This document shows, in pieces, positions 1 to 58,272 of a stretch of DNA of 58,272 nt; positions within the stretch are counted from its first letter, which is position 1; each line of letters starts with the position of its first letter. The notes below the pieces were generated by a model. The model was not told the origin of the DNA. It did no database searches and saw only the letters and a list, made by a program, of their open reading frames with translations. The position numbers and the translations under genes are program-made. The stretch covers positions 1-58,272 of IMG/VR virus record IMGVR_UViG_3300029448_000039; one strand, 5' to 3'. The stretch comes from a virus.

Positions 1-385
1 AATTACGCTCAGAACAGTCAGGTTTAGTCGAAGAATTTGTTATTTTTAGATATGGAATACCACAATCTCTAGCTGGTGCAATGGATACAGAACAACTTGA
101 TTTAAATCAATCAGAACAATATATGATGCCTTTAAGTCAAGTTGGATTAGATAAAGATGAATTTTTATCTGCTGATGATGTATTTGAATTTGAAGATAGA
201 GGTGTTATTTATAATGGAAGAACAACTTTTCAAAAATTTATTGGGCAAGATATATCAGATTTTTTACAAGAAATATCATTGCAACAAGATGGAGTAGTGA
301 CAATAGAAGATTTACCTGAGGTTTTGAGAGAAGAATTTGATGGTAATTATACTGGTATAGATTTAGAAGGTAGAGTAGATATTCC
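1..385. repeat. Left copy of imperfect terminal direct repeat
   Basis: This stretch matches 57885-58272 in the same orientation. The first 68 bases are identical, then there is a short replaced block with a one-codon length difference, then scattered single-base differences, and the last 70 or so bases are again identical. Both copies stay open in the same reading frame of the giant polyvalent gene. Either the two ends are the same locus from two strain variants, or the gene has a tandem internal duplication in which the contig was broken. Confidence 0.9.
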
Positions 386-3317
386 TGTAGGTTCTGATGC
401 GTTTAAACAGTATGACAGACAAATACCTCAAGCACTCGAAAAAGAAATGTTACAAAGTTTACCTGCTAATAAAAGAAAAGAATATCGACAAGATAGAAAA
501 TATTTATATTCTCGTGAATCTGGAGCTAAAATTATTAATGAAAATGAAATTTTAGATCAACCACAAGTAGAACCAACTGTAAGAGAGGCTCTTGGTAGTC
601 AAATTGAGAGTGGAAGAATAGCAGAAATTGACAGATTGACATCTAATGTTACTAATGCATTGAGATTTTTTCCTATAACAGAAGAAATGAGAAAAGAGTC
701 AACAAATTCTATGGCTTTAGGTTCTACTCAAGCTAGAAGAATGGCTGTAGTCAATTCTGGTAAAAAAGAAAGAGATAATTTATCTAGAAATATTAGAGAC
801 AGTATTTCTAATTTTGTTGGGAACAGTAAGATGTTTGATCCTTTATATGGTGTTCCTATGCAAAGAGATTACCTTTTGAATAGAGGTAGGGCACTAGGTA
901 TATTTAATCAAGCAGAACGCATAGCATTGAAGCTTAGAAAGGATATAGCACCTTATTTAGATAAAAATAATCCATTAAGAAAAAGCAACCATCAAGAAGT
1001 AAGAGCATTATTATTTAAATATTTAAGTACATCTCCTAAAAATGGAGAGTTGGCTTTGTATAAACAATTAAAAGATGTAAATCCTAGAATGGCAAAAACA
1101 GCTTTAGATGCTAAAGATATTATAGAAAGACTAGGACAACAGTTAGTAGAAGCTAATATTATTCCTGCCAGTTCTTTTGAGATAAATAAAAGATCTTATT
1201 TGCCTAGACTGTATATAGAGCATGTATTAAAAAATCCTGCTGGCGATGCTAGAAGTTATGCTAAGAAAAGAAAAGAAGATGCTTCAGATTCATTAACAGT
1301 AATTGATGAATTAGCTCCTGAGTTTTTGGTATCTAGAGCAATACAAAGACCAATGAGAGACTTAGCAATGCTAGAGTTTTATAACTCAATAGCAAAAAAT
1401 AGACAATGGACTCTTGATGGTGATTTGGCTGATGTTGAATATGATGGTAAAAAAGTTAGTTTTTTCTGGTTATATGAACAACAAAAACAATATAGAGAAA
1501 TAGCACAGTATTTAGATAGAGATCCTGAAAGAAAAGCAAAAATGCTAAAAGAAGCTGATGATATGTTAGTTGTTGCTAATCAAGCTAGAGATAGATATGC
1601 ACAAGAATATGATATTAGACCTGAAGATATATTTAACCAAGAACAAAGTGAATCTAGGTTTCAAGCACCTGAAGGATTTAAAAGAGTTCCTAATAACAGA
1701 TTGTATGGTCTTATGGCAGGTAAAGCAGTTAGGTCAGGTATATATGAAGATATAATATCATCTATAAGCTATACAGCTTGGGGTGATAATAATTATGTAA
1801 AAGCAGGTAAATTAGCTAGACAATTAACATCTACATGGAAGTTAATAAAAGTTCCATTGAATCCTCCAACAGTAGCAAGAAACGTGATGTCAAATGCAAT
1901 ACTAATGAATCTTTCTGGTATGCCTATAAGAAGAATAATGCCTAATTTTTATAAAGCTGTTAATGAAATGATAGCTTTTGGTAAAGGAGATATGGCTAAT
2001 TCTAAGCATTACAAAGCTTTGTTAGATAGAGGTGTAGCTGAAACTTCATTTACAGAAGCTGAATTGTTTAGATGGGCAGAAGATTTTAAAGAATTTACAA
2101 CAGAAAGATCAATAAATGAATTAGGTATTCTTTCTTGGTTGCATTTGAAAGGATGGAGAAGATTAGCTAACAAAGCTTCATTTTTATATCAAAACATAGA
2201 AGTTATGGGTAAAACTGCTATGGCAATAGAAATGATGGAAAATCAAAATAAAAATGCAGATGAAGCATATTTAATTGCTCAAGATGCATTGTTTGATTAT
2301 TCATTAGTATCTCCTACAGTTAGAGGATTAAGAACAAGTCCTATTGGTATTCCTTTCTTAACATTTATGTATAAAGTGACTCCTAAATTAATAGATGTTG
2401 CATTGAATAATCCATTTAGATTAGCACCTTACATGGCTATGGGATTAGCATTACCACACTTATTTATGCATATGTTTGATATTGATGATGATGATTATGA
2501 GAAGATAAAACAGTTATTACCATCTTATACAAATGACTTTGGAACTTTTCCTATACCTTATAGAGATGATGCAGGCAGAATGCAGTTTCTTGATTTAGGA
2601 TATATAATGCCACATGGTTTTATAACTCAACTTTTAGAACAAGCTTATAAAGCCAAAAAAACATTATCAGATGAGCCACAAGCAGAAGATTTTGATTTAG
2701 GAGAAATTTTAAGAACTTTAGGTTTATTTGGTGGCCCTGCATGGTCATTAGCAGGTTTATTTACTAATACAGATCCATTTTTGAAAAGAAATATAGCAAG
2801 AGAAGGTGAGCCTTTATTTATAGAAACTGATAAAGATTTTGATGTTTCGATACCCGGTATATTTAAGAAAGATGGTAAGGTAGTTAGTTATGTTCAATAT
2901 GCAATGAATCAGTTTTTCTTGCCTTCATTTTTACATACTGAGTATGGTGCAACAAATAGATTAATTAGTGCAGTGCAAGAATCTGGTGAAATAAATGATA
3001 AAAATAGACTTACTATTAATCAAGCACTTTTAAAGTTTATAGGTTTAAACATCTTTGCTATAGATCCTAAGCAAAATGAAATGGCAATAAAAATGCTAGA
3101 ACGAGAAGTTAATGATTTAAAGTCTGCTAGAAGAAGAATGGCAAGAGATAATAGTTTAAGTGTTCAGGATAGAAATACTAGAAAAAGTTCTTATGATGAA
3201 GCGATTTTAGATAGGAGAGAAAAAATATCATTCATGAAATCAAGATTAGAGTTATTTGATGCAGAAGATTCTGATTTAGTGGGTAAAGTAAAAAGCGATA
3301 AACAAAGGTCAAAATAA
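3..3317 (+). CDS. Giant polyvalent protein, C-terminal part (5' part at 52499-58272)
   Basis: The frame is open from base 3, so this is the 3' end of a gene whose start lies at 52499; joined through the end repeat the product is about 2,900 residues. Large phage polyvalent proteins are packaged in the virion and injected; they string together enzymatic and toxin-like domains. This part has a long helical region, a YLPRLYIEH segment (about nt 1200) and a VARNVMSN segment (about nt 1870) typical of the LPD38-type domain, then hydrophobic helices near nt 2420-2480 followed by a run of Asp. No catalytic motif is evident in this half. It ends one base before the endolysin gene. Confidence 0.8.
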   Translation, partial: LRSEQSGLVEEFVIFRYGIPQSLAGAMDTEQLDLNQSEQYMMPLSQVGLDKDEFLSADDVFEFEDRGVIYNGRTTFQKFIGQDISDFLQEISLQQDGVVTIEDLPEVLREEFDGNYTGIDLEGRVDIPVGSDAFKQYDRQIPQALEKEMLQSLPANKRKEYRQDRKYLYSRESGAKIINENEILDQPQVEPTVREALGSQIESGRIAEIDRLTSNVTNALRFFPITEEMRKESTNSMALGSTQARRMAVVNSGKKERDNLSRNIRDSISNFVGNSKMFDPLYGVPMQRDYLLNRGRALGIFNQAERIALKLRKDIAPYLDKNNPLRKSNHQEVRALLFKYLSTSPKNGELALYKQLKDVNPRMAKTALDAKDIIERLGQQLVEANIIPASSFEINKRSYLPRLYIEHVLKNPAGDARSYAKKRKEDASDSLTVIDELAPEFLVSRAIQRPMRDLAMLEFYNSIAKNRQWTLDGDLADVEYDGKKVSFFWLYEQQKQYREIAQYLDRDPERKAKMLKEADDMLVVANQARDRYAQEYDIRPEDIFNQEQSESRFQAPEGFKRVPNNRLYGLMAGKAVRSGIYEDIISSISYTAWGDNNYVKAGKLARQLTSTWKLIKVPLNPPTVARNVMSNAILMNLSGMPIRRIMPNFYKAVNEMIAFGKGDMANSKHYKALLDRGVAETSFTEAELFRWAEDFKEFTTERSINELGILSWLHLKGWRRLANKASFLYQNIEVMGKTAMAIEMMENQNKNADEAYLIAQDALFDYSLVSPTVRGLRTSPIGIPFLTFMYKVTPKLIDVALNNPFRLAPYMAMGLALPHLFMHMFDIDDDDYEKIKQLLPSYTNDFGTFPIPYRDDAGRMQFLDLGYIMPHGFITQLLEQAYKAKKTLSDEPQAEDFDLGEILRTLGLFGGPAWSLAGLFTNTDPFLKRNIAREGEPLFIETDKDFDVSIPGIFKKDGKVVSYVQYAMNQFFLPSFLHTEYGATNRLISAVQESGEINDKNRLTINQALLKFIGLNIFAIDPKQNEMAIKMLEREVNDLKSARRRMARDNSLSVQDRNTRKSSYDEAILDRREKISFMKSRLELFDAEDSDLVGKVKSDKQRSK

Positions 3318-3318
3318 A

Positions 3319-3753
3319 ATGAATATATCTCAAAATGGAATAGATTTAATAAAAGAGTTTGAAGGCTGTCGATTAGAGCCTTATTTGTGTGCAGCTAATG
3401 TTTTAACAATAGGATATGGTCATACGAAAGATGTTGTAGAAAATATGAGTATAACTGAGGATACAGCAGAAAGTCTTTTAAAAGATGATTTAAGAGTGTT
3501 TGAGGATGATGTTACTAGGTTAGTTGAAGTACCATTATTACAAAATCAATTTGATGCCCTCGTTTCATGGACATTTAATTTAGGTGCTGGCAACCTAAAA
3601 ACGAGTACAATGTTAAAAGTATTAAATGCTGGCGAATATAAAAATGTTCCAGAGCAAATGAAACGATGGAATAAAGCGAGTGGAAAAGTATTAGAAGGAT
3701 TGACTCGTAGGAGAGAAGCTGAAGCTTTATTATTTGAGAAAGGAGAAGCCTAA
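3319..3753 (+). CDS. Endolysin, GH24 lysozyme (T4/P22-type)
   Basis: Peptidoglycan hydrolase cleaving the MurNAc-GlcNAc bond at lysis. The 144-residue length is usual for single-domain phage lysozymes. The catalytic pattern E-8-D/C-5-T is present as Glu15, Cys24 and Thr30 within the IGYGHT-containing N-terminal part; Cys in place of Asp occurs in part of this family. There is no signal peptide or signal-anchor, so export should need a holin; candidate holins follow directly. It starts one base after the preceding stop. Confidence 0.93.
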   Translation: MNISQNGIDLIKEFEGCRLEPYLCAANVLTIGYGHTKDVVENMSITEDTAESLLKDDLRVFEDDVTRLVEVPLLQNQFDALVSWTFNLGAGNLKTSTMLKVLNAGEYKNVPEQMKRWNKASGKVLEGLTRRREAEALLFEKGEA

Positions 3754-3754
3754 T

Positions 3755-3946
3755 ATGCAAAGGTCTACATTTAAAGAAGCATCCTTGATAAGAATAGAAG
3801 CACATGAAAAAGAATGCGCTATTCGATATGAATATATTGAAAGAAGATTAGAAGAAGGCGCACAAAGGTTTAAACGACTCGAAGCAATAATTTGGGGTGT
3901 ATATCCTTTTATTGTGGGTAGTATAATTTTGAGTAAATTTATATGA
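3755..3946 (+). CDS. Small coiled protein with C-terminal membrane segment (XhlA-like holin partner)
   Basis: A 63-residue protein: a charged amphipathic N-terminal helix rich in Arg/Glu, then one membrane segment of about 20 residues at the C terminus. This layout resembles XhlA-type or accessory holin proteins. I chose the ATG at 3755 because an AGGAG lies about 10 bases upstream; an ATG at 3734 would sit inside the endolysin end. It contains a GTTTAAAC site. The stop overlaps the next start (ATGA). The lysis role is inferred from position. Confidence 0.6.
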   Translation: MQRSTFKEASLIRIEAHEKECAIRYEYIERRLEEGAQRFKRLEAIIWGVYPFIVGSIILSKFI

Positions 3947-4260
3947 GCCAAGAAAATATAAAAAAGAAAATAGAATTAGAAGTAGAAGTTGGTACTACAC
4001 ATGTTGAAAGAGGCATTAACCCATATCAAAAATGGATTCATTTAGCTAAAGCAGTAGATGCTTGGCGTATATTTCCTCGTATGTTTTTAAGTGTATATAT
4101 ATTTTTACTTTATTATTCAGTAATGTGGTTTATGGAATTACCAGAACCTAGTTTAGAACAATCTGGTTTAATTTCTATTATTGTTGGTGCAGGAGCAGCT
4201 TGGTTTGGTTTATACGCAGGTAGTTCTAGTTCTAGCAAGAACTTTAAAGGTGAAGAATGA
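3943..4260 (+). CDS. Holin-like membrane protein
   Basis: A 105-residue protein with a charged N terminus and two hydrophobic segments (about residues 48-66 and 75-95, the latter IIVGAGAAWFGLYAGS). The GAGAAWFGLY segment is common in small phage membrane proteins annotated as holins. It is the best holin candidate: directly after the endolysin, two membrane helices, short Ser-rich polar tail. Start and stop both overlap neighbours by 4 bases (ATGA), suggesting translational coupling. Confidence 0.65.
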   Translation: MSQENIKKKIELEVEVGTTHVERGINPYQKWIHLAKAVDAWRIFPRMFLSVYIFLLYYSVMWFMELPEPSLEQSGLISIIVGAGAAWFGLYAGSSSSSKNFKGEE

Positions 4261-4463
4261 AGAAAATATTTCTTACTGAATTTACAAGTGATGGAAAAAG
4301 TTATGCAGGGCCAACTATATTGGCTGACAATTTTGCTGATGCTGAAAAAGAAGCAAAAAATTATGATGTAACTGTTGTTGGTTGTTTGGAAACAATAGTT
4401 GTTCCAGATAAAGAAGTTACTTCTTTTTATGAAGATGAAGAATGGAACAGGGTTTTACATTAA
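4257..4463 (+). CDS. Hypothetical small acidic protein
   Basis: A soluble 68-residue protein, acidic, with the pattern of a small alpha/beta fold (KKIFLTEF, an Ala/Glu-rich helix, VTVVGCLETIVV). I do not recognise it. It is coupled to the preceding gene by an ATGA overlap and its 3' end overlaps the next start. The location in the lysis block is its only functional hint. Confidence 0.55.
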   Translation: MKKIFLTEFTSDGKSYAGPTILADNFADAEKEAKNYDVTVVGCLETIVVPDKEVTSFYEDEEWNRVLH

Positions 4464-4738
4464 TAGCTGAACTTGGTTTGCCTGTAGCAGGCGGTCTTGT
4501 TATGGCTTATTTTATATTTTTAATTATGAAACAATTAATGGATGGCTTAGTAAGCGAAATACAAACAGTACAAGCTATATCTAAAATGCTTATTACCAGA
4601 GCAGCAACAATGAATAATGACATGATACGCATTGATACAAGCGTTAGTAGTGCATTAGGTTTATCTCCTGATTTAGAAAGAATAGCTAGAAGTGAAAACT
4701 TTGTTGAAGATGGAAAGATAGATGCAAGACGAGATTAA
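4442..4738 (+). CDS. Small membrane protein with coiled tail
   Basis: A 98-residue protein with one hydrophobic segment at about residues 10-32 and a long polar helical tail. Its topology matches several small phage lysis-block proteins such as class III holins and YvlB-like proteins, but I cannot assign a family. The gene starts 22 bases before the end of its upstream neighbour and overlaps the next gene. Confidence 0.55.
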   Translation: MEQGFTLIAELGLPVAGGLVMAYFIFLIMKQLMDGLVSEIQTVQAISKMLITRAATMNNDMIRIDTSVSSALGLSPDLERIARSENFVEDGKIDARRD

Positions 4739-4904
4739 TTTACCTCCTATAGGCGATGCAGAAGCAGTTGTAGATGGTTTATTTGGTCTTATATACCTTT
4801 ACCCATCAGATTATTTAATTGTTTTTGGATCGTTAACTTTGTTTGCAGTTTATGGTTTATCAATTTATGCAGGAATAAAATATATACAAAAGAAGTTTAA
4901 GTAA
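4722..4904 (+). CDS. Tiny membrane protein
   Basis: A 60-residue protein with an acidic N terminus, one hydrophobic segment (about residues 32-53) and a basic C-terminal end, predicting a single-span protein. It overlaps the upstream gene by 17 bases and shares one base with the next start (TAATG). No family recognised. Confidence 0.5.
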   Translation: MQDEINLPPIGDAEAVVDGLFGLIYLYPSDYLIVFGSLTLFAVYGLSIYAGIKYIQKKFK

Positions 4905-5161
4905 TGGATATTGTAAAGTTAGTTTCAGATTTTGGCTTTCCAATAGTTATGGTTGCAGGATTAGGTTACTTTGTTTATTTTGTGTGGCAAACAATTACTA
5001 ATAAAATAGATCCTGCTGTTCAAGAGATGAAGGTAACTATTATTAGACTTACCGATCAATTACGATTGCTTGATCAAGATATGATAAGGTTACAGCAAAA
5101 GGTAAATACAGTATTAGAACTAAAAGAAGAAAATAAACTTAAAGATGAGAATGAAAAGTAA
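4904..5161 (+). CDS. Small membrane protein, BhlA/UviB-like
   Basis: An 85-residue protein with an N-terminal membrane helix (about residues 8-30) followed by a long charged coiled helix. This layout is that of BhlA/UviB-type proteins, a family named for bacteriocin release and often seen in phage lysis regions. The TAATG junction with the upstream gene implies coupling. It is the last of the small membrane proteins before the curli-type genes. Confidence 0.5.
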   Translation: MDIVKLVSDFGFPIVMVAGLGYFVYFVWQTITNKIDPAVQEMKVTIIRLTDQLRLLDQDMIRLQQKVNTVLELKEENKLKDENEK

Positions 5162-5624
5162 TTGGCATTGGTTTTTTGGCATATATGTTTATGTAGCTTT
5201 GTTTTTATTGCTTCTTAACGTATACAGTAATGCAGATGAACTACTATTTAAATTTAAAAGTCCTAGCTTTTCAGGTCTTAACACTTCTTCACATTACTTA
5301 ACAATTGATTCACAAGAAGCAAGCAGAAGGCAAGCATTAAAAGATGAAATACAAGCATATCAAGATGATTTAGAAAGAGATGCTAGTAATACTACACTTG
5401 CCAGATTTATCAGAAACTTAGAATCTCGCATATATGCACAGTTATCTAGACAAATGGTAGAGCAACTATTCGGAGAAACACCACAAACATCAGGTAAACT
5501 AGAGCTAGAGGGAAATACAATAGAATATAATGTAGAGGAAGATGAACTTATTACACTTACGATTACATCAGAAGATGGTAGCCAAACTACTATATCCGTT
5601 CCTATTGGTGATTTTACTTTCTAG
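5145..5624 (+). CDS. csgF: Curli assembly factor CsgF-like
   Basis: A 159-residue exported protein. After an N-terminal signal (hydrophobic to about residue 30) comes LLFKFKSPSFSG, the counterpart of the N-terminal CsgF segment that plugs into the CsgG pore. The C-terminal half has the family's helical region (LESRIYAQLSRQMVEQLF) followed by beta strands ending in TISVPIGDF. In bacteria CsgF couples curlin secretion to nucleation at the cell surface. It directly precedes a csgG-like gene, as partners would. No CsgE is present. Confidence 0.85.
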   Translation: MRMKSNWHWFFGIYVYVALFLLLLNVYSNADELLFKFKSPSFSGLNTSSHYLTIDSQEASRRQALKDEIQAYQDDLERDASNTTLARFIRNLESRIYAQLSRQMVEQLFGETPQTSGKLELEGNTIEYNVEEDELITLTITSEDGSQTTISVPIGDFTF

Positions 5625-6375
5625 TTGTGCATCTAAAAATATGCTCGAAGGTGGCGGTGTACCAAACATTGTTATCAAAAATACATCTATATTAGAGTTG
5701 CAATCTGAAGAATTAAAAAATATAAAACCTGTAAAGCAAAAGCCTGTAGTAGCTATTTATCCTAATAGTTTTGTTGATTACACAGGACAGAGGAAAAGTA
5801 ATGGTCAATTTGCTTTATTTAGCACAGCAATAACACAAGCTCCAGATGCCTTTTTAATTCGCGCATTAAAGCATAGTGGAAATGGTAAGTTTTGGACAGT
5901 TGTAGAGCGTGTAGGATTAGATTCTTTGACTAAAGAAAGGCAAATTATAAGGTCAACAAGAGATTCTTTTGAAGAAGATAGCACTGTAAAACCTTTGATA
6001 TTTGCTGGACTTTTGATGCAAGGAGGTGTATTGAGTTATGATACTAATATATTATCTGGCGGTGCAGGTGCTAGATATTTAGGTATCGGCAGTAGTACAC
6101 AGTACCGAGAAGATCTAATAACAGTTAGTTTAAGATTAGTTTCTGTATCTACTGGTGAAATACTAATAGAAACTTCTGCACAAAAGAGTCTTTTGAGTGT
6201 TGCTATATCACAAGATATTTTTAGATTTTTGGATGAAGGACAAAGATTGATAGAGGTAGAAAATGGTAAAGCTCAAAATGAATCAACAAGTCTAGTATTA
6301 CAATTAGCAATAGAAGAATGTGTATTAGATATTATAAAACAAGGTATACAAAAAGGATACTGGAAATATGAATAA
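5575..6375 (+). CDS. csgG: Curli secretion channel lipoprotein CsgG-like
   Basis: Outer-membrane lipoprotein that forms the nonameric curli export pore. From the ATG at 5575 the lipoprotein signal ends LLSSC with Cys18 as lipidation site; an ATG at 5542 would add 11 residues ahead of the signal. Conserved CsgG blocks are clear: the STAITQAPDAFLIRALK region, a pore-loop region, SGGAGARYLGIG with the following strand, and SVSTGEILIETSAQKS. Length matches E. coli CsgG. The gene overlaps csgF, and its end overlaps the curlin-like gene, so all three are probably made from one message. Confidence 0.92.
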   Translation: MVAKLLYPFLLVILLSSCASKNMLEGGGVPNIVIKNTSILELQSEELKNIKPVKQKPVVAIYPNSFVDYTGQRKSNGQFALFSTAITQAPDAFLIRALKHSGNGKFWTVVERVGLDSLTKERQIIRSTRDSFEEDSTVKPLIFAGLLMQGGVLSYDTNILSGGAGARYLGIGSSTQYREDLITVSLRLVSVSTGEILIETSAQKSLLSVAISQDIFRFLDEGQRLIEVENGKAQNESTSLVLQLAIEECVLDIIKQGIQKGYWKYE

Positions 6376-7102
6376 TAATTATAACAAAATGATTTATGGT
6401 ACTGTAATGCTTGCGTTTTTGTTTGCATATAGTTTGTCTTATTCTGATGATAATGAAATCTATGTAGATCAAGTAGGTGCAACAGCAAATATAGATTTAG
6501 AGCAGTTAGGTTCTGGAAACATTATAGGTGGTTTAAACAGTGCACATGGATCTATGAATCCATTTGATTTAGATGGTGCTACGATGACATTAGATGTCAA
6601 TCAAATTGGAAACAACAACAAAATGCTTGGTGACATTAATGCAGATACGTTTACTGGCATCTTTGACTTTGATGGTGATACTAACTCGTATACTATTCAA
6701 GTTGATCCCGGAAACGCTAATTCGGCAGACAACGCAAATGTAAATGTGAACGTGGATGGTAGTACAAATACCATGTCATTAGATTTGGCTACGAATGCTT
6801 TATCTAGTGGTGCAGATATAGACACTATAGTTCAAGGTTCAAGCAATACTGTTCATATTGATTTAGATGTAGATTCAGGTACAAATTATATTGATTTGGA
6901 CGGGGACAGTAACACTGTTGACTATAATGGAGATGGATATGCAGGTGTTTACTTTAAATTAGAACATGATGGATCAACAAGGAGTTTTGACATTGATCAA
7001 CAATCTACGCAAGACAATGATTGGCTGCGCGTACTTAGCAATGGTTCTGGTGGCAGCGTTTGCATTAATCAGTCGGACCAAGGTACTAGCACAAGTTGTT
7101 GA
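6368..7102 (+). CDS. Secreted curlin-repeat protein (CsgA/CsgB-like)
   Basis: A 244-residue protein with a signal peptide (hydrophobic to about residue 26) followed by Asn/Asp/Gly/Gln-rich repeats. Curlin-type Q-x-G-x-x-N units appear early (DQVGATAN, EQLGSGN, NQIGNNN) and then loosen into Asp/Asn-rich beta repeats. Such repeats form stacked beta-strand amyloid in CsgA/CsgB. Its place right after csgG makes it the likely cargo of the pore. Two Cys near the C terminus are unusual for a curlin. Fibre formation is inferred. Confidence 0.7.
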   Translation: MNNNYNKMIYGTVMLAFLFAYSLSYSDDNEIYVDQVGATANIDLEQLGSGNIIGGLNSAHGSMNPFDLDGATMTLDVNQIGNNNKMLGDINADTFTGIFDFDGDTNSYTIQVDPGNANSADNANVNVNVDGSTNTMSLDLATNALSSGADIDTIVQGSSNTVHIDLDVDSGTNYIDLDGDSNTVDYNGDGYAGVYFKLEHDGSTRSFDIDQQSTQDNDWLRVLSNGSGGSVCINQSDQGTSTSC

Positions 7103-8126
7103 TATAGGAAGCATTACAGAACTAAACGGAATTACTAGAGTTGTAAGAGATAAACCATACGAAAGTGCTATAGACTTTTCTTTGAACTCTATGGATCGCC
7201 TAGAAACTGCAAAAGGCAGAATGGGTGTTACATTTAGAGATGAAACTACAATACGACTTACAGAGCATTCTAATGTCATTATAGACGAGTTTGTTTTTGA
7301 TCCTAACCCTAGTAAGTCTAGTATGGCTTTAAACTTTGTAAAGGGCACCGGTAGGTTTATATCAAGCAAAAAGCCACGCATTCCTAAAGATAACATTACA
7401 ATTAGAACTCATTCTGCTGTAGTGGGCATAAGAGGCACAGACTTCACAATCACTGTAAAAGAAACAGGCGAGTCTTTAATAATTTTATTGCCTGACGAAA
7501 CAGGCGAAGCAAGTGGTGAAATTATAGTTTATACAGCTTTAGGTGAAGTAGTTCTTAACAAACCCTATGAGGCTACTACAGTATATAACTTAGAAAGTTC
7601 TCCAACTCCTTCGGTAATCTTAGATTTAACCTTAAATCAAATTGACAATATGCTTATAGTAAATCCTCCGCAAGAAAAAGAAACAGGAACCGATGAAGGA
7701 AATACATCTAGCTCTGCAAATATATTAGATACAGATTTTCTTGAGTTTGATGAACTAGAGCAAGATGCTTTAGATGCTGAATCGGAGCTTGAATATACTG
7801 AGCTTGACATTGATTATCTAGCAACTAATTTTTTAGAAGATTTACTTGATGTAATACAAGAAGTAGATGAATTAAGTAAAGCCTCTGGCTCTTTGGGTAA
7901 ACAAGGTGTAGAGGGAACAAGTATTGGTTACGATAGTAACACTCAGATATCTAGTTTTGTTAATGACTCTGAAGTTAAATTAATTAGACAAGTGCAAGAT
8001 AAGTTAGAGCTTAGAGTATCTAAAGATGCAAGCACAGCAATAAGAATTGATCAAGAAGGCAAAGTAAATCAGGTAAGAGTCAATGGAGGAACTGAGTCAT
8101 ATATCAATATTAAGCAAGGCACTTAA
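7017..8126 (+). CDS. Exported FecR-domain protein
   Basis: Starts with a signal sequence (MIGCAYLAMVLVAAFAL) if the ATG at 7017 is used; an upstream ATG at 6966 gives 17 more residues and a deeper overlap with the curlin-like gene. Neither start has a strong ribosome site. A FecR-type domain follows (about residues 35-180) with GVTFRDETTIRLTEHSNV and SAVVGIRGTDFTI strands. The C-terminal half is very acidic and then beta-rich. FecR domains are periplasmic or surface beta structures; the curli context suggests an envelope role for the phage. Confidence 0.7.
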   Translation: MIGCAYLAMVLVAAFALISRTKVLAQVVDIGSITELNGITRVVRDKPYESAIDFSLNSMDRLETAKGRMGVTFRDETTIRLTEHSNVIIDEFVFDPNPSKSSMALNFVKGTGRFISSKKPRIPKDNITIRTHSAVVGIRGTDFTITVKETGESLIILLPDETGEASGEIIVYTALGEVVLNKPYEATTVYNLESSPTPSVILDLTLNQIDNMLIVNPPQEKETGTDEGNTSSSANILDTDFLEFDELEQDALDAESELEYTELDIDYLATNFLEDLLDVIQEVDELSKASGSLGKQGVEGTSIGYDSNTQISSFVNDSEVKLIRQVQDKLELRVSKDASTAIRIDQEGKVNQVRVNGGTESYINIKQGT

Positions 8127-8162
8127 TTTGATTAATTGTTTAAACATTATTAATATAAGAAG

Positions 8163-8387
8163 ATGAGAAACTATAGAAAAGAATACGATAATTATCAAAG
8201 TAGTTCTAAGCAAAAAAAAGATCGTGCAGGTCGGAATAAAGCTCGTAGAACTATGATAAAGGCAGGGAAGGTAAAGAAAGGTGATGGAAAAGACGTTCAT
8301 CACAAAGATCGCAATCCAAAAAACAACAACAAAAAAAATCTAAGAGTATTATCTAAATCTAAAAATAGGTCGTTTAAACGAAAATAG
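8163..8387 (+). CDS. Small basic HNH-like protein
   Basis: A 74-residue Lys/Arg-rich protein with the core DVHHKDRNPKNNNKKNLRVL, close to the DVDHxDGNPxNN-NLR pattern of small phage HNH proteins. The HH-N-N arrangement fits a beta-beta-alpha metal fold, but there are no Cys pairs. It could be a nicking nuclease or a structural DNA-binding protein. A GTTTAAAC site lies 18 bases upstream of the start and another spans the end of the coding region. Confidence 0.65.
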   Translation: MRNYRKEYDNYQSSSKQKKDRAGRNKARRTMIKAGKVKKGDGKDVHHKDRNPKNNNKKNLRVLSKSKNRSFKRK

Positions 8388-8395
8388 GTTATATA

Positions 8396-8575
8396 ATGGC
8401 TAAGAAAAAATCTACTGTAAACAAAGCAGGTAACTACACGAAACCGACAATGCGTAAACGTATCTTTAACAGGATAAAAGCAGGAACTAAAGGTGGAAAA
8501 GCAGGTCAATGGTCAGCAAGAAAAGCACAAATGTTGGCTAAAGCATATAAAAAAGCAGGAGGAGGCTACAAATAA
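8396..8575 (+). CDS. DUF5872-type small basic protein
   Basis: A 59-residue protein with sequence features NKAGNYTKPTMRKRIFNRIK, then GGKAGQWSARKAQMLA and a GGGY end. This is the DUF5872 pattern seen in marine phages and in some large viruses; its function is unknown. It is strongly basic, which suggests nucleic-acid contact. It is joined to the next gene by TAATG. Confidence 0.75.
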   Translation: MAKKKSTVNKAGNYTKPTMRKRIFNRIKAGTKGGKAGQWSARKAQMLAKAYKKAGGGYK

Positions 8576-8760
8576 TGGCTAAAGGTGTAAAACATTACAA
8601 AAAAGATGGAACTGAACATAAAGGTGGTATGCATAAAATGCCTAATGGTCAGCTTCATTCAAATAAATCTCATACTAAAACAAGTGTTAGACTTTTTCAT
8701 TTTGGAGAACTAAGTAAGAAAGCTAAGAAGAAGGCTATGACTCAAAGAAAGAAAGCATAA
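8575..8760 (+). CDS. Small basic protein
   Basis: A 61-residue, Lys/His-rich protein (KHYKKDGTEHKGGMHKMPNG at the N terminus, KKAKKKAM near the end). Similar short proteins accompany DUF5872 proteins in marine phages. Function unknown. It is coupled to both neighbours by one-base TAATG overlaps. Confidence 0.65.
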   Translation: MAKGVKHYKKDGTEHKGGMHKMPNGQLHSNKSHTKTSVRLFHFGELSKKAKKKAMTQRKKA

Positions 8761-9017
8761 TGGCACTCAAAAAGAGTCAAAAAAGCCTTAAAAAATGGAC
8801 AAAACAAAAATGGCGAACTCCAAGCGGAAAAAAATCATCTGAAACTGGAGAGGTTTATGCTCCTTCTGCAAAGATAAAAAAGCTTAAATCAACTCCTGCT
8901 GGCAGGAGAAAACTAGCACAAGCCAACAAAAAGAAGAGAGAGGCTACTAAAAAAGGCAAACAACACGCTAGACATGGCTTGCACAAGAAAAAAACCACTA
9001 GAAGGAAGAAGAGATAA
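8760..9017 (+). CDS. Lys-rich small protein (DUF5872 neighbour family)
   Basis: An 85-residue protein of extreme basic composition with MALKKSQKSLKKWTKQKW at the N terminus followed by SGKKSSETGE. This N-terminal block recurs in phage and large-virus DUF5872-associated proteins. The rest is a low-complexity Lys/Arg tail resembling a histone tail. DNA or RNA binding is inferred only from charge. Confidence 0.7.
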   Translation: MALKKSQKSLKKWTKQKWRTPSGKKSSETGEVYAPSAKIKKLKSTPAGRRKLAQANKKKREATKKGKQHARHGLHKKKTTRRKKR

Positions 9018-9328
9018 TGGCTAAAAAGAAAGATCCTAGACTCGCAAGAGCAGGTGTTTCAGGTTTTAACAAGCCTAAGCGTACTCCAAGTCATCCTAAA
9101 AAATCACACATTGTTGTAGCCAAAGAAGGCGATAAGGTAAAAACGATTCGCTTCGGACAACAAGGTGTTAAGACAAATCAAACAGCAGGGCAAAGAAAAG
9201 CGTTTAAATCTAGACACGCTAAAAACATAAAAAGAGGAAAAATGTCCGCAGCGTTTTGGGCGAATAAAGTAAAATGGAGTCCTAGTAAGACTAAATCTCC
9301 TTCAAAAAAATGGAAAAAAGGATCATGA
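9017..9328 (+). CDS. Conserved basic phage protein
   Basis: A 103-residue basic protein. The segment FNKPKRTPSHPKKSHIVVAK, the strand KVKTIRFGQQGV and SRHAKNIKRGKMSAAFWANK form a pattern I associate with a widespread phage family of unknown function. It closes the four-gene basic cassette. A GTTTAAAT near-match to the dispersed motif lies inside. Confidence 0.7.
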   Translation: MAKKKDPRLARAGVSGFNKPKRTPSHPKKSHIVVAKEGDKVKTIRFGQQGVKTNQTAGQRKAFKSRHAKNIKRGKMSAAFWANKVKWSPSKTKSPSKKWKKGS

Positions 9329-9364
9329 TAGTAGTCTTTAAGCTACTTCTGAAGCCAACTTGCA

Positions 9365-9817
9365 ATGTTTAAACAACCTATGTTTATTATTTGTGCTTCG
9401 CTGGCTGCCATGCTGCTAGCAACTTCAGGAGCGTTTAAACTTTATTACGATAAATCTGAAGCAGAAAAACAGAACTTAGTAACACAGTTACAACAATCAA
9501 TGAACAATCAATTGTTGTTGGAAAATTCAATAGAAGAGCAAAACAAAGAAATAGAAAAGCATTTATCTAGAGAAAAAGAATCGCAAGCACAGATAGCAGA
9601 TTTAACTGAGAAGAATAATCAAGCACAGGAACAAGTAAGTGATTTAAGGAGCAAGTTTGCTAAACATGATTTAAATATGCTCTCTATGGCTAAACCTGCT
9701 CTTATAGAAAGATTAATTAACAGAGGAACAGATAAAGTAGGCAAAGAGATAGAAGTGCTTACAAATCCAAATCAATTTAATGAAGAAATTATTTCTGACA
9801 CTAATAATACTGACTAG
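9365..9817 (+). CDS. Inner-membrane spanin (Rz-like)
   Basis: A 150-residue type II membrane protein: N-terminal membrane helix at about residues 6-24, then a long Gln/Glu/Lys coiled coil to about residue 100. This is the i-spanin layout. It overlaps the following small lipoprotein gene in another frame, the usual spanin gene arrangement. With its partner it would fuse inner and outer membranes at the last step of lysis. A GTTTAAAC site covers its second to fourth codons, and another lies 60 bases on. Confidence 0.8.
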   Translation: MFKQPMFIICASLAAMLLATSGAFKLYYDKSEAEKQNLVTQLQQSMNNQLLLENSIEEQNKEIEKHLSREKESQAQIADLTEKNNQAQEQVSDLRSKFAKHDLNMLSMAKPALIERLINRGTDKVGKEIEVLTNPNQFNEEIISDTNNTD

Positions 9818-10145
9818 CGGATGTTCTAGTTTAGGCTCTAGGTTTACACCTCCTGAGGTCAAGCCTGTTGAGGTTATAAGAGTAGAAAAGCCTGCACCCA
9901 TGTATCATCCCCCATTACCCAATAAAGTAATTTCTATGCCTGTAGAGTGGAAAGTTCTAACACCTGATACGATGGAAGAATACTTAGCAGATTTAAAAAA
10001 AGGTGAAGCACCATCTCAAGCATACTATGGTTTAACAAACAAAGGTTATGAAAATCTTTCTAATAACATTGCCGAAGTGAAGCGATACATCAGGCAAACA
10101 TTATCCATCATAGAATATTATCGTGAGCTAGACAAAGAGAATTAA
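9780..10145 (+). CDS. Outer-membrane spanin lipoprotein (Rz1-like)
   Basis: A 121-residue lipoprotein with signal MKKLFLTLIILTSGC, giving Cys15 as lipidation site. A Pro-rich stretch follows (about residues 20-50), typical of o-spanins, then a helical C-terminal half. It starts 38 bases inside the i-spanin gene. Together they complete the Gram-negative lysis set, so the host must have an outer membrane. Confidence 0.8.
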   Translation: MKKLFLTLIILTSGCSSLGSRFTPPEVKPVEVIRVEKPAPMYHPPLPNKVISMPVEWKVLTPDTMEEYLADLKKGEAPSQAYYGLTNKGYENLSNNIAEVKRYIRQTLSIIEYYRELDKEN

Positions 10146-10213
10146 GAGTGCTTTTCGCTACTTAACTAGCACCAAAGTATTAAAGGTCGGCTATGAAATT
10201 ACCGATGTAGCTT
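10146..10213. other. Short convergent intergenic region
   Basis: The gap between the converging spanin and CmoA-like genes. A weak stem (GCTA ... TAGC) is followed by TTTT on the + strand at about 10190-10216, and another short stem precedes it. It may act as a terminator for rightward transcripts, but stems are only 4-5 bp. Confidence 0.3.
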
Positions 10214-10849
10214 TTATCTAACGACATATCCCATAAAGTTATAGCTTTGCCATACTTTAGAGACCTTACCTATCTTTTTTAGTTCTTTTTCTAATTCAGA
10301 TTCTGTCTTACAAAACATAGAATGAGATAATTGTAAGTCTTTGTCTAAAATTTGTTTACTACTAAAGCCTTTTCTTTTTTCCTGTATGTGCAATCTATGT
10401 ATAGCTTGTTGTAAAACAGGATCGTTTAAATATACTTTTTCTGCAATCAACAAGACAGCACCTTCATCTATTTGTTGTTTAAACAGTTTCAAAACTCTTT
10501 TTCTTTTGACATTTCCAAGAAATTGCAGGAAAAACATGCTAATCATCACAGAAATATTGCCATTCCATACAGCACAACTAAAAAAATCTTCAATATCTCC
10601 CTTCCAAAATTTAAAATAATCTTGTTTTTTCATGTCAATTTCATCGACACCGACATAATCGCACTCATTTATCTTAGTCAAGGAGTCCAAAAACCTACCT
10701 GTCGAACATCCAAAGTCTATAACTCTCGACTCAGGATGAGCATATTGATGAGTTATTTGTCTAAATATAGAGTCTAGTGTTGATAAATTAGGTATAGAAA
10801 GTTCTATATGCTTATCAAAGTCTTTAATTTTACTAAAATCAAATTTCAT
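10214..10849 (-). CDS. CmoA-like SAM enzyme (candidate carboxy-SAM synthase)
   Basis: A 211-residue class I SAM-binding protein. It aligns by eye with E. coli CmoA over most of its length: ELSIPNLSTLDSIF against QRSVPGYSNIISMI, SAM motif VIDFGCSTG (43-51), FFLQFL (106-111) against FTLQFL, AEKVYLNDP against SEKFSFEDA, a KRKGFS segment, and C-terminal WQSYNFMG against WFQCFNFGS. CmoA converts SAM plus prephenate to carboxy-SAM. In my ungapped alignment the carboxylate-binding Arg199 of CmoA is Asp171 here, so the reaction is uncertain; a plain methyltransferase is the alternative. It overlaps the upstream methyltransferase gene by 11 bases. Confidence 0.75.
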   Translation of the reverse strand: MKFDFSKIKDFDKHIELSIPNLSTLDSIFRQITHQYAHPESRVIDFGCSTGRFLDSLTKINECDYVGVDEIDMKKQDYFKFWKGDIEDFFSCAVWNGNISVMISMFFLQFLGNVKRKRVLKLFKQQIDEGAVLLIAEKVYLNDPVLQQAIHRLHIQEKRKGFSSKQILDKDLQLSHSMFCKTESELEKELKKIGKVSKVWQSYNFMGYVVR

Positions 10850-12002
10850 TATTATTTACCTTTTGTATTCTTGTTCCTAACCATTCCATGACATTTATTG
10901 ACATTGCGCGACCAACTGCTTCATATCTTTTGGATTTTGGAGCTTGTTCTTTCGGCTTATTTCGATATGGAATTTGCGTATAGTTATCGCTAAACCCTTG
11001 TAATCTCTCGCATTCTACGATTGTGAGCCTTCTGATTCTGTTTTTTGCCATAACACAAGGCTGTCTATTACCTCCTGTCATAGCGTTTAACGTAGGAGAT
11101 ATATTGTTTTTTGTTATTCTGGCATGACCATCTGGTGTATTAGGCTCAAAACACATGACTGCATGTCTATCTCCTGCGGTTAATGAATACATAGCACCAT
11201 CATCTTTTATGCCTGAGCCATTAGATTTTGTATGCGCAGTTTGTAAGGCAATTGGATCTTCAATGCATAACATTGAGTTCTCAGGAGGAGAAAACCTACC
11301 TCTTGCAGGTATAGTTCCAGAAGTTTCATTCTCTTCTAAAAAAGTACCATTCCTATCTAGCTTTCTATAAAGCTCTCTATGCATTTCCTCAGGCTTTCTG
11401 GGATCTTTGCTCCTTTCTTTTCTGCGCGGAGGAGGATTCCCTGACATTGTTTCTTGGTCAAATAATACTTTTGCGCTACTTTTCCAGTCTCCAAGACATC
11501 CGACAACGAAGATACGTCTCCTTCTTTGTGGGATTGCTCTTGGAAATCGTTGTGTTCTGATGTATTGAGTGTCAAGAACCCTGTATGCGAACCCATACCT
11601 GAGTTCTGCCAATGCTCCGAAGAAGGTAGCAAGATCTTTTCCATCGTTAGATGACAAGATTCCGGGGACATTTTCCCAGAGTATCCATTTCGGCTTAATT
11701 CTTTGAGCCAAGCGAATAAACTCAAGTGCGAGATTCCCTCTATCTTCTCCCATGCCTCCTCTAAGTCCTGCGATTGAGAAGGTAGCGCATGGTGTTCCTC
11801 CAACAAGGATGTCTGGTGTGGCTCGCAAGTCTGATCTTTCGATTTGTGTGAAGTCCCCATAATTTTTTACCTCAGGATAATGATAATCAAGCACAGCCGA
11901 TCTAAATGGATCAATCTCAGCTAAACCGAGACATTCAAAACCAAGCGGATGCCATGCAACTCCTACTGATTCTATTCCACTACATATGGATAAATATTTC
12001 AT
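10839..12002 (-). CDS. DNA C5-cytosine methyltransferase with altered motif X
   Basis: A 387-residue C5 methyltransferase with all core blocks: motif I SICSGIES (5-12), motif II EID (29-31), catalytic Cys72 in GGTPCATFS, ENV (110-112), QRRRRIFVVG (159-168), a variable target region of about 150 residues, and RRLTIVECERLQGF (324-337). Motif X normally reads G-N-S; here it is YEAVGRAMS, with Arg365 (codon CGC) in place of Asn. An engineered Asn-to-Lys change at this position in M.MpeI allows use of carboxy-SAM. The next gene is CmoA-like, so carboxymethylation of cytosine is a serious possibility. No cognate restriction enzyme is visible. Confidence 0.93.
   Translation of the reverse strand: MKYLSICSGIESVGVAWHPLGFECLGLAEIDPFRSAVLDYHYPEVKNYGDFTQIERSDLRATPDILVGGTPCATFSIAGLRGGMGEDRGNLALEFIRLAQRIKPKWILWENVPGILSSNDGKDLATFFGALAELRYGFAYRVLDTQYIRTQRFPRAIPQRRRRIFVVGCLGDWKSSAKVLFDQETMSGNPPPRRKERSKDPRKPEEMHRELYRKLDRNGTFLEENETSGTIPARGRFSPPENSMLCIEDPIALQTAHTKSNGSGIKDDGAMYSLTAGDRHAVMCFEPNTPDGHARITKNNISPTLNAMTGGNRQPCVMAKNRIRRLTIVECERLQGFSDNYTQIPYRNKPKEQAPKSKRYEAVGRAMSINVMEWLGTRIQKVNNNEI
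11357..11860 (-). CDS. Nested alternate-frame ORF inside the methyltransferase gene
   Basis: A 167-codon open frame lies wholly inside the methyltransferase gene on the same strand. Its C-terminal part reads SLSDVLETG ... KYYLTKKQCQGILLRAEKKG, a pattern I recall as a recurrent alternate-frame product or separate protein in other phages (YxLSxxACxGILRRAExRGK). That resemblance is the reason to list it; it may be a dual-coding region or simply a by-product of conserved codons. No ribosome site is obvious. Confidence 0.35.
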   Translation of the reverse strand: MGTSHKSKDQTCEPHQTSLLEEHHALPSQSQDLEEAWEKIEGISHLSLFAWLKELSRNGYSGKMSPESCHLTMEKILLPSSEHWQNSGMGSHTGFLTLNTSEHNDFQEQSHKEGDVSSLSDVLETGKVAQKYYLTKKQCQGILLRAEKKGAKIPESLRKCIESFIES

Positions 12003-12200
12003 TTATTTTTGTTTTTTTATAACTAAATCATATTCTAAGGCATTAAAAACCTTCTCTAGAGTGCTAATTTTAGGCTCATGTATTCCTCTTTCCATGCATG
12101 AGAGATAATGTTTAGACATTCCTATAATTTCTCCTAATTGTTCTAAAGTTAATTTTCTATTATGTCTAGCTTCTCTAAGCTCACTACTCCAATTAGTCAT
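12003..12200 (-). CDS. XRE-family regulator
   Basis: A 65-residue single helix-turn-helix protein (LTLEQLGEIIGMSKHYLSCM at about 18-37, then ERGIHEPKISTLEKV). Its size is that of minimal XRE regulators, including controller proteins that accompany methyltransferases. Its stop directly abuts the methyltransferase start, so it may tune that gene. It is also one of two candidate readers of the dispersed palindrome. It overlaps the upstream gene by 4 bases. Confidence 0.85.
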   Translation of the reverse strand: MTNWSSELREARHNRKLTLEQLGEIIGMSKHYLSCMERGIHEPKISTLEKVFNALEYDLVIKKQK

Positions 12201-12658
12201 ACGACACCTTTATCTCTTTTTAAAAAATCTTGTAAATGTAAGTTTAAACGCTGTTGTGCAGATGGAGATGTCTTGATTTCTGACCTGCTACCGACACGAC
12301 AAACATTTCTAATTACATGAGCACAAAGCTCTTCATCTTCTAGATCCAACTGTTTAATATTCCATTTCTCTGCGTTTAAACGAACCCAAGTTTGATAATC
12401 AGCATCTTTACAGATTAAACATGCTCTTGATAAAGCTCTTTCTCCTTCATTTTTAGCTTTAGCTTGCATCGGTTCTTCTTGATCATTTATCTGAACACAA
12501 GCAACCATGTATCTTGAGCCTATTGCAGATACAGCCATATCAGGAGGAATATCATCAGGATGTAAAACAAAAGATAGAACAACTCCATCTTTAGTTTGTC
12601 TATAGGCATACTTCTTGCATTCAAAATGCTCTGCCATATTTTCTATCTCATTTTTCAT
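12197..12658 (-). CDS. Conserved phage protein of unknown function
   Basis: A 153-residue protein. The N-terminal half (about residues 18-60) has a VVLSFVLHPDDIPPDMAVSAIGSRYMVA segment, split here as VVLSFVLHPDDIP and IGSRYMVA, that recurs beside recombination genes in many phages. The rest is helical with several Cys. I know no function. Two GTTTAAAC sites fall in its coding region. It overlaps neighbours by 4 bases on both sides. Confidence 0.65.
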   Translation of the reverse strand: MKNEIENMAEHFECKKYAYRQTKDGVVLSFVLHPDDIPPDMAVSAIGSRYMVACVQINDQEEPMQAKAKNEGERALSRACLICKDADYQTWVRLNAEKWNIKQLDLEDEELCAHVIRNVCRVGSRSEIKTSPSAQQRLNLHLQDFLKRDKGVV

Positions 12659-12885
12659 TTGTCTATTCTCCTCAATAAACTTCTAATATGTTTTCTTTCT
12701 AAATGATCTATATCAAAATCATATGCAGAAAATTCATAGCCTCTAGGTGTGATTTTATATGGTTTAGGTATATCACCTGTTTTGATTACATATGCAGATA
12801 ACAATAAATACCAGATTAAAGATTGGTCATCTTCATGTAATTGAGCTAATATTTTTCTTGCGCTAGGTCTTGGAATTGTTGACAT
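12655..12885 (-). CDS. Hypothetical small protein
   Basis: A 76-residue basic, probably helical protein (RPSARKILAQLHEDDQSLIW; LERKHIRSLLRRI at the end). The sequence suggests a winged-helix-like small DNA-binding fold but I cannot assign it. It lies in the recombination operon between the HNH gene and the previous conserved protein. Confidence 0.55.
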   Translation of the reverse strand: MSTIPRPSARKILAQLHEDDQSLIWYLLLSAYVIKTGDIPKPYKITPRGYEFSAYDFDIDHLERKHIRSLLRRIDK

Positions 12886-12888
12886 AAT

Positions 12889-13179
12889 TTATCCTTTTTC
12901 ATTGTTGAATATTTTCCAATTATTTTCTGCCCATTTAATAGGATCAATGCCTTGCAATGCCCACCATTGCGATTCATTGCCATAAGCATGTAAGTTAAAA
13001 TGATGTTCTTGACACAATGGTACTGCCCATTGATCTCCTGTCCTTCTCATGCCTCTAAGACCTTGTGCATGAGTTAAATGATGTGCCTGAGGAGGTCTAT
13101 GACAGATTAGACAACCATGCTCACGCACGTTTTGTAAATACTTTTGACTTCTTACTTTGTCTGCCCAATCTTTATTCAT
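12889..13179 (-). CDS. HNH nuclease-like protein (DUF968/Ref-type)
   Basis: A 96-residue protein with zinc/metal residues Cys23, Cys26, His33-His34, Cys56, His59-His60 and His64, in the order CLICHRPPQAHHLTH ... VPLCQEHHFNLHAYG. This matches the DUF968/Ref-like branch of HNH proteins found with phage recombination functions; P1 Ref is a RecA-dependent nuclease. It lies with ERF, an SSB-tailed protein and an exonuclease, which fits a recombination role. It overlaps its upstream neighbour by 8 bases. Confidence 0.75.
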   Translation of the reverse strand: MNKDWADKVRSQKYLQNVREHGCLICHRPPQAHHLTHAQGLRGMRRTGDQWAVPLCQEHHFNLHAYGNESQWWALQGIDPIKWAENNWKIFNNEKG

Positions 13180-13534
13180 AATCTCTTGGTGTCAACTCTG
13201 AATACTTAGAAGCATCATCATATTTGCTAGTTTGTGTTCTTGTTCTAAAAAATCCATCGTATTGTGAATACATTTTCATGAATCTTCTTGCATAGAATGC
13301 ACGATAATTATTATTTAACTTAAAAGAATGGTTAGAATCGCCACCTACATCGTCTTTTTCCCATCTTATTCTTTCAAAAATAGCATTTACACTGTAATTC
13401 TTGAATCCTCTATGCACTCTATCTAATGTAAATTGAACAAATAAATCCCAAACCTCAGGATTATCTCGATGAAAATCGCTTACTTGTTCTCTCATTTGAT
13501 CATGCCTTGATTTACCATTTGGTTTTATTTCCAT
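13172..13534 (-). CDS. Conserved phage protein of unknown function
   Basis: A 120-residue protein with the blocks LFVQFTLDRVHRGFKNYS, IFERIRWE and FKLNNNYRAFYARRF. This set recurs in phage replication/recombination regions, but no activity is known to me. A GGAGG lies 6 bases before the ATG. A structured leader lies immediately upstream. Confidence 0.65.
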   Translation of the reverse strand: MEIKPNGKSRHDQMREQVSDFHRDNPEVWDLFVQFTLDRVHRGFKNYSVNAIFERIRWEKDDVGGDSNHSFKLNNNYRAFYARRFMKMYSQYDGFFRTRTQTSKYDDASKYSELTPRDYE

Positions 13535-13554
13535 ATTGCCTCCACAAGTTAGGT

Positions 13555-13684
13555 GAATATTGTGGCGATGAGGACTGGGTGCTTTTCATCTAGACTTACG
13601 TTATCCTCTCACTTAGCGCGACCTGATATCTCAAATGTTCTCAGGCTTTTTCCCTTTAACCCTACTGGACGTACCACAATATTC
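13555..13684 (-). ncRNA. Candidate structured RNA element
   Basis: The 165-base gap between two leftward genes is bounded by a perfect 11-bp inverted repeat (13555-13565, GAATATTGTGG, and 13674-13684, CCACAATATTC) enclosing about 108 bases. Inside are further stems: CCTGA/TCAGG at about 13622-13645 and GATGA/TCATC at about 13568-13592, plus a possible GGGT/ACCC helix. A GTTTAAAC site abuts the outer repeat at 13685. I cannot match it to a known riboswitch or ribozyme. It would lie in the message ahead of 13172-13534. Confidence 0.5.
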
Positions 13685-13699
13685 GTTTAAACACTCAAA

Positions 13700-13951
13700 T
13701 CAAAAAGGTATATCATCGTATGTAATATCACTAGGTGATGATTCTTTTTGTGTTTGATTCTCTTTCTTTTTAAATCTCAAACCTTGCCATTTTTCCTCGC
13801 TATCGTTTTTAGTTCCAGTATTAGTGTATGCATCAACCCAATACTCAACACCATCAACTAAAGCACTACCTCTCATATGTGCATGCCAATCTTCTGTTTT
13901 ATTTTTATTTTTAAAAATACTACCACTATTATCTTTTCTTTCGTAAGCCAT
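13700..13951 (-). CDS. Small protein with SSB-type acidic tail
   Basis: An 83-residue protein beginning MAYERKDNSGSIFKN, with a compact beta-rich body (HMRGSALVDGVEYWVDAY, WQGLRFKK). It ends in YDDIPF, the same C-terminal tip by which bacterial SSB recruits partner proteins. The body resembles a widespread small phage protein found next to recombinases. It may be a single-strand-binding or SSB-mimicking partner of the neighbouring ERF protein; the binding activity is inferred. The stop/start overlap with ERF is one base. Confidence 0.65.
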   Translation of the reverse strand: MAYERKDNSGSIFKNKNKTEDWHAHMRGSALVDGVEYWVDAYTNTGTKNDSEEKWQGLRFKKKENQTQKESSPSDITYDDIPF

Positions 13952-14739
13952 TATTTCTTTTCCTTTTTAATCATTTCTTCACGCATTTTTGACATTTCTC
14001 CTAACCACACTTGCCATGCAGTTTGAGACACCTCTCCTTTTACATCTTTCAAGGATTCTATTGAGTCTTTCCATATTTGTTCAATCTCCTGTGAATTTAC
14101 TGCTACATCCATATCAGCAATTGCTTTTTCGGATACGCTTGTAAATTTTTCAGTAGGATCTTTCAAATCGAAAATTTCTTTAATCGTTTCTTCTACTTCT
14201 TCGTCTGGGATCTTTTTTGCTAAACCTTTCTCTTCCATAGACTCTTTCATTTCCTCAGCAGTCTGTGCTTTTTTAGGCTCTTTTTTCTTAGGTTTATCTT
14301 TGGTTACAGCATCTTGAGGAATTTCAGCTTTTTCATTGATAGCATGATCAACCTCTTCAAATGAGGCATAGTTTCCTCCGCTCAAGCCACACGCTGAAAG
14401 CGCACGCCCGATTGATGACGTAAGGCAGTTCTCGACTGCACTTGTCTTATTAACCATACCTGAGCCTCTAAATTCTTCGGCAAAGTCATTGGCTATTTCT
14501 CTCCATGATCCATCTTTATGAACATGAACAGTAGTCTCAGTCATAACTCTGTTTGCATCTGCTACATGCACCTTACTAATTATCTTTCCATCCACACCGA
14601 ATGCCTCACGAAATGCTTGCACTCTCGTATGTACTTCGGCATACATCTTGCCTTTTATTGAAACTTTGTCTTTGTCAGGCAAATCTGCCATCTGTTTTAC
14701 TGCAAGTATTAATTTGTCTTTCTCATTTTGTTTGCTCAT
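13951..14739 (-). CDS. ERF-family single-strand annealing protein
   Basis: A 262-residue recombinase of the ERF type. The core (about residues 1-130) contains FAEEFRGSGMVNKTSAVENC split across strands and the signature SSIGRALSACGLSGG followed by ASFEEVDHAI. The C-terminal half is a Lys/Glu-rich coil. ERF proteins anneal complementary single strands in phage recombination, recircularisation and replication. It overlaps the exonuclease gene by 17 bases, a normal pairing of annealer with resecting nuclease. Confidence 0.85.
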   Translation of the reverse strand: MSKQNEKDKLILAVKQMADLPDKDKVSIKGKMYAEVHTRVQAFREAFGVDGKIISKVHVADANRVMTETTVHVHKDGSWREIANDFAEEFRGSGMVNKTSAVENCLTSSIGRALSACGLSGGNYASFEEVDHAINEKAEIPQDAVTKDKPKKKEPKKAQTAEEMKESMEEKGLAKKIPDEEVEETIKEIFDLKDPTEKFTSVSEKAIADMDVAVNSQEIEQIWKDSIESLKDVKGEVSQTAWQVWLGEMSKMREEMIKKEKK

Positions 14740-15598
14740 TTTGCACCTTTAATGATTGATATTGAAAACAAAACTCAGCGACATCACAAAAGTTATCACA
14801 TCTCATATTGATACCTTTTCTATGCTCTATGCTGTGTTTGTCTTTATCTTTTAATGCCGATATGAATGTCTCGGCTTCCTCTTCTAAATCGAAAACCCTA
14901 ACAGCAGTTTTCCTTCCTTCTTTGCGTACAGCAAATTTCTCTCCACGCAACCATCTTTCATCCTCTGTGCACTCAGGTAAATCGCCTTCTCTGGCTTTTT
15001 TATGTATGAGTACACGTTCACGAACAAAATCATCGGCATCCTGCTCACTCCACATATTTATATTCTGTATATGGACATCTCTCTCAGGATAACCTTTTAC
15101 TCTATCTACTTGATGTTTCGACCAATCTTTAATTAGGTTTATTATCTGCAAACCAGATATCTCTATGCCATTTTGACGAGCTAACCAAGCATATATATTT
15201 AGCTGTTGTTCATCGCTTATGCCTCCATTCATGACACCATAAACTTTCCTTGTTTTATAATCTTGTATAACACGAGAGCCATCCTCCTGTACCTCTTGGA
15301 CATCTAATTGTCCAGATACCCTCCAACCATCACAATTAGCGAAAAGTCTCTCTTCGGTGATATAACCATCTGTCTCGCCTTGTTCTAATATCCAATGTAC
15401 TGCCCTTCCAAACAATGACCACACTTCCGATGTGACATCTCTCTGTATTTGGTCATCATAGTGGTCAAACAAAGCAGACATACGAGCAGGGCGCATAAGA
15501 CCTGTTGCCGAAATAACAGCATCTCCCTTGCTATAACTGTCTCTTTTGATAGCATTAGCTAAGGGTGCAGGCAAATTGTGAGTGTTAATATACTCCAT
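14723..15598 (-). CDS. RecB/Cas4-like PD-(D/E)XK exonuclease
   Basis: A 291-residue nuclease if translation starts at the ATG at 15598, chosen because a GGAG is 6 bases upstream and a promoter lies just beyond; a longer frame to 15712 crosses that promoter. Motifs: His68 in GRAVHWILE, Glu83, Asp99 in SGQLDV, Asp113-Tyr-Lys115 in QDYKT, then the QLNIYAW helix. The C-terminal CDNFCDVAEFC has three Cys, not the four of Fe-S Cas4 enzymes. Likely the 5'-3' resection partner of ERF. Confidence 0.85.
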   Translation of the reverse strand: MEYINTHNLPAPLANAIKRDSYSKGDAVISATGLMRPARMSALFDHYDDQIQRDVTSEVWSLFGRAVHWILEQGETDGYITEERLFANCDGWRVSGQLDVQEVQEDGSRVIQDYKTRKVYGVMNGGISDEQQLNIYAWLARQNGIEISGLQIINLIKDWSKHQVDRVKGYPERDVHIQNINMWSEQDADDFVRERVLIHKKAREGDLPECTEDERWLRGEKFAVRKEGRKTAVRVFDLEEEAETFISALKDKDKHSIEHRKGINMRCDNFCDVAEFCFQYQSLKVQNEQTK

Positions 15599-15618
15599 GA
15601 TTCTCCATTGTTGCGATA
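15598..15618 (-). promoter_or_regulatory. ATCGCAAC leader element and ribosome site of recombination operon
   Basis: On the minus strand the sequence TATCGCAAC (15610-15618) is followed by AATGGAGAATC and the ATG at 15598. The element starts 11 bases after a -10 box, so it should lie near +5 of the transcript. Similar elements occur at 16296-16305 (+), 21050-21058, 23084-23092, 25359-25367, 25990-25998 and 26767-26775 (-). Confidence 0.6.
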
Positions 15619-15628
15619 AAACATAACC

Positions 15629-15657
15629 ATTATGAAGAAAGAAAAACGACAAGTCAA
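15629..15657 (-). promoter_or_regulatory. Sigma70-type promoter for leftward recombination operon
   Basis: -35 TTGACT (complement of 15652-15657), a 17-base spacer and -10 CATAAT (complement of 15629-15634). It reads leftward into the exonuclease gene, whose ATG is 31 bases beyond the -10. The promoter lies within the 5' end of the divergent RusA gene. Confidence 0.7.
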
Positions 15658-16030
15658 CCAGATAATTTATGGAGAATGTTGCTCCAAAGCAAACTCTCGT
15701 AGATTGGTGCATTTTGGAGGTAAACCTAGATTCATCAAAAGCAAAAAAGCATTAGTTTTTGAGCGTGATGTGCAACTGCAAGCTAAAAAAATAAAACCGA
15801 TGCTCGAAGGCGATCTCATGATTGAAGCCGATATATATTACTCGTCTCGCAGACCAGATCTAGATGAAAGTATCCTTCTGGATGCTTTGCAAGGCATCTG
15901 GTATCAAAACGATAGAGCGTTTAAACATAAAGTTATACGAAAGTTTCTAGACAAGAAAAATCCGAGATGTGAAGTAACAGTAACCGAAATTGATTGGGAT
16001 GAAAAAAAACCTCCTACAACCATAAATTGA
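15632..16030 (+). CDS. rusA: RusA-family Holliday junction resolvase
   Basis: A 132-residue RusA-type nuclease. The acidic active-site pattern RRPDLDESILLDALQG gives Asp76 and Asp78, with Asp94 in WYQND; RusA uses three such Asp to bind metal. The length matches the family. It resolves recombination branches before packaging, fitting the ERF/exonuclease genes across the divergent promoter. No strong ribosome site precedes the ATG. A GTTTAAAC site is in the gene. Confidence 0.88.
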   Translation: MKKEKRQVNQIIYGECCSKANSRRLVHFGGKPRFIKSKKALVFERDVQLQAKKIKPMLEGDLMIEADIYYSSRRPDLDESILLDALQGIWYQNDRAFKHKVIRKFLDKKNPRCEVTVTEIDWDEKKPPTTIN

Positions 16031-16036
16031 GGAGGT
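16002..16036 (-). terminator. Rho-independent terminator on the minus strand
   Basis: A 7-bp stem ACCTCCT (16009-16015) / AGGAGGT (16030-16036) with a 14-base loop; read leftward it is followed by eight U (complement of 16002-16009). In the + direction the following tract (CTTTAG) is poor. No leftward gene lies directly upstream, so it would end a transcript that starts within 16037-16319 or antisense to the primase gene. Confidence 0.65.
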
Positions 16037-16319
16037 CTTTAGTTCTTCATCGCAACATGAAGGGCAAATCAGTTCGGTGGAGGTGAGAACAGTTTGCAAG
16101 ATGAATTTTACTATGGTATTTTTATTTTGCAAGCTGATCACAGCTAAATGTGGTGGGGGCACGACTGACGACTAATCCGCAAGTCTAATACCTTCAAACT
16201 CTCATTTTTTTACAATGGGGGGTTTGGGGGGCATACCTCAGACTTTCCGAAGTCTAATACAGACATACTGTAACATGTTGATTTACTTAGTTAATTTTAT
16301 CGCAAATGGAGAATATAAT
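16037..16319. other. Repeat-rich noncoding region, candidate replication origin or ncRNA
   Basis: About 280 bases without a convincing gene. It holds an 11-base direct repeat AAGTCTAATAC (16181-16191 and 16250-16260), a perfect hairpin GACTT-TCCG-AAGTC (16241-16254), a hairpin AGCTG-ATCA-CAGCT (about 16131-16144), two TTTGCAAG copies, and two runs of six G separated by TTT (16217-16231) beside a T7 tract. It precedes the primase-helicase operon, which makes an origin plausible; a leader or small RNA is the alternative. Confidence 0.45.
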
Positions 16320-16604
16320 ATGGAAAGATACAGATTTAAAGGTAATGTAATAAAGCTTACCGAATCAGATTTTGAAAGATGGCAAAAAGCCTACAAAAAC
16401 ATTCCTAACCTACAAGCACATCTATTTTCAAGAGATGAATGGTTTCACAAAAAAGCAGAATATGCGCAGAAAACAAGATGGTATCTTTCAACAGCTTCAT
16501 ATCTGGCAAAATTAGACGCGCAATACGCTAAAGATAACGCAACAGATGAAATGGGCAGGAAAATAGATGCGAATGGCAAAAAAGTATTTAGGACATTGCC
16601 ATGA
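16320..16604 (+). CDS. Hypothetical protein upstream of primase
   Basis: A 94-residue mostly helical, basic protein (MERYRFKGNVIKLTESDFER at the start; an AEYAQKTRWYLSTASYLAKL helix split mid-protein). I chose the ATG at 16320 because TGGAG lies 8 bases upstream; an upstream ATG at 16215 would translate the G-run region. It overlaps the primase start by 4 bases (ATGA), so it is probably coexpressed and may assist priming or loading. Confidence 0.65.
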   Translation: MERYRFKGNVIKLTESDFERWQKAYKNIPNLQAHLFSRDEWFHKKAEYAQKTRWYLSTASYLAKLDAQYAKDNATDEMGRKIDANGKKVFRTLP

Positions 16605-18313
16605 AATCATTCTCAGAAAAATTAATTAACGAAGGTTTTAACATATCATCTTTAAAAGAAGGGCAATCAAAAATGAAATGCCCATCTTGCAGTCACACAA
16701 GAAAGAAAAATAAGAGTGATACTTGTCTATCATTTTCTTTGGACAGTCAAGGTGCTAAATGGAATTGTCATCATTGTGATTGGACAGGGAATGTCTGGAG
16801 GAATGATGATAGTAGTTACCCTGAATCGTTTAAACAAACAAAACCGAAGTTCAACGATGATATTGAGACTTATCCTCTCACCGAAGAATTCTTAGATTGG
16901 TTCATCAATGAAAGAAAAATAGAAAAAAGAGTGTTAGATATAGCGGAAGTTCGATGTGCAAACACCTTTATCGGTGGAAAAAAACAAAAAGCAATCGCTT
17001 TTTTACATAGAAACAATGGACAAACTACTAATATCAAGTTCAGGACACTAGATAAATCCTTCTCACAGACACCAAATGGCACAAGACTACCTTATTTATG
17101 GAGTTTAGTTGACCAAAATGACGATAAATTGATCATAGTAGAGGGAGAAATGGATGCTCTAGCTTGTATGTCAGCAGGTCTTAACAATGTCATTTCAGTC
17201 CCAGATGGGGCAGGTGACAAGAAAATGTCTTGGTTAGAATCCTTGCATGATGAGCTTAAATCGTTTAAACAGATAATATTATTTACAGATGATGACAAGC
17301 AAGGTATTGAATTAAGAGAAGAATTAGCTCGAAGGCTTGGAAAAGTGAGATGTTGGAAAGTGTCTTTACCGAGTGGTCATAAGGATGCGAATGATATGTT
17401 AAACAATGGAGAGGTAGCTTTGTTGGATGTTGTCGATAATGCGACTCCATATCCATTGAAAGATCTTCGAGAAACGCATGACTTTCTCGAAAATGCTTTG
17501 CGCCTGTTACATGGAGATGTTCGCACAGGATTATCTACTGGTATAAAAGCAATGGATGGTAACGCAGATGGCAGTTCAGGCGCGTATCGTGTTCGTGCAG
17601 GAGAGTTAACACTCGTATCAGGAGTACCTAATGGCGGTAAATCAGAGCTTTTAGATGCAATCATTCTCAGCTTGGCAAAGAGTCACGCTCATAGATTTGC
17701 CATATGTAGCTTTGAAAACCCTGTCGATGAACATATAAATAAATTGGTAGCCAAATTAGTTGGTAAACCGACTTGGGATGTAGCTTCTGGTAACAAAGTA
17801 AGAGATGACGAATGGTATCCTGCGGTTGAATTTATTCAAGAACATTTCTATTGGATTCGTAGTGAGGACGAGCCTCCGACTATTGAATGGTGTTTAAACA
17901 CAGCATCGAATGCAGTACAGAGGTATCCGAATCTTCGTGGTTTGGTTTTAGATCCTTACAATGAATTTGAGCATAAAAGACCTACTGGATATACCGAAAC
18001 CGAATATGTGTCATTGATGTTAGCGCAGATAAAAAGATGGGCATCGACACATGGTGTTCATGTATGGCTTGTCGCGCATCCGACTAAACTTAGGAGAAAC
18101 ATGGATGGAAGTTTTCCGACTCCGACAGCGCAGGACATATCAGGCTCGGCTAATTTCTACAACAAATGTGACAATCTATTGATTGTTGAGAGAGATTTCA
18201 CTCCAAACTCTAACGATGTAAGAGTTCATGTGAAGAAGATTAGATTCAGACAATCAGGAAGATTGGGTGTTATTGAATTGAAATATGATGCGAACACAGG
18301 AAGATACAGTTAA
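16601..18313 (+). CDS. Primase-helicase (T7 gp4/Twinkle-type)
   Basis: A 570-residue fusion. The N-terminal zinc-binding domain has Cys27/Cys30 and Cys56/Cys59. A TOPRIM domain follows with IIVEGEMDAL (178-187; Glu181) and LFTDDDKQG (227-235). The C-terminal RecA-like helicase domain has Walker A GVPNGGKS (341-348) and a VLDPYNEFEH segment serving the Walker B position. It would unwind and prime the phage DNA at the fork. With no phage polymerase here, synthesis must rely on the host. Three GTTTAAAC sites lie inside. Confidence 0.92.
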   Translation: MKSFSEKLINEGFNISSLKEGQSKMKCPSCSHTRKKNKSDTCLSFSLDSQGAKWNCHHCDWTGNVWRNDDSSYPESFKQTKPKFNDDIETYPLTEEFLDWFINERKIEKRVLDIAEVRCANTFIGGKKQKAIAFLHRNNGQTTNIKFRTLDKSFSQTPNGTRLPYLWSLVDQNDDKLIIVEGEMDALACMSAGLNNVISVPDGAGDKKMSWLESLHDELKSFKQIILFTDDDKQGIELREELARRLGKVRCWKVSLPSGHKDANDMLNNGEVALLDVVDNATPYPLKDLRETHDFLENALRLLHGDVRTGLSTGIKAMDGNADGSSGAYRVRAGELTLVSGVPNGGKSELLDAIILSLAKSHAHRFAICSFENPVDEHINKLVAKLVGKPTWDVASGNKVRDDEWYPAVEFIQEHFYWIRSEDEPPTIEWCLNTASNAVQRYPNLRGLVLDPYNEFEHKRPTGYTETEYVSLMLAQIKRWASTHGVHVWLVAHPTKLRRNMDGSFPTPTAQDISGSANFYNKCDNLLIVERDFTPNSNDVRVHVKKIRFRQSGRLGVIELKYDANTGRYS

Positions 18314-18501
18314 TCTGTATCCTCCTGTTTTTGTTGCTCTTCTTCTTGTTGCTTTTGAAACCAAGAATCATCTTGATCTTGTTCTTCCCACCAGCTTTCT
18401 TCGCTGGGAGTATCAAAACTGTTTAAACGATCTCTGAAGCACCCGTGTCGATTGCTGCCTGAAACTGAAGCAGCATGATTTATGTCAATGTTTAAACACA
18501 T
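18310..18501 (-). CDS. Hypothetical Gln/Glu-rich small protein
   Basis: A 63-residue frame that ends in a Gln/Glu-rich, highly acidic tail (WWEEQDQDDSWFQKQQEEEQ). Its start overlaps the end of the upstream leftward gene and its end overlaps the convergent primase gene by 4 bases. Two GTTTAAAC sites occur near its N terminus. The operon fit supports it, but composition is odd. Confidence 0.45.
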   Translation of the reverse strand: MCLNIDINHAASVSGSNRHGCFRDRLNSFDTPSEESWWEEQDQDDSWFQKQQEEEQQKQEDTD

Positions 18502-18695
18502 TTTAAATTACCTTTGATGAATGTCCTGACCTGACTCGGAGTTTTAAATCTTTTCGTTCTTTTTAGGTTTATATGAGATTCATCTTTAGGTCTAAAGAAA
18601 TAACCTTGCCTACATTTTTCAATGTAACCGATGATAATCATCTTGCGAGTACCCATGCTTGCCCTGACAATCTCTTTATATTCAAAGTCAATCAT
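18492..18695 (-). CDS. Hypothetical small basic protein
   Basis: A 67-residue protein from the ATG at 18695 (MIDFEYKEIVRASMGTRKM), which overlaps the preceding stop by 8 bases; the alternative ATG at 18716 lies deeper inside the upstream gene. The C-terminal part is basic with an alpha/beta look. No family recognised. Confidence 0.5.
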   Translation of the reverse strand: MIDFEYKEIVRASMGTRKMIIIGYIEKCRQGYFFRPKDESHINLKRTKRFKTPSQVRTFIKGNLKCV

Positions 18696-18843
18696 CAGTC
18701 TCAAACTCCCAACCAAGCTTCAAACATAATTCTTTGTATGTTTCTTGTCCTGATGTGCTCATCCTGTCGTAATCCCAACCTAAATCATCTACCAAATCTT
18801 TAACCTTTTCTGATGTCAATGAAATATGTTTAGTGTCTGTCAT
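18688..18843 (-). CDS. Hypothetical 51-residue protein
   Basis: A short frame starting at 18843 with a good ribosome site (GGAGGTGAC before the ATG). It is acidic and helical (SEKVKDLVDDLGWDYDRM; GQETYKELCLKLGWEFETDD). The spacing and overlaps match the neighbouring small genes. Function unknown. Confidence 0.6.
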   Translation of the reverse strand: MTDTKHISLTSEKVKDLVDDLGWDYDRMSTSGQETYKELCLKLGWEFETDD

Positions 18844-18851
18844 GTCACCTC

Positions 18852-19076
18852 CTAGTGTAAAACACGATTATTGTTTAATGGTTTTGCTTGTTTGTGCCTG
18901 CTCAGATATTGGTCATGCAATGCCCTCATGACTTGAGTCCAATGCTTTTTTGCCCATACCGAGTTAGATCTTCTGATTGCGCCTATGCAAGATTTCAATC
19001 TTATAGTAAGCACATTCATATCATCCAATGCATGCATATACTTAGCCAATTCCTTAATTTGCTTTTCATCATTCAT
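18852..19076 (-). CDS. Hypothetical small helical protein
   Basis: A 74-residue basic protein, predicted helical (KELAKYMHALDDMNVLTIRL; WAKKHWTQVMRALHDQYL). It overlaps the upstream HTH gene by 8 bases. No family recognised. Confidence 0.55.
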   Translation of the reverse strand: MNDEKQIKELAKYMHALDDMNVLTIRLKSCIGAIRRSNSVWAKKHWTQVMRALHDQYLSRHKQAKPLNNNRVLH

Positions 19077-19440
19077 AACTGTAACCCTCGAATTTCTTCT
19101 CTAATTGTTTTCTTTTAAACTCTTCTTTAACAAATCTGTTAATCTTTTCTTCTCGCCTTTTCAATAGCTTGTATATCCATTGCCGAGAAACATTTTCTTC
19201 TCTTGCGATTTTAGAAATAGATTCTTTTGCATCGACTGCCTCCAATATTCTCAAGCTCCTTTGTCTTGCTTCATTGTTTGCAGTAGGCTGTTTAAACGAA
19301 TCATAATCTTTCATTCGCAACAATAGCTGAGTCCTGAGAGTAGGTATAGCTACTCCCAAGAGATCAGATATTTGTTGAAGTGTTTGATTTTCTCGCCTGA
19401 ACTTCTCTGCGAGATTGTACCAATGCGGAGGTGCTCTCAT
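19069..19440 (-). CDS. Protein with two helix-turn-helix motifs
   Basis: A 123-residue protein starting at the ATG at 19440, which overlaps the upstream stop as ATGA. Two HTH-like segments are visible: LQQISDLLGVAIPTLRTQL (about 22-40) and SISKIAREENVSRQWIYKLL (about 73-92), followed by a basic helical tail. The layout is that of a sequence-specific DNA-binding protein, and it is a candidate reader of one of the repeated motifs. One GTTTAAAC site lies between the two HTH segments. Confidence 0.65.
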   Translation of the reverse strand: MRAPPHWYNLAEKFRRENQTLQQISDLLGVAIPTLRTQLLLRMKDYDSFKQPTANNEARQRSLRILEAVDAKESISKIAREENVSRQWIYKLLKRREEKINRFVKEEFKRKQLEKKFEGYSYE

Positions 19441-19928
19441 GACATAATCTCCGATTCCAAGCACACAAAGATTTCTTCTCTATGATCAGGTATTGTGACC
19501 ACTATGATGTCCTCGCTTGTAAGTTCCTTCTTAGGAATTGTTTCATCATAAGGAAACTTAGCGAATACTGTTTCTTTGTTCGCAATAGCTTTCATATTCC
19601 ATGCATCTTCTACATAACTTGTTATGCCGAAAGTTCCAACACTGATTAGATGAAGTAAATAGCTCATATAATTTTGAGCCTCCTGTTCGCTACCATGAGC
19701 CTTGAATAGTTTTTTACTGACCTTACCTGTTATGTTTACACCACCTGTGTCTTGATTTTCAAACCAAAATCCAAAGTTTTCGTCATGACTTGCGTCCTTT
19801 AAGCTTTGCTCAATACGCAATGACATCTCTTGTCTTGCTTTACTCTGTTTAAACGAATCTTTTCTATCAGATAACAATACAACATTGTCATTAAAAAGCT
19901 TTTCTTCTTCTTTTGTCATTTTACTCAT
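19437..19928 (-). CDS. Hypothetical protein
   Basis: A 163-residue acidic protein with a charged helical N terminus and a mixed C-terminal half (EDIIVVTIPDHREEIFVCL). No recognised motif. It is joined to both neighbours by 4-base overlaps. One GTTTAAAC site encodes DSFKQ near residue 25. Confidence 0.55.
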   Translation of the reverse strand: MSKMTKEEEKLFNDNVVLLSDRKDSFKQSKARQEMSLRIEQSLKDASHDENFGFWFENQDTGGVNITGKVSKKLFKAHGSEQEAQNYMSYLLHLISVGTFGITSYVEDAWNMKAIANKETVFAKFPYDETIPKKELTSEDIIVVTIPDHREEIFVCLESEIMS

Positions 19929-20446
19929 GTGCCCTCCTTAGTTGGCAATAAATCAGATCTTTCTTCTATTTTAATCTCAAACTCTTCATACTCGTCATAC
20001 CATATAGCATCTGCATGACAGATTATGTACTCGACTTCACGCTGTAACAGCACCGCATCTATGTTGCCCTTGCCTATTGTCATGCTTGCAAGCATTGGCA
20101 TGATTTCTTTAGTGCGATTTGAATCACCATTTCTCCTGAAACATTCTTCATATATGGCTGTTCTTTGTGCAAAGAATTCAGCTTCACGCTTGTTTGGAGT
20201 CCATGACATACGATAAGGCGAGCCACTTGTGAATTCATACCCACGATATACTTTGATACCTATATCAGGCAAAGCCTTATAATGCTCTTTCTCTTCTTTG
20301 GTTTGAGGACAATATCCCTCGCTAAAGAAGTTTAAAAACACATCATAGTCATCCGCATCATCGACACCGAATTCTGTGGTTATCCAAAAATCTTTTAGAT
20401 ACTCTTGATCGTTGTCGTATGCCTCTCTTGGTGCAGGGGTAGCCAT
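19925..20446 (-). CDS. Candidate mono-ADP-ribosyltransferase
   Basis: A 173-residue protein with the residue order of R-S-E type ADP-ribosyltransferases: Arg68 in KVYRGYEF, Ser81-Trp-Thr83 in MSWTPNKREAEFFAQR, and a Glu137-x-Glu139 pair in LLQREVEYII. Phage enzymes of this class modify host RNA polymerase, ribosomal proteins or other targets early in infection. It sits among leftward small genes, the position of host-takeover functions. The call rests on spaced motifs by eye. Confidence 0.55.
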   Translation of the reverse strand: MATPAPREAYDNDQEYLKDFWITTEFGVDDADDYDVFLNFFSEGYCPQTKEEKEHYKALPDIGIKVYRGYEFTSGSPYRMSWTPNKREAEFFAQRTAIYEECFRRNGDSNRTKEIMPMLASMTIGKGNIDAVLLQREVEYIICHADAIWYDEYEEFEIKIEERSDLLPTKEGT

Positions 20447-20625
20447 TAGCTACCACCTGCATCTGCTTGTTTAAACGAGTCAGACTTGAAGTGCTTGAGT
20501 ACACCTTGCACATGCTTTTTGACATCCGCAGGTATTGCATCTTTCTCAATGGTAGACTCAATCATTTTGATGATTTTGTTTTGACCAATTTCTTTTGCTA
20601 GTTTTTTTAGTTCAGTGATTTTCAT
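20446..20625 (-). CDS. Hypothetical 59-residue protein
   Basis: A short basic helical protein (MKITELKKLAKEIGQNKIIK ...; ending DSFKQADAGGS). A GGAGGG lies 6 bases before its ATG. It shares one base with the upstream stop (TAATG) and its own stop overlaps the next start. One GTTTAAAC site encodes the SFKQ near the end. Confidence 0.6.
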   Translation of the reverse strand: MKITELKKLAKEIGQNKIIKMIESTIEKDAIPADVKKHVQGVLKHFKSDSFKQADAGGS

Positions 20626-21044
20626 TATTTGCCCTCCTTAGAGCTTTTGTTTTCGCCAGTGTAAATATCTAAATCCAGTTCTTCTTCCATGTGCAAGAGT
20701 CCATCCACAAGCTCATTGAACGCTAGTGATACACCCTCGTTATGCTCATTGATCTCGTCAAGTGTTTTTCTTGGATCAATTTTCCTTATGTCATCGAATA
20801 TTTGATTGATCACATCCGATGTTTCAAAACCCACATAATCGAAATCGTCTATGTGCTTGCTATCTATCAGTAGTGCAATGGGGATGAAACGAGTGCCTTG
20901 ATTGAGTGCCAATGCACCTCTAGGCTTTCCCTTGTATGAGCAAGGAACAATAACCAAATCATCCTTGAATAAACGAATAAGGTTGAGTTTTTCATAGTGC
21001 TTTTGAATCAAAGGCTTTTTAGTCTTTTGCATATCGACCTCCAC
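20625..21044 (-). CDS. Hypothetical protein, first gene of a leftward unit
   Basis: A 139-residue acidic protein with a beta-rich middle (DDLVIVPCSYKGKPRGALAL; TRFIPIALLIDSKHID). No family recognised. It is preceded by a GGAGG, the ATCGCAAC leader element and a good promoter, so it heads a transcription unit running to 18310. A later in-frame ATG (MQKTKK) is possible. Confidence 0.6.
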   Translation of the reverse strand: MEVDMQKTKKPLIQKHYEKLNLIRLFKDDLVIVPCSYKGKPRGALALNQGTRFIPIALLIDSKHIDDFDYVGFETSDVINQIFDDIRKIDPRKTLDEINEHNEGVSLAFNELVDGLLHMEEELDLDIYTGENKSSKEGK

Positions 21045-21049
21045 AGTCA

Positions 21050-21099
21050 GTTGCGATTTATTGAAACCCCATTATGAGGCTTGTGTTTTTTTGTGTCAA
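21050..21099 (-). promoter_or_regulatory. Sigma70-type promoter plus ATCGCAAC leader element
   Basis: -35 TTGACA (complement of 21094-21099), 17-base spacer, -10 CATAAT (complement of 21071-21076), then AATCGCAAC (complement of 21050-21058) starting 12-13 bases after the -10. It drives the gene starting at 21044. This is the clearest example of the promoter-leader layout. Confidence 0.75.
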
Positions 21100-21131
21100 G
21101 AACTTTTTATATCATAAGGTTTACAGAGTAA

Positions 21132-21530
21132 CTAATCTATATCAAAGTTGATCGGAATGAACATCGTTCCTGCAATCCAATCTCCATCCTCAGGCATTCC
21201 TTTTAATCGTTTAAACGCATCATAAAGCTCAGTAGCTATTGGATTAGGCTCAGAGCCATTTATCTTTCCTTCTTCATTAATGACACCTGACATCTCTGCA
21301 CCTGCATATTTTTCCAGTTGTTCATCTGTAAACTCAAGCAAACTGGATACTTTTTGCATAATAAAATTGCTTTCAGCAAGAGCCTTGTGCATGAAGATAG
21401 GCACGAACTCTATGTATCCACCCACCATCTCTTGCATCTCCTTGAGCGTAGGCTTTTCATCAAAAGATCTTACCTCTAAATCTAAGCCACTCTTTTCATC
21501 ACCGATGATTAATACTTTGTATTCACTCAT
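21132..21530 (-). CDS. DUF3846-type protein
   Basis: A 132-residue protein. The blocks MQEMVGGYIEFVPIF, VINEEGKINGSEPNPIAT and DWIAGTMFI follow the order of DUF3846 (VGGxIE, NEEGK, N-x-xAT, GDxIxG). The function of the domain is unknown; it is common in phage early regions. A GTTTAAAC site is inside. Confidence 0.7.
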   Translation of the reverse strand: MSEYKVLIIGDEKSGLDLEVRSFDEKPTLKEMQEMVGGYIEFVPIFMHKALAESNFIMQKVSSLLEFTDEQLEKYAGAEMSGVINEEGKINGSEPNPIATELYDAFKRLKGMPEDGDWIAGTMFIPINFDID

Positions 21531-21741
21531 TGTCAGACTCCTCCACCCTTTTTGTTGTTGCTAACATTACTTCAATACGAATTGTTTCTTCACTCTCGCC
21601 CAATTCAGAATGCGTAACATCAACATCTTCATCTTTCTTGAATTTTCTCATTGCCTCTGTGAAAGAATCAGCCTCGCATTCAACCCATTGTTCATCCCAT
21701 ATTGGTATAAGAACATATCTTTTTGTTTTATATCTAGCCAT
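21523..21741 (-). CDS. Hypothetical small protein
   Basis: A 72-residue acidic protein from the ATG at 21741, which has GGGAG 7 bases upstream. The N terminus is basic-aromatic (MARYKTKRYVLIPIWDEQW), followed by a SFTEAMRKFKKD helix. This strand-helix layout is shared by several small early proteins here (compare 22408-22608). Function unknown. Confidence 0.55.
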   Translation of the reverse strand: MARYKTKRYVLIPIWDEQWVECEADSFTEAMRKFKKDEDVDVTHSELGESEETIRIEVMLATTKRVEESDNE

Positions 21742-21743
21742 TG

Positions 21744-21986
21744 TCACTCCCATGTATATTTTTTCTCACCATGCACAAACCTGAACATCTTCATGTTATG
21801 CATCCCTGTTGATGCTTGTGTAAGCAGGTCATAATCGTTTTGTAATAACAACCTAATAGAAACACAAGGTTTCTTTATTGTTGCGTTACTAGGATTAATC
21901 CTTGCTTTAGCATCCCTCAAATACTCTCTAGCATCTTCAATGCCAGAGAGATTCAAGGTCAAACCTCTCGGATAATCATTCATCAT
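21744..21986 (-). CDS. Hypothetical small protein
   Basis: An 80-residue basic protein (MMNDYPRGLTLNLSGIEDAR...). The start at 21986 overlaps the upstream stop; a G-run lies 6-8 bases before it. No family recognised. Confidence 0.5.
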   Translation of the reverse strand: MMNDYPRGLTLNLSGIEDAREYLRDAKARINPSNATIKKPCVSIRLLLQNDYDLLTQASTGMHNMKMFRFVHGEKKYTWE

Positions 21987-22254
21987 CTGATACCCCCATG
22001 TAATGATCATCTATCGCTTGAGGCTCTACTACGTTTAAACGACTTGTTTCGCCCTTTGCAACCGACATGACATCTGTCATTTGAAGTATCAAACCTTCCA
22101 AATCAATGTCATTCTTGTGCAAACCATCTGTGCAACACACACACTTTGCATCTTTTAATGCATCTATTGCATTGCTCAAGGCATCTACCTTTGCCTGTGC
22201 ATTTAACCTGAGCAGGTTTTTCTTAGCAATCAAGAATTCTTTCGATGAACTCAT
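21976..22254 (-). CDS. Hypothetical protein
   Basis: A 92-residue protein starting at 22254, chosen for an AGGAGG 6 bases upstream. It is helical with a CVCC motif near residue 38. A GTTTAAAC site lies toward the 3' end. Function unknown. Confidence 0.55.
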   Translation of the reverse strand: MSSSKEFLIAKKNLLRLNAQAKVDALSNAIDALKDAKCVCCTDGLHKNDIDLEGLILQMTDVMSVAKGETSRLNVVEPQAIDDHYMGVSDDE

Positions 22255-22411
22255 ATGAGCCTCCTGTAAATTTTTCGTGAATTTGAATACACGCTGACAA
22301 AACAATCATCATGAGTATTGGTGCACCTACCCAAAACATAGCATCCATGATGATAGTATGTTGCGCTTCTTGCATGATTAGCTCGTTGAAATACAATTCT
22401 TCTTGAATCAT
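22223..22411 (-). CDS. Small single-span membrane protein
   Basis: A 62-residue protein with one hydrophobic stretch (AMFWVGAPILMMIVLSACI, about residues 24-42). Its stop lies inside the next gene and its start overlaps the upstream stop as ATGA. It may target the host inner membrane; no family recognised. Confidence 0.5.
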   Translation of the reverse strand: MIQEELYFNELIMQEAQHTIIMDAMFWVGAPILMMIVLSACIQIHEKFTGGSYEFIERILDC

Positions 22412-22608
22412 GCTACCTCCACTGCATCAACCATTAACACATTTGAGAAGTCTATATCACCCCCATTATGCACAATATCCGATACCGATAAATACTCAGC
22501 TGTGCTTTCTGCATCATTAAGACTCTGCGCCTCTACATATGCTTCACCTTCAACATAACCAGACAAACGCACTCTGTATTCTTTTATTTCATTTTCTTGA
22601 TCAGTCAT
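22408..22608 (-). CDS. Hypothetical acidic small protein
   Basis: A 66-residue acidic protein with a beta-alpha-beta look (KEYRVRLSGYVEGEAYVEAQ, then SLNDAESTAEYL). AGGAGG lies 6 bases upstream of the ATG. Resembles small phage proteins with the same strand-helix pattern seen at 21523-21741. Function unknown. Confidence 0.55.
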   Translation of the reverse strand: MTDQENEIKEYRVRLSGYVEGEAYVEAQSLNDAESTAEYLSVSDIVHNGGDIDFSNVLMVDAVEVA

Positions 22609-22665
22609 AATCTGCCCTCCTTTAGGACATTGTTAATGTGTTTAAACGTACTTACCTGCTGATGT

Positions 22666-23016
22666 TTAGGATTCATACTCCAATAGCTCTTGCATTTTGT
22701 GATACCAATGCTCGCTTTTGCTATAGTTTTCCTGTCTCTCTTTTATCATATAAGTAATTGAATTTAGACCAGTAGATCGTTCTATCTCAAGATACTTTGG
22801 ATTAGGCAACTTGCCTTCCTCATGTCGCTTAGGATGTAACATGTCTATGATCTTCTGCTCAAGTGTCACAAGCTTATTGAATGTATCCACAAGCTCTCTT
22901 TGCTCAGGTGTAGCCAGACAATCATCCCTGTCTATATTCGTGTATATGTTAGTGACAGCACTGTTAATGTGAGTCAGTGTATCTGTCAGCAAGCTTTCGT
23001 CTTTTTGTTTTCTCAT
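22666..23016 (-). CDS. Hypothetical helical protein
   Basis: A 116-residue mostly helical protein (ESLLTDTLTHINSAVTNIYT; LVTLEQKIIDMLHPKRH). GAGGAGGG lies 5 bases before the ATG. It heads a unit after a 250-base noncoding stretch. A GTTTAAAC site follows in the 57-base gap to the next gene. Confidence 0.55.
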   Translation of the reverse strand: MRKQKDESLLTDTLTHINSAVTNIYTNIDRDDCLATPEQRELVDTFNKLVTLEQKIIDMLHPKRHEEGKLPNPKYLEIERSTGLNSITYMIKERQENYSKSEHWYHKMQELLEYES

Positions 23017-23083
23017 ATGCCCTCCTCAGGGATTGTTGGCAGTTAGATAACTTTCATAAATATTCAAGTTATTTAACTACCAT

Positions 23084-23133
23084 GTTGCGATTAATAATAA
23101 CCTACCTTACCTGTGTGTCTATGTATGTGTCAA
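23084..23133 (-). promoter_or_regulatory. Promoter candidate plus ATCGCAAC leader element
   Basis: -35 TTGACA (complement of 23128-23133), 18-base spacer and a weak -10 TAAGGT (complement of 23104-23109), then TTAATCGCAAC ending at 23084. It should transcribe leftward into the gene starting at 23016, leaving a leader of about 80 bases. Confidence 0.5.
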
Positions 23134-23266
23134 CATCTTTTTTCCAAACCGACCAGACCGACATGCGCGAATATACGCGCGTGTGTGTATGTGTGTCTGC
23201 CTGTGTGCATGCATACATACATATATAAGTATGTGTGAGTGTGAACCCTTTTTTCTAATAAACTGT
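23134..23266. repeat. Alternating purine-pyrimidine tract in noncoding region
   Basis: From about 23161 to 23243 the sequence is almost wholly alternating purine-pyrimidine (ATGCGCG, then GTGTGTGTATGTGTGT, GTGTGCATGCATACATACAT and ATATA). It contains a GCGCG-AATATA-CGCGC hairpin. Such tracts favour Z-DNA or unwinding. A GTTTAAAC site follows at 23265. No gene is seen; an origin or topological element is possible. Confidence 0.5.
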
Positions 23267-24091
23267 TTAAACATCTTTTTCCAATACCTTCTCCCATTGC
23301 TTGCGTATGTATTCGTTGGCATCCTGAGCATTATTGTATTTGAATCGATCATGATGATTTATTTCTTTCATGTAAAACACATCACTTGCATCATCGCCAG
23401 TGAGTAGGCTTCCATATCCACCCATGTGCTCATGTGCTACACACTCAAGCATCTTGAAGCATACTCGTCTTGAGAATGATGGATTGCCGATAGCGAATGC
23501 CACCCTGCTCATGTCCATATGTTCGTGTGAGTCTTTGACCATGATCATGAATTCATAGCCGAATTTGTTCTGCTTAGTGCACCATCTCGCTTGTAATCTG
23601 ACACGCTTGCCTGATTGCTCAATGTGATTGATAAGGCTTGCGATAGCGATACCGCGATTCATCATCGCTTTGCTCTTCACGAATGCAGGACAAGCAACGT
23701 CCACAATCATATTCACAATAGGCTCGTCATGCTCCTCACTAGGCAATAGCATGTGTTCATCAACACCTGCATTGTATAGAGGTATGATCGGGAACGCTCC
23801 AACTGGCGCAGTCTCCCACACTTCCGCTTGTTCTACACCTGAGTTATCTATCTCATGGGTTAAGCCATGCTCAAGCATATCAACACCTGCCTGCCATCCA
23901 TCTCGCATAAGGTCTCTGGATACTTGCAATGATTTTGAGCCAGTCCATCCTGATGAATCTTTTTTATCTGATGATGTCATGTGCTTTTGAATACGCTTCG
24001 CATTCATCCATGTCTCAAGCTCATGCCATTCTACATTGTATGTATCAACCCTACGTCCATTACGCTTCGTTGTGATTGCTAGATTTTGCAT
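23267..24091 (-). CDS. Conserved protein encoded next to a MoxR/CobS ATPase
   Basis: A 274-residue protein starting at 24091 (AGGAG 8 bases upstream; a longer frame would run into the ATPase gene). It has aromatic/Met-rich segments and a RVRLQARWCTKQNKFGYEFM region. I recall such proteins, sometimes labelled DUF7192, encoded beside phage CobS-like ATPases, where a von Willebrand A partner often sits. I see no clear MIDAS motif. Likely works with the ATPase. Confidence 0.6.
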   Translation of the reverse strand: MQNLAITTKRNGRRVDTYNVEWHELETWMNAKRIQKHMTSSDKKDSSGWTGSKSLQVSRDLMRDGWQAGVDMLEHGLTHEIDNSGVEQAEVWETAPVGAFPIIPLYNAGVDEHMLLPSEEHDEPIVNMIVDVACPAFVKSKAMMNRGIAIASLINHIEQSGKRVRLQARWCTKQNKFGYEFMIMVKDSHEHMDMSRVAFAIGNPSFSRRVCFKMLECVAHEHMGGYGSLLTGDDASDVFYMKEINHHDRFKYNNAQDANEYIRKQWEKVLEKDV

Positions 24092-24120
24092 ATCGTTTGC
24101 TCCTATGTTTAAACAGTTAA

Positions 24121-25341
24121 TTACTTGGATTCCTGAGTGGCTTTCATGCGAGCCTTGCATTCCTTGCGGAGTATGTTCGCATCAGCATCAGTCATACCCT
24201 TGTAAAGCCTCATGTTACGCACCTTGTCAATGTTCATACCTGCCCTGAGTAACATTGCACCCTTGATACTGGCTCGTGGTGAGATGATGTAAGCCATTTT
24301 TTTCTCTTCTGCAATAGCTCGAACAGTGCGCACCTCAGTCACCCACTTGTCATTCTGTGCAATGGCTCGCTCAATCTTCTCGTCATACCGCATGTCAATC
24401 TCAGCGAATCTATCGAGCGTAGCCCCATCGAGCTTGTTTCGCCCAATGTATTGTCTGCTTGCACCATGACCAACAGTGTTGGCTGATGCAATCGCCTTGA
24501 AGTTTTTGTGCTTACGCACCATGCCACAAGGGAATGGAGCTTCCATACCTACTTGAATATCCAATGCCTGATTGAATGACACAAGTGCATTAGGATGTGA
24601 TGCATCCATTTCATCGAATAGGAATACCCCACCATCCTTGAAAGCGCGGTAGAAGTCGGTAGGCTTGTATTCGCCAGTAGCTGTAAGTTGCCCCATCAAT
24701 TGATGCTCCCACTTGACTGCGGATGCTGAGTAGAATGGAAGCTTAAAAGCTTTAGCTATCTGATAGCCGAGTGTAGTTTTACCTGCTCCTGCTCCACCCA
24801 CCAGATACACATTGTCACATGTCATCGTTGTGAGTACATCCTCGAATATCTCATGTGTGATCTCACCAGTGAAGTCCACCTTGCCTGCCTCAGTTTTTAC
24901 CTCAATGGTTCGCATTGATTGCGCCAATTGCTTGAGCTTGCTAATTTGCCTACTAGCTTCACCCATGAATTCCTCTGTCTGACGATCATGTTTACGCTGA
25001 TATTCTCGAATATCTGCTGACATATCCGAAGTGATGTTAGACACAGCCGAAGTGAACGAAGTATCAACATCATTTTTGAATGTCTCAAATTGGTTGTTTA
25101 AACGCTTTTCAGCATCCGATGTATCAACCACTACTTTAGTAGTCTGCACATCACCATCATTCCACAAAGTGACAAGGTCACTAATCGGAGTTGACATTGG
25201 CTTGTTGTACGCTATTGCCAATTGCTTGAGCCTAAGTTCCTGCTCTGCACTGACATTGTCAGCGTTGAGGTTATCACCCAACACTCGTTGTAATTCGCTC
25301 AACGTAGTGCTATTAGTGATTTGAGTTGAATGATTATACAT
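24121..25341 (-). CDS. cobS: MoxR/CobS-type AAA+ ATPase
   Basis: A 406-residue ATPase. The N-terminal 150 residues form a coiled segment; the AAA core has Walker A GGAGAGKT (182-189), Walker B VFLFDEMDA (239-247), a sensor region FKAIASANTVG and an Arg-finger area. CobS is the chelatase ATPase subunit for cobalt insertion, but phage CobS-like genes are more likely remodelling ATPases. The neighbours here (SprT-like protein, conserved partner) suggest a three-gene module. The symbol reflects family resemblance only. Confidence 0.82.
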   Translation of the reverse strand: MYNHSTQITNSTTLSELQRVLGDNLNADNVSAEQELRLKQLAIAYNKPMSTPISDLVTLWNDGDVQTTKVVVDTSDAEKRLNNQFETFKNDVDTSFTSAVSNITSDMSADIREYQRKHDRQTEEFMGEASRQISKLKQLAQSMRTIEVKTEAGKVDFTGEITHEIFEDVLTTMTCDNVYLVGGAGAGKTTLGYQIAKAFKLPFYSASAVKWEHQLMGQLTATGEYKPTDFYRAFKDGGVFLFDEMDASHPNALVSFNQALDIQVGMEAPFPCGMVRKHKNFKAIASANTVGHGASRQYIGRNKLDGATLDRFAEIDMRYDEKIERAIAQNDKWVTEVRTVRAIAEEKKMAYIISPRASIKGAMLLRAGMNIDKVRNMRLYKGMTDADANILRKECKARMKATQESK

Positions 25342-25358
25342 AGTATAATTCTCCTGTA

Positions 25359-25393
25359 GTTGCGATTAATTAAAGGGACTCAAACATTGAGTC
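25359..25393 (-). promoter_or_regulatory. Hairpin and ATCGCAAC element between SprT-like and ATPase genes
   Basis: A perfect 7-bp inverted repeat GACTCAA-ACA-TTGAGTC (25377-25393) covers the last codons of the SprT-like gene. It is followed leftward by CCTTTAATTAATCGCAAC (element at 25359-25367), CAGGAG and the ATPase ATG. It may be an attenuator or processing site rather than a full terminator. Confidence 0.4.
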
Positions 25394-25969
25394 ACCACAA
25401 GTGCCACATACCAAACCATGGGTTTGATAAGCGGTGCGAGATTGCCTAGCAATGTTATTGCATGGGATGCATTCCACCTTTACCATTCTGGTAGATTGCT
25501 TTTTCCTAGCGTTGATATCTACTGCTCCATGAGGATATGCTCCGAGTTGGTCAGCGATTGCTTGCAATTGAGGACGTAGTGCATCACTCATTGGTGTTGA
25601 TGTCATGGGAGCAAGAAAGCCACATAGCTTCGCTATTCTGGCAAATTCGCCTCGATGACCACACTCAATGTTCAGTATGAACATAAGAGCATGAATAAGC
25701 TCATGGTAAGTGTCAGAGACAACCTCAAGAGGTTTGTCTCTGGCAGGGGATATGTTGATACCGATGTGACCATCAGTAGCGCAGGATGCTTTGACACACT
25801 GAGCGACAGCTTTCTTTGTGCGTTGACCTCCAAGCCATGAACATGAGATACGAATTTTTGCTTGTGAGAATACAGCAGGATCAGTGCCAGTTTTTTCACA
25901 TAAGTGAATGATGCATAGAGCCATACAAGCCTCAAGCCATGTTTCTCGTTGGTGATATTTTGTTTCCAT
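25370..25969 (-). CDS. SprT-like zinc metalloprotein
   Basis: A 199-residue protein with the zincin motif HELIH (89-93) in DTYHELIHALMF, a third His at about 105 (GHRGEF), and two C-terminal CxxC pairs (CIPC and CGTC) forming a zinc ribbon. SprT/Spartan-type proteases act on DNA-protein crosslinks; phage members are common beside CobS-like ATPases. The leader has the ATCGCAAC element and a GTTTAAAC site at 26008. Confidence 0.8.
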   Translation of the reverse strand: METKYHQRETWLEACMALCIIHLCEKTGTDPAVFSQAKIRISCSWLGGQRTKKAVAQCVKASCATDGHIGINISPARDKPLEVVSDTYHELIHALMFILNIECGHRGEFARIAKLCGFLAPMTSTPMSDALRPQLQAIADQLGAYPHGAVDINARKKQSTRMVKVECIPCNNIARQSRTAYQTHGLVCGTCGDSMFESL

Positions 25970-26052
25970 AATTCAGCCCTCCAGAGCCAGTTGCGATTGT
26001 AGTGGTAGTTTAAACACCTTTCATTACATTCAAGGTGTTATAAACAACCAAT

Positions 26053-26235
26053 TTATTTAAAATTCCTATCCATGTAATTGTCTAACCTATGCTCATCCTG
26101 CACCTCATTTGCATGAAGCATATCCGACAGGTCATCACATGACATGTATTTAACACACATGATTGCAGTGGCTCTCGCACTGAGTGAGCCATCGTCAATC
26201 ATTCCAATTATCATATCTCTGATATCATTTTCCAT
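26053..26235 (-). CDS. Hypothetical small acidic protein
   Basis: A 60-residue protein from the ATG at 26235 with AAGGAG 8 bases upstream. It is helical and acidic (MENDIRDMIIGMIDDGSLSA...). A longer frame to 26502 exists but would translate the structured noncoding stretch, so I reject it. Function unknown. Confidence 0.55.
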   Translation of the reverse strand: MENDIRDMIIGMIDDGSLSARATAIMCVKYMSCDDLSDMLHANEVQDEHRLDNYMDRNFK

Positions 26236-26486
26236 TTTTGATCTCCTTTGATCGTTTATGTTAACTATGTTAAAATTGCACTTGGCATCCTTTCGGTTTA
26301 TAGCCTTACGCTGTGACTCACTGCGTACCACCTGTAAGCATGTTGATTTTTTCGGTTGCTTTGCAAACTCGTGGAATCGTAACCTCATAACGTCTCTACC
26401 CTCAACTAGGCTCTGGAGGCTATGCCTGCTCCAGATCAGGCTACCGCATATTGATATCATCTCAGCTCTTACTGCTACGCAGTCAA
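26236..26486 (-). ncRNA. Candidate structured RNA or hairpin-rich control region
   Basis: A 250-base gap between leftward genes, visibly richer in G+C than its surroundings. Stems include TCTGGAG/CTCCAGA with a 10-base loop (about 26410-26435), a near-palindrome ACGCAGTGAGTCACAGCGT (about 26308-26326, one mismatch), CTTAC/GTAAG enclosing it, and TTGC-AAA-GCAA. This density of stems suggests a folded RNA in the leader of 26053-26235 or a replication element. I do not recognise the fold. Confidence 0.4.
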
Positions 26487-26744
26487 TTAAAACTGCCACC
26501 ATAACTGTGTGTTTTCAGGTAGGTTAGCCATTCTTTCAGAATGCATAGCGTGATCCATCTCATTCAGTTCGTCATCATCCATATCTGTTAACAGATCACC
26601 ATGCCATGCAAGTACATGTGAATCATGCAGATCAGGTGAGCCTACAAGCCTCACGTCATCGAACGAATCCGAATCACACACATCTTCACAGTGTGCTAAT
26701 ATCTGCTCGATTTCGTCATTGAGTATGTCAGTCATTCTAATCAT
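26487..26744 (-). CDS. Hypothetical acidic protein, rightmost leftward gene
   Basis: An 85-residue, highly acidic, Met/His-rich protein (MIRMTDILNDEIEQILAHCE ...; TDMDDDELNEMDHAMHSERM). The ATG at 26744 has GGAGGG 7 bases upstream; an in-frame ATG at 26759 would overlap that site. It is the first gene after the divergent control region, where early anti-host proteins often lie; such acidic proteins can mimic DNA. Function not known. Confidence 0.6.
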   Translation of the reverse strand: MIRMTDILNDEIEQILAHCEDVCDSDSFDDVRLVGSPDLHDSHVLAWHGDLLTDMDDDELNEMDHAMHSERMANLPENTQLWWQF

Positions 26745-26766
26745 GTTGTTACCCTCCATTGGGTTA

Positions 26767-26814
26767 GTTGCGAAAAGTCATTACACAACTACTGGCTTGT
26801 TTAAACCATGTCAA
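26767..26814 (-). promoter_or_regulatory. Leftward promoter with GTTTAAAC in its spacer
   Basis: -35 TTGACA (complement of 26809-26814), a 17-base spacer and a weak -10 TAGTTG (complement of 26786-26791). The spacer contains GTTTAAAC (26799-26806). A TTCGCAAC element (26767-26775) begins 11 bases after the -10. It faces the rightward terminase unit, which has a second GTTTAAAC at 26871-26878. Confidence 0.6.
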
Positions 26815-26898
26815 CCTTTATTTTCAAATTGGGTTGATATAACCTTTTTACCCTATGGGTAATATTTTTTGTTTAAACAGTTTTTATGGGGTGTAATC

Positions 26899-27309
26899 AT
26901 GAGCAAATCCGCATCAAATTTATCGGTTAGACAACGCATGTTTTGTAGGCATGTAGCGCAGGGTATGTCTCAGCGTATGAGTGCAATTGAGGCAGGTTAT
27001 GCGGATAGTGTGAGTACATCTGATACAGCGTATAAGCTCATGAAAAAACCAGACATACAGCAGGAAATACAGCGTGTATCCAAAGAGATCGAGCGCGAAC
27101 AACGTGTGTCTCTTGCGCATCATGTCACACGCATGCAAGATCTATCGCAAAAGGCTGAGGATGCAGGACAATATGGGAGCGCGATACAAGCCGAGCATTA
27201 TGCAGGCAAGGTATCACGCCTGTATGTAGATCAAGCGCATGTCATAAGCGAAAAGCGTGAGTCTCCTGAGGTGATCATAGAACGTTTAAACAAGTTAATT
27301 GAGTCCTGA
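26899..27309 (+). CDS. Terminase small subunit
   Basis: A 136-residue protein starting at the ATG at 26899 (GGGGTG 9 bases upstream; the frame opens earlier at 26869). N-terminal helix-turn-helix of the terS type: VRQRMFCRHVAQGMSQRMSA followed by AIEAGYADSVS and YKLMKKPDIQQEI. The C-terminal half is helical. It selects phage DNA for packaging with the downstream large subunit. A GTTTAAAC site lies at the 3' end. Confidence 0.82.
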   Translation: MSKSASNLSVRQRMFCRHVAQGMSQRMSAIEAGYADSVSTSDTAYKLMKKPDIQQEIQRVSKEIEREQRVSLAHHVTRMQDLSQKAEDAGQYGSAIQAEHYAGKVSRLYVDQAHVISEKRESPEVIIERLNKLIES

Positions 27310-27480
27310 GGTATGCGTGTATGTGTAGGCAGGCATTATGCACCCCCACACCCCCCTGTGCGCAGGCGCGGAGTCCCACATGTACACATATATATGAATT
27401 CAAATAAACAGGCAGGTTAATTTATGATTTGATGAACAATGGGTTTACACATACCTACCCCTTTGTTTTGAAAAAAAGAG
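27310..27480. other. Noncoding gap between terminase genes
   Basis: A 170-base gap, unusual between terminase genes. The left half has TG/CA-rich sequence and C-runs (CACCCCCACACCCCCC, 27340-27355) followed by a GC-rich TGTGCGCAGGCGCG; the right half is AT-rich. It could hold a packaging recognition site; that is inference from position. Confidence 0.35.
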
Positions 27481-27509
27481 TTGACAATATTTTATGAAAA
27501 ATTTTATAC
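27481..27509 (+). promoter_or_regulatory. Sigma70-type promoter for terminase large/structural genes
   Basis: Consensus -35 TTGACA (27481-27486), a 17-base spacer and -10 TTATAC (27504-27509). It should start transcription about 20 bases before the terminase ATG at 27538. It gives the virion genes a host-type promoter. Confidence 0.65.
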
Positions 27510-27537
27510 CAAAAAAAACGAGCATGTTGTAAACCCC

Positions 27538-29061
27538 ATGTTAGTTTCTGATAAATACAATGAGATAAAAAAGAAGTTGACACCTGATGTCATGGCTAAT
27601 CTGTCTGGTACTGAGAGAGATGAGATATCTTCTATGTTATCTGCATTGGAGACTGAGGTTAGACGTGAGAAAACACATGAATCCTTTTTAGCTTTCGCTA
27701 AAGAGGTATGGGAGCCTTTTATATGTGGTAGACATCATGAGAAGATGGCTGATGCGTTTGAGAGAGTCGCTAAAGGCGATTTAAAGAGACTTATGATTAA
27801 CATGCCTCCTCGTATGGGTAAGTCTCAATTAACCTCGTGGTTGCTCCCTGCGTGGATTATGGGACGTTCTCCTGAGAAGAAGATCATTATGGCATCTCAC
27901 ACTGCCGAACTTGCCCTGCGTTTTGGTCGTATGGTGAGAAACCTGATTGGAAGTGAAGAGTTTACTAATCTATTTCCTAAAGTGTCTCTTACAGCAGACT
28001 CAAAAGCAGCTGGTCGTTTCGATGTGTCTGGTGGTGGTGAATACTTCTCAGTTGGTGTCGGTGGTGCAGTAACTGGTCGTGGTGCGGATCTACTTGTTAT
28101 TGATGATCCTCATTCCGAACAGCAGGGACAGCAAGCTGATCCTAAAATCTTTGACAGCACATTCGATTGGTTTACATCGGGTCCCAGACAGCGTTTACAA
28201 CCCGGTGGTGCAATCATCATCGTAATGACTCGCTGGAGCATGAAGGACTTATGTGGTCACATTATGCGTGACAGTCTCATGCGCGAAGGTTCAGATGAGT
28301 GGGAAGTCATTGAATTCCCTGCTATTTTACCATCTGGCAATAGTCTTTGGCAAGAGTTTTGGCCCATAGAAGAACTAGAAAAGATCAAAGCAACACTGCC
28401 TATTAGTAAGTGGGAAGCTCAGTATCAACAGAAACCTACATCAGAAGAAAGCGCAATAATTAAACGTGAGTGGTGGAAAAAATGGGAACACAATAATCCT
28501 CCTGCTGTTTCTTTTGTTATTCAATCATGGGATACAGCATTCTTAAAACATGAACAGGCAGACTATTCAGCTTGCACAACATGGGGTGTTTTTTATGCTG
28601 ATAATGAAGAAGGGTATTCAGCACCTCAGATTATATTGCTTGATGCAATACAAGAACGATTAGAGTTTCCTGAATTAAAAGCAAGAGCGTTAGAGATGTA
28701 TAAATATTGGAATCCAGACAGTTGTGTTATAGAAGCAAAAGCAGCTGGTGCTCCATTAGTACAAGAGCTAAGAAGGGCAGGGATCTTAGTAACTGAGTAC
28801 ACTCCGACTCGTGGCAATGATAAAATATCAAGAGTCAATGCTGTTTCTGATTTTTTTGCATCAGGTGTAGTATGGTGTCCTCAAACAAGATGGGCAGAAG
28901 AAGTTGTAGAACAATTTGCAGCTTTTCCTGTTGGAGATCATGATGATTTGGTAGACTCATCTACACAAGCTTTGTTAAGGTTTAGGCAGGGTGGGTTTAT
29001 TTCACTTGACCATGATGAAGAAATGGGTAGTGATGTACCAGTTATTGCTAACTATTATTAA
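27538..29061 (+). CDS. Terminase large subunit
   Basis: A 507-residue packaging motor. Walker A MPPRMGKSQ (about 89-97), Walker B LLVIDD (185-190) followed by PHSEQQ, and a C-terminal nuclease with IQSWDTAF, VIEAKAAGAPL and GDHDDLVDSS supplying metal-binding Asp residues. I take the ATG at 27538 because the in-frame TTG at 27481 is the promoter -35. Arg codons change from mostly CGN in the first half to mostly AGA after about 28.4 kb, suggesting a recombination join inside the gene. Confidence 0.93.
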   Translation: MLVSDKYNEIKKKLTPDVMANLSGTERDEISSMLSALETEVRREKTHESFLAFAKEVWEPFICGRHHEKMADAFERVAKGDLKRLMINMPPRMGKSQLTSWLLPAWIMGRSPEKKIIMASHTAELALRFGRMVRNLIGSEEFTNLFPKVSLTADSKAAGRFDVSGGGEYFSVGVGGAVTGRGADLLVIDDPHSEQQGQQADPKIFDSTFDWFTSGPRQRLQPGGAIIIVMTRWSMKDLCGHIMRDSLMREGSDEWEVIEFPAILPSGNSLWQEFWPIEELEKIKATLPISKWEAQYQQKPTSEESAIIKREWWKKWEHNNPPAVSFVIQSWDTAFLKHEQADYSACTTWGVFYADNEEGYSAPQIILLDAIQERLEFPELKARALEMYKYWNPDSCVIEAKAAGAPLVQELRRAGILVTEYTPTRGNDKISRVNAVSDFFASGVVWCPQTRWAEEVVEQFAAFPVGDHDDLVDSSTQALLRFRQGGFISLDHDEEMGSDVPVIANYY

Positions 29062-29095
29062 GTTGTTTAAACTATAATATTCTATAGGAAAATAT

Positions 29096-31615
29096 ATGGC
29101 TGTCGATAAAGCACTTACAGGTTTAGAAATGTCAGACATGCAACAACGCATGAAGGACAATGAAGAAACAGTAGAAATAAGCATTGAAAATCCAGATTCA
29201 GTTGCTATTGAAACAGAAGATGGTGGATTGTTAATTGATTTTGATCCAGATTCTATGAATGAAGAGTTAGAGTTTGGTTCAAATTTAGCTGATTTTGTAG
29301 ATGAAGATGTTTTATCTGCATTAGGTACTGAGTTAGTTAGTGCATATGAAAGTGATAAATCTTCTCGTAAGGATTGGGAAAAGTCTTACATGAAAGGTTT
29401 AGAGCAACTTGGATTAAAAGCTGAAGATAGAACAACACCATGGCCCGGAGCTTGCGGTGTTCATCATCCTTTACTGTCTGAAGCTGTAGTAAGATTTCAA
29501 TCTCAAGCAATTACAGAAATATTTCCAGCATCAGGACCTGCAAAAACTAAAATTGTAGGCAAAATTACTCCAGAAAAAGAAAAACAATCACATAGAATTC
29601 AAGATTACATGAATTATCTGCTTACTGATCGCATGACAGAGTATAGAAGCGAGATGGAAAGGCTTTTATTTTCTCTTCCTTTAGCTGGTAGTGCATTCAA
29701 AAAGATTTATTATGATCAAGCAATGCAAAGACCTTGTGCAATGTTTATTCCATCAGAAGATATGGTAGTTTTTAATGGTGCATCAGACATAACATCAGTA
29801 ACAAGACTCACTCATGTCATGAGAAAAAGTAAAAATGAGATTAGGAAACTACAAGTCAATGGTTTTTATCGTGATATTGAATTAATTAGTTATGATTTAG
29901 ACTTAGATGATGTAAGAGAAAAGTATGGAGATCTAACTGGAGACAAAATTTCTAAATCTAGCTCAGGTGGGACATATTTATCAGGCGATTCTATACATAC
30001 TTTGTTAGAAATGCATGTAGAACTAGACTTAGATGGCTTTGAAGATGAAAAAGATGGAGAAGTTACAGGTATTGCATTGCCTTATGTGGTTACTGTAGAT
30101 AGAGATACCTCAGCAATCCTTTCTATACGAAGAAATTGGTTTGAAGATGATGAAGAGCATATGAGAAGAGATCATTTTGTTCATTATGAGTATTTACCCG
30201 GTTTAGGATTCTATGGTTTAGGTTTAATACACCTAATTGGTGGCTTAGTTAAGTCTGCAACAAGCTTGCTTAGGCAATTAGTTGATGCAGGTACACTTGC
30301 TAACTTACCCGGTGGTTTAAAAACTAGAGGCATGAGAGTAAAAGGTGATGATACACCTATTATGCCCGGTGAATTTAGAGATGTAGACGTTCCGGGTGGA
30401 ACTATTAGAGAAAATATTTCATTTTTACCACACAAAGAGCCATCGCCTACATTATTTCAGTTATTAGGCAATATAGTTGAAGAAGGTAGAAGGTTTGCTG
30501 CTATTACTGATGTAAAAGCTTCTGATATGAACTCACAAGCACCAGTAGGAACTACTTTGGCTATTTTAGAAAAGAATATGAAGGTTATGTCTGCTATACA
30601 ATCTAGATTGCATGCTTCTATGAAAAAAGAATTAGCTATATTAGTAAATGTAATTAAAGACTTTGGTCCTACATCATATCCATATGAATTAGATGATGAT
30701 GAAAAGAGTAGTTTAGAAAAAGATTTTGATGAAAGAGTAGATGTAATACCAGTTTCTAATCCAAATGCTGCTACTATGGGGCAAAGAATAATGCAATATC
30801 AATCAGCATTACAACTTTCTGCACAAGCACCACAACTATATAATATGCCTACTTTACATAGGCAAATGTTAGAAGTGTTAGGTATAAGTGATGTAGAGCA
30901 AATAGTTCCAATGACTGATGAGATTAAACCTAAAGATCCAGTTCAAGAAAATATGGATATTCTAAATGGTAAACCTGTTAAAGCATTCGAGTATCAAGAT
31001 CATGATGCTCATATCAAAGCACATATGACAATAATGCAAGATCCTGAAATGATACAAATGATGGAAGCTTCACCAATGGCACAATCAATACAAGGAGCGT
31101 TCCAAGCACATATAACAGAACACTTAGCATTTAAGTATCGCAAAGAAATAGAACAAGAGTTAGGAATAGAGTTACCTCCAATAGGTATGGAGCTACCTCC
31201 AGAAATAGAAAATAGATTATCAGCATTGATAGCTGAAGCATCTGAACAATTACTTGGTAAACAACAACAAGAACAACAACAACAAATGAATGAACAAGCT
31301 ATGCAAGATCCTGTAGTTCAAATGCAAAGAGAAGAAATAGAAATAGAGAAACAAAAAGCACAATCTAAAGCACAAACAGATCAAGCTAAATTATTACTCG
31401 ATGCTAGAAAAGAAGAAATGAGAAATGAAATAGAAAAACTTAAAATTGAAACAACTGAAAGAATCGAGGGTGCAAAAATTGGAGCTAAGATTGCTGAAAG
31501 ACAAGCTGACTTAAATGTAAAAGAGCAAAAAATTTCAGCAGATCAAGAAACAAAAGGCGCAGAGATTGGAAGTAGAATTGCAGATCAATTATTAAAAGGT
31601 GATAATAATGGTTGA
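29096..31615 (+). CDS. Portal protein
   Basis: An 839-residue portal, in the size range of P22-type and marine podophage portals. Recognisable segments include PWPGACGVHHPLLSEAVVRF (about 120-139), a central LPGLGFYGLGLIHLIGGLVK region, and MNSQAPVGTTLAILE near residue 480. The last 150 residues are a Gln-rich coiled coil, the barrel seen in P22-like portals. It forms the DNA channel at one capsid vertex. A GTTTAAAC followed by TATAAT lies just upstream. Confidence 0.9.
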   Translation: MAVDKALTGLEMSDMQQRMKDNEETVEISIENPDSVAIETEDGGLLIDFDPDSMNEELEFGSNLADFVDEDVLSALGTELVSAYESDKSSRKDWEKSYMKGLEQLGLKAEDRTTPWPGACGVHHPLLSEAVVRFQSQAITEIFPASGPAKTKIVGKITPEKEKQSHRIQDYMNYLLTDRMTEYRSEMERLLFSLPLAGSAFKKIYYDQAMQRPCAMFIPSEDMVVFNGASDITSVTRLTHVMRKSKNEIRKLQVNGFYRDIELISYDLDLDDVREKYGDLTGDKISKSSSGGTYLSGDSIHTLLEMHVELDLDGFEDEKDGEVTGIALPYVVTVDRDTSAILSIRRNWFEDDEEHMRRDHFVHYEYLPGLGFYGLGLIHLIGGLVKSATSLLRQLVDAGTLANLPGGLKTRGMRVKGDDTPIMPGEFRDVDVPGGTIRENISFLPHKEPSPTLFQLLGNIVEEGRRFAAITDVKASDMNSQAPVGTTLAILEKNMKVMSAIQSRLHASMKKELAILVNVIKDFGPTSYPYELDDDEKSSLEKDFDERVDVIPVSNPNAATMGQRIMQYQSALQLSAQAPQLYNMPTLHRQMLEVLGISDVEQIVPMTDEIKPKDPVQENMDILNGKPVKAFEYQDHDAHIKAHMTIMQDPEMIQMMEASPMAQSIQGAFQAHITEHLAFKYRKEIEQELGIELPPIGMELPPEIENRLSALIAEASEQLLGKQQQEQQQQMNEQAMQDPVVQMQREEIEIEKQKAQSKAQTDQAKLLLDARKEEMRNEIEKLKIETTERIEGAKIGAKIAERQADLNVKEQKISADQETKGAEIGSRIADQLLKGDNNG

Positions 31616-31802
31616 CACAAGATTCGCTGATTTGTTAATCTCACGTTTAAACGAGACAGAAGATTTATTACAAGAAAGTATTTTATCAGGTTCTATAAAA
31701 AACTTTGAAGAATACAACCTTAATAGAGGAAAGCTCGAAGGTATAAAACTAGCAAAACGAGATATTGAAGAAATAATGAATCAAGTTTTGATAGAAGATT
31801 GA
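31608..31802 (+). CDS. Small hypothetical protein after portal
   Basis: A 64-residue acidic helical protein (MVDTRFADLLISRLNETEDL...). The ATG at 31608 has AAAGGTG 6 bases upstream and overlaps the portal stop. Short helical proteins at this position are common in marine podophages. Function unknown. A GTTTAAAC site encodes the SRLNE segment. Confidence 0.65.
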   Translation: MVDTRFADLLISRLNETEDLLQESILSGSIKNFEEYNLNRGKLEGIKLAKRDIEEIMNQVLIED

Positions 31803-31819
31803 TTTCGCCCGAAGGGTGC

Positions 31820-31849
31820 AAGGAGTTCTCCACTTCTCCTTTTAAGTGG
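31820..31849 (+). promoter_or_regulatory. Two mutually exclusive hairpins before the GroES-like gene
   Basis: Stem A pairs AAGGAG (31820-31825) with CTCCTT (31836-31841) and is followed by U residues. Stem B pairs CCACTT (31830-31835) with AAGTGG (31844-31849) and ends five bases before the ATG. The stems share bases and cannot form together, so they could switch between termination and translation control. This is inference from base pairing. Confidence 0.4.
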
Positions 31850-31853
31850 TGCA

Positions 31854-32243
31854 ATGAGGACATCAGAAATGGCATTAGCAGAAGCTACTGATATAAAACA
31901 AAGCAAGAAAGGACTACAGTTACCAGTTCCTACTGGTTACAGAATTTTAATAGGATTACCAGATGTTGAAGAAAAAACAGATGGTGGAATATTAAAAGCA
32001 TCACAAACATTAGAAAATGAACATGTATCTTCTATTGTTGGTTTTGTTCTAGATATGGGTCCTGACTGCTATAAAGATAAACAAAGATTCCCTGATGGTG
32101 CTTGGTGTAAGGAAGGTGATTTTATAATCATGAGAGCTTACAGTGGCACTAGATTTAAAATTCATGGAAAAGAGTTTAGACTTATCAATGACGATACTGT
32201 TGAAGCTGTGGTAGATGATCCGAGAGGAATTACTCGTGGATAA
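31854..32243 (+). CDS. GroES-like co-chaperonin
   Basis: A 129-residue protein with the Cpn10 pattern: GYRILIGLPDVEEKTDGGIL, a mobile-loop region with SSIVGFVLDMGPDCY, CKEGDFIIMRAYSGTRF and the closing strand EFRLINDDTVEAVV. Phage GroES-like proteins replace or modify host GroES for folding of the coat protein. It lies just upstream of the scaffold and coat genes. An ATG at 31869 is an alternative start. Confidence 0.88.
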   Translation: MRTSEMALAEATDIKQSKKGLQLPVPTGYRILIGLPDVEEKTDGGILKASQTLENEHVSSIVGFVLDMGPDCYKDKQRFPDGAWCKEGDFIIMRAYSGTRFKIHGKEFRLINDDTVEAVVDDPRGITRG

Positions 32244-33171
32244 TCAAGAAGCACAAATTCTGCCTGATGAAGCAGATGTAATGAAAGTCGATAGCGATAT
32301 TGATCTAGAAATAGTTGATGATCGACCAGAAGAAGATCAAAGACCTGCTAGACAAGCTACTGATGATGATAATTTTGATATTAATGAAGAAATTGATGGT
32401 GTAGATGATCGTGTTAAAAAACGTATTAATCGTTTGAAATACGAATATCATGAGCAAAGAAGAGCTAAAGAAGAAAACGAAAGAATTCGTGACGAAGCTG
32501 TTCAATATGCCAAAAAGATTCAAGAAGAAAACGCTAAGTTATCAGATATTGTTAATCGCAGTGAAGAAGCTTTAATTAAAAGTGTGTCTACTAAAGCTGA
32601 TGCTGAAATAGAAGCAGCTAAACAAGCTTACAAAAAAGCTTATGATGAAGGCGATTCTGAAGCATTAGTAAAAGCACAAGAGCAATTAACTAGAGCACAG
32701 ACTGACAAAACATATTTAAATAATTATCAACCTCAACCACAAAAAGTTGAGCCAGCTCAGTCTTTTGATCAGCAACCACCTAATGTTGATCAAAAAACTA
32801 AAGATTGGATGGCAAAGAATGTATGGTTTGGTAGTCCCGGTTATGAAAAGATTACTGGATTTACTCTTGGTATTCATGAAGATTTAAAAAATAAAGGCAT
32901 AACTTCAGCAGATAATGTTTATTTTGAAACAATTAACTCTGAGTTAAGTCAAACTTTTCCGCAAGTTTTTAATGCACAAAACATAGAAAACACTGCGCAA
33001 CCACAAAGCAATAAAAAAAGAACTAACACGGTAGTAGCCTCAGCACAAAGAGATGGCAAAAATCCGCGCAAAATACAGCTTACACAGACTCAATTAAAAC
33101 TCGCTAAAAGATTGGGAATTACCCCTTTAGACTATGCCAAACAAATTGCTAAGGAGAAAAGACGTGGCTGA
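32236..33171 (+). CDS. Scaffolding protein
   Basis: A 311-residue acidic, coiled protein. I use the GTG at 32236 (GAGGAA 6-8 bases upstream, overlapping the GroES-like stop); an ATG at 32215 is possible. The N-terminal 60 residues are very acidic, then a long Lys/Glu/Ala coil (about 60-170), a Gln/Pro linker, and a basic C terminus (KRRG), the usual scaffold layout with a basic coat-binding tail. Position between portal and coat supports the call. Confidence 0.75.
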   Translation: MDNQEAQILPDEADVMKVDSDIDLEIVDDRPEEDQRPARQATDDDNFDINEEIDGVDDRVKKRINRLKYEYHEQRRAKEENERIRDEAVQYAKKIQEENAKLSDIVNRSEEALIKSVSTKADAEIEAAKQAYKKAYDEGDSEALVKAQEQLTRAQTDKTYLNNYQPQPQKVEPAQSFDQQPPNVDQKTKDWMAKNVWFGSPGYEKITGFTLGIHEDLKNKGITSADNVYFETINSELSQTFPQVFNAQNIENTAQPQSNKKRTNTVVASAQRDGKNPRKIQLTQTQLKLAKRLGITPLDYAKQIAKEKRRG

Positions 33172-33640
33172 TATTAAACAAAACCAAAAAGACGAGCGCA
33201 ACTCACGCGACTTGGAAACAAGAAGCGAAACAACAAGACCTGAAACTTGGACACCTCCTCCATTGTTACCAGATCCAACACCACAAAAAGGTTGGGCATT
33301 TAGATGGATTAGAACAAGTATGGTTGGCAAAGCTGACAATACTAATGTTTCTATGAGATTTAGAGAAGGCTGGGAAGCAGTGAAAGCTGAGGATCATCCT
33401 GAACTTTCTGTGATTTCTGATCACGAATCTAAGTTCCCCGGATGTGTCGAAGTAGGTGGATTGTTATTATGTAAAGCTCCAGAAGAAATGGCTGTGCAAA
33501 GACAAGCTCATTATGAGAATAAAGCACAGCAACAGATGGAGAGTGTTGATCATCAGTATATGAGAGAAAATGATCCACGGATGCCTGTATTGCGCCCTGA
33601 TCGTAAATCTCGGACTACTTTTGGTCGTGGCGGTTCGTAA
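33164..33640 (+). CDS. Virion-associated protein of unknown role
   Basis: A 158-residue protein from the GTG at 33164 (AAGGAG 7 bases upstream, overlapping the scaffold stop). A charged N terminus and Pro-rich stretch (TWTPPPLLPDPTP) precede a compact region with WAFRWIRTSMVGKADNTNVS and FPGCVEVGGLLLCKAP. Similar proteins lie between scaffold and coat genes in marine podophages. Function not known. Confidence 0.65.
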   Translation: MADIKQNQKDERNSRDLETRSETTRPETWTPPPLLPDPTPQKGWAFRWIRTSMVGKADNTNVSMRFREGWEAVKAEDHPELSVISDHESKFPGCVEVGGLLLCKAPEEMAVQRQAHYENKAQQQMESVDHQYMRENDPRMPVLRPDRKSRTTFGRGGS

Positions 33641-33670
33641 GAACTTAAACTATTATTAGAGGAAGATAAC

Positions 33671-34249
33671 ATGGCTACAACAGCAGCTCCTTATGGTGCT
33701 AGACCAGTTGGTACTCTTTCTGCTAGTGGTTCTTTTACTGGAAAAACAACGCAGATTAAAGTTGCATCAGGCTATGCTACATCTATTTTTCATGGTGATT
33801 TTGTGAAAATGGTGTCAGCAGGTACAGTCGAAAAAGATGCAGGTACTACCGCTCTAACATGCATAGGTATATTTTTAGGATGCAAGTACACTGATCCTAA
33901 TACAAATCAAATGACATTCAATCAATACTGGCCCGCTAGTACAGTGGCTTCAGATGCGGTTGCTTATGTCTTAACCGATCCAAATGCAACATTTATGATG
34001 CAAGGTGATGCTACAATCGCACAGACAGCACTTGGTGCTAACTTTGCAGTTGTGCAAACTGCTGGATCTACTTCAATCGGCAAAAGTAAAAATGCTTGTG
34101 ATGCTTCAACAGTCGCAACCACTAATACTTTGCCACTTAGAATTGTCGATTTCGTTGACGGACCGACTTCATCTATAGGTGATGCTTTTACAGACGCTAT
34201 ATATAAAGTCAATGTTGGTCATCAACTCGTCAATACCACTGGCGTATAG
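33671..34249 (+). CDS. Capsid decoration protein candidate
   Basis: A 192-residue Ala/Thr/Gly-rich beta protein (MATTAAPYGARPVGTLSASG...; IVDFVDGPTSSIGDAF). Proteins of this composition and place, just before the coat gene, act as cement or minor capsid proteins in related phages. AGAGGAAG lies 7 bases before the ATG. The role is inferred from position. Confidence 0.7.
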   Translation: MATTAAPYGARPVGTLSASGSFTGKTTQIKVASGYATSIFHGDFVKMVSAGTVEKDAGTTALTCIGIFLGCKYTDPNTNQMTFNQYWPASTVASDAVAYVLTDPNATFMMQGDATIAQTALGANFAVVQTAGSTSIGKSKNACDASTVATTNTLPLRIVDFVDGPTSSIGDAFTDAIYKVNVGHQLVNTTGV

Positions 34250-34262
34250 GAGGATTTAAACT

Positions 34263-35201
34263 ATGGCTATTTCAAGAGCGCAAATGCTTAAAGAACTCCT
34301 ACCGGGGCTTAATGCCTTGTTTGGTTTGGAGTATGAAAAATACGAAGATGAGCACACAGCCATCTATGAAACTGAAGCTTCTGATCGTTCATTCGAGGAA
34401 GAAGTAAAGCTCAGTGGATTTGCTGCAGCTCCTGTTAAAGATGAAGGCAATGCAATCAGTTATGATTCAGCGCAAGAAGCTTTTACAGCAAGATACAACC
34501 ACGAAACTATTGCAATGGGATTCGCAATTACAGAAGAGGCTATGGAAGATAATCTATATGACTCTTTGTCAGCGCGATATACTAAAGCTCTAGCTCGTGC
34601 AATGGCTTATACTAAACAGGTTAAAGCCGCTAACCCACTTAACAATGGATTTTCTAACAGTTTCCAAACTGGTGATGGTGTAAACTTGTTTACAACTTCT
34701 GGTGATGGAGTAACTGGTGGTGATGGACACCCATTAGTAAGTGGTGGAAAAAATGGTAATAGACCTGCAACTGGTGCTGATCTTAATGAGACTTCACTAG
34801 AAGCAGCTGTTATTCAAATAGCAGGATGGACTGATGAGAGAGGACTACTAATTGCAGCTAGACCTCGTAGACTTATTGTTCCACCTAATCTAATGTTTGT
34901 TGCAACTCGTGTCCTAGAGACAGAAGGTCGTACAGCAACTGCTGACAACGATCTTAATGCGATTCGCGCAAATGGTACTATTCCTGAAGGATATTCAGTA
35001 AACCACTACTTAACAGATACTAATGCGTGGTTCCTTACTACTGACATTCCTAATGGTCTAAAGCACTTTGAGCGTACACCATTAGATACAAGTATGGATG
35101 GAGACTTTGATACAGGTAATGTTCGCTATAAAGCTAGAGAGCGTTACTCATTCGGAGTATCAGATCCACTAGGTTTATTCGGTTCCCCCGGATCGTCATA
35201 A
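34263..35201 (+). CDS. Major capsid protein (HK97-fold)
   Basis: A 312-residue coat protein. The N-terminal region (AQMLKELLPGLNALFGLEYE; YDSAQEAFTARYNHETIAMG), the long spine helix, the P-domain (PRRLIVPPNLMFVATRVL) and the C-terminal RERYSFGVSDP strand match the Mu gpT/HK97-like coat of marine podophages. A strong terminator follows, as is common for highly expressed coat genes. The start has TAGGAGG upstream. Confidence 0.9.
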   Translation: MAISRAQMLKELLPGLNALFGLEYEKYEDEHTAIYETEASDRSFEEEVKLSGFAAAPVKDEGNAISYDSAQEAFTARYNHETIAMGFAITEEAMEDNLYDSLSARYTKALARAMAYTKQVKAANPLNNGFSNSFQTGDGVNLFTTSGDGVTGGDGHPLVSGGKNGNRPATGADLNETSLEAAVIQIAGWTDERGLLIAARPRRLIVPPNLMFVATRVLETEGRTATADNDLNAIRANGTIPEGYSVNHYLTDTNAWFLTTDIPNGLKHFERTPLDTSMDGDFDTGNVRYKARERYSFGVSDPLGLFGSPGSS

Positions 35202-35214
35202 GCTGACTCATGAG

Positions 35215-35238
35215 GGGGGAAGTAATTCCCCCTTTTTT
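35215..35238 (+). terminator. Rho-independent terminator after coat gene
   Basis: A GGGGGAA/TTCCCCC stem with a GTAA tetraloop (35215-35232) followed by six T (35233-35238). It is the cleanest terminator in the window and would set coat-gene output apart from the downstream tail genes. Confidence 0.92.
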
Positions 35239-35293
35239 ATTAATCCTGACTACTATATGATGTAGTAGACAATTGCCAAGACAGGAGAATTAA

Positions 35294-35842
35294 ATGGCTA
35301 ACACAACTTTTAACGGACCAGTTCGGTCAAAAAATGGCTTCAAAGTCATTTCAGAAAATTCCAGTACAGGAGCTATAACTGATGTAGTAGATATTGCTTC
35401 AACTGGTATTGTTACAAATAAATATGTAAAACACGTTGGTTTTGCAACAGGTGTAACAGTAAATACTACAGCAGGAGATAGTCCAGCTATAGGTGAATTC
35501 ACACAACCAGCTAATACAATTATTACAGATATTAAAATATTCTGTGATACTGCTCCAGTAATAGGAACAGGAGATATTGGTTACGAAGTGGGAACAAGTA
35601 GTTCTGGTGCACAAATAGTAGCAGCTCAGACTGATGAAATACTTGATGGTGGTACAACTGTTGTCGAGCATAATGTAACTGTGACCAGTTTAGTTCTACA
35701 AACTCAAGATGGAACAACAGCTCCAGCTTCAGTACAGTATACTTCTGCTGCAAGAACTATTTACTGCAACATTACTAATACAGTAGATGCTACAACTGCT
35801 GGTTCATTTACATTTATAATAGAATACGTTCAAATAGCGTAA
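35294..35842 (+). CDS. Virion structural protein, beta-rich
   Basis: A 182-residue Thr/Ala/Gly-rich protein (MANTTFNGPVRSKNGFKVIS...). The N-terminal FNGPVRSKNGF block is shared by phage head-fibre and decoration proteins. ACAGGAG lies 7 bases before the ATG. Likely an external head or tail component; exact place unknown. Confidence 0.65.
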   Translation: MANTTFNGPVRSKNGFKVISENSSTGAITDVVDIASTGIVTNKYVKHVGFATGVTVNTTAGDSPAIGEFTQPANTIITDIKIFCDTAPVIGTGDIGYEVGTSSSGAQIVAAQTDEILDGGTTVVEHNVTVTSLVLQTQDGTTAPASVQYTSAARTIYCNITNTVDATTAGSFTFIIEYVQIA

Positions 35843-35854
35843 TAGGAGTAAATT

Positions 35855-36472
35855 ATGGGAACTAGCTCAGATATAAAAGCTACAACCATTACAGCAGACA
35901 CTGTAGCTCTAGATGCTGATGGTATAAGCACAGCTGCCTCAGTTGGAAATAACGCAGCACTTACTATAGGTGGTGCATTAGCTGATAGCGGTTCTGTTAC
36001 TCTTAGTCATGGTAGAATTGTAACTATTCTATCTGCTGGTGACGATTCTGGTATTTCTTTTACAGTAGTTGGAACTGATGTAAATGGAGATGCTCAAACA
36101 GAAACAATCACTGGTGCTAATGCTGGCACAGCAACTGGAAGTAAATATTTTCTAACAATAACAAGCATTACAGCAGTAGGTAATCCAGCAGGTAATGTAT
36201 CTGCTGGCATAAATGCCTCTGCTTCAGATGTTATTTTTGCAGGAAGATCTAGACTTAGAGGTGCTTATTACACGAGTACAGCGACAGCAGGGACAGTAGA
36301 TTTACTTAATACATCCCCTACTGGCTCAAGTATTATGAAGATAAGCTCAGTTGCTTCAGCTACAGCTACTAGAAACATTACAGTGCCTTCTGATGGTGTA
36401 TTATTCGATAGTGGTATATATATTCAATATACTGTTTCTACATTTTTAACTCTTACAATATTTCATGCTTAG
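35855..36472 (+). CDS. Virion structural protein, beta-rich
   Basis: A 205-residue Thr/Ser/Ala/Gly-rich protein (MGTSSDIKATTITADTVALD...; GSVTLSHGRIVTILSAGDDS). Composition and repeats resemble the previous product and other surface proteins of marine phages. AGGAG lies 9 bases upstream. Function inferred only as structural. Confidence 0.6.
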   Translation: MGTSSDIKATTITADTVALDADGISTAASVGNNAALTIGGALADSGSVTLSHGRIVTILSAGDDSGISFTVVGTDVNGDAQTETITGANAGTATGSKYFLTITSITAVGNPAGNVSAGINASASDVIFAGRSRLRGAYYTSTATAGTVDLLNTSPTGSSIMKISSVASATATRNITVPSDGVLFDSGIYIQYTVSTFLTLTIFHA

Positions 36473-36773
36473 TATGAATGCTGATTCAAAAGAGTTAATA
36501 AGAAGAATAGAAACTAAAATAGTAGGTTGTTTATTTTTACTAACTGATCCAATAAAGGGTTCTCCAATTTCTTTATCTTATGATGAAAAAGATAAAAATA
36601 TTATATTTGAAGTTATTGGAGAATCTATATCTATTTCAAACAAAATAAGCGTTGATGTGTTTATGAATTTAAAACCAAAAGATATAACTGAATTAGGTAA
36701 CTCTATGAGTTCTGAATTTGTAAAAGATCAAGAAAAACAAAATAAACCAATATTAAAATTAGTAGGAGGCTAA
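36465..36773 (+). CDS. Hypothetical protein
   Basis: A 102-residue protein with alternating strands and helices, Lys/Glu-rich. Two starts are possible (36465, or 36474 with less overlap); neither has a clear ribosome site. No family recognised. Confidence 0.5.
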   Translation: MLSMNADSKELIRRIETKIVGCLFLLTDPIKGSPISLSYDEKDKNIIFEVIGESISISNKISVDVFMNLKPKDITELGNSMSSEFVKDQEKQNKPILKLVGG

Positions 36774-36774
36774 A

Positions 36775-37026
36775 ATGCCAAATTTAATGGGAAAAGAATT
36801 TTCATACGATAAAAAAGGTATGAGTGAGTTTCAAAAAGCAAAGAAGAAAATGGACATGATGGGTAAGAAGAATGGCGGTCTTATGAAATATAGAGATGGT
36901 GGTGTCATCGAATATAAAGGTGGCGGTGCTATTCCTGAGCAAGATAGAGTTATGAAAAAATTTGCTATGGGTGGTATGCTCGATAAAGATAAGATGGACA
37001 TGCAAAAAATGGCTAAAATAAAATAA
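36775..37026 (+). CDS. Small Met/Lys/Gly-rich phage protein
   Basis: An 83-residue protein of unusual composition: a Lys/Met-rich helix (KGMSEFQKAKKKMDMMGKKN), then Gly-rich MKYRDGGVIEYKGGG and FAMGGM. Similar KGGG/RDGG-type proteins are frequent in marine podophage structural regions. AGGAGG precedes the ATG. Function unknown. Confidence 0.6.
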   Translation: MPNLMGKEFSYDKKGMSEFQKAKKKMDMMGKKNGGLMKYRDGGVIEYKGGGAIPEQDRVMKKFAMGGMLDKDKMDMQKMAKIK

Positions 37027-37037
37027 CTGGAGCAACT

Positions 37038-37235
37038 ATGGCTAATAAATATAAAGTTATAGAAAATGGAGTTAGTTTACTTACAGGCAATACGATATAT
37101 CAGATCGCAAATGCAGATGATGAAGTTGTAGATGTAGGACCTTACAACAAAAAAGAAGCAGAATCTGCTTTAAAAGTATTGCAACCAAAAAAAGTAGCTA
37201 AAAAAGTTTCTAAGAAAAAAGCTACTAAGAAGTAA
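37038..37235 (+). CDS. Small protein with Lys-rich tail
   Basis: A 65-residue protein: compact beta region (KYKVIENGVSLLTGNTIYQI) followed by a helix and a Lys-rich tail (KKVAKKVSKKKATKK). CTGGAG is 6 bases upstream. Possibly a minor virion or DNA-associated protein. No family recognised. Confidence 0.55.
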   Translation: MANKYKVIENGVSLLTGNTIYQIANADDEVVDVGPYNKKEAESALKVLQPKKVAKKVSKKKATKK

Positions 37236-37238
37236 ATA

Positions 37239-37928
37239 ATGGCTACAAGTGGAACATATAACTTCAACTTAGACTTGAGTGACATTGTTGAAGAAGCATT
37301 TGAACGAGCAGGTTTAGAGGCTAGGTCAGGTTATGACTATAGAACAGCAAGAAGAAGTTTAGACTTGATGTTTTTAGAGTGGCAAAATCGTGGTCTTAAT
37401 CTTTGGACAATACAAGAAGGTACTCAAGCACTTACATCTGGCACTTCAAGATATACTTTATCTGGAGATGAGCTAGATATTATTGAAGCATTTGTAAGAG
37501 TTGATGCAGGCAATACTTCAAAACAAACAGATCAAATGTTGACTAGAATATCTATTAGTCAGTTTTCTCATTTAAGTAATAAGTTAGAATCTAGTAAACC
37601 TTTACAATATTGGGTAGAAAGAGATCCTAGTGCAATATCTATAAATTTATGGCCCGTTCCTGATGATGCTCAGACATATACATTGGTTTACTATTATATG
37701 CAAAGAATAGAAGATACAGGCTCAGTAGGCTCAAATAATACTGATGTACCTGTAAGGTTTTTGCCATGTTTGACTGCTGGGTTAGCTTACTATATTAGTC
37801 TAAAAAAACCTGAAGCAACTGAAAGAGCACCTTTGTTGAAGCAAATATATGAAGAGCAATGGAGTTTAGCTTCAGATTCAGATAGAGAAAAAGCATCATT
37901 ATATATGATTCCCGGAGGATATTCTTAA
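37239..37928 (+). CDS. Head-tail adaptor, P22 gp4-like
   Basis: A 229-residue helical protein. DIVEEAFERAGLEARSGYDY, the ARRSLDLMFLEWQNRGLNLW helix and INLWPVPDDAQTYTLVYYY are typical of the P22 gp4-like tail accessory family, which binds under the portal and seals the filled capsid. It shares a one-base overlap with the next gene. Confidence 0.82.
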   Translation: MATSGTYNFNLDLSDIVEEAFERAGLEARSGYDYRTARRSLDLMFLEWQNRGLNLWTIQEGTQALTSGTSRYTLSGDELDIIEAFVRVDAGNTSKQTDQMLTRISISQFSHLSNKLESSKPLQYWVERDPSAISINLWPVPDDAQTYTLVYYYMQRIEDTGSVGSNNTDVPVRFLPCLTAGLAYYISLKKPEATERAPLLKQIYEEQWSLASDSDREKASLYMIPGGYS

Positions 37929-38272
37929 TGGCTAGTTATGCTAAGGGTAAGTTTGCTTTTGGTTTTTGCGATAGAACTGGATTTAGATATCCATTAAAAG
38001 ATTTAGTAAATCAAATAGAAAATAATAGACCTACAGGAAAAATGATTGGCAGAGATATGATTGATGAAGATCAACCACAATTACAATTAGGTAGAATTAG
38101 AACTTTAGATCCTCAAGCTTTAAGAAATGCAAGACCAGATACAGCACAAGGTGAAAGCAGAAAGTTTTTTGCTTTTGATCCTGTAGGAGGAGGTAATAGT
38201 GCTTTAGGTAGTAAAACTGTAGGTCTTGATATAAAAGGCAAAATTGGTAATGTAAAAGTGAGTACAAGCTAA
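37928..38272 (+). CDS. Conserved virion-region protein
   Basis: A 114-residue protein with FGFCDRTGFRYPLKDLVNQI near the N terminus, then a polar middle. I associate this CDRTGFRYPL pattern with neck regions of marine podophages, always of unknown function. It overlaps both neighbours by one base. Confidence 0.6.
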   Translation: MASYAKGKFAFGFCDRTGFRYPLKDLVNQIENNRPTGKMIGRDMIDEDQPQLQLGRIRTLDPQALRNARPDTAQGESRKFFAFDPVGGGNSALGSKTVGLDIKGKIGNVKVSTS

Positions 38273-38916
38273 TGGCATGGACATATACAACTTTAACTCA
38301 GGCAATTAAAGATTATACAGAAAATACTGAAACAACCTTTAATAACAATATTGCTATATTTATTACTAGTGCAGAAGAAAAAATACTAAGAAGTGTAGAG
38401 TTACCAGTATTTAGGAAAAATGTAACAGGCTCAATAACTAGCGGTAATCAATATTTATCAACACCAAGTGATTTTTTAAGACCTTATTCTTTGGCATTAG
38501 TAAATAGCAGTTCACATGAATATTTAGTTAATAAGGATGTAAATTATATAAGAGAGCTATACCCAGCTCCTGCGACTACAGGTGTGCCTAAATATTATGC
38601 TTTATTTGATAATAATACATTTATTTTAGGACCGACACCTAATGCTAGTTTTACGAGTGAATTGCATTATTTTTATGAACCAACATCTATAACAGCAAGT
38701 GGTGATGGAACAAGTTGGTTAGGAACTAATGCTGAAAACGCATTATTATATGGAGCTTTAGTTGAAGCTTATATATTTATGAAAGGTGAGCCAGACATAA
38801 TACAAAATTATAATGAACAGTTTCAAATTGCTATGGGTCTATTAAAATTAGAAGGTGATGGATACGATAGAACAGATGCTTATAGAACTGGACAAAAAAA
38901 AATTAAGGTTAGTTGA
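38272..38916 (+). CDS. Neck/adaptor protein
   Basis: A 214-residue protein. TTLTQAIKDYTENTETTFNN and FITSAEEKILRSVELPVFRK in the N-terminal helices, then a beta region (YYALFDNNTFILGPTP) and a C-terminal helical part match a common marine phage adaptor-like protein. It follows the gp4-like gene, so it probably extends the neck. The stop overlaps the next start (TGATG). Confidence 0.7.
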   Translation: MAWTYTTLTQAIKDYTENTETTFNNNIAIFITSAEEKILRSVELPVFRKNVTGSITSGNQYLSTPSDFLRPYSLALVNSSSHEYLVNKDVNYIRELYPAPATTGVPKYYALFDNNTFILGPTPNASFTSELHYFYEPTSITASGDGTSWLGTNAENALLYGALVEAYIFMKGEPDIIQNYNEQFQIAMGLLKLEGDGYDRTDAYRTGQKKIKVS

Positions 38917-39206
38917 TGTTTAACGTAGAAGTAAAAGCAGATATAAGTAATGTAAGCGTACACACTACTAAAAATAGGGGTTTTTCCCCAGAAGAAATTG
39001 CTGCAAGAGCTGTAGAAAAAATAATTTCTGTCGCAGAAGGAGCTAATCCTGAAGTAAAAGCGCAAGCAGAAGCTTTCAAAAGTAGGGTGTATCATGTTAT
39101 TGTATTAGCTTGTAAAGATGCAATAAATAGCGATAGGACTACAATGCACAATCTTTTAACTAAACAAGGTCATAAAGATATGGCTGATATTTTAAGGAGA
39201 CTATAA
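38916..39206 (+). CDS. Conserved small structural-region protein
   Basis: A 96-residue protein starting at the ATG at 38916. Its FSPEEIAARAVEKIISVAEG block and RVYHVIVLACKDAINSDRTT block form a conserved helical pattern in phage virion regions. The role is unknown; it may be an assembly factor. Confidence 0.65.
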   Translation: MFNVEVKADISNVSVHTTKNRGFSPEEIAARAVEKIISVAEGANPEVKAQAEAFKSRVYHVIVLACKDAINSDRTTMHNLLTKQGHKDMADILRRL

Positions 39207-39637
39207 TGGCTATATCGCAAGCTATGTGTACTTCGTTCAAGCAAGAACTTCTTGAGGGGGTCCATAATTTTAAAAACTCAGGCGGTAGCACTTTTAATTT
39301 AGCGTTATATACAAGTTCGGCTTCATTAGGGGCTGCAACAACTGCATATACAACTTCTAACGAAGTTAGCGGAACTAATTATAGTGCTAAAGGCGGTTCA
39401 CTAACTAGAGTAGATCCATCTACTTCTGGAACAACAGCATTAACTGATTTTGCAGATTTAACTTTTAGTTCTGCAACAATTACTGCTAATGGTGCAATGA
39501 TATTTAATGATTCAGCTTCTGGAGATCCAGCAGTTTGTATTTTAGCATTTGGAGGGGATAAAACTTCTACAAACGGAGATTTTACAATACAGTTTCCAAC
39601 AGCCGATGCTTCAAACGCAATTATTAGAATAGCTTAA
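39206..39637 (+). CDS. Virion protein, tail-fibre associated
   Basis: A 143-residue protein with ALYTSSASLGAATTAYTTSN and ITANGAMIFNDSASGDPAVC, a pattern seen in a widespread family encoded just before tail fibres. Beta-rich, Thr/Ser-rich. One-base overlaps with both neighbours. Likely part of the tail or fibre base. Confidence 0.68.
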   Translation: MAISQAMCTSFKQELLEGVHNFKNSGGSTFNLALYTSSASLGAATTAYTTSNEVSGTNYSAKGGSLTRVDPSTSGTTALTDFADLTFSSATITANGAMIFNDSASGDPAVCILAFGGDKTSTNGDFTIQFPTADASNAIIRIA

Positions 39638-40332
39638 TGGCTAATGTAGCAGGTTGGGGTAGAGGCACTTGGAATGCTGGAAGTTGGGGATCTCACACAC
39701 CTGTAGAAGTTACTGGTAATGTTGGTACTACTGCACTAGGTTCAGAAACAGTAGTTGCAAAATCATTAGTTGTAGTTTCAGGAAATGTAGGAACAACAGC
39801 ACTAGGAAATTCTGTTGTAATAGGTAAGGCAGTACAGGGATTATCTGCTGTCACATCGACATCAGGTCTCGGAGATGAAAGTGTTATATGTGCTGCAAAT
39901 ATAGCTGTAACAGGAAATGTAGGAACAACAGCATTAGGTGCTGAGACTGTAATAGCAAAAGCGTTAACAGAAGTTACTGGTAATGCTGGAACAACACAAC
40001 AAGGCGAAGTTGTAGTACAGGCTGTAGCTGTAGTTGGTGTAACTGCTGTAGCATCAACAAGTGGACTTGGTGATGAAAGTTTAATAACGAACAATAATTT
40101 AGCGGTTACAGGTTTTGCAGGAACTACTGCTACTGGAAATGTAACTAATATAAGTAAGGCTTTAGTAGAACCAACAGGAGTAGAAGGGGAAGGACAAACA
40201 ACAATAGTTAATGTTTGGGGTTTAATAGATGATTCACAAACACCTAATTGGAGTCAAGTAGATGATTCACAAACAGATAATTGGAGTTCTATAGATGATT
40301 CACAAACACCAACTTGGAAAGAAGTAGCATAA
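39637..40332 (+). CDS. Tail fibre-like protein with tandem repeats
   Basis: A 231-residue protein made of repeats of about 17-30 residues. Units VTGNVGTTALGSETVVAK recur at least six times, two with a STSGLGDESxI variant. The C terminus has three WxxVDDSQT repeats (about residues 200-230). This composition fits a surface-exposed fibre or decoration protein. Repeat number could vary between strains. Confidence 0.7.
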   Translation: MANVAGWGRGTWNAGSWGSHTPVEVTGNVGTTALGSETVVAKSLVVVSGNVGTTALGNSVVIGKAVQGLSAVTSTSGLGDESVICAANIAVTGNVGTTALGAETVIAKALTEVTGNAGTTQQGEVVVQAVAVVGVTAVASTSGLGDESLITNNNLAVTGFAGTTATGNVTNISKALVEPTGVEGEGQTTIVNVWGLIDDSQTPNWSQVDDSQTDNWSSIDDSQTPTWKEVA

Positions 40333-40344
40333 GAGGAATAAAAT

Positions 40345-42831
40345 ATGGCAAGTACATATGTAAACGATTTAAGATTAGAAGAAATAACCACAGGTGAACA
40401 GTCAGGAACTTGGGGCGATACCACTAATACAAATTTAGAACTTATTGCAGAAGGATTAAGTTTTGGCACAGAAGCAATAACAACAAATGCAGACACACAC
40501 ACTTCAACTGTAGCTGATGGTGCAACAGACCCTGCTAGGTCAATCTATATTAAATACACTGGAACACTCGATTCAGCTTGTACTATTACAATAGCACCAA
40601 ACACACTTAGTCGTTTGCACTTTATCGAGAATGGCACAAGTGGTTCGCAAAACATTATTATTTCACAAGGTAGTGGGGCCAACGTAACCATACCTGCTGG
40701 TGATACTAAAGCAGTTTACCTAGATGGTGCTGGTTCAGGAGCTGCGGTTGTTGATGCTTTTGCCAGTTTAAACGTAGTAGATTTAAAAGTACAAGATGAT
40801 CTAACAGTTACAGATGATGCGACTATAGGTGGCACTTTAGGTGTTACAGGTATAGTCACACTAACTGATGATTTGATTATTGGTGATGGCAAAACAATTG
40901 GTTCTGCTTCAGACGTAGATGCTATGACTATTGCTTCTAATGGACAAGTAACATTTACACAAACACTTATTGGTACAGCTTTAGATATTTCAGGTGATGC
41001 AGACATTGATGGAACTTTAGAAACTGATGCACTAACTATTAATGGTTCAGCAGTAAATTATAAAGCTTTTGGTACTGCTTCAATTATGCTTGGAGACAAT
41101 GCTACAGGAACTATTGATGCTGCTAACAACAATACTGGTGTAGGTGTTGATGTTTTTGCAGCTTTAACATCTGGTGATGATAACGTAGCCATCGGTAGAC
41201 TAGCGTTAACAGCAAACACAACAGGTTCAGCTAATGTTGCGGTTGGTAGAGATTCTATGGAAGCAAATACGACTGCAAGTAATAATACTGCTGTCGGTAC
41301 TGATTCTTTAAAAGCAAACACTACAGGACATTCAAATGTAGCAGTTGGTAAAGAAGCTCTATTATCTAACACAACAGCAAACTTTAATGTTGCGGTAGGT
41401 GTAGAGGCTTTAGAAGCAAATACAACTGGAAGTGAAAATACTGCTATGGGTATTCACGCTATGAAAGCAAATACTACAGGCAGTACAAATGTAGCTATTG
41501 GTACTTCTGCTTTAGATGCAAACACAACAGCTAGTAATAACACAGCGATTGGTGGTAGTTCTTTAGGATTAAACACAACAGGAACTGAGAACACAGCAGT
41601 CGGATCAGGTTCTTTAAGAACAAACTCTACTGGAGATTATAATACTGCGGTGGGTTATGAATGTTTAAGATTAAGCACTACATCAGATGAAAACACAGCA
41701 ATGGGTTATTATGCTTTAGGTGCGAATACAACAGGAACATTAAATACTGCGGTGGGATCTCAGGCTTTAGATGCAAATACAACAGGAAACAATCTCACTG
41801 CTATTGGTCAGTTGTCTTTATCAGGTAACACTACAGCAAATAACAATACTGCAGTTGGTACATCTTCTTTACAAGCAAACACAACAGGTTCTGAGAATCA
41901 AGCATTAGGAACTTATGCTTTAACATCAAACACCACAGGACATTCTAACACATCAGTAGGTTACAACTCTCTAGGAGCTAATACTACAGGCGCTCAAAGC
42001 ACATCTATGGGTTTTAGAGCTGCACAAGCAGTTACAACAGGAAGTGGACATACAGTTTTTGGTTTTAGTGCATTAAAAGCTGCGACAACAATAGATTATG
42101 GGTTTGCAATAGGTTATGAAGCTGGTGTAGCTAATACAAGTGGTGCGCAAAATACTTATGTTGGAAACTTTTCTGGAGATTCTGTAACTACTGGTGGTGA
42201 TAACACTATGTTAGGTTTCGCAGCTGGTGCTGGTGTTACAACTGGTGGTCAAAACACTTGTTTAGGACATAGAGCTGGAGATGCGATAACAACAGGATTA
42301 AAAAATGTAATGGTTGGTGCTTCAGCTTCTGTAAGTGCTGTTGACGCATCAGGTCAATTAGTTCTTGGATATAATGTTACGAGTGCTGGTAATAATTATT
42401 TTTCTTTTGGACAAAACGCAGAAGGTGTGGTTTCTAATCAATATTCTGCTAATGCTTCTTGGGCAAGAGGTTCGGATGAAAGATTAAAAACAAATATAAC
42501 AAACGATGCATTGGGTTTAGATTTTATAAAAGATTTAAGAACAGTCACCTTTAAGTGGAAACCTAATAACGAACATCCAAAAACTTTTAACTCTTATCAA
42601 GAACAAAATGTAAAAGATACTTCAACTGTAATGCACGGAATGATTGCACAAGAAGTTAAAACAGCTTTGGATACTGCTGGTGTAAGTACATTTGGTGGTT
42701 GGGTAGAAGGACAAGATGGAACACAATTAATATCTCAAGAGATGTTTATATATCCATTAATCAAAGCAGTACAAGAACTTAGTACAAAACTAGAAGCAGC
42801 AGAAGCTAGAATTTCTGCATTAGAATCTTAA
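40345..42831 (+). CDS. Tail fibre/spike with S74 chaperone domain
   Basis: An 828-residue fibre. Residues about 1-230 form the attachment part with LRLEEITTGEQSGTWGDTTN. Residues about 250-670 are some two dozen NTTGxxNTAVGxxAL repeats of the trimeric YadA-head/hemagglutinin type. The C-terminal part (about 710-828) is an S74 intramolecular chaperone beginning SDERLKTNI with HGMIAQEV, followed by a coiled coil. S74 domains trim themselves after guiding trimer folding. This is the probable receptor-binding protein. Confidence 0.88.
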   Translation: MASTYVNDLRLEEITTGEQSGTWGDTTNTNLELIAEGLSFGTEAITTNADTHTSTVADGATDPARSIYIKYTGTLDSACTITIAPNTLSRLHFIENGTSGSQNIIISQGSGANVTIPAGDTKAVYLDGAGSGAAVVDAFASLNVVDLKVQDDLTVTDDATIGGTLGVTGIVTLTDDLIIGDGKTIGSASDVDAMTIASNGQVTFTQTLIGTALDISGDADIDGTLETDALTINGSAVNYKAFGTASIMLGDNATGTIDAANNNTGVGVDVFAALTSGDDNVAIGRLALTANTTGSANVAVGRDSMEANTTASNNTAVGTDSLKANTTGHSNVAVGKEALLSNTTANFNVAVGVEALEANTTGSENTAMGIHAMKANTTGSTNVAIGTSALDANTTASNNTAIGGSSLGLNTTGTENTAVGSGSLRTNSTGDYNTAVGYECLRLSTTSDENTAMGYYALGANTTGTLNTAVGSQALDANTTGNNLTAIGQLSLSGNTTANNNTAVGTSSLQANTTGSENQALGTYALTSNTTGHSNTSVGYNSLGANTTGAQSTSMGFRAAQAVTTGSGHTVFGFSALKAATTIDYGFAIGYEAGVANTSGAQNTYVGNFSGDSVTTGGDNTMLGFAAGAGVTTGGQNTCLGHRAGDAITTGLKNVMVGASASVSAVDASGQLVLGYNVTSAGNNYFSFGQNAEGVVSNQYSANASWARGSDERLKTNITNDALGLDFIKDLRTVTFKWKPNNEHPKTFNSYQEQNVKDTSTVMHGMIAQEVKTALDTAGVSTFGGWVEGQDGTQLISQEMFIYPLIKAVQELSTKLEAAEARISALES

Positions 42832-42852
42832 AGTAAAACGAGGAAAAATAAA

Positions 42853-43170
42853 ATGGCAGTAACTAAAACAATGACGAAAGCTACACCTTATGAAAAGTCA
42901 AGCAAAGCGCAAGAATGGCACTTAGAGATGAAGTACGAAAACGATAGCGAAGGTGATGCTACTTACTATACTTCTACTTTTAGCCACAGGGCAGTAGCAG
43001 CCGATGGTGATTTTACCGCAGCCGCTAAAGGCACGTTTAACTTAGCTGCTTTGACAGCACTTTGTCCTGTTTCACACTGGGATACAGTTTTTGCTAGTCA
43101 AGTAGACTCAGTTATTACTAATCCAAATACAAATCCTGTAGCAGACGAATCATTTTCAGTACCTAGTTAA
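42853..43170 (+). CDS. Hypothetical protein after tail fibre
   Basis: A 105-residue protein (MAVTKTMTKATPYEKSSKAQ...; LCPVSHWDTVFASQVDSVIT), mixed beta/alpha, acidic. It follows the fibre gene by 21 bases with GAGGAA 9 bases upstream. It may be a fibre partner or assembly protein; I do not recognise it. Confidence 0.55.
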   Translation: MAVTKTMTKATPYEKSSKAQEWHLEMKYENDSEGDATYYTSTFSHRAVAADGDFTAAAKGTFNLAALTALCPVSHWDTVFASQVDSVITNPNTNPVADESFSVPS

Positions 43171-43171
43171 T

Positions 43172-43858
43172 ATGGCTACTCAAATTCACAGTATGCCTAG
43201 TGTTTTTGTACTAGAACACGACATACCAAAAGAGATGGTGACAGATCTTAATATCTACTTAGATGCTTATCTAAAAGAAAAAGGTCGTAAGTCACTAGCA
43301 AGTACACTTGTTGGACAGATACAACATGGACAACAACTGTTAATGGATCATGAAGATGAAAAGATTGTAGAGTTTACTAACATGTTATGTGGACTAGGAG
43401 CTGAGTATATTAATAGATTTTCTCAAGCTACTGGTGCAACTTACAAGACTAACAAGCGTGTAGAAATAGATGAACTTTGGTCAGTACATAGCTATGAAAG
43501 AGACTACAACCCAATACATAGTCACGGAACTAAAACACTAATGGGTATCTCTTGCACAACTTGGACTAAAGTACCACAGCAAATATTAGATCAACCTACA
43601 GCAGGTACATCCGAATATAATCTATACAACGCTAGTGGAGATTGTGACGGCTACTTAGCTTTTCAGTATGGACAAAATCACGTTACAGATGTAGAGATTT
43701 TAAAACCTCCACAAAGCTTTGTAATACAACCACAAGTAGGAAAGCTTTATCTATTCCCAAGCTGGTTGCAACACATGGTTTACCCCTTTCAGGGTAAAGG
43801 TGAACGTAGAACAGTCGCTGCTAATCTCAACTGTTGGGATATGCAGGAGGCAACTTGA
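43172..43858 (+). CDS. 2-oxoglutarate/Fe(II) oxygenase-like protein
   Basis: A 228-residue double-stranded beta-helix oxygenase pattern: ELWSVHSYERDYNPIHSHG supplies His116/His118, LYLFPSWLQHMVYPF supplies His201, and GERRTVAANL supplies the 2OG-binding Arg (212 or 213). This FPSWLxHxVxPF-GERRS type is common in marine phages, where it may hydroxylate a virion or host protein. Its gene lies between fibre and neck genes. Substrate unknown. Confidence 0.8.
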   Translation: MATQIHSMPSVFVLEHDIPKEMVTDLNIYLDAYLKEKGRKSLASTLVGQIQHGQQLLMDHEDEKIVEFTNMLCGLGAEYINRFSQATGATYKTNKRVEIDELWSVHSYERDYNPIHSHGTKTLMGISCTTWTKVPQQILDQPTAGTSEYNLYNASGDCDGYLAFQYGQNHVTDVEILKPPQSFVIQPQVGKLYLFPSWLQHMVYPFQGKGERRTVAANLNCWDMQEAT

Positions 43859-44238
43859 TGAGTAAATCTCCAGATGCTTTTGTATACAGAGCAACGCTTG
43901 ATCGCGTTGTAGATGGCGATACATTTGATTGTATACTAGATCTAGGTTTCGATGTAAAACTGCATAAACAGCGCGTTAGACTGCATGGGATCGACACACC
44001 TGAATCTAGGACTAGAGATTTAGCTGAAAAAAAACTAGGATTAAAAGCAAAAGAACGATTAAAAGAGCTTTGTGTAGGATCTTTTAAAATTAAATCTCAC
44101 GGGAAAGGAAAATACGGAAGAATTTTGGGTACACCCTACACAGAAGATGGCAAAGATATTTGTAAAATTTTAATAGAAGAAGGACACGCTGTAGAATATT
44201 ATGGTGGCACTAAAACAAAAGTATGGGGAGATTATTAA
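43858..44238 (+). CDS. Staphylococcal nuclease-like (SNase) protein
   Basis: A 126-residue nuclease from the ATG at 43858 (GGAGG 8 bases upstream, TGATG overlap). SNase residues are in place: Asp21 in RVVDGDTF, Arg41 and Glu49 in VRLHGIDTPES, and Arg88 in KYGR. There is no signal peptide. It could degrade host DNA or RNA, or be packaged. It overlaps the oxygenase and next gene. Confidence 0.85.
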   Translation: MSKSPDAFVYRATLDRVVDGDTFDCILDLGFDVKLHKQRVRLHGIDTPESRTRDLAEKKLGLKAKERLKELCVGSFKIKSHGKGKYGRILGTPYTEDGKDICKILIEEGHAVEYYGGTKTKVWGDY

Positions 44239-44402
44239 TGTTTAACCTTTGGAATAAAGTAAAATCTTTATTTGTTAAAGATAATTCAGAATATAAAGTT
44301 GTACGAGCTAGAACAAAAAAAGGTAGATTTGTTGCTGATGATCCATCTACTAAAAAAAATGAAGCTTATACAAAAGTAAAAGTAAAAAAAAGTAAAAAAT
44401 AA
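44238..44402 (+). CDS. Small basic protein
   Basis: A 54-residue protein (MFNLWNKVKSLFVKDNSEYK...) ending in a Lys-rich tail (KVKVKKSKK). Start and stop each overlap neighbours as TAATG. No family recognised; the coupling supports expression. Confidence 0.6.
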   Translation: MFNLWNKVKSLFVKDNSEYKVVRARTKKGRFVADDPSTKKNEAYTKVKVKKSKK

Positions 44403-46231
44403 TGCCTTTAGTTCGTTACACTTTTAATCCGGGAATTAATAAGGAAGGTACTGACTATAGTAATGAAGGTGGATGGAATGATTCTAACTTTATTAGATTT
44501 AGAGCAGGTAGACCTGAAAAAATTGGTGGATGGGAAAAAAGAACTTCTAATACATTTATTGGTACAGCTAGAAAATTACTTCAATGGTCATCATTAGATA
44601 GTGATAAATTTATAGCAATAGGCACTAATAAAAAATTATATATTTTACAAGGTAATGCATATTACGATGTTACTCCTATAAGAAAAACATCTACTAACAG
44701 TATTACATTTTCTGCAACAAATGGTAGTTCTACAATTACTGCTACTGATTCATCTCATGGTGCTGTAATAGGTGATTTTGTTACTATTTCAGGTGCAGTC
44801 AGTCTTGGCGGTAATATTACTGCTACTGTTTTAAATCAAGAATATGAAATAGCAACTGTTCCTACTGCAAACACATACACTTTTGTAGCTAAAGATACTT
44901 CTAGTTCTACTGTAACTGCTAATAGTAGCGATAGTGGTAATGGTGGTTCTGGTGTTGATGGTAGTTATCAGATTAATGTTGGATTAGATACTTTTGTTGA
45001 TGGTGTAGGTTTTGGCTCTGGAACTTGGTCTGAAGGTTCTTGGGGTAGTAGTGCTACTGGATTTTCTTCTCAATTAAGAATATGGTCTTTAGATAATTAT
45101 GGAGAAGATTTAGTGTCATGTGGTAGATTTGATGCTATTTATTATTGGGATAAATCTGATGGATTAAATACAAGAGCTATACCATTAGCTTCTATTTCAG
45201 GTGCTTCCAATCCTCCAAGCAAAGCATTACAAGTAATAGTTTCAGAAAAAGATAAACATTTAATAGCATTAGGATGTACTCCTTTTGGTTCTACTGATAT
45301 AGATTTTATGCAGATCAGATGGTCAGATCAGGCAAATGCTGCTGATTGGACACCAAAAACGACTAATACTGCTGGTGATGTTAGATTATCTTCAGGTTCA
45401 ACAATTATTACTGGATTAAAAACTAGACAAGAAATTATTATTTGGACAGATACTTCTATATATAGTATGAGATTTATAGGCGATCCATATGTATTTTCAG
45501 TAGATTTGATTACTGAAGGTATAAGTATAATGTCACCAAATGCAATGATAAATGCTAACAATATTGTTTATTTTATGGATCAAGATAATTTTTATATATA
45601 TAGCGGAGGCATACAAACTATGCCTTGTTCTGTTAGAGCTTATGTTTTTGAAGATTTTAATAATGGTCAAGCATATAAAGTATTTGCCACAAGGAATGCA
45701 CAATTTAATGAAGTTTCTTGGTTTTATTGCTCATCATCTTCAAATGAAATAGATCGTTATGTTACTTATAACTATTTAGAAAAGAATTGGACAATAGGTC
45801 AATTATCAAGAACAGCATGGATAGATTCTGGTGTAACAAGTAGAAATCCAATAGCAACTTCTAATAACTATATTTATAACCATGAAATAGGATATAACGA
45901 TGATGGAAATGCATTAGTAGCTTATGTAGAAACTGCTGATTTTGATATTGATGATGGAGATCATTTTTCTTTTATCAGAAGATTAATACCAGATATAAAA
46001 TTTATTGGTTCTTCTACAGATCCAGAAGTTACTTATACAATAAAAACTAGATCATCTGGTTCAGGAACTTTAGTTTCGGCAACATCAGCATCTATTGGTA
46101 ATACAACAGGAATGACTAATATTAGAGCTAGAGGTAGACAAATAAGATTAAGAATAGAAAATAGTGATTCAAATAATGGATGGAGATTAGGCGATGTCAG
46201 ACTTGATGTTAGACCTGATGGATTAAGATGA
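44402..46231 (+). CDS. Tail hub / DNA stabilisation protein, P22 gp10-like
   Basis: A 609-residue beta-rich protein. The N terminus (FNPGINKEGTDYSNEGGWND; FRAGRPEKIGGWEK) is characteristic of marine podophage tail hubs related to P22 gp10. Repeated beta-propeller-like segments follow, with a Thr/Ser/Gly insertion at about 100-210. It should sit below the gp4-like adaptor and hold packaged DNA. The stop overlaps the next start (ATGA). Confidence 0.82.
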   Translation: MPLVRYTFNPGINKEGTDYSNEGGWNDSNFIRFRAGRPEKIGGWEKRTSNTFIGTARKLLQWSSLDSDKFIAIGTNKKLYILQGNAYYDVTPIRKTSTNSITFSATNGSSTITATDSSHGAVIGDFVTISGAVSLGGNITATVLNQEYEIATVPTANTYTFVAKDTSSSTVTANSSDSGNGGSGVDGSYQINVGLDTFVDGVGFGSGTWSEGSWGSSATGFSSQLRIWSLDNYGEDLVSCGRFDAIYYWDKSDGLNTRAIPLASISGASNPPSKALQVIVSEKDKHLIALGCTPFGSTDIDFMQIRWSDQANAADWTPKTTNTAGDVRLSSGSTIITGLKTRQEIIIWTDTSIYSMRFIGDPYVFSVDLITEGISIMSPNAMINANNIVYFMDQDNFYIYSGGIQTMPCSVRAYVFEDFNNGQAYKVFATRNAQFNEVSWFYCSSSSNEIDRYVTYNYLEKNWTIGQLSRTAWIDSGVTSRNPIATSNNYIYNHEIGYNDDGNALVAYVETADFDIDDGDHFSFIRRLIPDIKFIGSSTDPEVTYTIKTRSSGSGTLVSATSASIGNTTGMTNIRARGRQIRLRIENSDSNNGWRLGDVRLDVRPDGLR

Positions 46232-46398
46232 GTGATAATTCAGCATTTAGAATACCTTTAGAAATACCTATTTCAGATGATTATGATAAAGATTATATGA
46301 TTCGTTTATTAAATCAATTAAGACTTAATTTTAATACAATACAAACACAAGCAGAAACTAATGAGCCTGTAGAGGCTTTTCAATGGTATTTATTATAA
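46228..46398 (+). CDS. Small protein after tail hub
   Basis: A 56-residue acidic protein (MSDNSAFRIPLEIPISDDYD...) with a helical segment (MIRLLNQLRLNFNTI). It is coupled by ATGA to the hub gene and by TAATG to the next. Short proteins of this type sit before needle or fibre-like genes. Function unknown. Confidence 0.6.
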   Translation: MSDNSAFRIPLEIPISDDYDKDYMIRLLNQLRLNFNTIQTQAETNEPVEAFQWYLL

Positions 46399-46730
46399 TG
46401 GCTAATATTTATAAAAATGCAATAACATCTTTAAGCACAACAAACTCAACTACGATATATACTGTGCCGACAGCAACTGTAGCTATTATAAAAACTATTA
46501 GTGCTTATAACTCAAATGGTTCAAATGCTGCTACCCTAACTATACAAATAACAGATACTTCTGAGTCAGTAACAAAAACTTTTGATATTGTAGATGTAGC
46601 TGCTGCTACAAAAAAAGGTTTCTTATTGAATGGAGAAAATATAATATTAGACGAAGCAGATATACTAAAGATGACAGCAGAAACTGCAAATTATTTTGAT
46701 ATATATGTTTCGATACTTGAGATATCATAG
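46398..46730 (+). CDS. Small beta-rich structural protein
   Basis: A 110-residue protein from the ATG at 46398. SLSTTNSTTIYTVPTATVAI, IKTISAYNSN and LNGENIILDEADILKMTAET give a beta-sandwich pattern common in small phage tail or fibre-tip proteins. Role inferred as structural. Confidence 0.62.
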   Translation: MANIYKNAITSLSTTNSTTIYTVPTATVAIIKTISAYNSNGSNAATLTIQITDTSESVTKTFDIVDVAAATKKGFLLNGENIILDEADILKMTAETANYFDIYVSILEIS

Positions 46731-46754
46731 TGTTTAAACAGAGTGAGACTTAAT

Positions 46755-48704
46755 ATGCCAATGGAAGATTTTAGAAAACTTATAAATTCTAACAAAGATA
46801 TGAGAAATATGAACGATGGTGGCATGATGAGACCAATGCAACCTATGGCTGAAGCATTAGCAGAGAAAGGTCGCTTTGGTGATACTATGCTTGTTCATAT
46901 GAATCCAGCAGAAGTGCAAGGATTAGCATCGCTAGTTCCTAATGGGCAATTAACTATAAATCCAGATACAGGTCAACCTGAAGCATTTTTACCATTATTA
47001 TTAGGTTTATTAGGTTCTGGTTTAGGTGCAGCAGGAGTGGGTAATGCATTACTTTTAGGTTCATTAGGCTCAGGTATAGGAACTGCTATTGAATCAGGAA
47101 GCCTTAAAAAAGGCATACAAGCAGGATTGTTGAGTGGTTTAATGGGTGGTCTAGCTGGAAAAATGTTTACAGGTGCTAAAGCTGCAACAGATGTTGCAAC
47201 ACAAGCTGGAACAAAAGCTGTAACAGATGCTGCAACACAAAGTGTTACTGAATCAATAGCAAATCAAGCTCTTAGTTCAGCTACAGCAGGTACTACAGAA
47301 GCTGCAAAACAAGGAATTATGGGTAGCATAGGTCAAGCAGGTCAAGCACTTATGGATCCTTCAAATTTACTTGGTGCACAAGGAACACTTGCTACTGGTT
47401 TAACTCCCGGTTTAGTTGGAGAAGCACAATCGTTTCCAGAGTATGACTTTAGCCAAGTAAACGAACAAAACAAAGAAGATCCTTACCGAAGAGCAGTATT
47501 AAGAGATAGAGGATTTACACCTGCTCCTGAAGGTTATCGTCCGGGTATTGATCCAGAGCATAACTATTTTCAGAATCCATTTGCATTTGATTTATTAACA
47601 CCAGAACAATCAGAAATGTATCCTTACCCTATGGATCCAATTAGAACAATGGCAGGAGGAGGCTCATTAAAAGAAATTCCTGAAGGTAATAAAGGATTAG
47701 CAAAATTACCAACAGATGTTAGAAATGAAATAGGCTTTATGGCAGATGGTGGTTTAGTTGATGATGAGAAAAAGCCTAAAGGTTATTTTATGGGTGGTCA
47801 GTTTAGTTCTACACCTTTTGGAATAAGAGGCATGACAAACGCACCGATGAATTCATATTCATTTTCACAACCTTCTTATCAACCAATGAATCCTTTTAAT
47901 CAACCACAATATATGTATGGTGGATTAAATCAAAGACCTATGGGAGCTTCAAGAGGCGGTAAAAATAGAATGCAAATGCAACCTGTTCCACCTCCTCCTA
48001 GACCTAGTAGACCATCTAAAGGTGCTAGTAATTTTAATTTCACACCTACACACTTACTACCACAACCTGCTCCAGAAGGAACAATGTATGATCGTGGTGA
48101 TCCATTTGAAAGAGATATGTATGAAACAGCACCTGATCAATTCCAACGTGAGGTGTATACTCCTCCAGAAGATATATCAGCAAATCCAGATTTAGCTATA
48201 CCAACTAGAAATTTATTTGAACCTGCTTCTGCTCAACAAAATGTTGTAGATAATCCTTTTGAAAGAGTTCCTTTAACAAGAGGTACACCACAAGAAAACT
48301 TTGCTAATTTTTTTAAAAGAGCTTCTTTAGGACAGCTTAGACAAGCACCTAATCCTAGTCCATTTTCTTCAGGATTTGGTGGTATGAGAAGAAGAATAGG
48401 AAGAAGAAGAGCAGAGGGAGGTCGTTTAAACATGCCATTTGAAGGTTTACTTCAAGGAGAGGGTGGTGGTATGGATGATATAATACCAGCAGTTATTGAT
48501 GGCAAAGAGCCAATTTTGGTATCTAGAAATGAATATGTAGTTCCTGCTGATGTAGTTTCTTCTTTAGGAGATGGTAGCACTAATGAAGGTGCTGACATGT
48601 TAGATTCATTAGTAGCTAATACTAGAATAGAAAAAAATGGCAGTCCAATACAGCCTAAGCCTTTACAAAGTAGTATGCTAGATCTTATGGATAGGAGAGT
48701 TTAG
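46755..48704 (+). CDS. Internal virion/ejection protein candidate
   Basis: A 649-residue protein from the ATG at 46755 (a GTG at 46743 is possible). It has a Gly/Ala-rich hydrophobic region (about 70-130), a long Pro/Gln/Met-rich low-complexity region, and a conserved C-terminal part with IPAVIDGKEPILVSRNEYVV and PADVVSSLGDGS. This C-terminal block recurs in marine podophage virion proteins. RLNMP appears at both the start and the C-terminal region. A GTTTAAAC lies upstream of the start and another inside. Confidence 0.65.
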   Translation: MPMEDFRKLINSNKDMRNMNDGGMMRPMQPMAEALAEKGRFGDTMLVHMNPAEVQGLASLVPNGQLTINPDTGQPEAFLPLLLGLLGSGLGAAGVGNALLLGSLGSGIGTAIESGSLKKGIQAGLLSGLMGGLAGKMFTGAKAATDVATQAGTKAVTDAATQSVTESIANQALSSATAGTTEAAKQGIMGSIGQAGQALMDPSNLLGAQGTLATGLTPGLVGEAQSFPEYDFSQVNEQNKEDPYRRAVLRDRGFTPAPEGYRPGIDPEHNYFQNPFAFDLLTPEQSEMYPYPMDPIRTMAGGGSLKEIPEGNKGLAKLPTDVRNEIGFMADGGLVDDEKKPKGYFMGGQFSSTPFGIRGMTNAPMNSYSFSQPSYQPMNPFNQPQYMYGGLNQRPMGASRGGKNRMQMQPVPPPPRPSRPSKGASNFNFTPTHLLPQPAPEGTMYDRGDPFERDMYETAPDQFQREVYTPPEDISANPDLAIPTRNLFEPASAQQNVVDNPFERVPLTRGTPQENFANFFKRASLGQLRQAPNPSPFSSGFGGMRRRIGRRRAEGGRLNMPFEGLLQGEGGGMDDIIPAVIDGKEPILVSRNEYVVPADVVSSLGDGSTNEGADMLDSLVANTRIEKNGSPIQPKPLQSSMLDLMDRRV

Positions 48705-49171
48705 TGCTAGTTTCTTCAATGGTTCCAAATAATTTTGTTGGTCCTATATGGTCACAAGTAGAGCCATTGTTAAGTAAATTAATAGATAGAAGTCATGAAA
48801 GATTTCAATCAATAGATATATTACATGATTTATTAATTAACAAACAACAATTATGGATTGTTTGGGATACTGAACAAGACTATAAAATAGTTGCAATGTT
48901 AACGACTGAGGTATTTAGATATCCTCGTAAAAATTATTTAGTTGCTCAAAACTGTGCAGGAACACGCATGAAAGAATGGTTTGATGATATTTACGAGAAC
49001 ATTACAAAATATGCAAAATCAATAAATTGTGATGGTGTTGAAGTAATAGGAAGAAAAGGTTGGATTAGTAATTTTAAAAAGAAAGACTGGAAAGAAGAAT
49101 TTGTTATAATGTCAAAAGAGTTTAAACAAAATAAGGTTAATAAAACAAACCTTAAAGTAGTAAATAATTAA
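48704..49171 (+). CDS. GNAT-like phage protein
   Basis: A 155-residue protein starting with GTG at 48704 (or ATG at 48719). LWIVWDTEQDYKIVAMLTTE, a YPRKNYLVAQNCAG strand, MKEWFDDIYENITKYAKSIN and CDGVEVIGRKGW follow the acetyltransferase-like pattern common in phage internal-protein regions. Catalytic activity is not certain. A GTTTAAAC site is near the 3' end. Confidence 0.65.
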   Translation: MLVSSMVPNNFVGPIWSQVEPLLSKLIDRSHERFQSIDILHDLLINKQQLWIVWDTEQDYKIVAMLTTEVFRYPRKNYLVAQNCAGTRMKEWFDDIYENITKYAKSINCDGVEVIGRKGWISNFKKKDWKEEFVIMSKEFKQNKVNKTNLKVVNN

Positions 49172-49182
49172 GGAGATAAAGC

Positions 49183-50376
49183 ATGGGTGGTCGTAGTAGC
49201 GCACCTCAGGGTACACAACAAGTATCATCTACTGTTACTCAAAACAGATTAGATCCATACGCTAAACCTTATTATATGAATATGATGAGAAGTGCAGAAG
49301 CACTTCTTGGTGAGGGTTATACTCCATATCAAGGTCAAAGAATAGCAGAGTTTACACCTGATCAATTAGGTGCTTATCAAGGTATTAGAGCAGTAGCAGG
49401 TAGACAAATGCCCGGTTTAGGTCAAGCTAGAGATACAGCTATGGGTTTAGCTCAAGGTGTAAATGTACCTCAAGTCACTTCTGCATATCAAGGAAGAGAA
49501 GTAGCACCTACTTATCAAGGAAGAGAGGTATCACCTGTTTATCAAGGCAATCAATTTCAAGAAGAACGCATTTTAGATAGAATGCAGGATTATCAAAATC
49601 CATATACAGAAAATGTATTGGATAGATTGCAACAAAGAGCAATAGATAGATTTGATGAACAACAATCAAGAAGAGGCTTACAACAAGCACAAAGAGGTGC
49701 TTTTGGTGGTAGTAGAGCTGCGTTACAAGATATGCAAGCAGAAAGAGATCTAGAAGATAGATTAGGTGATATAGAAGCACAACAGTTACAAAAAGGATTT
49801 ACACAAGCTTCAGGACTAGCAGCTAGAGATATAGATCAAGCTATGAAAGCAAGACAGCTAGGAGATCTTTCACAAAGGGCTGCTGGACAACAATTTTTAG
49901 CATCACAACAATTATCTGATCAAGCACAAAGAGCAGCTGGTACACAGTTCTTAACATCACAACAACTTTCTGACCAAGCTATGAGAGCAGCTGGTACACA
50001 AGGCTTACAAGCTGATATGGCTAATCAGAGAGGATTTTTTGGAGGATTGGATGCACAAATGAGAGCAGCTGGTATGTTACCGGGAATCGAATCTAGAGAA
50101 CAACAGTTAGATTTAGCTCGTTTAAACGCTTTAAGAGGTATTGGTGTAGATCAACAAACTATGCAACAGTCATTTTTAGATCAAGCTTATCAAGACTTTG
50201 TAAATCAAAGAGATGCACCAAGACAGTCACTTTCATTCTACAACTCACTGTTACAAGGATTGTCGAATGCTCCTGTATCTTCTAATGTTATGCAATTTCA
50301 GCCTAGACCTAATCCATATGCACAAGCATTAAACATGGGATTGGGTGCGTTTAATATGTATCAAGGTATGGGTTAA
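49183..50376 (+). CDS. Internal virion protein candidate
   Basis: A 397-residue Gln/Ala/Arg-rich helical protein. DPYAKPYYMNMMRSAEALLG, three YQGREV-type repeats (about 100-125), QQAQRGAFGGSRAALQDMQA and tandem QQLSDQAxRAAGTQFLxS repeats (about 240-280) are typical of marine podophage ejection or core proteins. It ends one base into the next gene. Membrane-tunnel function is inferred by position. Confidence 0.65.
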   Translation: MGGRSSAPQGTQQVSSTVTQNRLDPYAKPYYMNMMRSAEALLGEGYTPYQGQRIAEFTPDQLGAYQGIRAVAGRQMPGLGQARDTAMGLAQGVNVPQVTSAYQGREVAPTYQGREVSPVYQGNQFQEERILDRMQDYQNPYTENVLDRLQQRAIDRFDEQQSRRGLQQAQRGAFGGSRAALQDMQAERDLEDRLGDIEAQQLQKGFTQASGLAARDIDQAMKARQLGDLSQRAAGQQFLASQQLSDQAQRAAGTQFLTSQQLSDQAMRAAGTQGLQADMANQRGFFGGLDAQMRAAGMLPGIESREQQLDLARLNALRGIGVDQQTMQQSFLDQAYQDFVNQRDAPRQSLSFYNSLLQGLSNAPVSSNVMQFQPRPNPYAQALNMGLGAFNMYQGMG

Positions 50377-52496
50377 TGGCTATTGAAAATCTAATAAAAA
50401 TGGCAGAACAAGTGTCTCGTCTAGGAGATCAGGATTTAGCTATGCTAACTAAAGAAGAAGGCATACAGTCAGTGTTAGCTGCTACCGAGATGAAAGATAG
50501 GGAAAGAGTTCGTAGTGAAGTACCTGTCATGAATATGAATCAACCTACTGTTATAGATAACTTAATAAACAGAACATTAGGTATGAATAGACAAGTCGAT
50601 CCTACAGCAATGCCTATGCCAAGTCCTGATATGATGGGCAATATGCCTATGGAAGCTCCTAATATGCCTCCTATGCAACAAACTATGCCAAATGGTGTAG
50701 ATCCTAGAATGTTGGCACAACAGCCTCCTATGGCTCGTATGGGCGGTTTATTGAGAAGATTTGCTCCCGGTGGTCTTTTTAATGAAGAATATGTAAAAGC
50801 TGTAGGCGAAGATTCAGACATTTCTATGGCAAAATATAATCAAATAATAAGTCCAAGATTCCAAGATAAACAACTTGGTTTGTACGATAGTGATACATCT
50901 CGTCAACTTAGACTAGCAGAAAATGAGCTTACTGATTTTAATATAACAAATTCTATCTTAAATAATCCTGCAAAAGAAACTTTTGAAAATAGACAAGCAT
51001 TAGAAACAAAAATTTCAAGTTTAGATGATAAATTGAAAGATGAAACTAAAGCTGTATCTGAACTACAAAGTTTGAGAGATCAAGGATTTTTTATAAGTAA
51101 TCCACAATATTTTGATCTTAAAAACGAAGCAGGAGGTGATCCTTCTAAATTACTTGAACTAATTAGATTAGCTGAAACTGATAAGAAAATAGATAAAGAT
51201 TCAGAGATTGACGAAAATACACGAGCTAGTACAGATGGTGATGGTGTAAGTGATATTTTACCAAATCAAGTTAATCAAAGTTCAGATGATCAAGGTTCAG
51301 ATGATCAAGGTTCAGATGATCAAGATAATACTCAAACTACAGGAGGTCAAGTAACTATTGATAAAAATCGTTATGGAGATCAAACAAGAGATGTTGACAA
51401 TTCAATAGAAAATGAAATGCGAAATAAGATTGTTGGTGCTCTAGGGGAAAACTTAGGAACTACTTTGTCTGGATATACTAATGATGTTACGAGAAAGTCT
51501 GCTCTAACTAAGTCAATAGAAGAAAAAGATAAAGTAGATATGGAGCTTCTTGGAACATATCAAAAAAATATGGATGCTGCAGAAAAAGCTTTGAATGATA
51601 TAAGTGAAACAGATTTCCCAAGTAGAAAAGAAATAATTGATAGAAACAAACAACAAGTTAAGTTAGGTATTGCATCAGCATTCTTTAATGCTGCCGCTAC
51701 TGGTAAGCCTTCATTTATGGAATCTATGGGACAAGCATTTGGTGATGCTTCTGCTGTTATGGCAAAAGGCACAGCTAAAGAGCAAAAAGATTTAATGCAA
51801 CTTGCAATAGCTGATTACAATAGAGCATCTAAGAAATTTGATATAGCTCAAGGCAGAAGAGATAAATTATCATCAGAAATAAACACTAGATTAACAAATA
51901 GAGCTACGCTAGAACAAAGTAATCGTGATTTTAGATTTGAATTAGAAAAAGAAGAAACTCGCAAACTAGAAAAAATAACTGAGTTAATGGGTAATAATAT
52001 TCAAGAAGCAGAAGCAAGACGACAATTTACCGAAGATATGTCATTTAAAGTAGATGCTCAGTTTGTTAAGAATGTAGAAGAGTTAAGGTCAGATGAATTT
52101 GCAAAAGTAAATATGCCTAAGAAAGAAATAGAAGGTGTAGCTGCTATTCAATTAGGAGACACAGGAGTTAAATATTCTGCTAGAGCACAAAGTGTAATCA
52201 ATGATGGTATTCAAAGATTCCAAAGAGAAATAGATGCAAATATTAAAAAATTAAGTGGTCTTGTAGAAAACGCTTCTTTATCAGAAGAACAAATACTTGA
52301 AAAAGCAAAAGAGGCTTATTCAGATAAATTAAGAGACAATGAAGAGCATGGAAGTCTTGATATATATGAAACTTACTATCCATTAATAGAATCATATGTA
52401 GAGAAAAAAGCAACTGAGCCTCAAAATAGAGAAGCAAATATAGCATTTATGCAAGATAAATACCCGTGGATGTCTCCTAGTATATATGGCGAATAA
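50376..52496 (+). CDS. Internal virion protein candidate, coiled
   Basis: A 706-residue protein. The N terminus is Met/Pro-rich (about 60-125), then helical; a direct SDDQGSDDQGSDDQ repeat lies at about 305-318; a hydrophobic-to-Ala region ASAFFNAAATGKPSFMESMG lies near 440; the rest is long charged coils. It is followed two bases later by the giant polyvalent gene. Likely injected with it; no enzyme motif seen. Confidence 0.65.
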   Translation: MAIENLIKMAEQVSRLGDQDLAMLTKEEGIQSVLAATEMKDRERVRSEVPVMNMNQPTVIDNLINRTLGMNRQVDPTAMPMPSPDMMGNMPMEAPNMPPMQQTMPNGVDPRMLAQQPPMARMGGLLRRFAPGGLFNEEYVKAVGEDSDISMAKYNQIISPRFQDKQLGLYDSDTSRQLRLAENELTDFNITNSILNNPAKETFENRQALETKISSLDDKLKDETKAVSELQSLRDQGFFISNPQYFDLKNEAGGDPSKLLELIRLAETDKKIDKDSEIDENTRASTDGDGVSDILPNQVNQSSDDQGSDDQGSDDQDNTQTTGGQVTIDKNRYGDQTRDVDNSIENEMRNKIVGALGENLGTTLSGYTNDVTRKSALTKSIEEKDKVDMELLGTYQKNMDAAEKALNDISETDFPSRKEIIDRNKQQVKLGIASAFFNAAATGKPSFMESMGQAFGDASAVMAKGTAKEQKDLMQLAIADYNRASKKFDIAQGRRDKLSSEINTRLTNRATLEQSNRDFRFELEKEETRKLEKITELMGNNIQEAEARRQFTEDMSFKVDAQFVKNVEELRSDEFAKVNMPKKEIEGVAAIQLGDTGVKYSARAQSVINDGIQRFQREIDANIKKLSGLVENASLSEEQILEKAKEAYSDKLRDNEEHGSLDIYETYYPLIESYVEKKATEPQNREANIAFMQDKYPWMSPSIYGE

Positions 52497-52498
52497 CA

Positions 52499-55400
52499 AT
52501 GGCTACTTCAGAAGAGGAACTTAGAAAAGCCTTATTAGCAAGAAGATTTTCTAAAGAAACGAAATCTAGTGGCAGAGTAAATCCTTTTATTCAAACTTTA
52601 GAGTCAGCTAAGTTTGGTATAAAACCTCCTGAACCTGTATTACAAGAACCAGTTGAGCCACAACCAAGAGAAGATATTTCTGGATTTTCTTTAAATGAAC
52701 TAATAGAAAGAAGGGCAAAAAGAAATCCTAACTATATTGATGCTTTAGATAATGAATATATAGGGCAAGATGTAGTAATAGAAGAAGAGAAAACACCAGA
52801 CAGTGACAATCCATTTGTAACTGCAATTCGTGGTATTAGTAGAGGTGGTGCACAAACAGCACTAACAGCAGGTCAAGGTATATTAGCTTTAGCTGATGCA
52901 GTAACAGATGCTGTAGGCTTTGAAGAGCTTATAGATAGCGAAGATGGTGAAATGATAAGGCTTCTAAATGAAGCTAGAGAATATGTAGGCTATGAAGAAG
53001 GAGCAGGTGGTAAATTAGCTGAAGCTATTGGCTCTATGTTGATATTTGCAGTACCGGGTATGGCTCAAGCAGGTTTTTCAGCAAGAGCAGCAACTGCTGC
53101 TATGAAAGGTCAGCAGGGTTTACAGATAGCACAGCAAGCAAATAGATATGCAAAAGGTATGCAAGCCTTAAAATTTACTACAGCAGGTGGTGTAGGTGCA
53201 GGTACATCAGATCAAATGATGAAAGCCTACAAAGAAGCAGGCGGTGAATACACAACAGGTCAAAAGAATTTAGCACTAGCAATGGGTGTTGGTATTGGTT
53301 TTACAGAACTATTACCAATAGAAATGATATTGAAAGGTTTACCTAGAGCTTTAGATAGGAATGTTAAAAACTCAATAGTAAAAAGAATAGCAAATGCTGT
53401 TGCTGATGGAGGTATGGAGGGTGTGCAAGAAGTAGGTGCATCATTAGCTCAAGAGTATTCAGCACAGATGATTTACAATCCTGATCAAGAAATAGGCGAA
53501 AGTATGCTATCTGACTTTGGTTATGGTGGTGGTGCAGGTGCTATATTCAGTTTATTCTTGCGTGGCAAAGGTAGAAAGATTGGAAGAACACAAGCAGATC
53601 AACAAGCATTAGCTGATGATTATGAACAAACTCAACCATCTCCAGCATTCACAGATAAAGAGTTACCTGTAGATAAGAAAATTGCAATATATGATACTAA
53701 TGGCAAAGAAATAGAAGGTAAGGTTATTAGTGTTAATCCTGATGATAATACTTCAACGATTGAAATAGAAGATGGTGACATAAAAAGAAAAATAAATGTT
53801 CCATTGAGAGCAGAAATAAATAATGAAGGATACTCTTTATTTTCTGATGAAGAGTTATTTAATCCTAAAAACTCACTAGACATTGCCGACAAAGATGGAA
53901 ATGTTATCAATTACCCTGTTGGTAATCCTGAAAAAACAACAAATGAAATTTTAGAAAAAGAAGAAACTAGACTAAGTAAATTAGCTGCTCAGGTAAAAAT
54001 ATCTGAACAAGATGTATTTAAATTAAAAGTAATAAGAACAGAGCTTGCTAGAAGAGAAGCATTAACAAGCGATACATTGATTGATCCTGAACAAATAGAT
54101 GTTGAAAAAAGTCAACAGGATTCTCTTGAAGAAGAAGCACAAACAGGTAGCTCTAAGTTTATTAGAGATGTAGATGATTTAACTAGACGAACTACTCAAG
54201 AAGCAGAGGCTGAAGCAGAAGCAAGAGCTAGACAAGAAGGTATAGATGTAGAAACAGATCAATTTGTACCTGTTCCTAATAAGTTTAGTAATACTACATT
54301 TGATTTACCTGATCCTGATAGCAGTATTGCATATAATTTAGGCAGAAGAGGTAAAGATCCTAGCGAAGAATCAATAGAAAGAACTGCTATAGATTTAGAT
54401 TTAAGTGTAAATGAACTAAGAACTTTGTCAAAAAGCTATGCTAGTGATGTTCAAGCAGAAATAAAAAAACAGAAAAAAGGTGCACCTAGATATACAGCTA
54501 CATCGTTTAAACAGTATGCCGAACAAAATAAACCTTATGATATTCGTGATAAGCAGATAGCTAGACAAAGAAAAGAATTAAAAATAGCTAATCCAAGATT
54601 TAGACAATTAATTAATCAAGTTACTGATTTAACAGGTGTAAATGTAGAAGATTTAAATTCATTACAAAGAGCAGAGCTTGTAGATTTAATGTCTAAAGAA
54701 AAACAAGCACAAGATGCTATAAAAAATCAAGAACAAGTAAAACTAGAAACTTCTTTAAATGATGATGGTAACTTAGAAATAAAAGTCAAAAGTAGAGCAG
54801 ATACTAAAAAAGCCGAGCCATTAGAAACAATAGTTATTGAATCAAGTGAAGATGGTATAAATAGATTACTTGAAATGGGGCAAAAATATAATCTTTCAGA
54901 AAATGATACTGATAATGTATTACAGTCTGCAACAGCGTTAGATCAAAACATTAAAGCATCTCAATTAACTAATGATTACTTTAGAGCATTAGATTTAGCT
55001 ACTAAGAATAAAACTGTGACTGTAAAAGGTTTACAAAAGAAATTGTATGGTACTGATATTGATAATCTTGAGGATTTTAGAAAGACACAAGAAATACTTT
55101 TAGCTATGCAAGAACAAGGATATGTATCAGAACCTACTGCAAATAAACCTACATCTAAAAGACAAGTATTACAAAAGTTTACTGCTATAGATACAGCAGG
55201 AGAAATATTAGTACAAGATGTAGATCAAGAAGGTAATAGAATTTTAGATATAACTCAAGAACAAGAAGAAGTAGCTAACAAAGTTAAAAATATTATTGAA
55301 GGTGTAGCTCCGGGAAGTCAATTAAAGCTAGCACATGTAATAAGAGATAGAGTTACTGGTAATAAATTATTAGGTGCACAATTTAAAAATATTATTGCAG

Positions 55401-58272
55401 TTACTTTAGATGGCAGAGAAAAAGATATAACAAGTCCAGCTTATCATGAAGCCACACATTATCTTTGGAACAATGGATTTTTTAATGAACAGCAAAGAAA
55501 AACTATACTAGATAATAGAGATTATTTAAGACAAATAGTTAAAAACAACATTATTACTAATGAAACACAATATAATTCTATCTTTTCTCCTTTAGACGAA
55601 GCAGGTGAAATGGATGAACTATTAGCTTATACATCAGGTTATTACAATGCTTCTATGGATCTTAACAATACACCTCCTACATTCTTAACTGATGAAGTAA
55701 ATGGAATATTAAATAACTTATATGAGATGTTTAAACAGTTAGCCAGATATGTAAGTGGCAATAACACACTGTTTACACCTACTGAACAACAAGCTATTAC
55801 TCAGATACTAGATGATGTTCGTTCAGGAGCTATTGGTAGACAAGACATGTTTTTTAACACTGATGGTACTGATCCAGTTGCCAGAAGGGCTGCTATTATT
55901 ACAGGGTATCCTGATGGGCGAATGCCAAGTTCTTTTCAATTACAAGCACCATTAAAAGACTATATAAAACAAACTCAATTAAAACAAAAAAAGAAAGGCT
56001 CTGAATGGTTATTTAGGAATGATAAAGGTCAAATTGATGGTGTTTTAAAGAAAGCTAAATTTAAAACAAAGTTTAGAACCAGTGCAATAACTGATACTGA
56101 GTTAAAGAATGTAGGTTTATATCAAGAATTAACAAATAATCCTGACAAAATATATAGCGGTCAAGAGTTACTCAATATAATTCAACGTAATGAGAATATG
56201 TTAGTTATTACGAGTTTTGGAGAAAATACTAACGAAGCTAGTTATGGTGTAATTAGTCAAAAAAGAGATGAGTTGAGACAAAGAAAAAGAACTTTATTTG
56301 ACACAATGATTCAAAGAAATCCAGTAGACATATTATGGAGTCTTAGTGAAGCAAATAAACAACAATATTTTGCACAAGATTCAGGTTTGATAACTAATTT
56401 TTTAAGTAAGTATGTAGATAGTGAAGGTAATTTAAAACTAGGTCGAAAAGTAGAAGGTTATAATCAGGAAGAAGTATCTAGGGAGATATTAGATCTTACT
56501 ACAAAGCTTACAGATACACCTGTAGATTCATTAGTTGATATTTATTTAAATGCTAATCCAAATATTAATAAAGCAATTTCTGATTTTCCAAGTTTTAGAT
56601 TAAATTACAAGCAATATATGAGTGAATTGGGAGATACTCCAGAAGCACTATTTAGAAATAGACAAAAAAACACTAGGATTATGGCAATAAAATTATTGCA
56701 CAATCCAGAGGGAATAAACCCAATGATGAATACAGGAATTTCTCTTGCACAAATTAAAGAAAGTGTTGATAAAGTTAGAACAGATGCTATTACTACAGCA
56801 AATACATTAGTAAAAGAATATGGATACACAGATGAATTTTTAACATCATTTGTTGATTTAATAGAAAACTTATCTACACAAAAAAGACTTGAGCTTGAAC
56901 ATAAAAGAAATACAGGTGGATATAACACTGAATCTAGTGTTGAAGATTCTAATAATTTACAAAGAAGATTAGGTAGTCAGTCTCAAGAATTTCAAAATTG
57001 GACATTTCCTTCAACAAGAGGGCAAGATGTCAACAACTATGGGTTATATGTTTTTAGTATGCCTAATTTAAATTTAGAAGATTTAGAAATTGTTAGACAA
57101 GAAATAGATCCAGATCTAGAAGTACAACCAAGTTTAAATAAATTTGGTAAAGGAAAAAATATAATTAGTTTTCCTGCTTATATAAAAACAAAAAGAGATA
57201 CAGGTTTTGGCACAGAAATTTTAGAAGTTTTTCAAAATGATAGATTAAGTAGTATAAATCATTTTAATAATATAGCTAATCCATTTGCTCATTTTAGATC
57301 TACTGACTTTATTACAGTTGATGGTGAAAAAGTTTTAGTAGTAGAAGAAATACAAGCTGATTACTTAAACTACTTAGAAGATGCTTTAAATATATATATA
57401 ACTTATCAGATGAGAGAAAAGACTAATGTTAATTATCTTAGTTTTTTAAAAGATATGAGAACTTTAGTGCCAAATAATCTTCTTGATAGATATGATGCTT
57501 ATGTTGAATTAGAAAGAACTTTAGAAGAAAGAACACTACAGACTTTACAAAAAATTCCTAGTATAGGAATATTAGATGAAGAGGCTGCATTAAGACTTGA
57601 TAATTTAGCTTCAGAAAGAAAAGAATTTTCTAGATTATTAGCTAGACAAGATATTAGGTCTCCTGAACAAACTCAATACAAAGAAATGATTGAAATAAAT
57701 CAACTACCTGATATTCCTTACAAAACACAAAACGAAATGATTGAATTTGTAAGTAATTTTGCAATACAAAAAGCCGCATCAGAAGCATACGATGGTATTG
57801 CTATAGTTAATAGTGAGTTACAAAACGAAAGATATAGACATAATTTTAAAAATTCTATTAGCAGTATCGAAGCTGAATTTATTGAATTACGCTCAGAACA
57901 GTCAGGTTTAGTCGAAGAATTTGTTATTTTTAGATATGGAATACCACAATCTGAATTTGCTTTATCAATGGGTACAGAACAACTTAGTTTAGATCAATCA
58001 GAACAATATATGATGCCTTTAAGTCAAGTTGGATTAGATAAAGATGAATTTTTATCTGCTAATGATGTAATGGAATTTGAAGAAAGAGGTGTTGTTTATA
58101 ATGGAAAAACAACTTTTCAAAAATTTATTGGACAAGATATATCAGATTTTTTAGAAGAAATATCATCGCAAGAAAATGGAGTAGTGACAATAGAAAATTT
58201 ACCTGAGGTTTTGAGAGAAGAATTTGATGGTAATTATACTGGTATAGATTTAGAAGGTAGAGTAGATATTCC
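52499..58272 (+). CDS. Giant polyvalent protein, N-terminal part (continues at base 3)
   Basis: Open from the ATG at 52499 to the window end (1,924 codons here). Residues about 110-380 are Gly/Ala-rich helical with membrane-active character (AGGVGAGTSDQMMKAY). A zincin motif HEATH lies at 983-987 within YHEATHYLW. A conserved polyvalent-protein segment with NPFAHFRSTDFIT and VEEIQADYLN lies at about 1590-1625, and AASEAYDGIAIVN follows near 1765. Joined through the end repeat, the protein would have about 2,900 residues. Packaging and injection are inferred from family and position. Confidence 0.85.
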   Translation, partial: MATSEEELRKALLARRFSKETKSSGRVNPFIQTLESAKFGIKPPEPVLQEPVEPQPREDISGFSLNELIERRAKRNPNYIDALDNEYIGQDVVIEEEKTPDSDNPFVTAIRGISRGGAQTALTAGQGILALADAVTDAVGFEELIDSEDGEMIRLLNEAREYVGYEEGAGGKLAEAIGSMLIFAVPGMAQAGFSARAATAAMKGQQGLQIAQQANRYAKGMQALKFTTAGGVGAGTSDQMMKAYKEAGGEYTTGQKNLALAMGVGIGFTELLPIEMILKGLPRALDRNVKNSIVKRIANAVADGGMEGVQEVGASLAQEYSAQMIYNPDQEIGESMLSDFGYGGGAGAIFSLFLRGKGRKIGRTQADQQALADDYEQTQPSPAFTDKELPVDKKIAIYDTNGKEIEGKVISVNPDDNTSTIEIEDGDIKRKINVPLRAEINNEGYSLFSDEELFNPKNSLDIADKDGNVINYPVGNPEKTTNEILEKEETRLSKLAAQVKISEQDVFKLKVIRTELARREALTSDTLIDPEQIDVEKSQQDSLEEEAQTGSSKFIRDVDDLTRRTTQEAEAEAEARARQEGIDVETDQFVPVPNKFSNTTFDLPDPDSSIAYNLGRRGKDPSEESIERTAIDLDLSVNELRTLSKSYASDVQAEIKKQKKGAPRYTATSFKQYAEQNKPYDIRDKQIARQRKELKIANPRFRQLINQVTDLTGVNVEDLNSLQRAELVDLMSKEKQAQDAIKNQEQVKLETSLNDDGNLEIKVKSRADTKKAEPLETIVIESSEDGINRLLEMGQKYNLSENDTDNVLQSATALDQNIKASQLTNDYFRALDLATKNKTVTVKGLQKKLYGTDIDNLEDFRKTQEILLAMQEQGYVSEPTANKPTSKRQVLQKFTAIDTAGEILVQDVDQEGNRILDITQEQEEVANKVKNIIEGVAPGSQLKLAHVIRDRVTGNKLLGAQFKNIIAVTLDGREKDITSPAYHEATHYLWNNGFFNEQQRKTILDNRDYLRQIVKNNIITNETQYNSIFSPLDEAGEMDELLAYTSGYYNASMDLNNTPPTFLTDEVNGILNNLYEMFKQLARYVSGNNTLFTPTEQQAITQILDDVRSGAIGRQDMFFNTDGTDPVARRAAIITGYPDGRMPSSFQLQAPLKDYIKQTQLKQKKKGSEWLFRNDKGQIDGVLKKAKFKTKFRTSAITDTELKNVGLYQELTNNPDKIYSGQELLNIIQRNENMLVITSFGENTNEASYGVISQKRDELRQRKRTLFDTMIQRNPVDILWSLSEANKQQYFAQDSGLITNFLSKYVDSEGNLKLGRKVEGYNQEEVSREILDLTTKLTDTPVDSLVDIYLNANPNINKAISDFPSFRLNYKQYMSELGDTPEALFRNRQKNTRIMAIKLLHNPEGINPMMNTGISLAQIKESVDKVRTDAITTANTLVKEYGYTDEFLTSFVDLIENLSTQKRLELEHKRNTGGYNTESSVEDSNNLQRRLGSQSQEFQNWTFPSTRGQDVNNYGLYVFSMPNLNLEDLEIVRQEIDPDLEVQPSLNKFGKGKNIISFPAYIKTKRDTGFGTEILEVFQNDRLSSINHFNNIANPFAHFRSTDFITVDGEKVLVVEEIQADYLNYLEDALNIYITYQMREKTNVNYLSFLKDMRTLVPNNLLDRYDAYVELERTLEERTLQTLQKIPSIGILDEEAALRLDNLASERKEFSRLLARQDIRSPEQTQYKEMIEINQLPDIPYKTQNEMIEFVSNFAIQKAASEAYDGIAIVNSELQNERYRHNFKNSISSIEAEFIELRSEQSGLVEEFVIFRYGIPQSEFALSMGTEQLSLDQSEQYMMPLSQVGLDKDEFLSANDVMEFEERGVVYNGKTTFQKFIGQDISDFLEEISSQENGVVTIENLPEVLREEFDGNYTGIDLEGRVDI
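57885..58272. repeat. Right copy of imperfect terminal direct repeat
   Basis: Partner of bases 1-385. After the 68-base identical block, about fifteen codons differ, and by my reading all but one change the amino acid (for example D to S, Q to E, D to N, F to M). The copy is one codon longer. Confidence 0.9.

Follow-up and report, generated by a model that had tools for sequence, protein, structure and literature searches.

Introduction

Curli-type secretion genes have already been described in phages. The sections of PMC9599517 (2022) that treat the module place HK-csgF-csgG-csgA/B-FecR in pelagimyophages as well as in pelagipodophages of the HTVC023P type; FecR is often followed there by a second curlin and an adenylate cyclase. 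Phage curli secretion is common across the ocean, with reports from all 65 GOV2.0 stations. The operons of HTVC008M and Melnitz (PMC7029224, PMC9004378) have the order csgF-csgG-curlin-FecR as well, include a cyclase and a second curlin besides, and adjoin ssb and replication genes, away from the lysis genes. Two further systems serve for comparison: the csgBAC-csgDEFG curli genes of E. coli, which provide a CsgG pore, a CsgF with a pore-binding N-terminal peptide, and a secreted curlin cargo; and FecR, the regulator of ferric citrate uptake, whose PF04773 domain recurs in the phage FecR protein.

Here we describe a curli module in IMG/VR record IMGVR_UViG_3300029448_000039, analysed at its full length of 58,272 bases (the window, to which all coordinates refer). 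The curli export unit is real, conserved, and already described in its phage group, as the relevant sections of PMC9599517 attest—the linked cargo and FecR protein are no new addition, being present there both in this group and in pelagimyophages. What this genome adds is a four-gene minimal version, in a sequence that is probably complete; a position in the lysis region that is specific to the lineage; and reasons for questioning the HK and FecR-regulator labels in the literature. The four-gene core can thus stand without the cyclase and second curlin, and a testable revision can be offered of what the FecR and 'HK' genes are annotated to do.

Genome form and phage group

The record carries a near-identical direct terminal repeat of ~385 bp (positions 1-385 and 57885-58272; 363 identities, 22 mismatches, and 3 gap positions), and joining its ends yields a single 2,900-codon open frame with no stop, the giant virion gene. 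Given the repeat and the frame closed across the join, the genome is probably complete and circularly permuted, at about 57.9 kb; the IMG/VR class of the record is linear. In its portal protein, the phage shares about 40% identity with Pelagibacter phage HTVC023P, phage 023Pt_psg01, and HTVC027P, which suggests a relative of the HTVC023P-type pelagipodophages; a podophage genome of about 58-60 kb is also common to both. SAR11 is the putative host, judged solely by these relatives.

Organization of the module

Four consecutive genes, overlapping head to tail, occupy positions 5145-8126 on the plus strand: csgF (5145-5624; PF10614, E=3.7e-18), csgG (5575-6375 from the likely lipoprotein start, the ORF opening at 5542; PF03783, E=7.8e-44), a csgA-like gene for a secreted curlin cargo (6368-7102), and a gene for an exported FecR-domain protein (7017-8126 from the likely signal-peptide start, the ORF opening at 6966; PF04773, E=2.2e-11). 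The initial annotation had read this overlapping series from the letters; the genes stand at the positions it gave, and the Pfam matches to csgF, csgG, and FecR bear it out. The overlaps measure about 50-83 nt for csgF/csgG, 8 nt for csgG/csgA, and about 86 nt for csgA/fecR (counted from the likely fecR start); the FecR signal peptide is encoded within the 3' end of csgA (7017-7102), in a different frame. Upstream on the same strand lie the genes for two paralogous small membrane proteins (4442-4738, 98 aa, phrog_18771 with E=4e-23; 4904-5161, 85 aa, phrog_18771 with E=6e-26), the first a module component called 'histidine kinase' in the sections of PMC9599517 cited above. The order small-membrane gene(s)-csgF-csgG-csgA-FecR, like the gene content, is that of the HTVC023P-type module, in which a second curlin and an adenylate cyclase are frequent, not universal; this genome is without both.

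The module shares its strand with the structural genes, in the order giant virion gene, endolysin, module, Rz/Rz1 spanins. The upstream boundary of the lysis region is a phage lysozyme (3319-3753, plus strand; PF00959 Phage_lysozyme, E=2.5e-50; PHROG 7 endolysin, 4.8e-63), and downstream, on the plus strand, lie an Rz-like i-spanin (9365-9817; phrog_739, E=2e-8) and an Rz1-like lipoprotein o-spanin (9780-10145; phrog_812, E=4e-14). Endolysin and spanins therefore flank the module as first annotated, but the holin in that description has no strong match: apart from one weak holin hit (E=0.008), the small membrane proteins encoded at 3734-5161 find only PHROGs without an assigned function. Linkage to endolysin and spanins goes unmentioned for the HTVC023P-type module in the sections of PMC9599517 used here. 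Judged by its position, the module is likely expressed late; a promoter scan gave fewer sites than in shuffles and was set aside. Directly 3' of the curli set, at 8163-9328, are five small lysine-rich genes (one HNH-like and four for basic proteins, 59-103 aa), homologues of which flank csg in five other loci too.

Predicted pore proteins

CsgG carries the SGGAGARYLGIG block and, if translation starts at 5575, a lipobox (LLSSC) whose cysteine is invariant. Its profile matches PDB CsgG 3x2r with E=5e-61, and together with PF03783 and the lipobox cysteine this points to an outer-membrane lipoprotein pore; identity to CsgG of HTVC008M and Melnitz is 40-45%. CsgF, the predicted surface-exposed pore partner and chaperone, matches PF10614 and has an N-terminal FKFKSPSFSG that aligns with FQFRNPNFGG of the solved E. 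coli CsgF (E 0.012 for that short stretch); the peptide residues F37, P40, F42, and G44 are invariant in 19 phage sequences. From CsgG-CsgF structures, we take the N-terminal segment of solved CsgF to be the part that enters the CsgG barrel. It was argued in PMC9004378 that the phage versions of CsgG and CsgF may have ceased to associate in a complex; the retained pore-binding peptide argues against that suggestion.

Several components of the E. coli system have no counterpart here. The CsgE gate, CsgC, and CsgD were not recognised between 3319 and 10145 by ORF, Pfam, or PHROG comparison, and they are missing from the modules in the sections of PMC9599517 as well; no csgB was identified in the phage module either. 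In their stead, the phage module has the FecR-domain protein and the small membrane proteins, and the repeats of its cargo are strongly diverged.

Curlin-like cargo

The cargo's own sequence falls below Pfam detection for curlin and has no significant Pfam match; Curlin_rpt (PF07012) is matched by 12 of its 17 aligned relatives, at best with 8.6e-6. Modelled with AF2 from 15 relatives, the protein is all-beta beyond its signal helix, with a mean pLDDT of 71 and a pTM of 0.67. In BFVD, a library of viral structures, the model's best matches are three phage proteins named 'Curlin associated' (TM by query 0.63-0.69, prob 1.00), and no significant match was found among solved PDB structures. The stacked beta repeats foreseen by the initial annotation are consistent with this model, which places the predicted cargo in the phage curlin fold family. 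The protein is aspartate-rich, with few canonical Q-x-G-x-x-N repeats, and its C-terminal cysteine pair (C232, C244) is invariant in the podophage group—presumably a departure from E. coli CsgA. A cysteine pair near the C-terminus also occurs in the second curlin of myophages and in one bacterial curlin.

FecR-domain protein

In 17 members of the FecR-protein family, Pfam gives PF04773 and no other significant domain; DUF4880, the FecI-interacting region, was not detected by Pfam in these members, nor was a FecI noticed among the genes of the module. With a signal-peptide-like helix at its N-terminus, the protein does not show the architecture of a FecR anti-sigma regulator, in which a cytoplasmic DUF4880 region and a TM precede a periplasmic FecR domain. 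Unlike the regulator of ferric citrate uptake, the phage protein appears to combine an N-terminal signal peptide, no DUF4880, and a curlin-like C-terminal tail; it is nearer to surface proteins with an N-terminal FecR domain, and its best NCBIfam matches, weak and below cut-off, are the surface proteins Lsa33 and LipL45. The AF2 model is poor (pLDDT 52) and unfit for structure search.

The tail deserves separate attention. All 21 homologues close with a pair of strand-Q motifs (phi-x-phi-x-Q) spaced by 21-22 residues, and the final Gln lies two or three residues before the end of the protein; this spacing equals one curlin repeat, and curlin C-termini end similarly. The pattern has a shuffled-sequence probability of about 6.5e-4, the 21 homologues being related rather than independent events. 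A curlin-repeat HMM did not score the tail above shuffled controls and was dropped as proof of homology, and profile-profile comparison of the tail with the curlin repeat gave 13% probability (P=0.002); we therefore describe the tail as a conserved feature resembling a curlin repeat, for which homology to curlin is suggested rather than proven. A role of the FecR protein as anchor or nucleator is plausible, if statistically unproven. The broader proposal, that a FecR-domain nucleator or anchor with a C-terminal curlin-like repeat replaces CsgB, and perhaps CsgE too, in phage curli modules, is one we put forward tentatively and with more doubt than confidence—if true, the published reading of HK and FecR as an iron-responsive regulatory circuit would be wrong.

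Small membrane proteins

Each of the two small membrane proteins of the module (85-98 aa) has one hydrophobic segment. A kinase domain (HisKA/HATPase) gave no Pfam match in 18 members of the family and no NCBIfam match in the two proteins of this genome; on this evidence, the genes published as 'histidine kinase' encode small membrane proteins with a single predicted helix and no kinase domain. A homologue lies directly upstream of csgF in 54 of 54 loci with enough upstream sequence. Among deposited phages, matches are restricted to the csg-bearing HTVC008M and Melnitz, whose homologous proteins also lie upstream of csgF, and these small membrane proteins therefore accompany the module and do not count among general lysis genes.

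Conservation and genomic setting

The survey set comprised 80 viral contigs fetched with CsgG. The order csgF-csgG-csgA-fecR, whose conservation the initial annotation had made a check on its reading, is kept in all 57 complete modules (this genome's included) on these related viral contigs. Pairwise dN/dS is 0.09-0.17 for csgF, 0.13-0.21 for csgG, 0.07-0.13 for csgA, and, where computable, about 0.07 for fecR: all four genes are under purifying selection, which holds the cargo as tightly as the pore. Chance ORFs are excluded by the constant order and by these values of about 0.07-0.21. The fecR frame overlaps csgA in 65 of 65 podophage-type loci with all four genes; HTVC008M and Melnitz do not have this long overlap, the former showing a 2-nt gap and the latter a 23-nt overlap.

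The setting of the module is more variable. Of 51 loci with enough flanking sequence, 32 have a lysozyme gene no more than 4 kb away, and the lysis-region site is thus common in this podophage group, lineage-specific, and not intrinsic to the module. The HTVC008M and Melnitz modules have ssb and replication genes as neighbours, so position by itself is no ground for assigning the module a role in lysis, and the lysis-region site is better read as a trait of this lineage. A cyclase gene is near 47 of the 80 loci; tblastn found no cyclase in this genome, nor in the flanking sequence fetched for its closest relatives (L001-L019). In ten relatives the cyclase gene stands 3' of the curli set on the opposite strand and is therefore not always co-transcribed with it. 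A second curlin is clearly seen in myophage-type loci, and tblastn of this genome matched only csgA itself.

Proposed function and alternatives

As a whole, the locus is probably best explained as a minimal phage-encoded curli (type VIII) secretion unit. The working export unit with linked cargo that was originally proposed gains from the kept gene order, the dN/dS of the cargo, its predicted phage-curlin fold, and the kept CsgF peptide. Starting from the genes, their order and conservation, and the selection and fold family of the cargo, we infer a pore, export, and polymerization as follows. CsgG would form an outer-membrane lipoprotein pore in which CsgF would be seated through its conserved N-terminal peptide; the signal peptide would take the curlin-like protein across the inner membrane, after which it would exit via the pore and polymerize as a beta-repeat subunit on the infected cell. 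The exported FecR protein would play a structural part, probably as an anchor or nucleator that pairs with the fibre through its strand-Q tail, instead of regulating a sigma factor in response to iron; the two small membrane proteins may act as accessories of the module in the inner membrane. With the module on the same strand after the giant virion gene and endolysin, and flanked by spanins, the unit is most likely expressed late, and it would coat cell and debris shortly before lysis—a coat that may serve aggregation, blocking of other phages, or something else. Counting against this reading are the missing CsgE and CsgC, the cargo's lack of its own Pfam curlin match and of a PDB match, a FecR tail that does not outscore shuffled controls, the poor FecR model, and the report that infected OM43 cells did not clump (PMC9004378).

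The missing CsgE gate would also suit an uptake pore. In that proposal, found in PMC7029224 and in the sections of PMC9599517 cited above, the CsgG channel admits larger nutrients or cofactors to the periplasm during infection while FecR senses iron or a siderophore; however, uptake needs no secreted curlin, yet one is present and under purifying selection, the FecR protein has PF04773 as its sole significant Pfam domain, a DUF4880 for contact with FecI being absent from the Pfam matches, FecI itself was not noticed among the module's genes, and the position in this genome is late, so that we consider uptake very unlikely. The same conserved cargo tells against a pore that only aids lysis. A CsgG/CsgF pore opening at the end of infection could help endolysin and spanins to depolarize or permeabilize the envelope, with cargo and FecR gating or plugging it, as put forward for Melnitz in PMC9004378; the site between endolysin and spanins and the 32 of 51 loci near a lysozyme gene agree with this. 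A pore-only role leaves the strong conservation of a curlin-type cargo unexplained, though, and a complete Rz/Rz1 pair is already in the genome, while the HTVC008M and Melnitz modules do not adjoin lysis genes at all; we regard a lysis aid as unlikely.

The cargo could also be exported by the pore without forming fibres, as a soluble or virion-decorating beta-solenoid. Its scarce canonical repeats, richness in aspartate, and invariant terminal cysteine pair would suit such a protein, but its relatives match Curlin_rpt and its modelled fold matches phage curlins, which makes this reading improbable beside that of a curli secretion unit.

Occurrence in bacterial assemblies

A bacterial origin of the module was considered and set aside: a CsgG scan of genome contigs gave four matches, and the two examined (L085, L087) are contigs of phage-like character that had been assigned to MAGs. 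These curli-bearing contigs sit in Maricaulis and Rhodobacteraceae MAGs, and two others, in Flavobacteriaceae and Pelagibacter MAGs (L086, L088), look similar on partial inspection; such contigs could mislead surveys of bacterial curli. Among 190 alphaproteobacterial genomes sampled, three further genomes had CsgF above cut-off. No FecR gene was recognised beside csg in the alphaproteobacterial operons L102 and L103, and the ORF calls of L101 are unreliable. Across 289 alphaproteobacterial genomes, the phage FecR profile was matched at full length, among the matches listed, only on phage-like contigs of one MAG; the remaining matches listed cover the FecR domain only, and in alphaproteobacteria this domain is often part of long open frames, from many hundreds of residues up to several thousand. 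One CsgG relative (38.5% identity) is on a 1,499-bp unverified low-coverage 'Salmonella phage' contig (OR851715.1), which is likely carried-over bacterial DNA.

Follow-up and report, generated by a model that had tools for sequence, protein, structure and literature searches.

A phage system that places a carboxymethyl group on DNA cytosine was reported in December 2025 for Synechococcus phage S-B43, in which the phage CmoA makes carboxy-SAM (Cx-SAM), CmoX carboxymethylates cytosine in GC sites, and CmoY caps the carboxymethyl group with glycine (PMC12783734). In the crystal structure of CmoX (8YF3), Arg350, located at the place of Asn304 in M.HhaI, contacts the carboxylate of Cx-SAM. Wild-type SpCmoX uses Cx-SAM only and not SAM, and the R350N variant uses neither donor (PMC12783734). 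For the 5,615 CmoX candidates published with this system, an SPPC motif IV and the Arg at the R350 place were both required (PMC12783734). M.MpeI N374K, in which a basic residue at this place in motif X allows use of Cx-SAM, is also cited there (PMC12783734); that enzyme, unlike the one studied here, is engineered, carries Lys and prefers CG sites. In our literature search, which included few subscription papers and no preprints, nothing on carboxymethylcytosine in phage DNA was found besides PMC12783734. The chemistry that had been inferred for the present locus in the earlier note is therefore already published for S-B43.

The methyltransferase and CmoA-like genes of a tailed phage

We analyzed the whole of a 58,272-bp phage record (hereafter, the window). 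The presence of terminase, portal, head and tail genes indicated that it belongs to a tailed phage. Three abutting genes on the minus strand encode a helix-turn-helix (HTH) protein, a C5-cytosine methyltransferase (MTase) and a CmoA-like protein (Table 1). The ORFs of the latter two lie where the earlier note had placed them, and their overlap is 11 bp (10839-10849).

Like the CmoA-CmoX(-CmoY) system of S-B43, the locus has a C5-MTase with a motif X Arg near a CmoA homologue in a phage setting, and CmoY is found in many relatives of the window. Unlike S-B43, the motif IV is GGTPC instead of SPPC, the MTase falls in a separate clade, and the gene order is MTase-CmoA. The MTase aligned with SpCmoX at 28.6% over 168 residues in BLASTP, and the CmoA-like protein was 28% identical to the CmoA of S-B43.

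Elsewhere in the window, an AAA_5 ATPase gene (phrog_249, labeled porphyrin biosynthesis) adjoins a gene for a DUF7192 protein at 23267-25341 on the minus strand. At 5542-8126 on the plus strand, judging from the translations, are ORFs with possible curlin-type repeats and, after them, a putative FecR-like protein.

Table 1. Features of the locus and the basis of their assignment
Feature	Position	Strand	Basis
C5-cytosine MTase of the GGTPC phage family, 387 aa; predicted DNA cytosine carboxymethyltransferase (CmoX-like)	10839..12002	-	PF00145 162.6 bits; motifs X and IV; trees
Codon of Arg365 (place of M.HhaI Asn304 and SpCmoX Arg350)	10908..10910	-	Alignments; position calculated from the gene start at 12002
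Codons of Cys72 (nucleophile) and Ala73	11784..11789	-	Reading of motif IV
CmoA-like protein, 211 aa; predicted carboxy-SAM synthase; 11-bp overlap with the MTase gene	10214..10849	-	Profiles, PDB matches, fold
Codon of Asp171 (place of E. coli CmoA Arg199; Glu188 in SpCmoA)	10337..10339	-	Alignment; position by arithmetic
HTH protein, 65 aa, adjoining the MTase gene on its upstream side; may be a regulator	12003..12200	-	PF01381 4.5e-10
ORF of 167 aa nested in the MTase gene (+1 frame)	11357..11860	-	phrog_16143 3e-7; synonymous shuffles

The MTase belongs to PF00145 (162.6 bits against a Pfam cut-off of 22). The claim that its catalytic motifs are kept was right for the residues Cys72, Glu110-Asn111-Val112 (ENV) and Gln159/Arg161/Arg163 (QxRxR), but beside the nucleophile the PCQ of motif IV is changed to PCA, the motif reading GGTPCATFS in the window. 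In motif X, residue 365 is indeed Arg (YEAVGRAMS), where the family has Asn. Arg365 aligned with Asn304 of M.HhaI, as counted on the alignment, and with Arg350 of SpCmoX in a pairwise MAFFT alignment; the correspondence rests on these two alignments and not on hhalign, which covered the N-terminal half only when the GGTPC family was compared with SpCmoX. The AlphaFold model of the MTase (pLDDT 69.9, no ligand) was poor around the active site, with pLDDT below 50 in the motif IV loop, and could not place Arg365 relative to the donor. In a Foldseek search with this model M.HhaI ranked first and 8YF3 15th, with an rmsd of about 15.

Other residues were compared between relatives of the window MTase with motif X Arg and Asn (Arg-type and Asn-type). 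Among rows with a readable motif IV, residue 73 was Gln in all of the 89 Asn-type ones; of the 72 Arg-type ones, 69 have Ala and 3 have Val. These rows were taken without selection for PCQ; an earlier form of the contrast was dropped as circular because its Asn set had been chosen by PCQ. SpCmoX has Ser at this place. With residues read from the alignment, Arg34 was present in 98% of Arg-type sequences, with Pro in the Asn-type and Cys in the Asn-type sister L404, so that this residue changes on the Arg branch too. Glu361 (four residues before Arg365), Glu94 and Ser368 were considered as marks of Cx-SAM use, the first two being common to the window MTase and SpCmoX. All three were rejected and are regarded as lineage marks, because they are already present in L404.

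The gene after the MTase had been described as CmoA-like, and PDB sequence matches, the best NCBIfam match and the fold all agreed with this. The three PDB sequence matches at E<=10 were all CmoA (E. coli 4gek and 4iwn, and 1im8, deposited as YecO; best 5e-11). The AlphaFold model (pLDDT 90.6) had the same three structures, 1im8, 4gek and 4iwn, as top fold matches (Z 24.0, 23.9 and 23.4), followed by small-molecule methyltransferases at Z 21.7 and lower. The best NCBIfam match was CmoA TIGR00740 (5.8e-18) with 65.4 bits, below the curated cut-off of 193.3; SpCmoA, which was itself assayed, is also under this cut-off with 115.6 bits.

In E. coli CmoA the carboxylate is bound by Arg199 (PMC3663124, PMC4482062), a residue absent from the window protein. 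Asp171 does occupy its place, as the earlier note pointed out as an argument against CmoA function, and a protein with Asp at this clamp might make another acid-bearing analogue of SAM, to be bound by Arg365. We consider such a different donor very improbable. SpCmoA is also acidic at this place (Glu188), yet it makes Cx-SAM, with a kcat of 2.33 per second versus 0.23 per second for E. coli CmoA (PMC12783734), and the equivalent of Glu164 is kept in the window protein as Glu137 by alignment. The loss of Arg199 is therefore no objection, and Asp171 was set aside as an argument against CmoA function. Compared with the E. coli CmoA/CmoB pathway for tRNA cmo5U, the window shares the CmoA fold and probably the synthesis of Cx-SAM, but differs in having Asp171 for Arg199 and, as predicted, DNA cytosine instead of tRNA as the acceptor.

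Association of motif X Arg with CmoA and CmoY

Two scans of viral contigs were made with an MTase query, blind to CmoA: one with P0002 (68 loci) and one with an Asn-led alignment (80 loci, 78 new contigs). Among the 146 loci found in this way, with the motif X class read from the alignment, a CmoA-like gene was present, within the stretch of sequence examined, in 44 of 49 Arg loci and in none of 96 Asn loci; one further locus (L004), counted as X because a base of codon 365 is ambiguous, has CmoA. When at least 1 kb of flank was required on both sides, the counts were 29/32 and 0/63. Fisher tests gave p = 6e-32 for all loci and 2e-21 for those with at least 1-kb flanks, values that overstate the link because the Arg loci form one clade, representing one evolutionary event, and are not independent. 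Duplicate contigs (L001, L002, L006 and L052) and L213, from the same contig as L089, were left out of the counts, and the split ORFs L105/L106 read T at motif X in the alignment. A basic residue next to a CmoA-like gene had been held to be hard to explain by chance, and the blind counts agree. Motif X Arg in the absence of CmoA, which the earlier note would have counted against its reading if common, was not common within the GGTPC family.

C5 MTases are common in phages, with 1098 of 50,697 phage records matching P0002, so the window MTase might simply make 5-methylcytosine with SAM while the CmoA-like protein travels with it and serves some other role, e.g. in host tRNA cmo5U. A 144,243-bp record (L057), in which CmoA adjoins an Asn-type MTase that is the only C5 MTase found there, would fit such a case. 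For the window, however, this explanation is very unlikely: in the GGTPC family CmoA tracks the Arg type and was beside none of the 96 Asn loci, and the same Arg goes with exclusion of SAM in SpCmoX (PMC12783734). Homology of the site to SpCmoX Arg350 and the CmoA context support the reading of the locus as phage DNA carboxymethylation, and by this homology to an assayed system we consider it highly likely that the pair carboxymethylates cytosine in the DNA of the phage.

The contrast with the Asn-type enzymes is seen within the family of the window MTase. The three named phages that head its list of phage matches (41-44% identical) are all Asn-type; members such as those of Caudoviricetes sp. 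ct2os315 and Roseobacter phage CRP-821 differ from the window in their motif X Asn and in the Gln that follows the catalytic Cys, and neither CmoA (0/96 loci) nor CmoY (0/58 flanked loci) is found near this type. Among 66 relatives on bacterial and archaeal genome contigs, 61 were Asn-type, none was Arg-type and 5 were unread or misread, and CmoA was beside none of them. The link between motif X Arg and CmoA is seen again outside this family, in the SpCmoX lineage, where CmoA was near the MTase in 61 of 78 rows, and in L197 (see below).

Clustering of neighbor genes gave CmoA as by far the commonest cluster, beside 80 of 86 Arg and 0 of 89 Asn loci, and CmoY beside 18 and 0; these counts carry selection because the 86 loci include some found via CmoA, and, as for the CmoY and nested-ORF counts below, the classes were assigned by regular expression, by which motif X is misread or missed in some rows. 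Other clusters occurring beside Arg loci only, the largest of them in 30 loci, are farther away and look like shared phage background. A ThyX-like cluster was beside 8 Arg loci. In L084, L067 and L110 the ThyX-like gene, presumably a flavin thymidylate synthase judging from its motifs, is directly downstream of the Arg-type MTase, and in L084 it lies between the MTase and CmoA.

By the regular-expression classes, CmoY was found in 17 of 52 flanked Arg loci, including close relatives of the window (L007-L011), and in none of 58 Asn loci. In L007-L011 the CmoY ligase gene is directly upstream of the MTase, at the place taken by the HTH gene in the window. CmoY is a ligase of the Asn-synthetase type; the 58,272-bp record, which may be incomplete, had no PF00733 match at E<=1 and no match to the CmoY profile. 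With no CmoY found, the pathway may end at plain 5-carboxymethylcytosine, and a near-complete record would mean that the window phage stops at the bare acid.

Origins of the Arg-type enzymes and exceptions to the CmoA rule

Of the two requirements used for the published candidates, the window MTase has the Arg at the R350 place of SpCmoX but not the SPPC motif IV, and would therefore be excluded by that filter. GGTPC is present in the window and in every Arg-type relative of its family with motif IV in the sequence, while the SPPC group (80 sequences, 56 distinct) is separate. A tree was made from 35 representatives with the motif X column removed, one split-ORF row (L105/L106, shown as T) being included. 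The Arg-type GGTPC enzymes formed one clade (15 rows, 100/100) within a 26-row GGTPC clade (100/100) shared with Asn-type phage enzymes, and SpCmoX and its kin (3 rows, 100/100) were placed apart from it. A single clade of all Arg rows was rejected by the AU test (p=0.0002), so that the motif X Arg arose at least twice. Without the long-branch L197 the p value was 0.02, which is only moderately strong support for a separate origin.

The closest point of comparison is the Asn-type L404, whose MTase is 59% identical to that of the window. In the tree it is the sister lineage of the entire Arg clade (20 rows, 100/100, with 89/91 for the Arg clade alone). It has Asn365 and Gln73, and its 32-kb record, possibly a fragment, gave no match to CmoA. 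The state of L404 together with the counts for residue 73 places the gain of Arg365, the loss of Gln73 and the gain of CmoA on one stretch of the tree. The Arg-type GGTPC MTases are very probably a second CmoX-like lineage; what is new here is the lineage, not the chemistry. Within the Arg clade of the window, the MTase of L081 adjoins a CmoA only 25% identical to that of the window.

Five Arg loci of the P0002 scan had no CmoA-like gene (L067, L071, L075, L083 and L110). The contig of L083 ends just past the MTase, and L110 consists of the last 60 residues of an MTase followed by a ThyX-like gene as in L067. L067, L071 and L075 have good flanks and no stand-alone CmoA, and CmoY is present in L071 and L075. 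Weak CmoA-like domains were matched by TIGR00740 inside long reading frames of the L071 record (L211, 5e-8, 1,507 codons) and the L067 record (L212, 7e-7, 1,230 codons). These embedded domains were scored alone because TIGR00740 at E<=1 is loose and also matched 12 of the 14 control genomes. When one of the two domains was searched against the PDB, no CmoA was returned (best E 0.13). The embedded domain might stand in for CmoA in the L067 and L071 records.

CmoA was also found next to MTases of other types. In an SPbeta-like Staphylococcus phage (127,726 bp), CmoA adjoins a Gly-type MTase, the only C5 MTase found there. Staphylococcus phage vB-SscS-F1 (90,130 bp) has CmoA, CmoY and a Gly-type MTase in a row, again with no other C5 MTase found, and L197 has CmoA, a CmoY homologue (2e-79 to SpCmoY) and an Arg-type MTase in a row, as well as a Gly-type MTase. 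In L113, L195, L196, L198 and L302, and also in L197 and L057, CmoA is beside MTases whose motif X carries Gly (YDVVGGVINQ) or Asn (CNGMS). These enzymes have Arg at the fifth position past the catalytic Cys; such an Arg was present in 6 CmoA-linked rows of the Gly and Asn types and in no CmoA-free row, few close CmoA-free relatives of these types having been sampled. These neighbors suggest that the donor may also be bound in other ways, or that the association with CmoA means something else there. Among the 6 examined of 12 CmoA-matching phage records, two unannotated ones (L303 and L304) had no MTase of this family around CmoA.

The nested ORF, the proposed reaction and its meaning

The MTase gene contains a nested ORF in its +1 frame. 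By the regular-expression classes, this frame is open for at least 110 codons in 69/69 Arg-type and 89/89 Asn-type GGTPC genes and in 0/80 SPPC-type genes. Its length was reached by no more than one of 30 synonymous shuffles in each of the 69 Arg-type genes and in 63 of the 89 Asn-type genes, and in all 10 pairs compared the nested peptides aligned better than any shuffled null. No description of it was found in our literature search. Judging from these comparisons of sequence, the nested ORF probably represents a genuine gene that overlaps those of phage C5 MTases, conserved in both Arg-type and Asn-type GGTPC genes and not specific to the carboxymethyl system. As the ORF is clearly constrained, one could imagine that the MTase is a dead or DNA-binding relic whose gene is retained for the overlapping frame. 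This is extremely unlikely: the catalytic residues are present, and because the ORF is conserved in Asn-type genes too, it cannot explain the Arg or the CmoA.

In the carboxymethylation reading that we favor, the CmoA-like enzyme would carboxylate SAM with CO2 from host prephenate to give carboxy-SAM. The MTase would flip the cytosine out, Cys72 would attack C6, and the carboxymethyl group would move from carboxy-SAM to C5, with Arg365 gripping the carboxylate of the donor. We infer that the change from Gln to Ala at residue 73 may give the donor group room. The predicted product is 5-carboxymethylcytosine in the DNA of the phage, where it would keep host restriction enzymes from cutting. Without a CmoY-type ligase the carboxymethyl group may remain bare in the window phage, while in close relatives CmoY probably attaches glycine or another amine to it. 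The window MTase would have derived from an Asn-type phage methyltransferase by the Asn-to-Arg switch of CmoX, separately from CmoX itself.

We lean slightly toward a broader view, in which DNA carboxymethylation of phages evolved several times from C5 methyltransferases: in the published SPPC lineage; in the GGTPC lineage, through the Asn-to-Arg change, acquisition of CmoA and loss of the Gln that follows the catalytic Cys; in the FPC lineage of L197; and perhaps also in the Gly-type enzymes of Staphylococcus phages and in L057, which have no motif X Arg and may use the Arg five residues after the catalytic Cys. If so, a filter for Arg plus SPPC would find only the first of these, and the phage of the window would stop at bare 5-carboxymethylcytosine.

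The result suggests that a second enzyme family came on its own, through the same change of residue, to a DNA modification demonstrated in one phage lineage only. The catalogue of candidates extends past the published SPPC filter, and the enzymes may offer other target sites. Some phages may carry a bare acid on their DNA instead of a glycine amide. The window enzyme and its Asn-type sister L404 form a natural before-and-after pair for asking which residues make a methyltransferase a carboxymethyltransferase.
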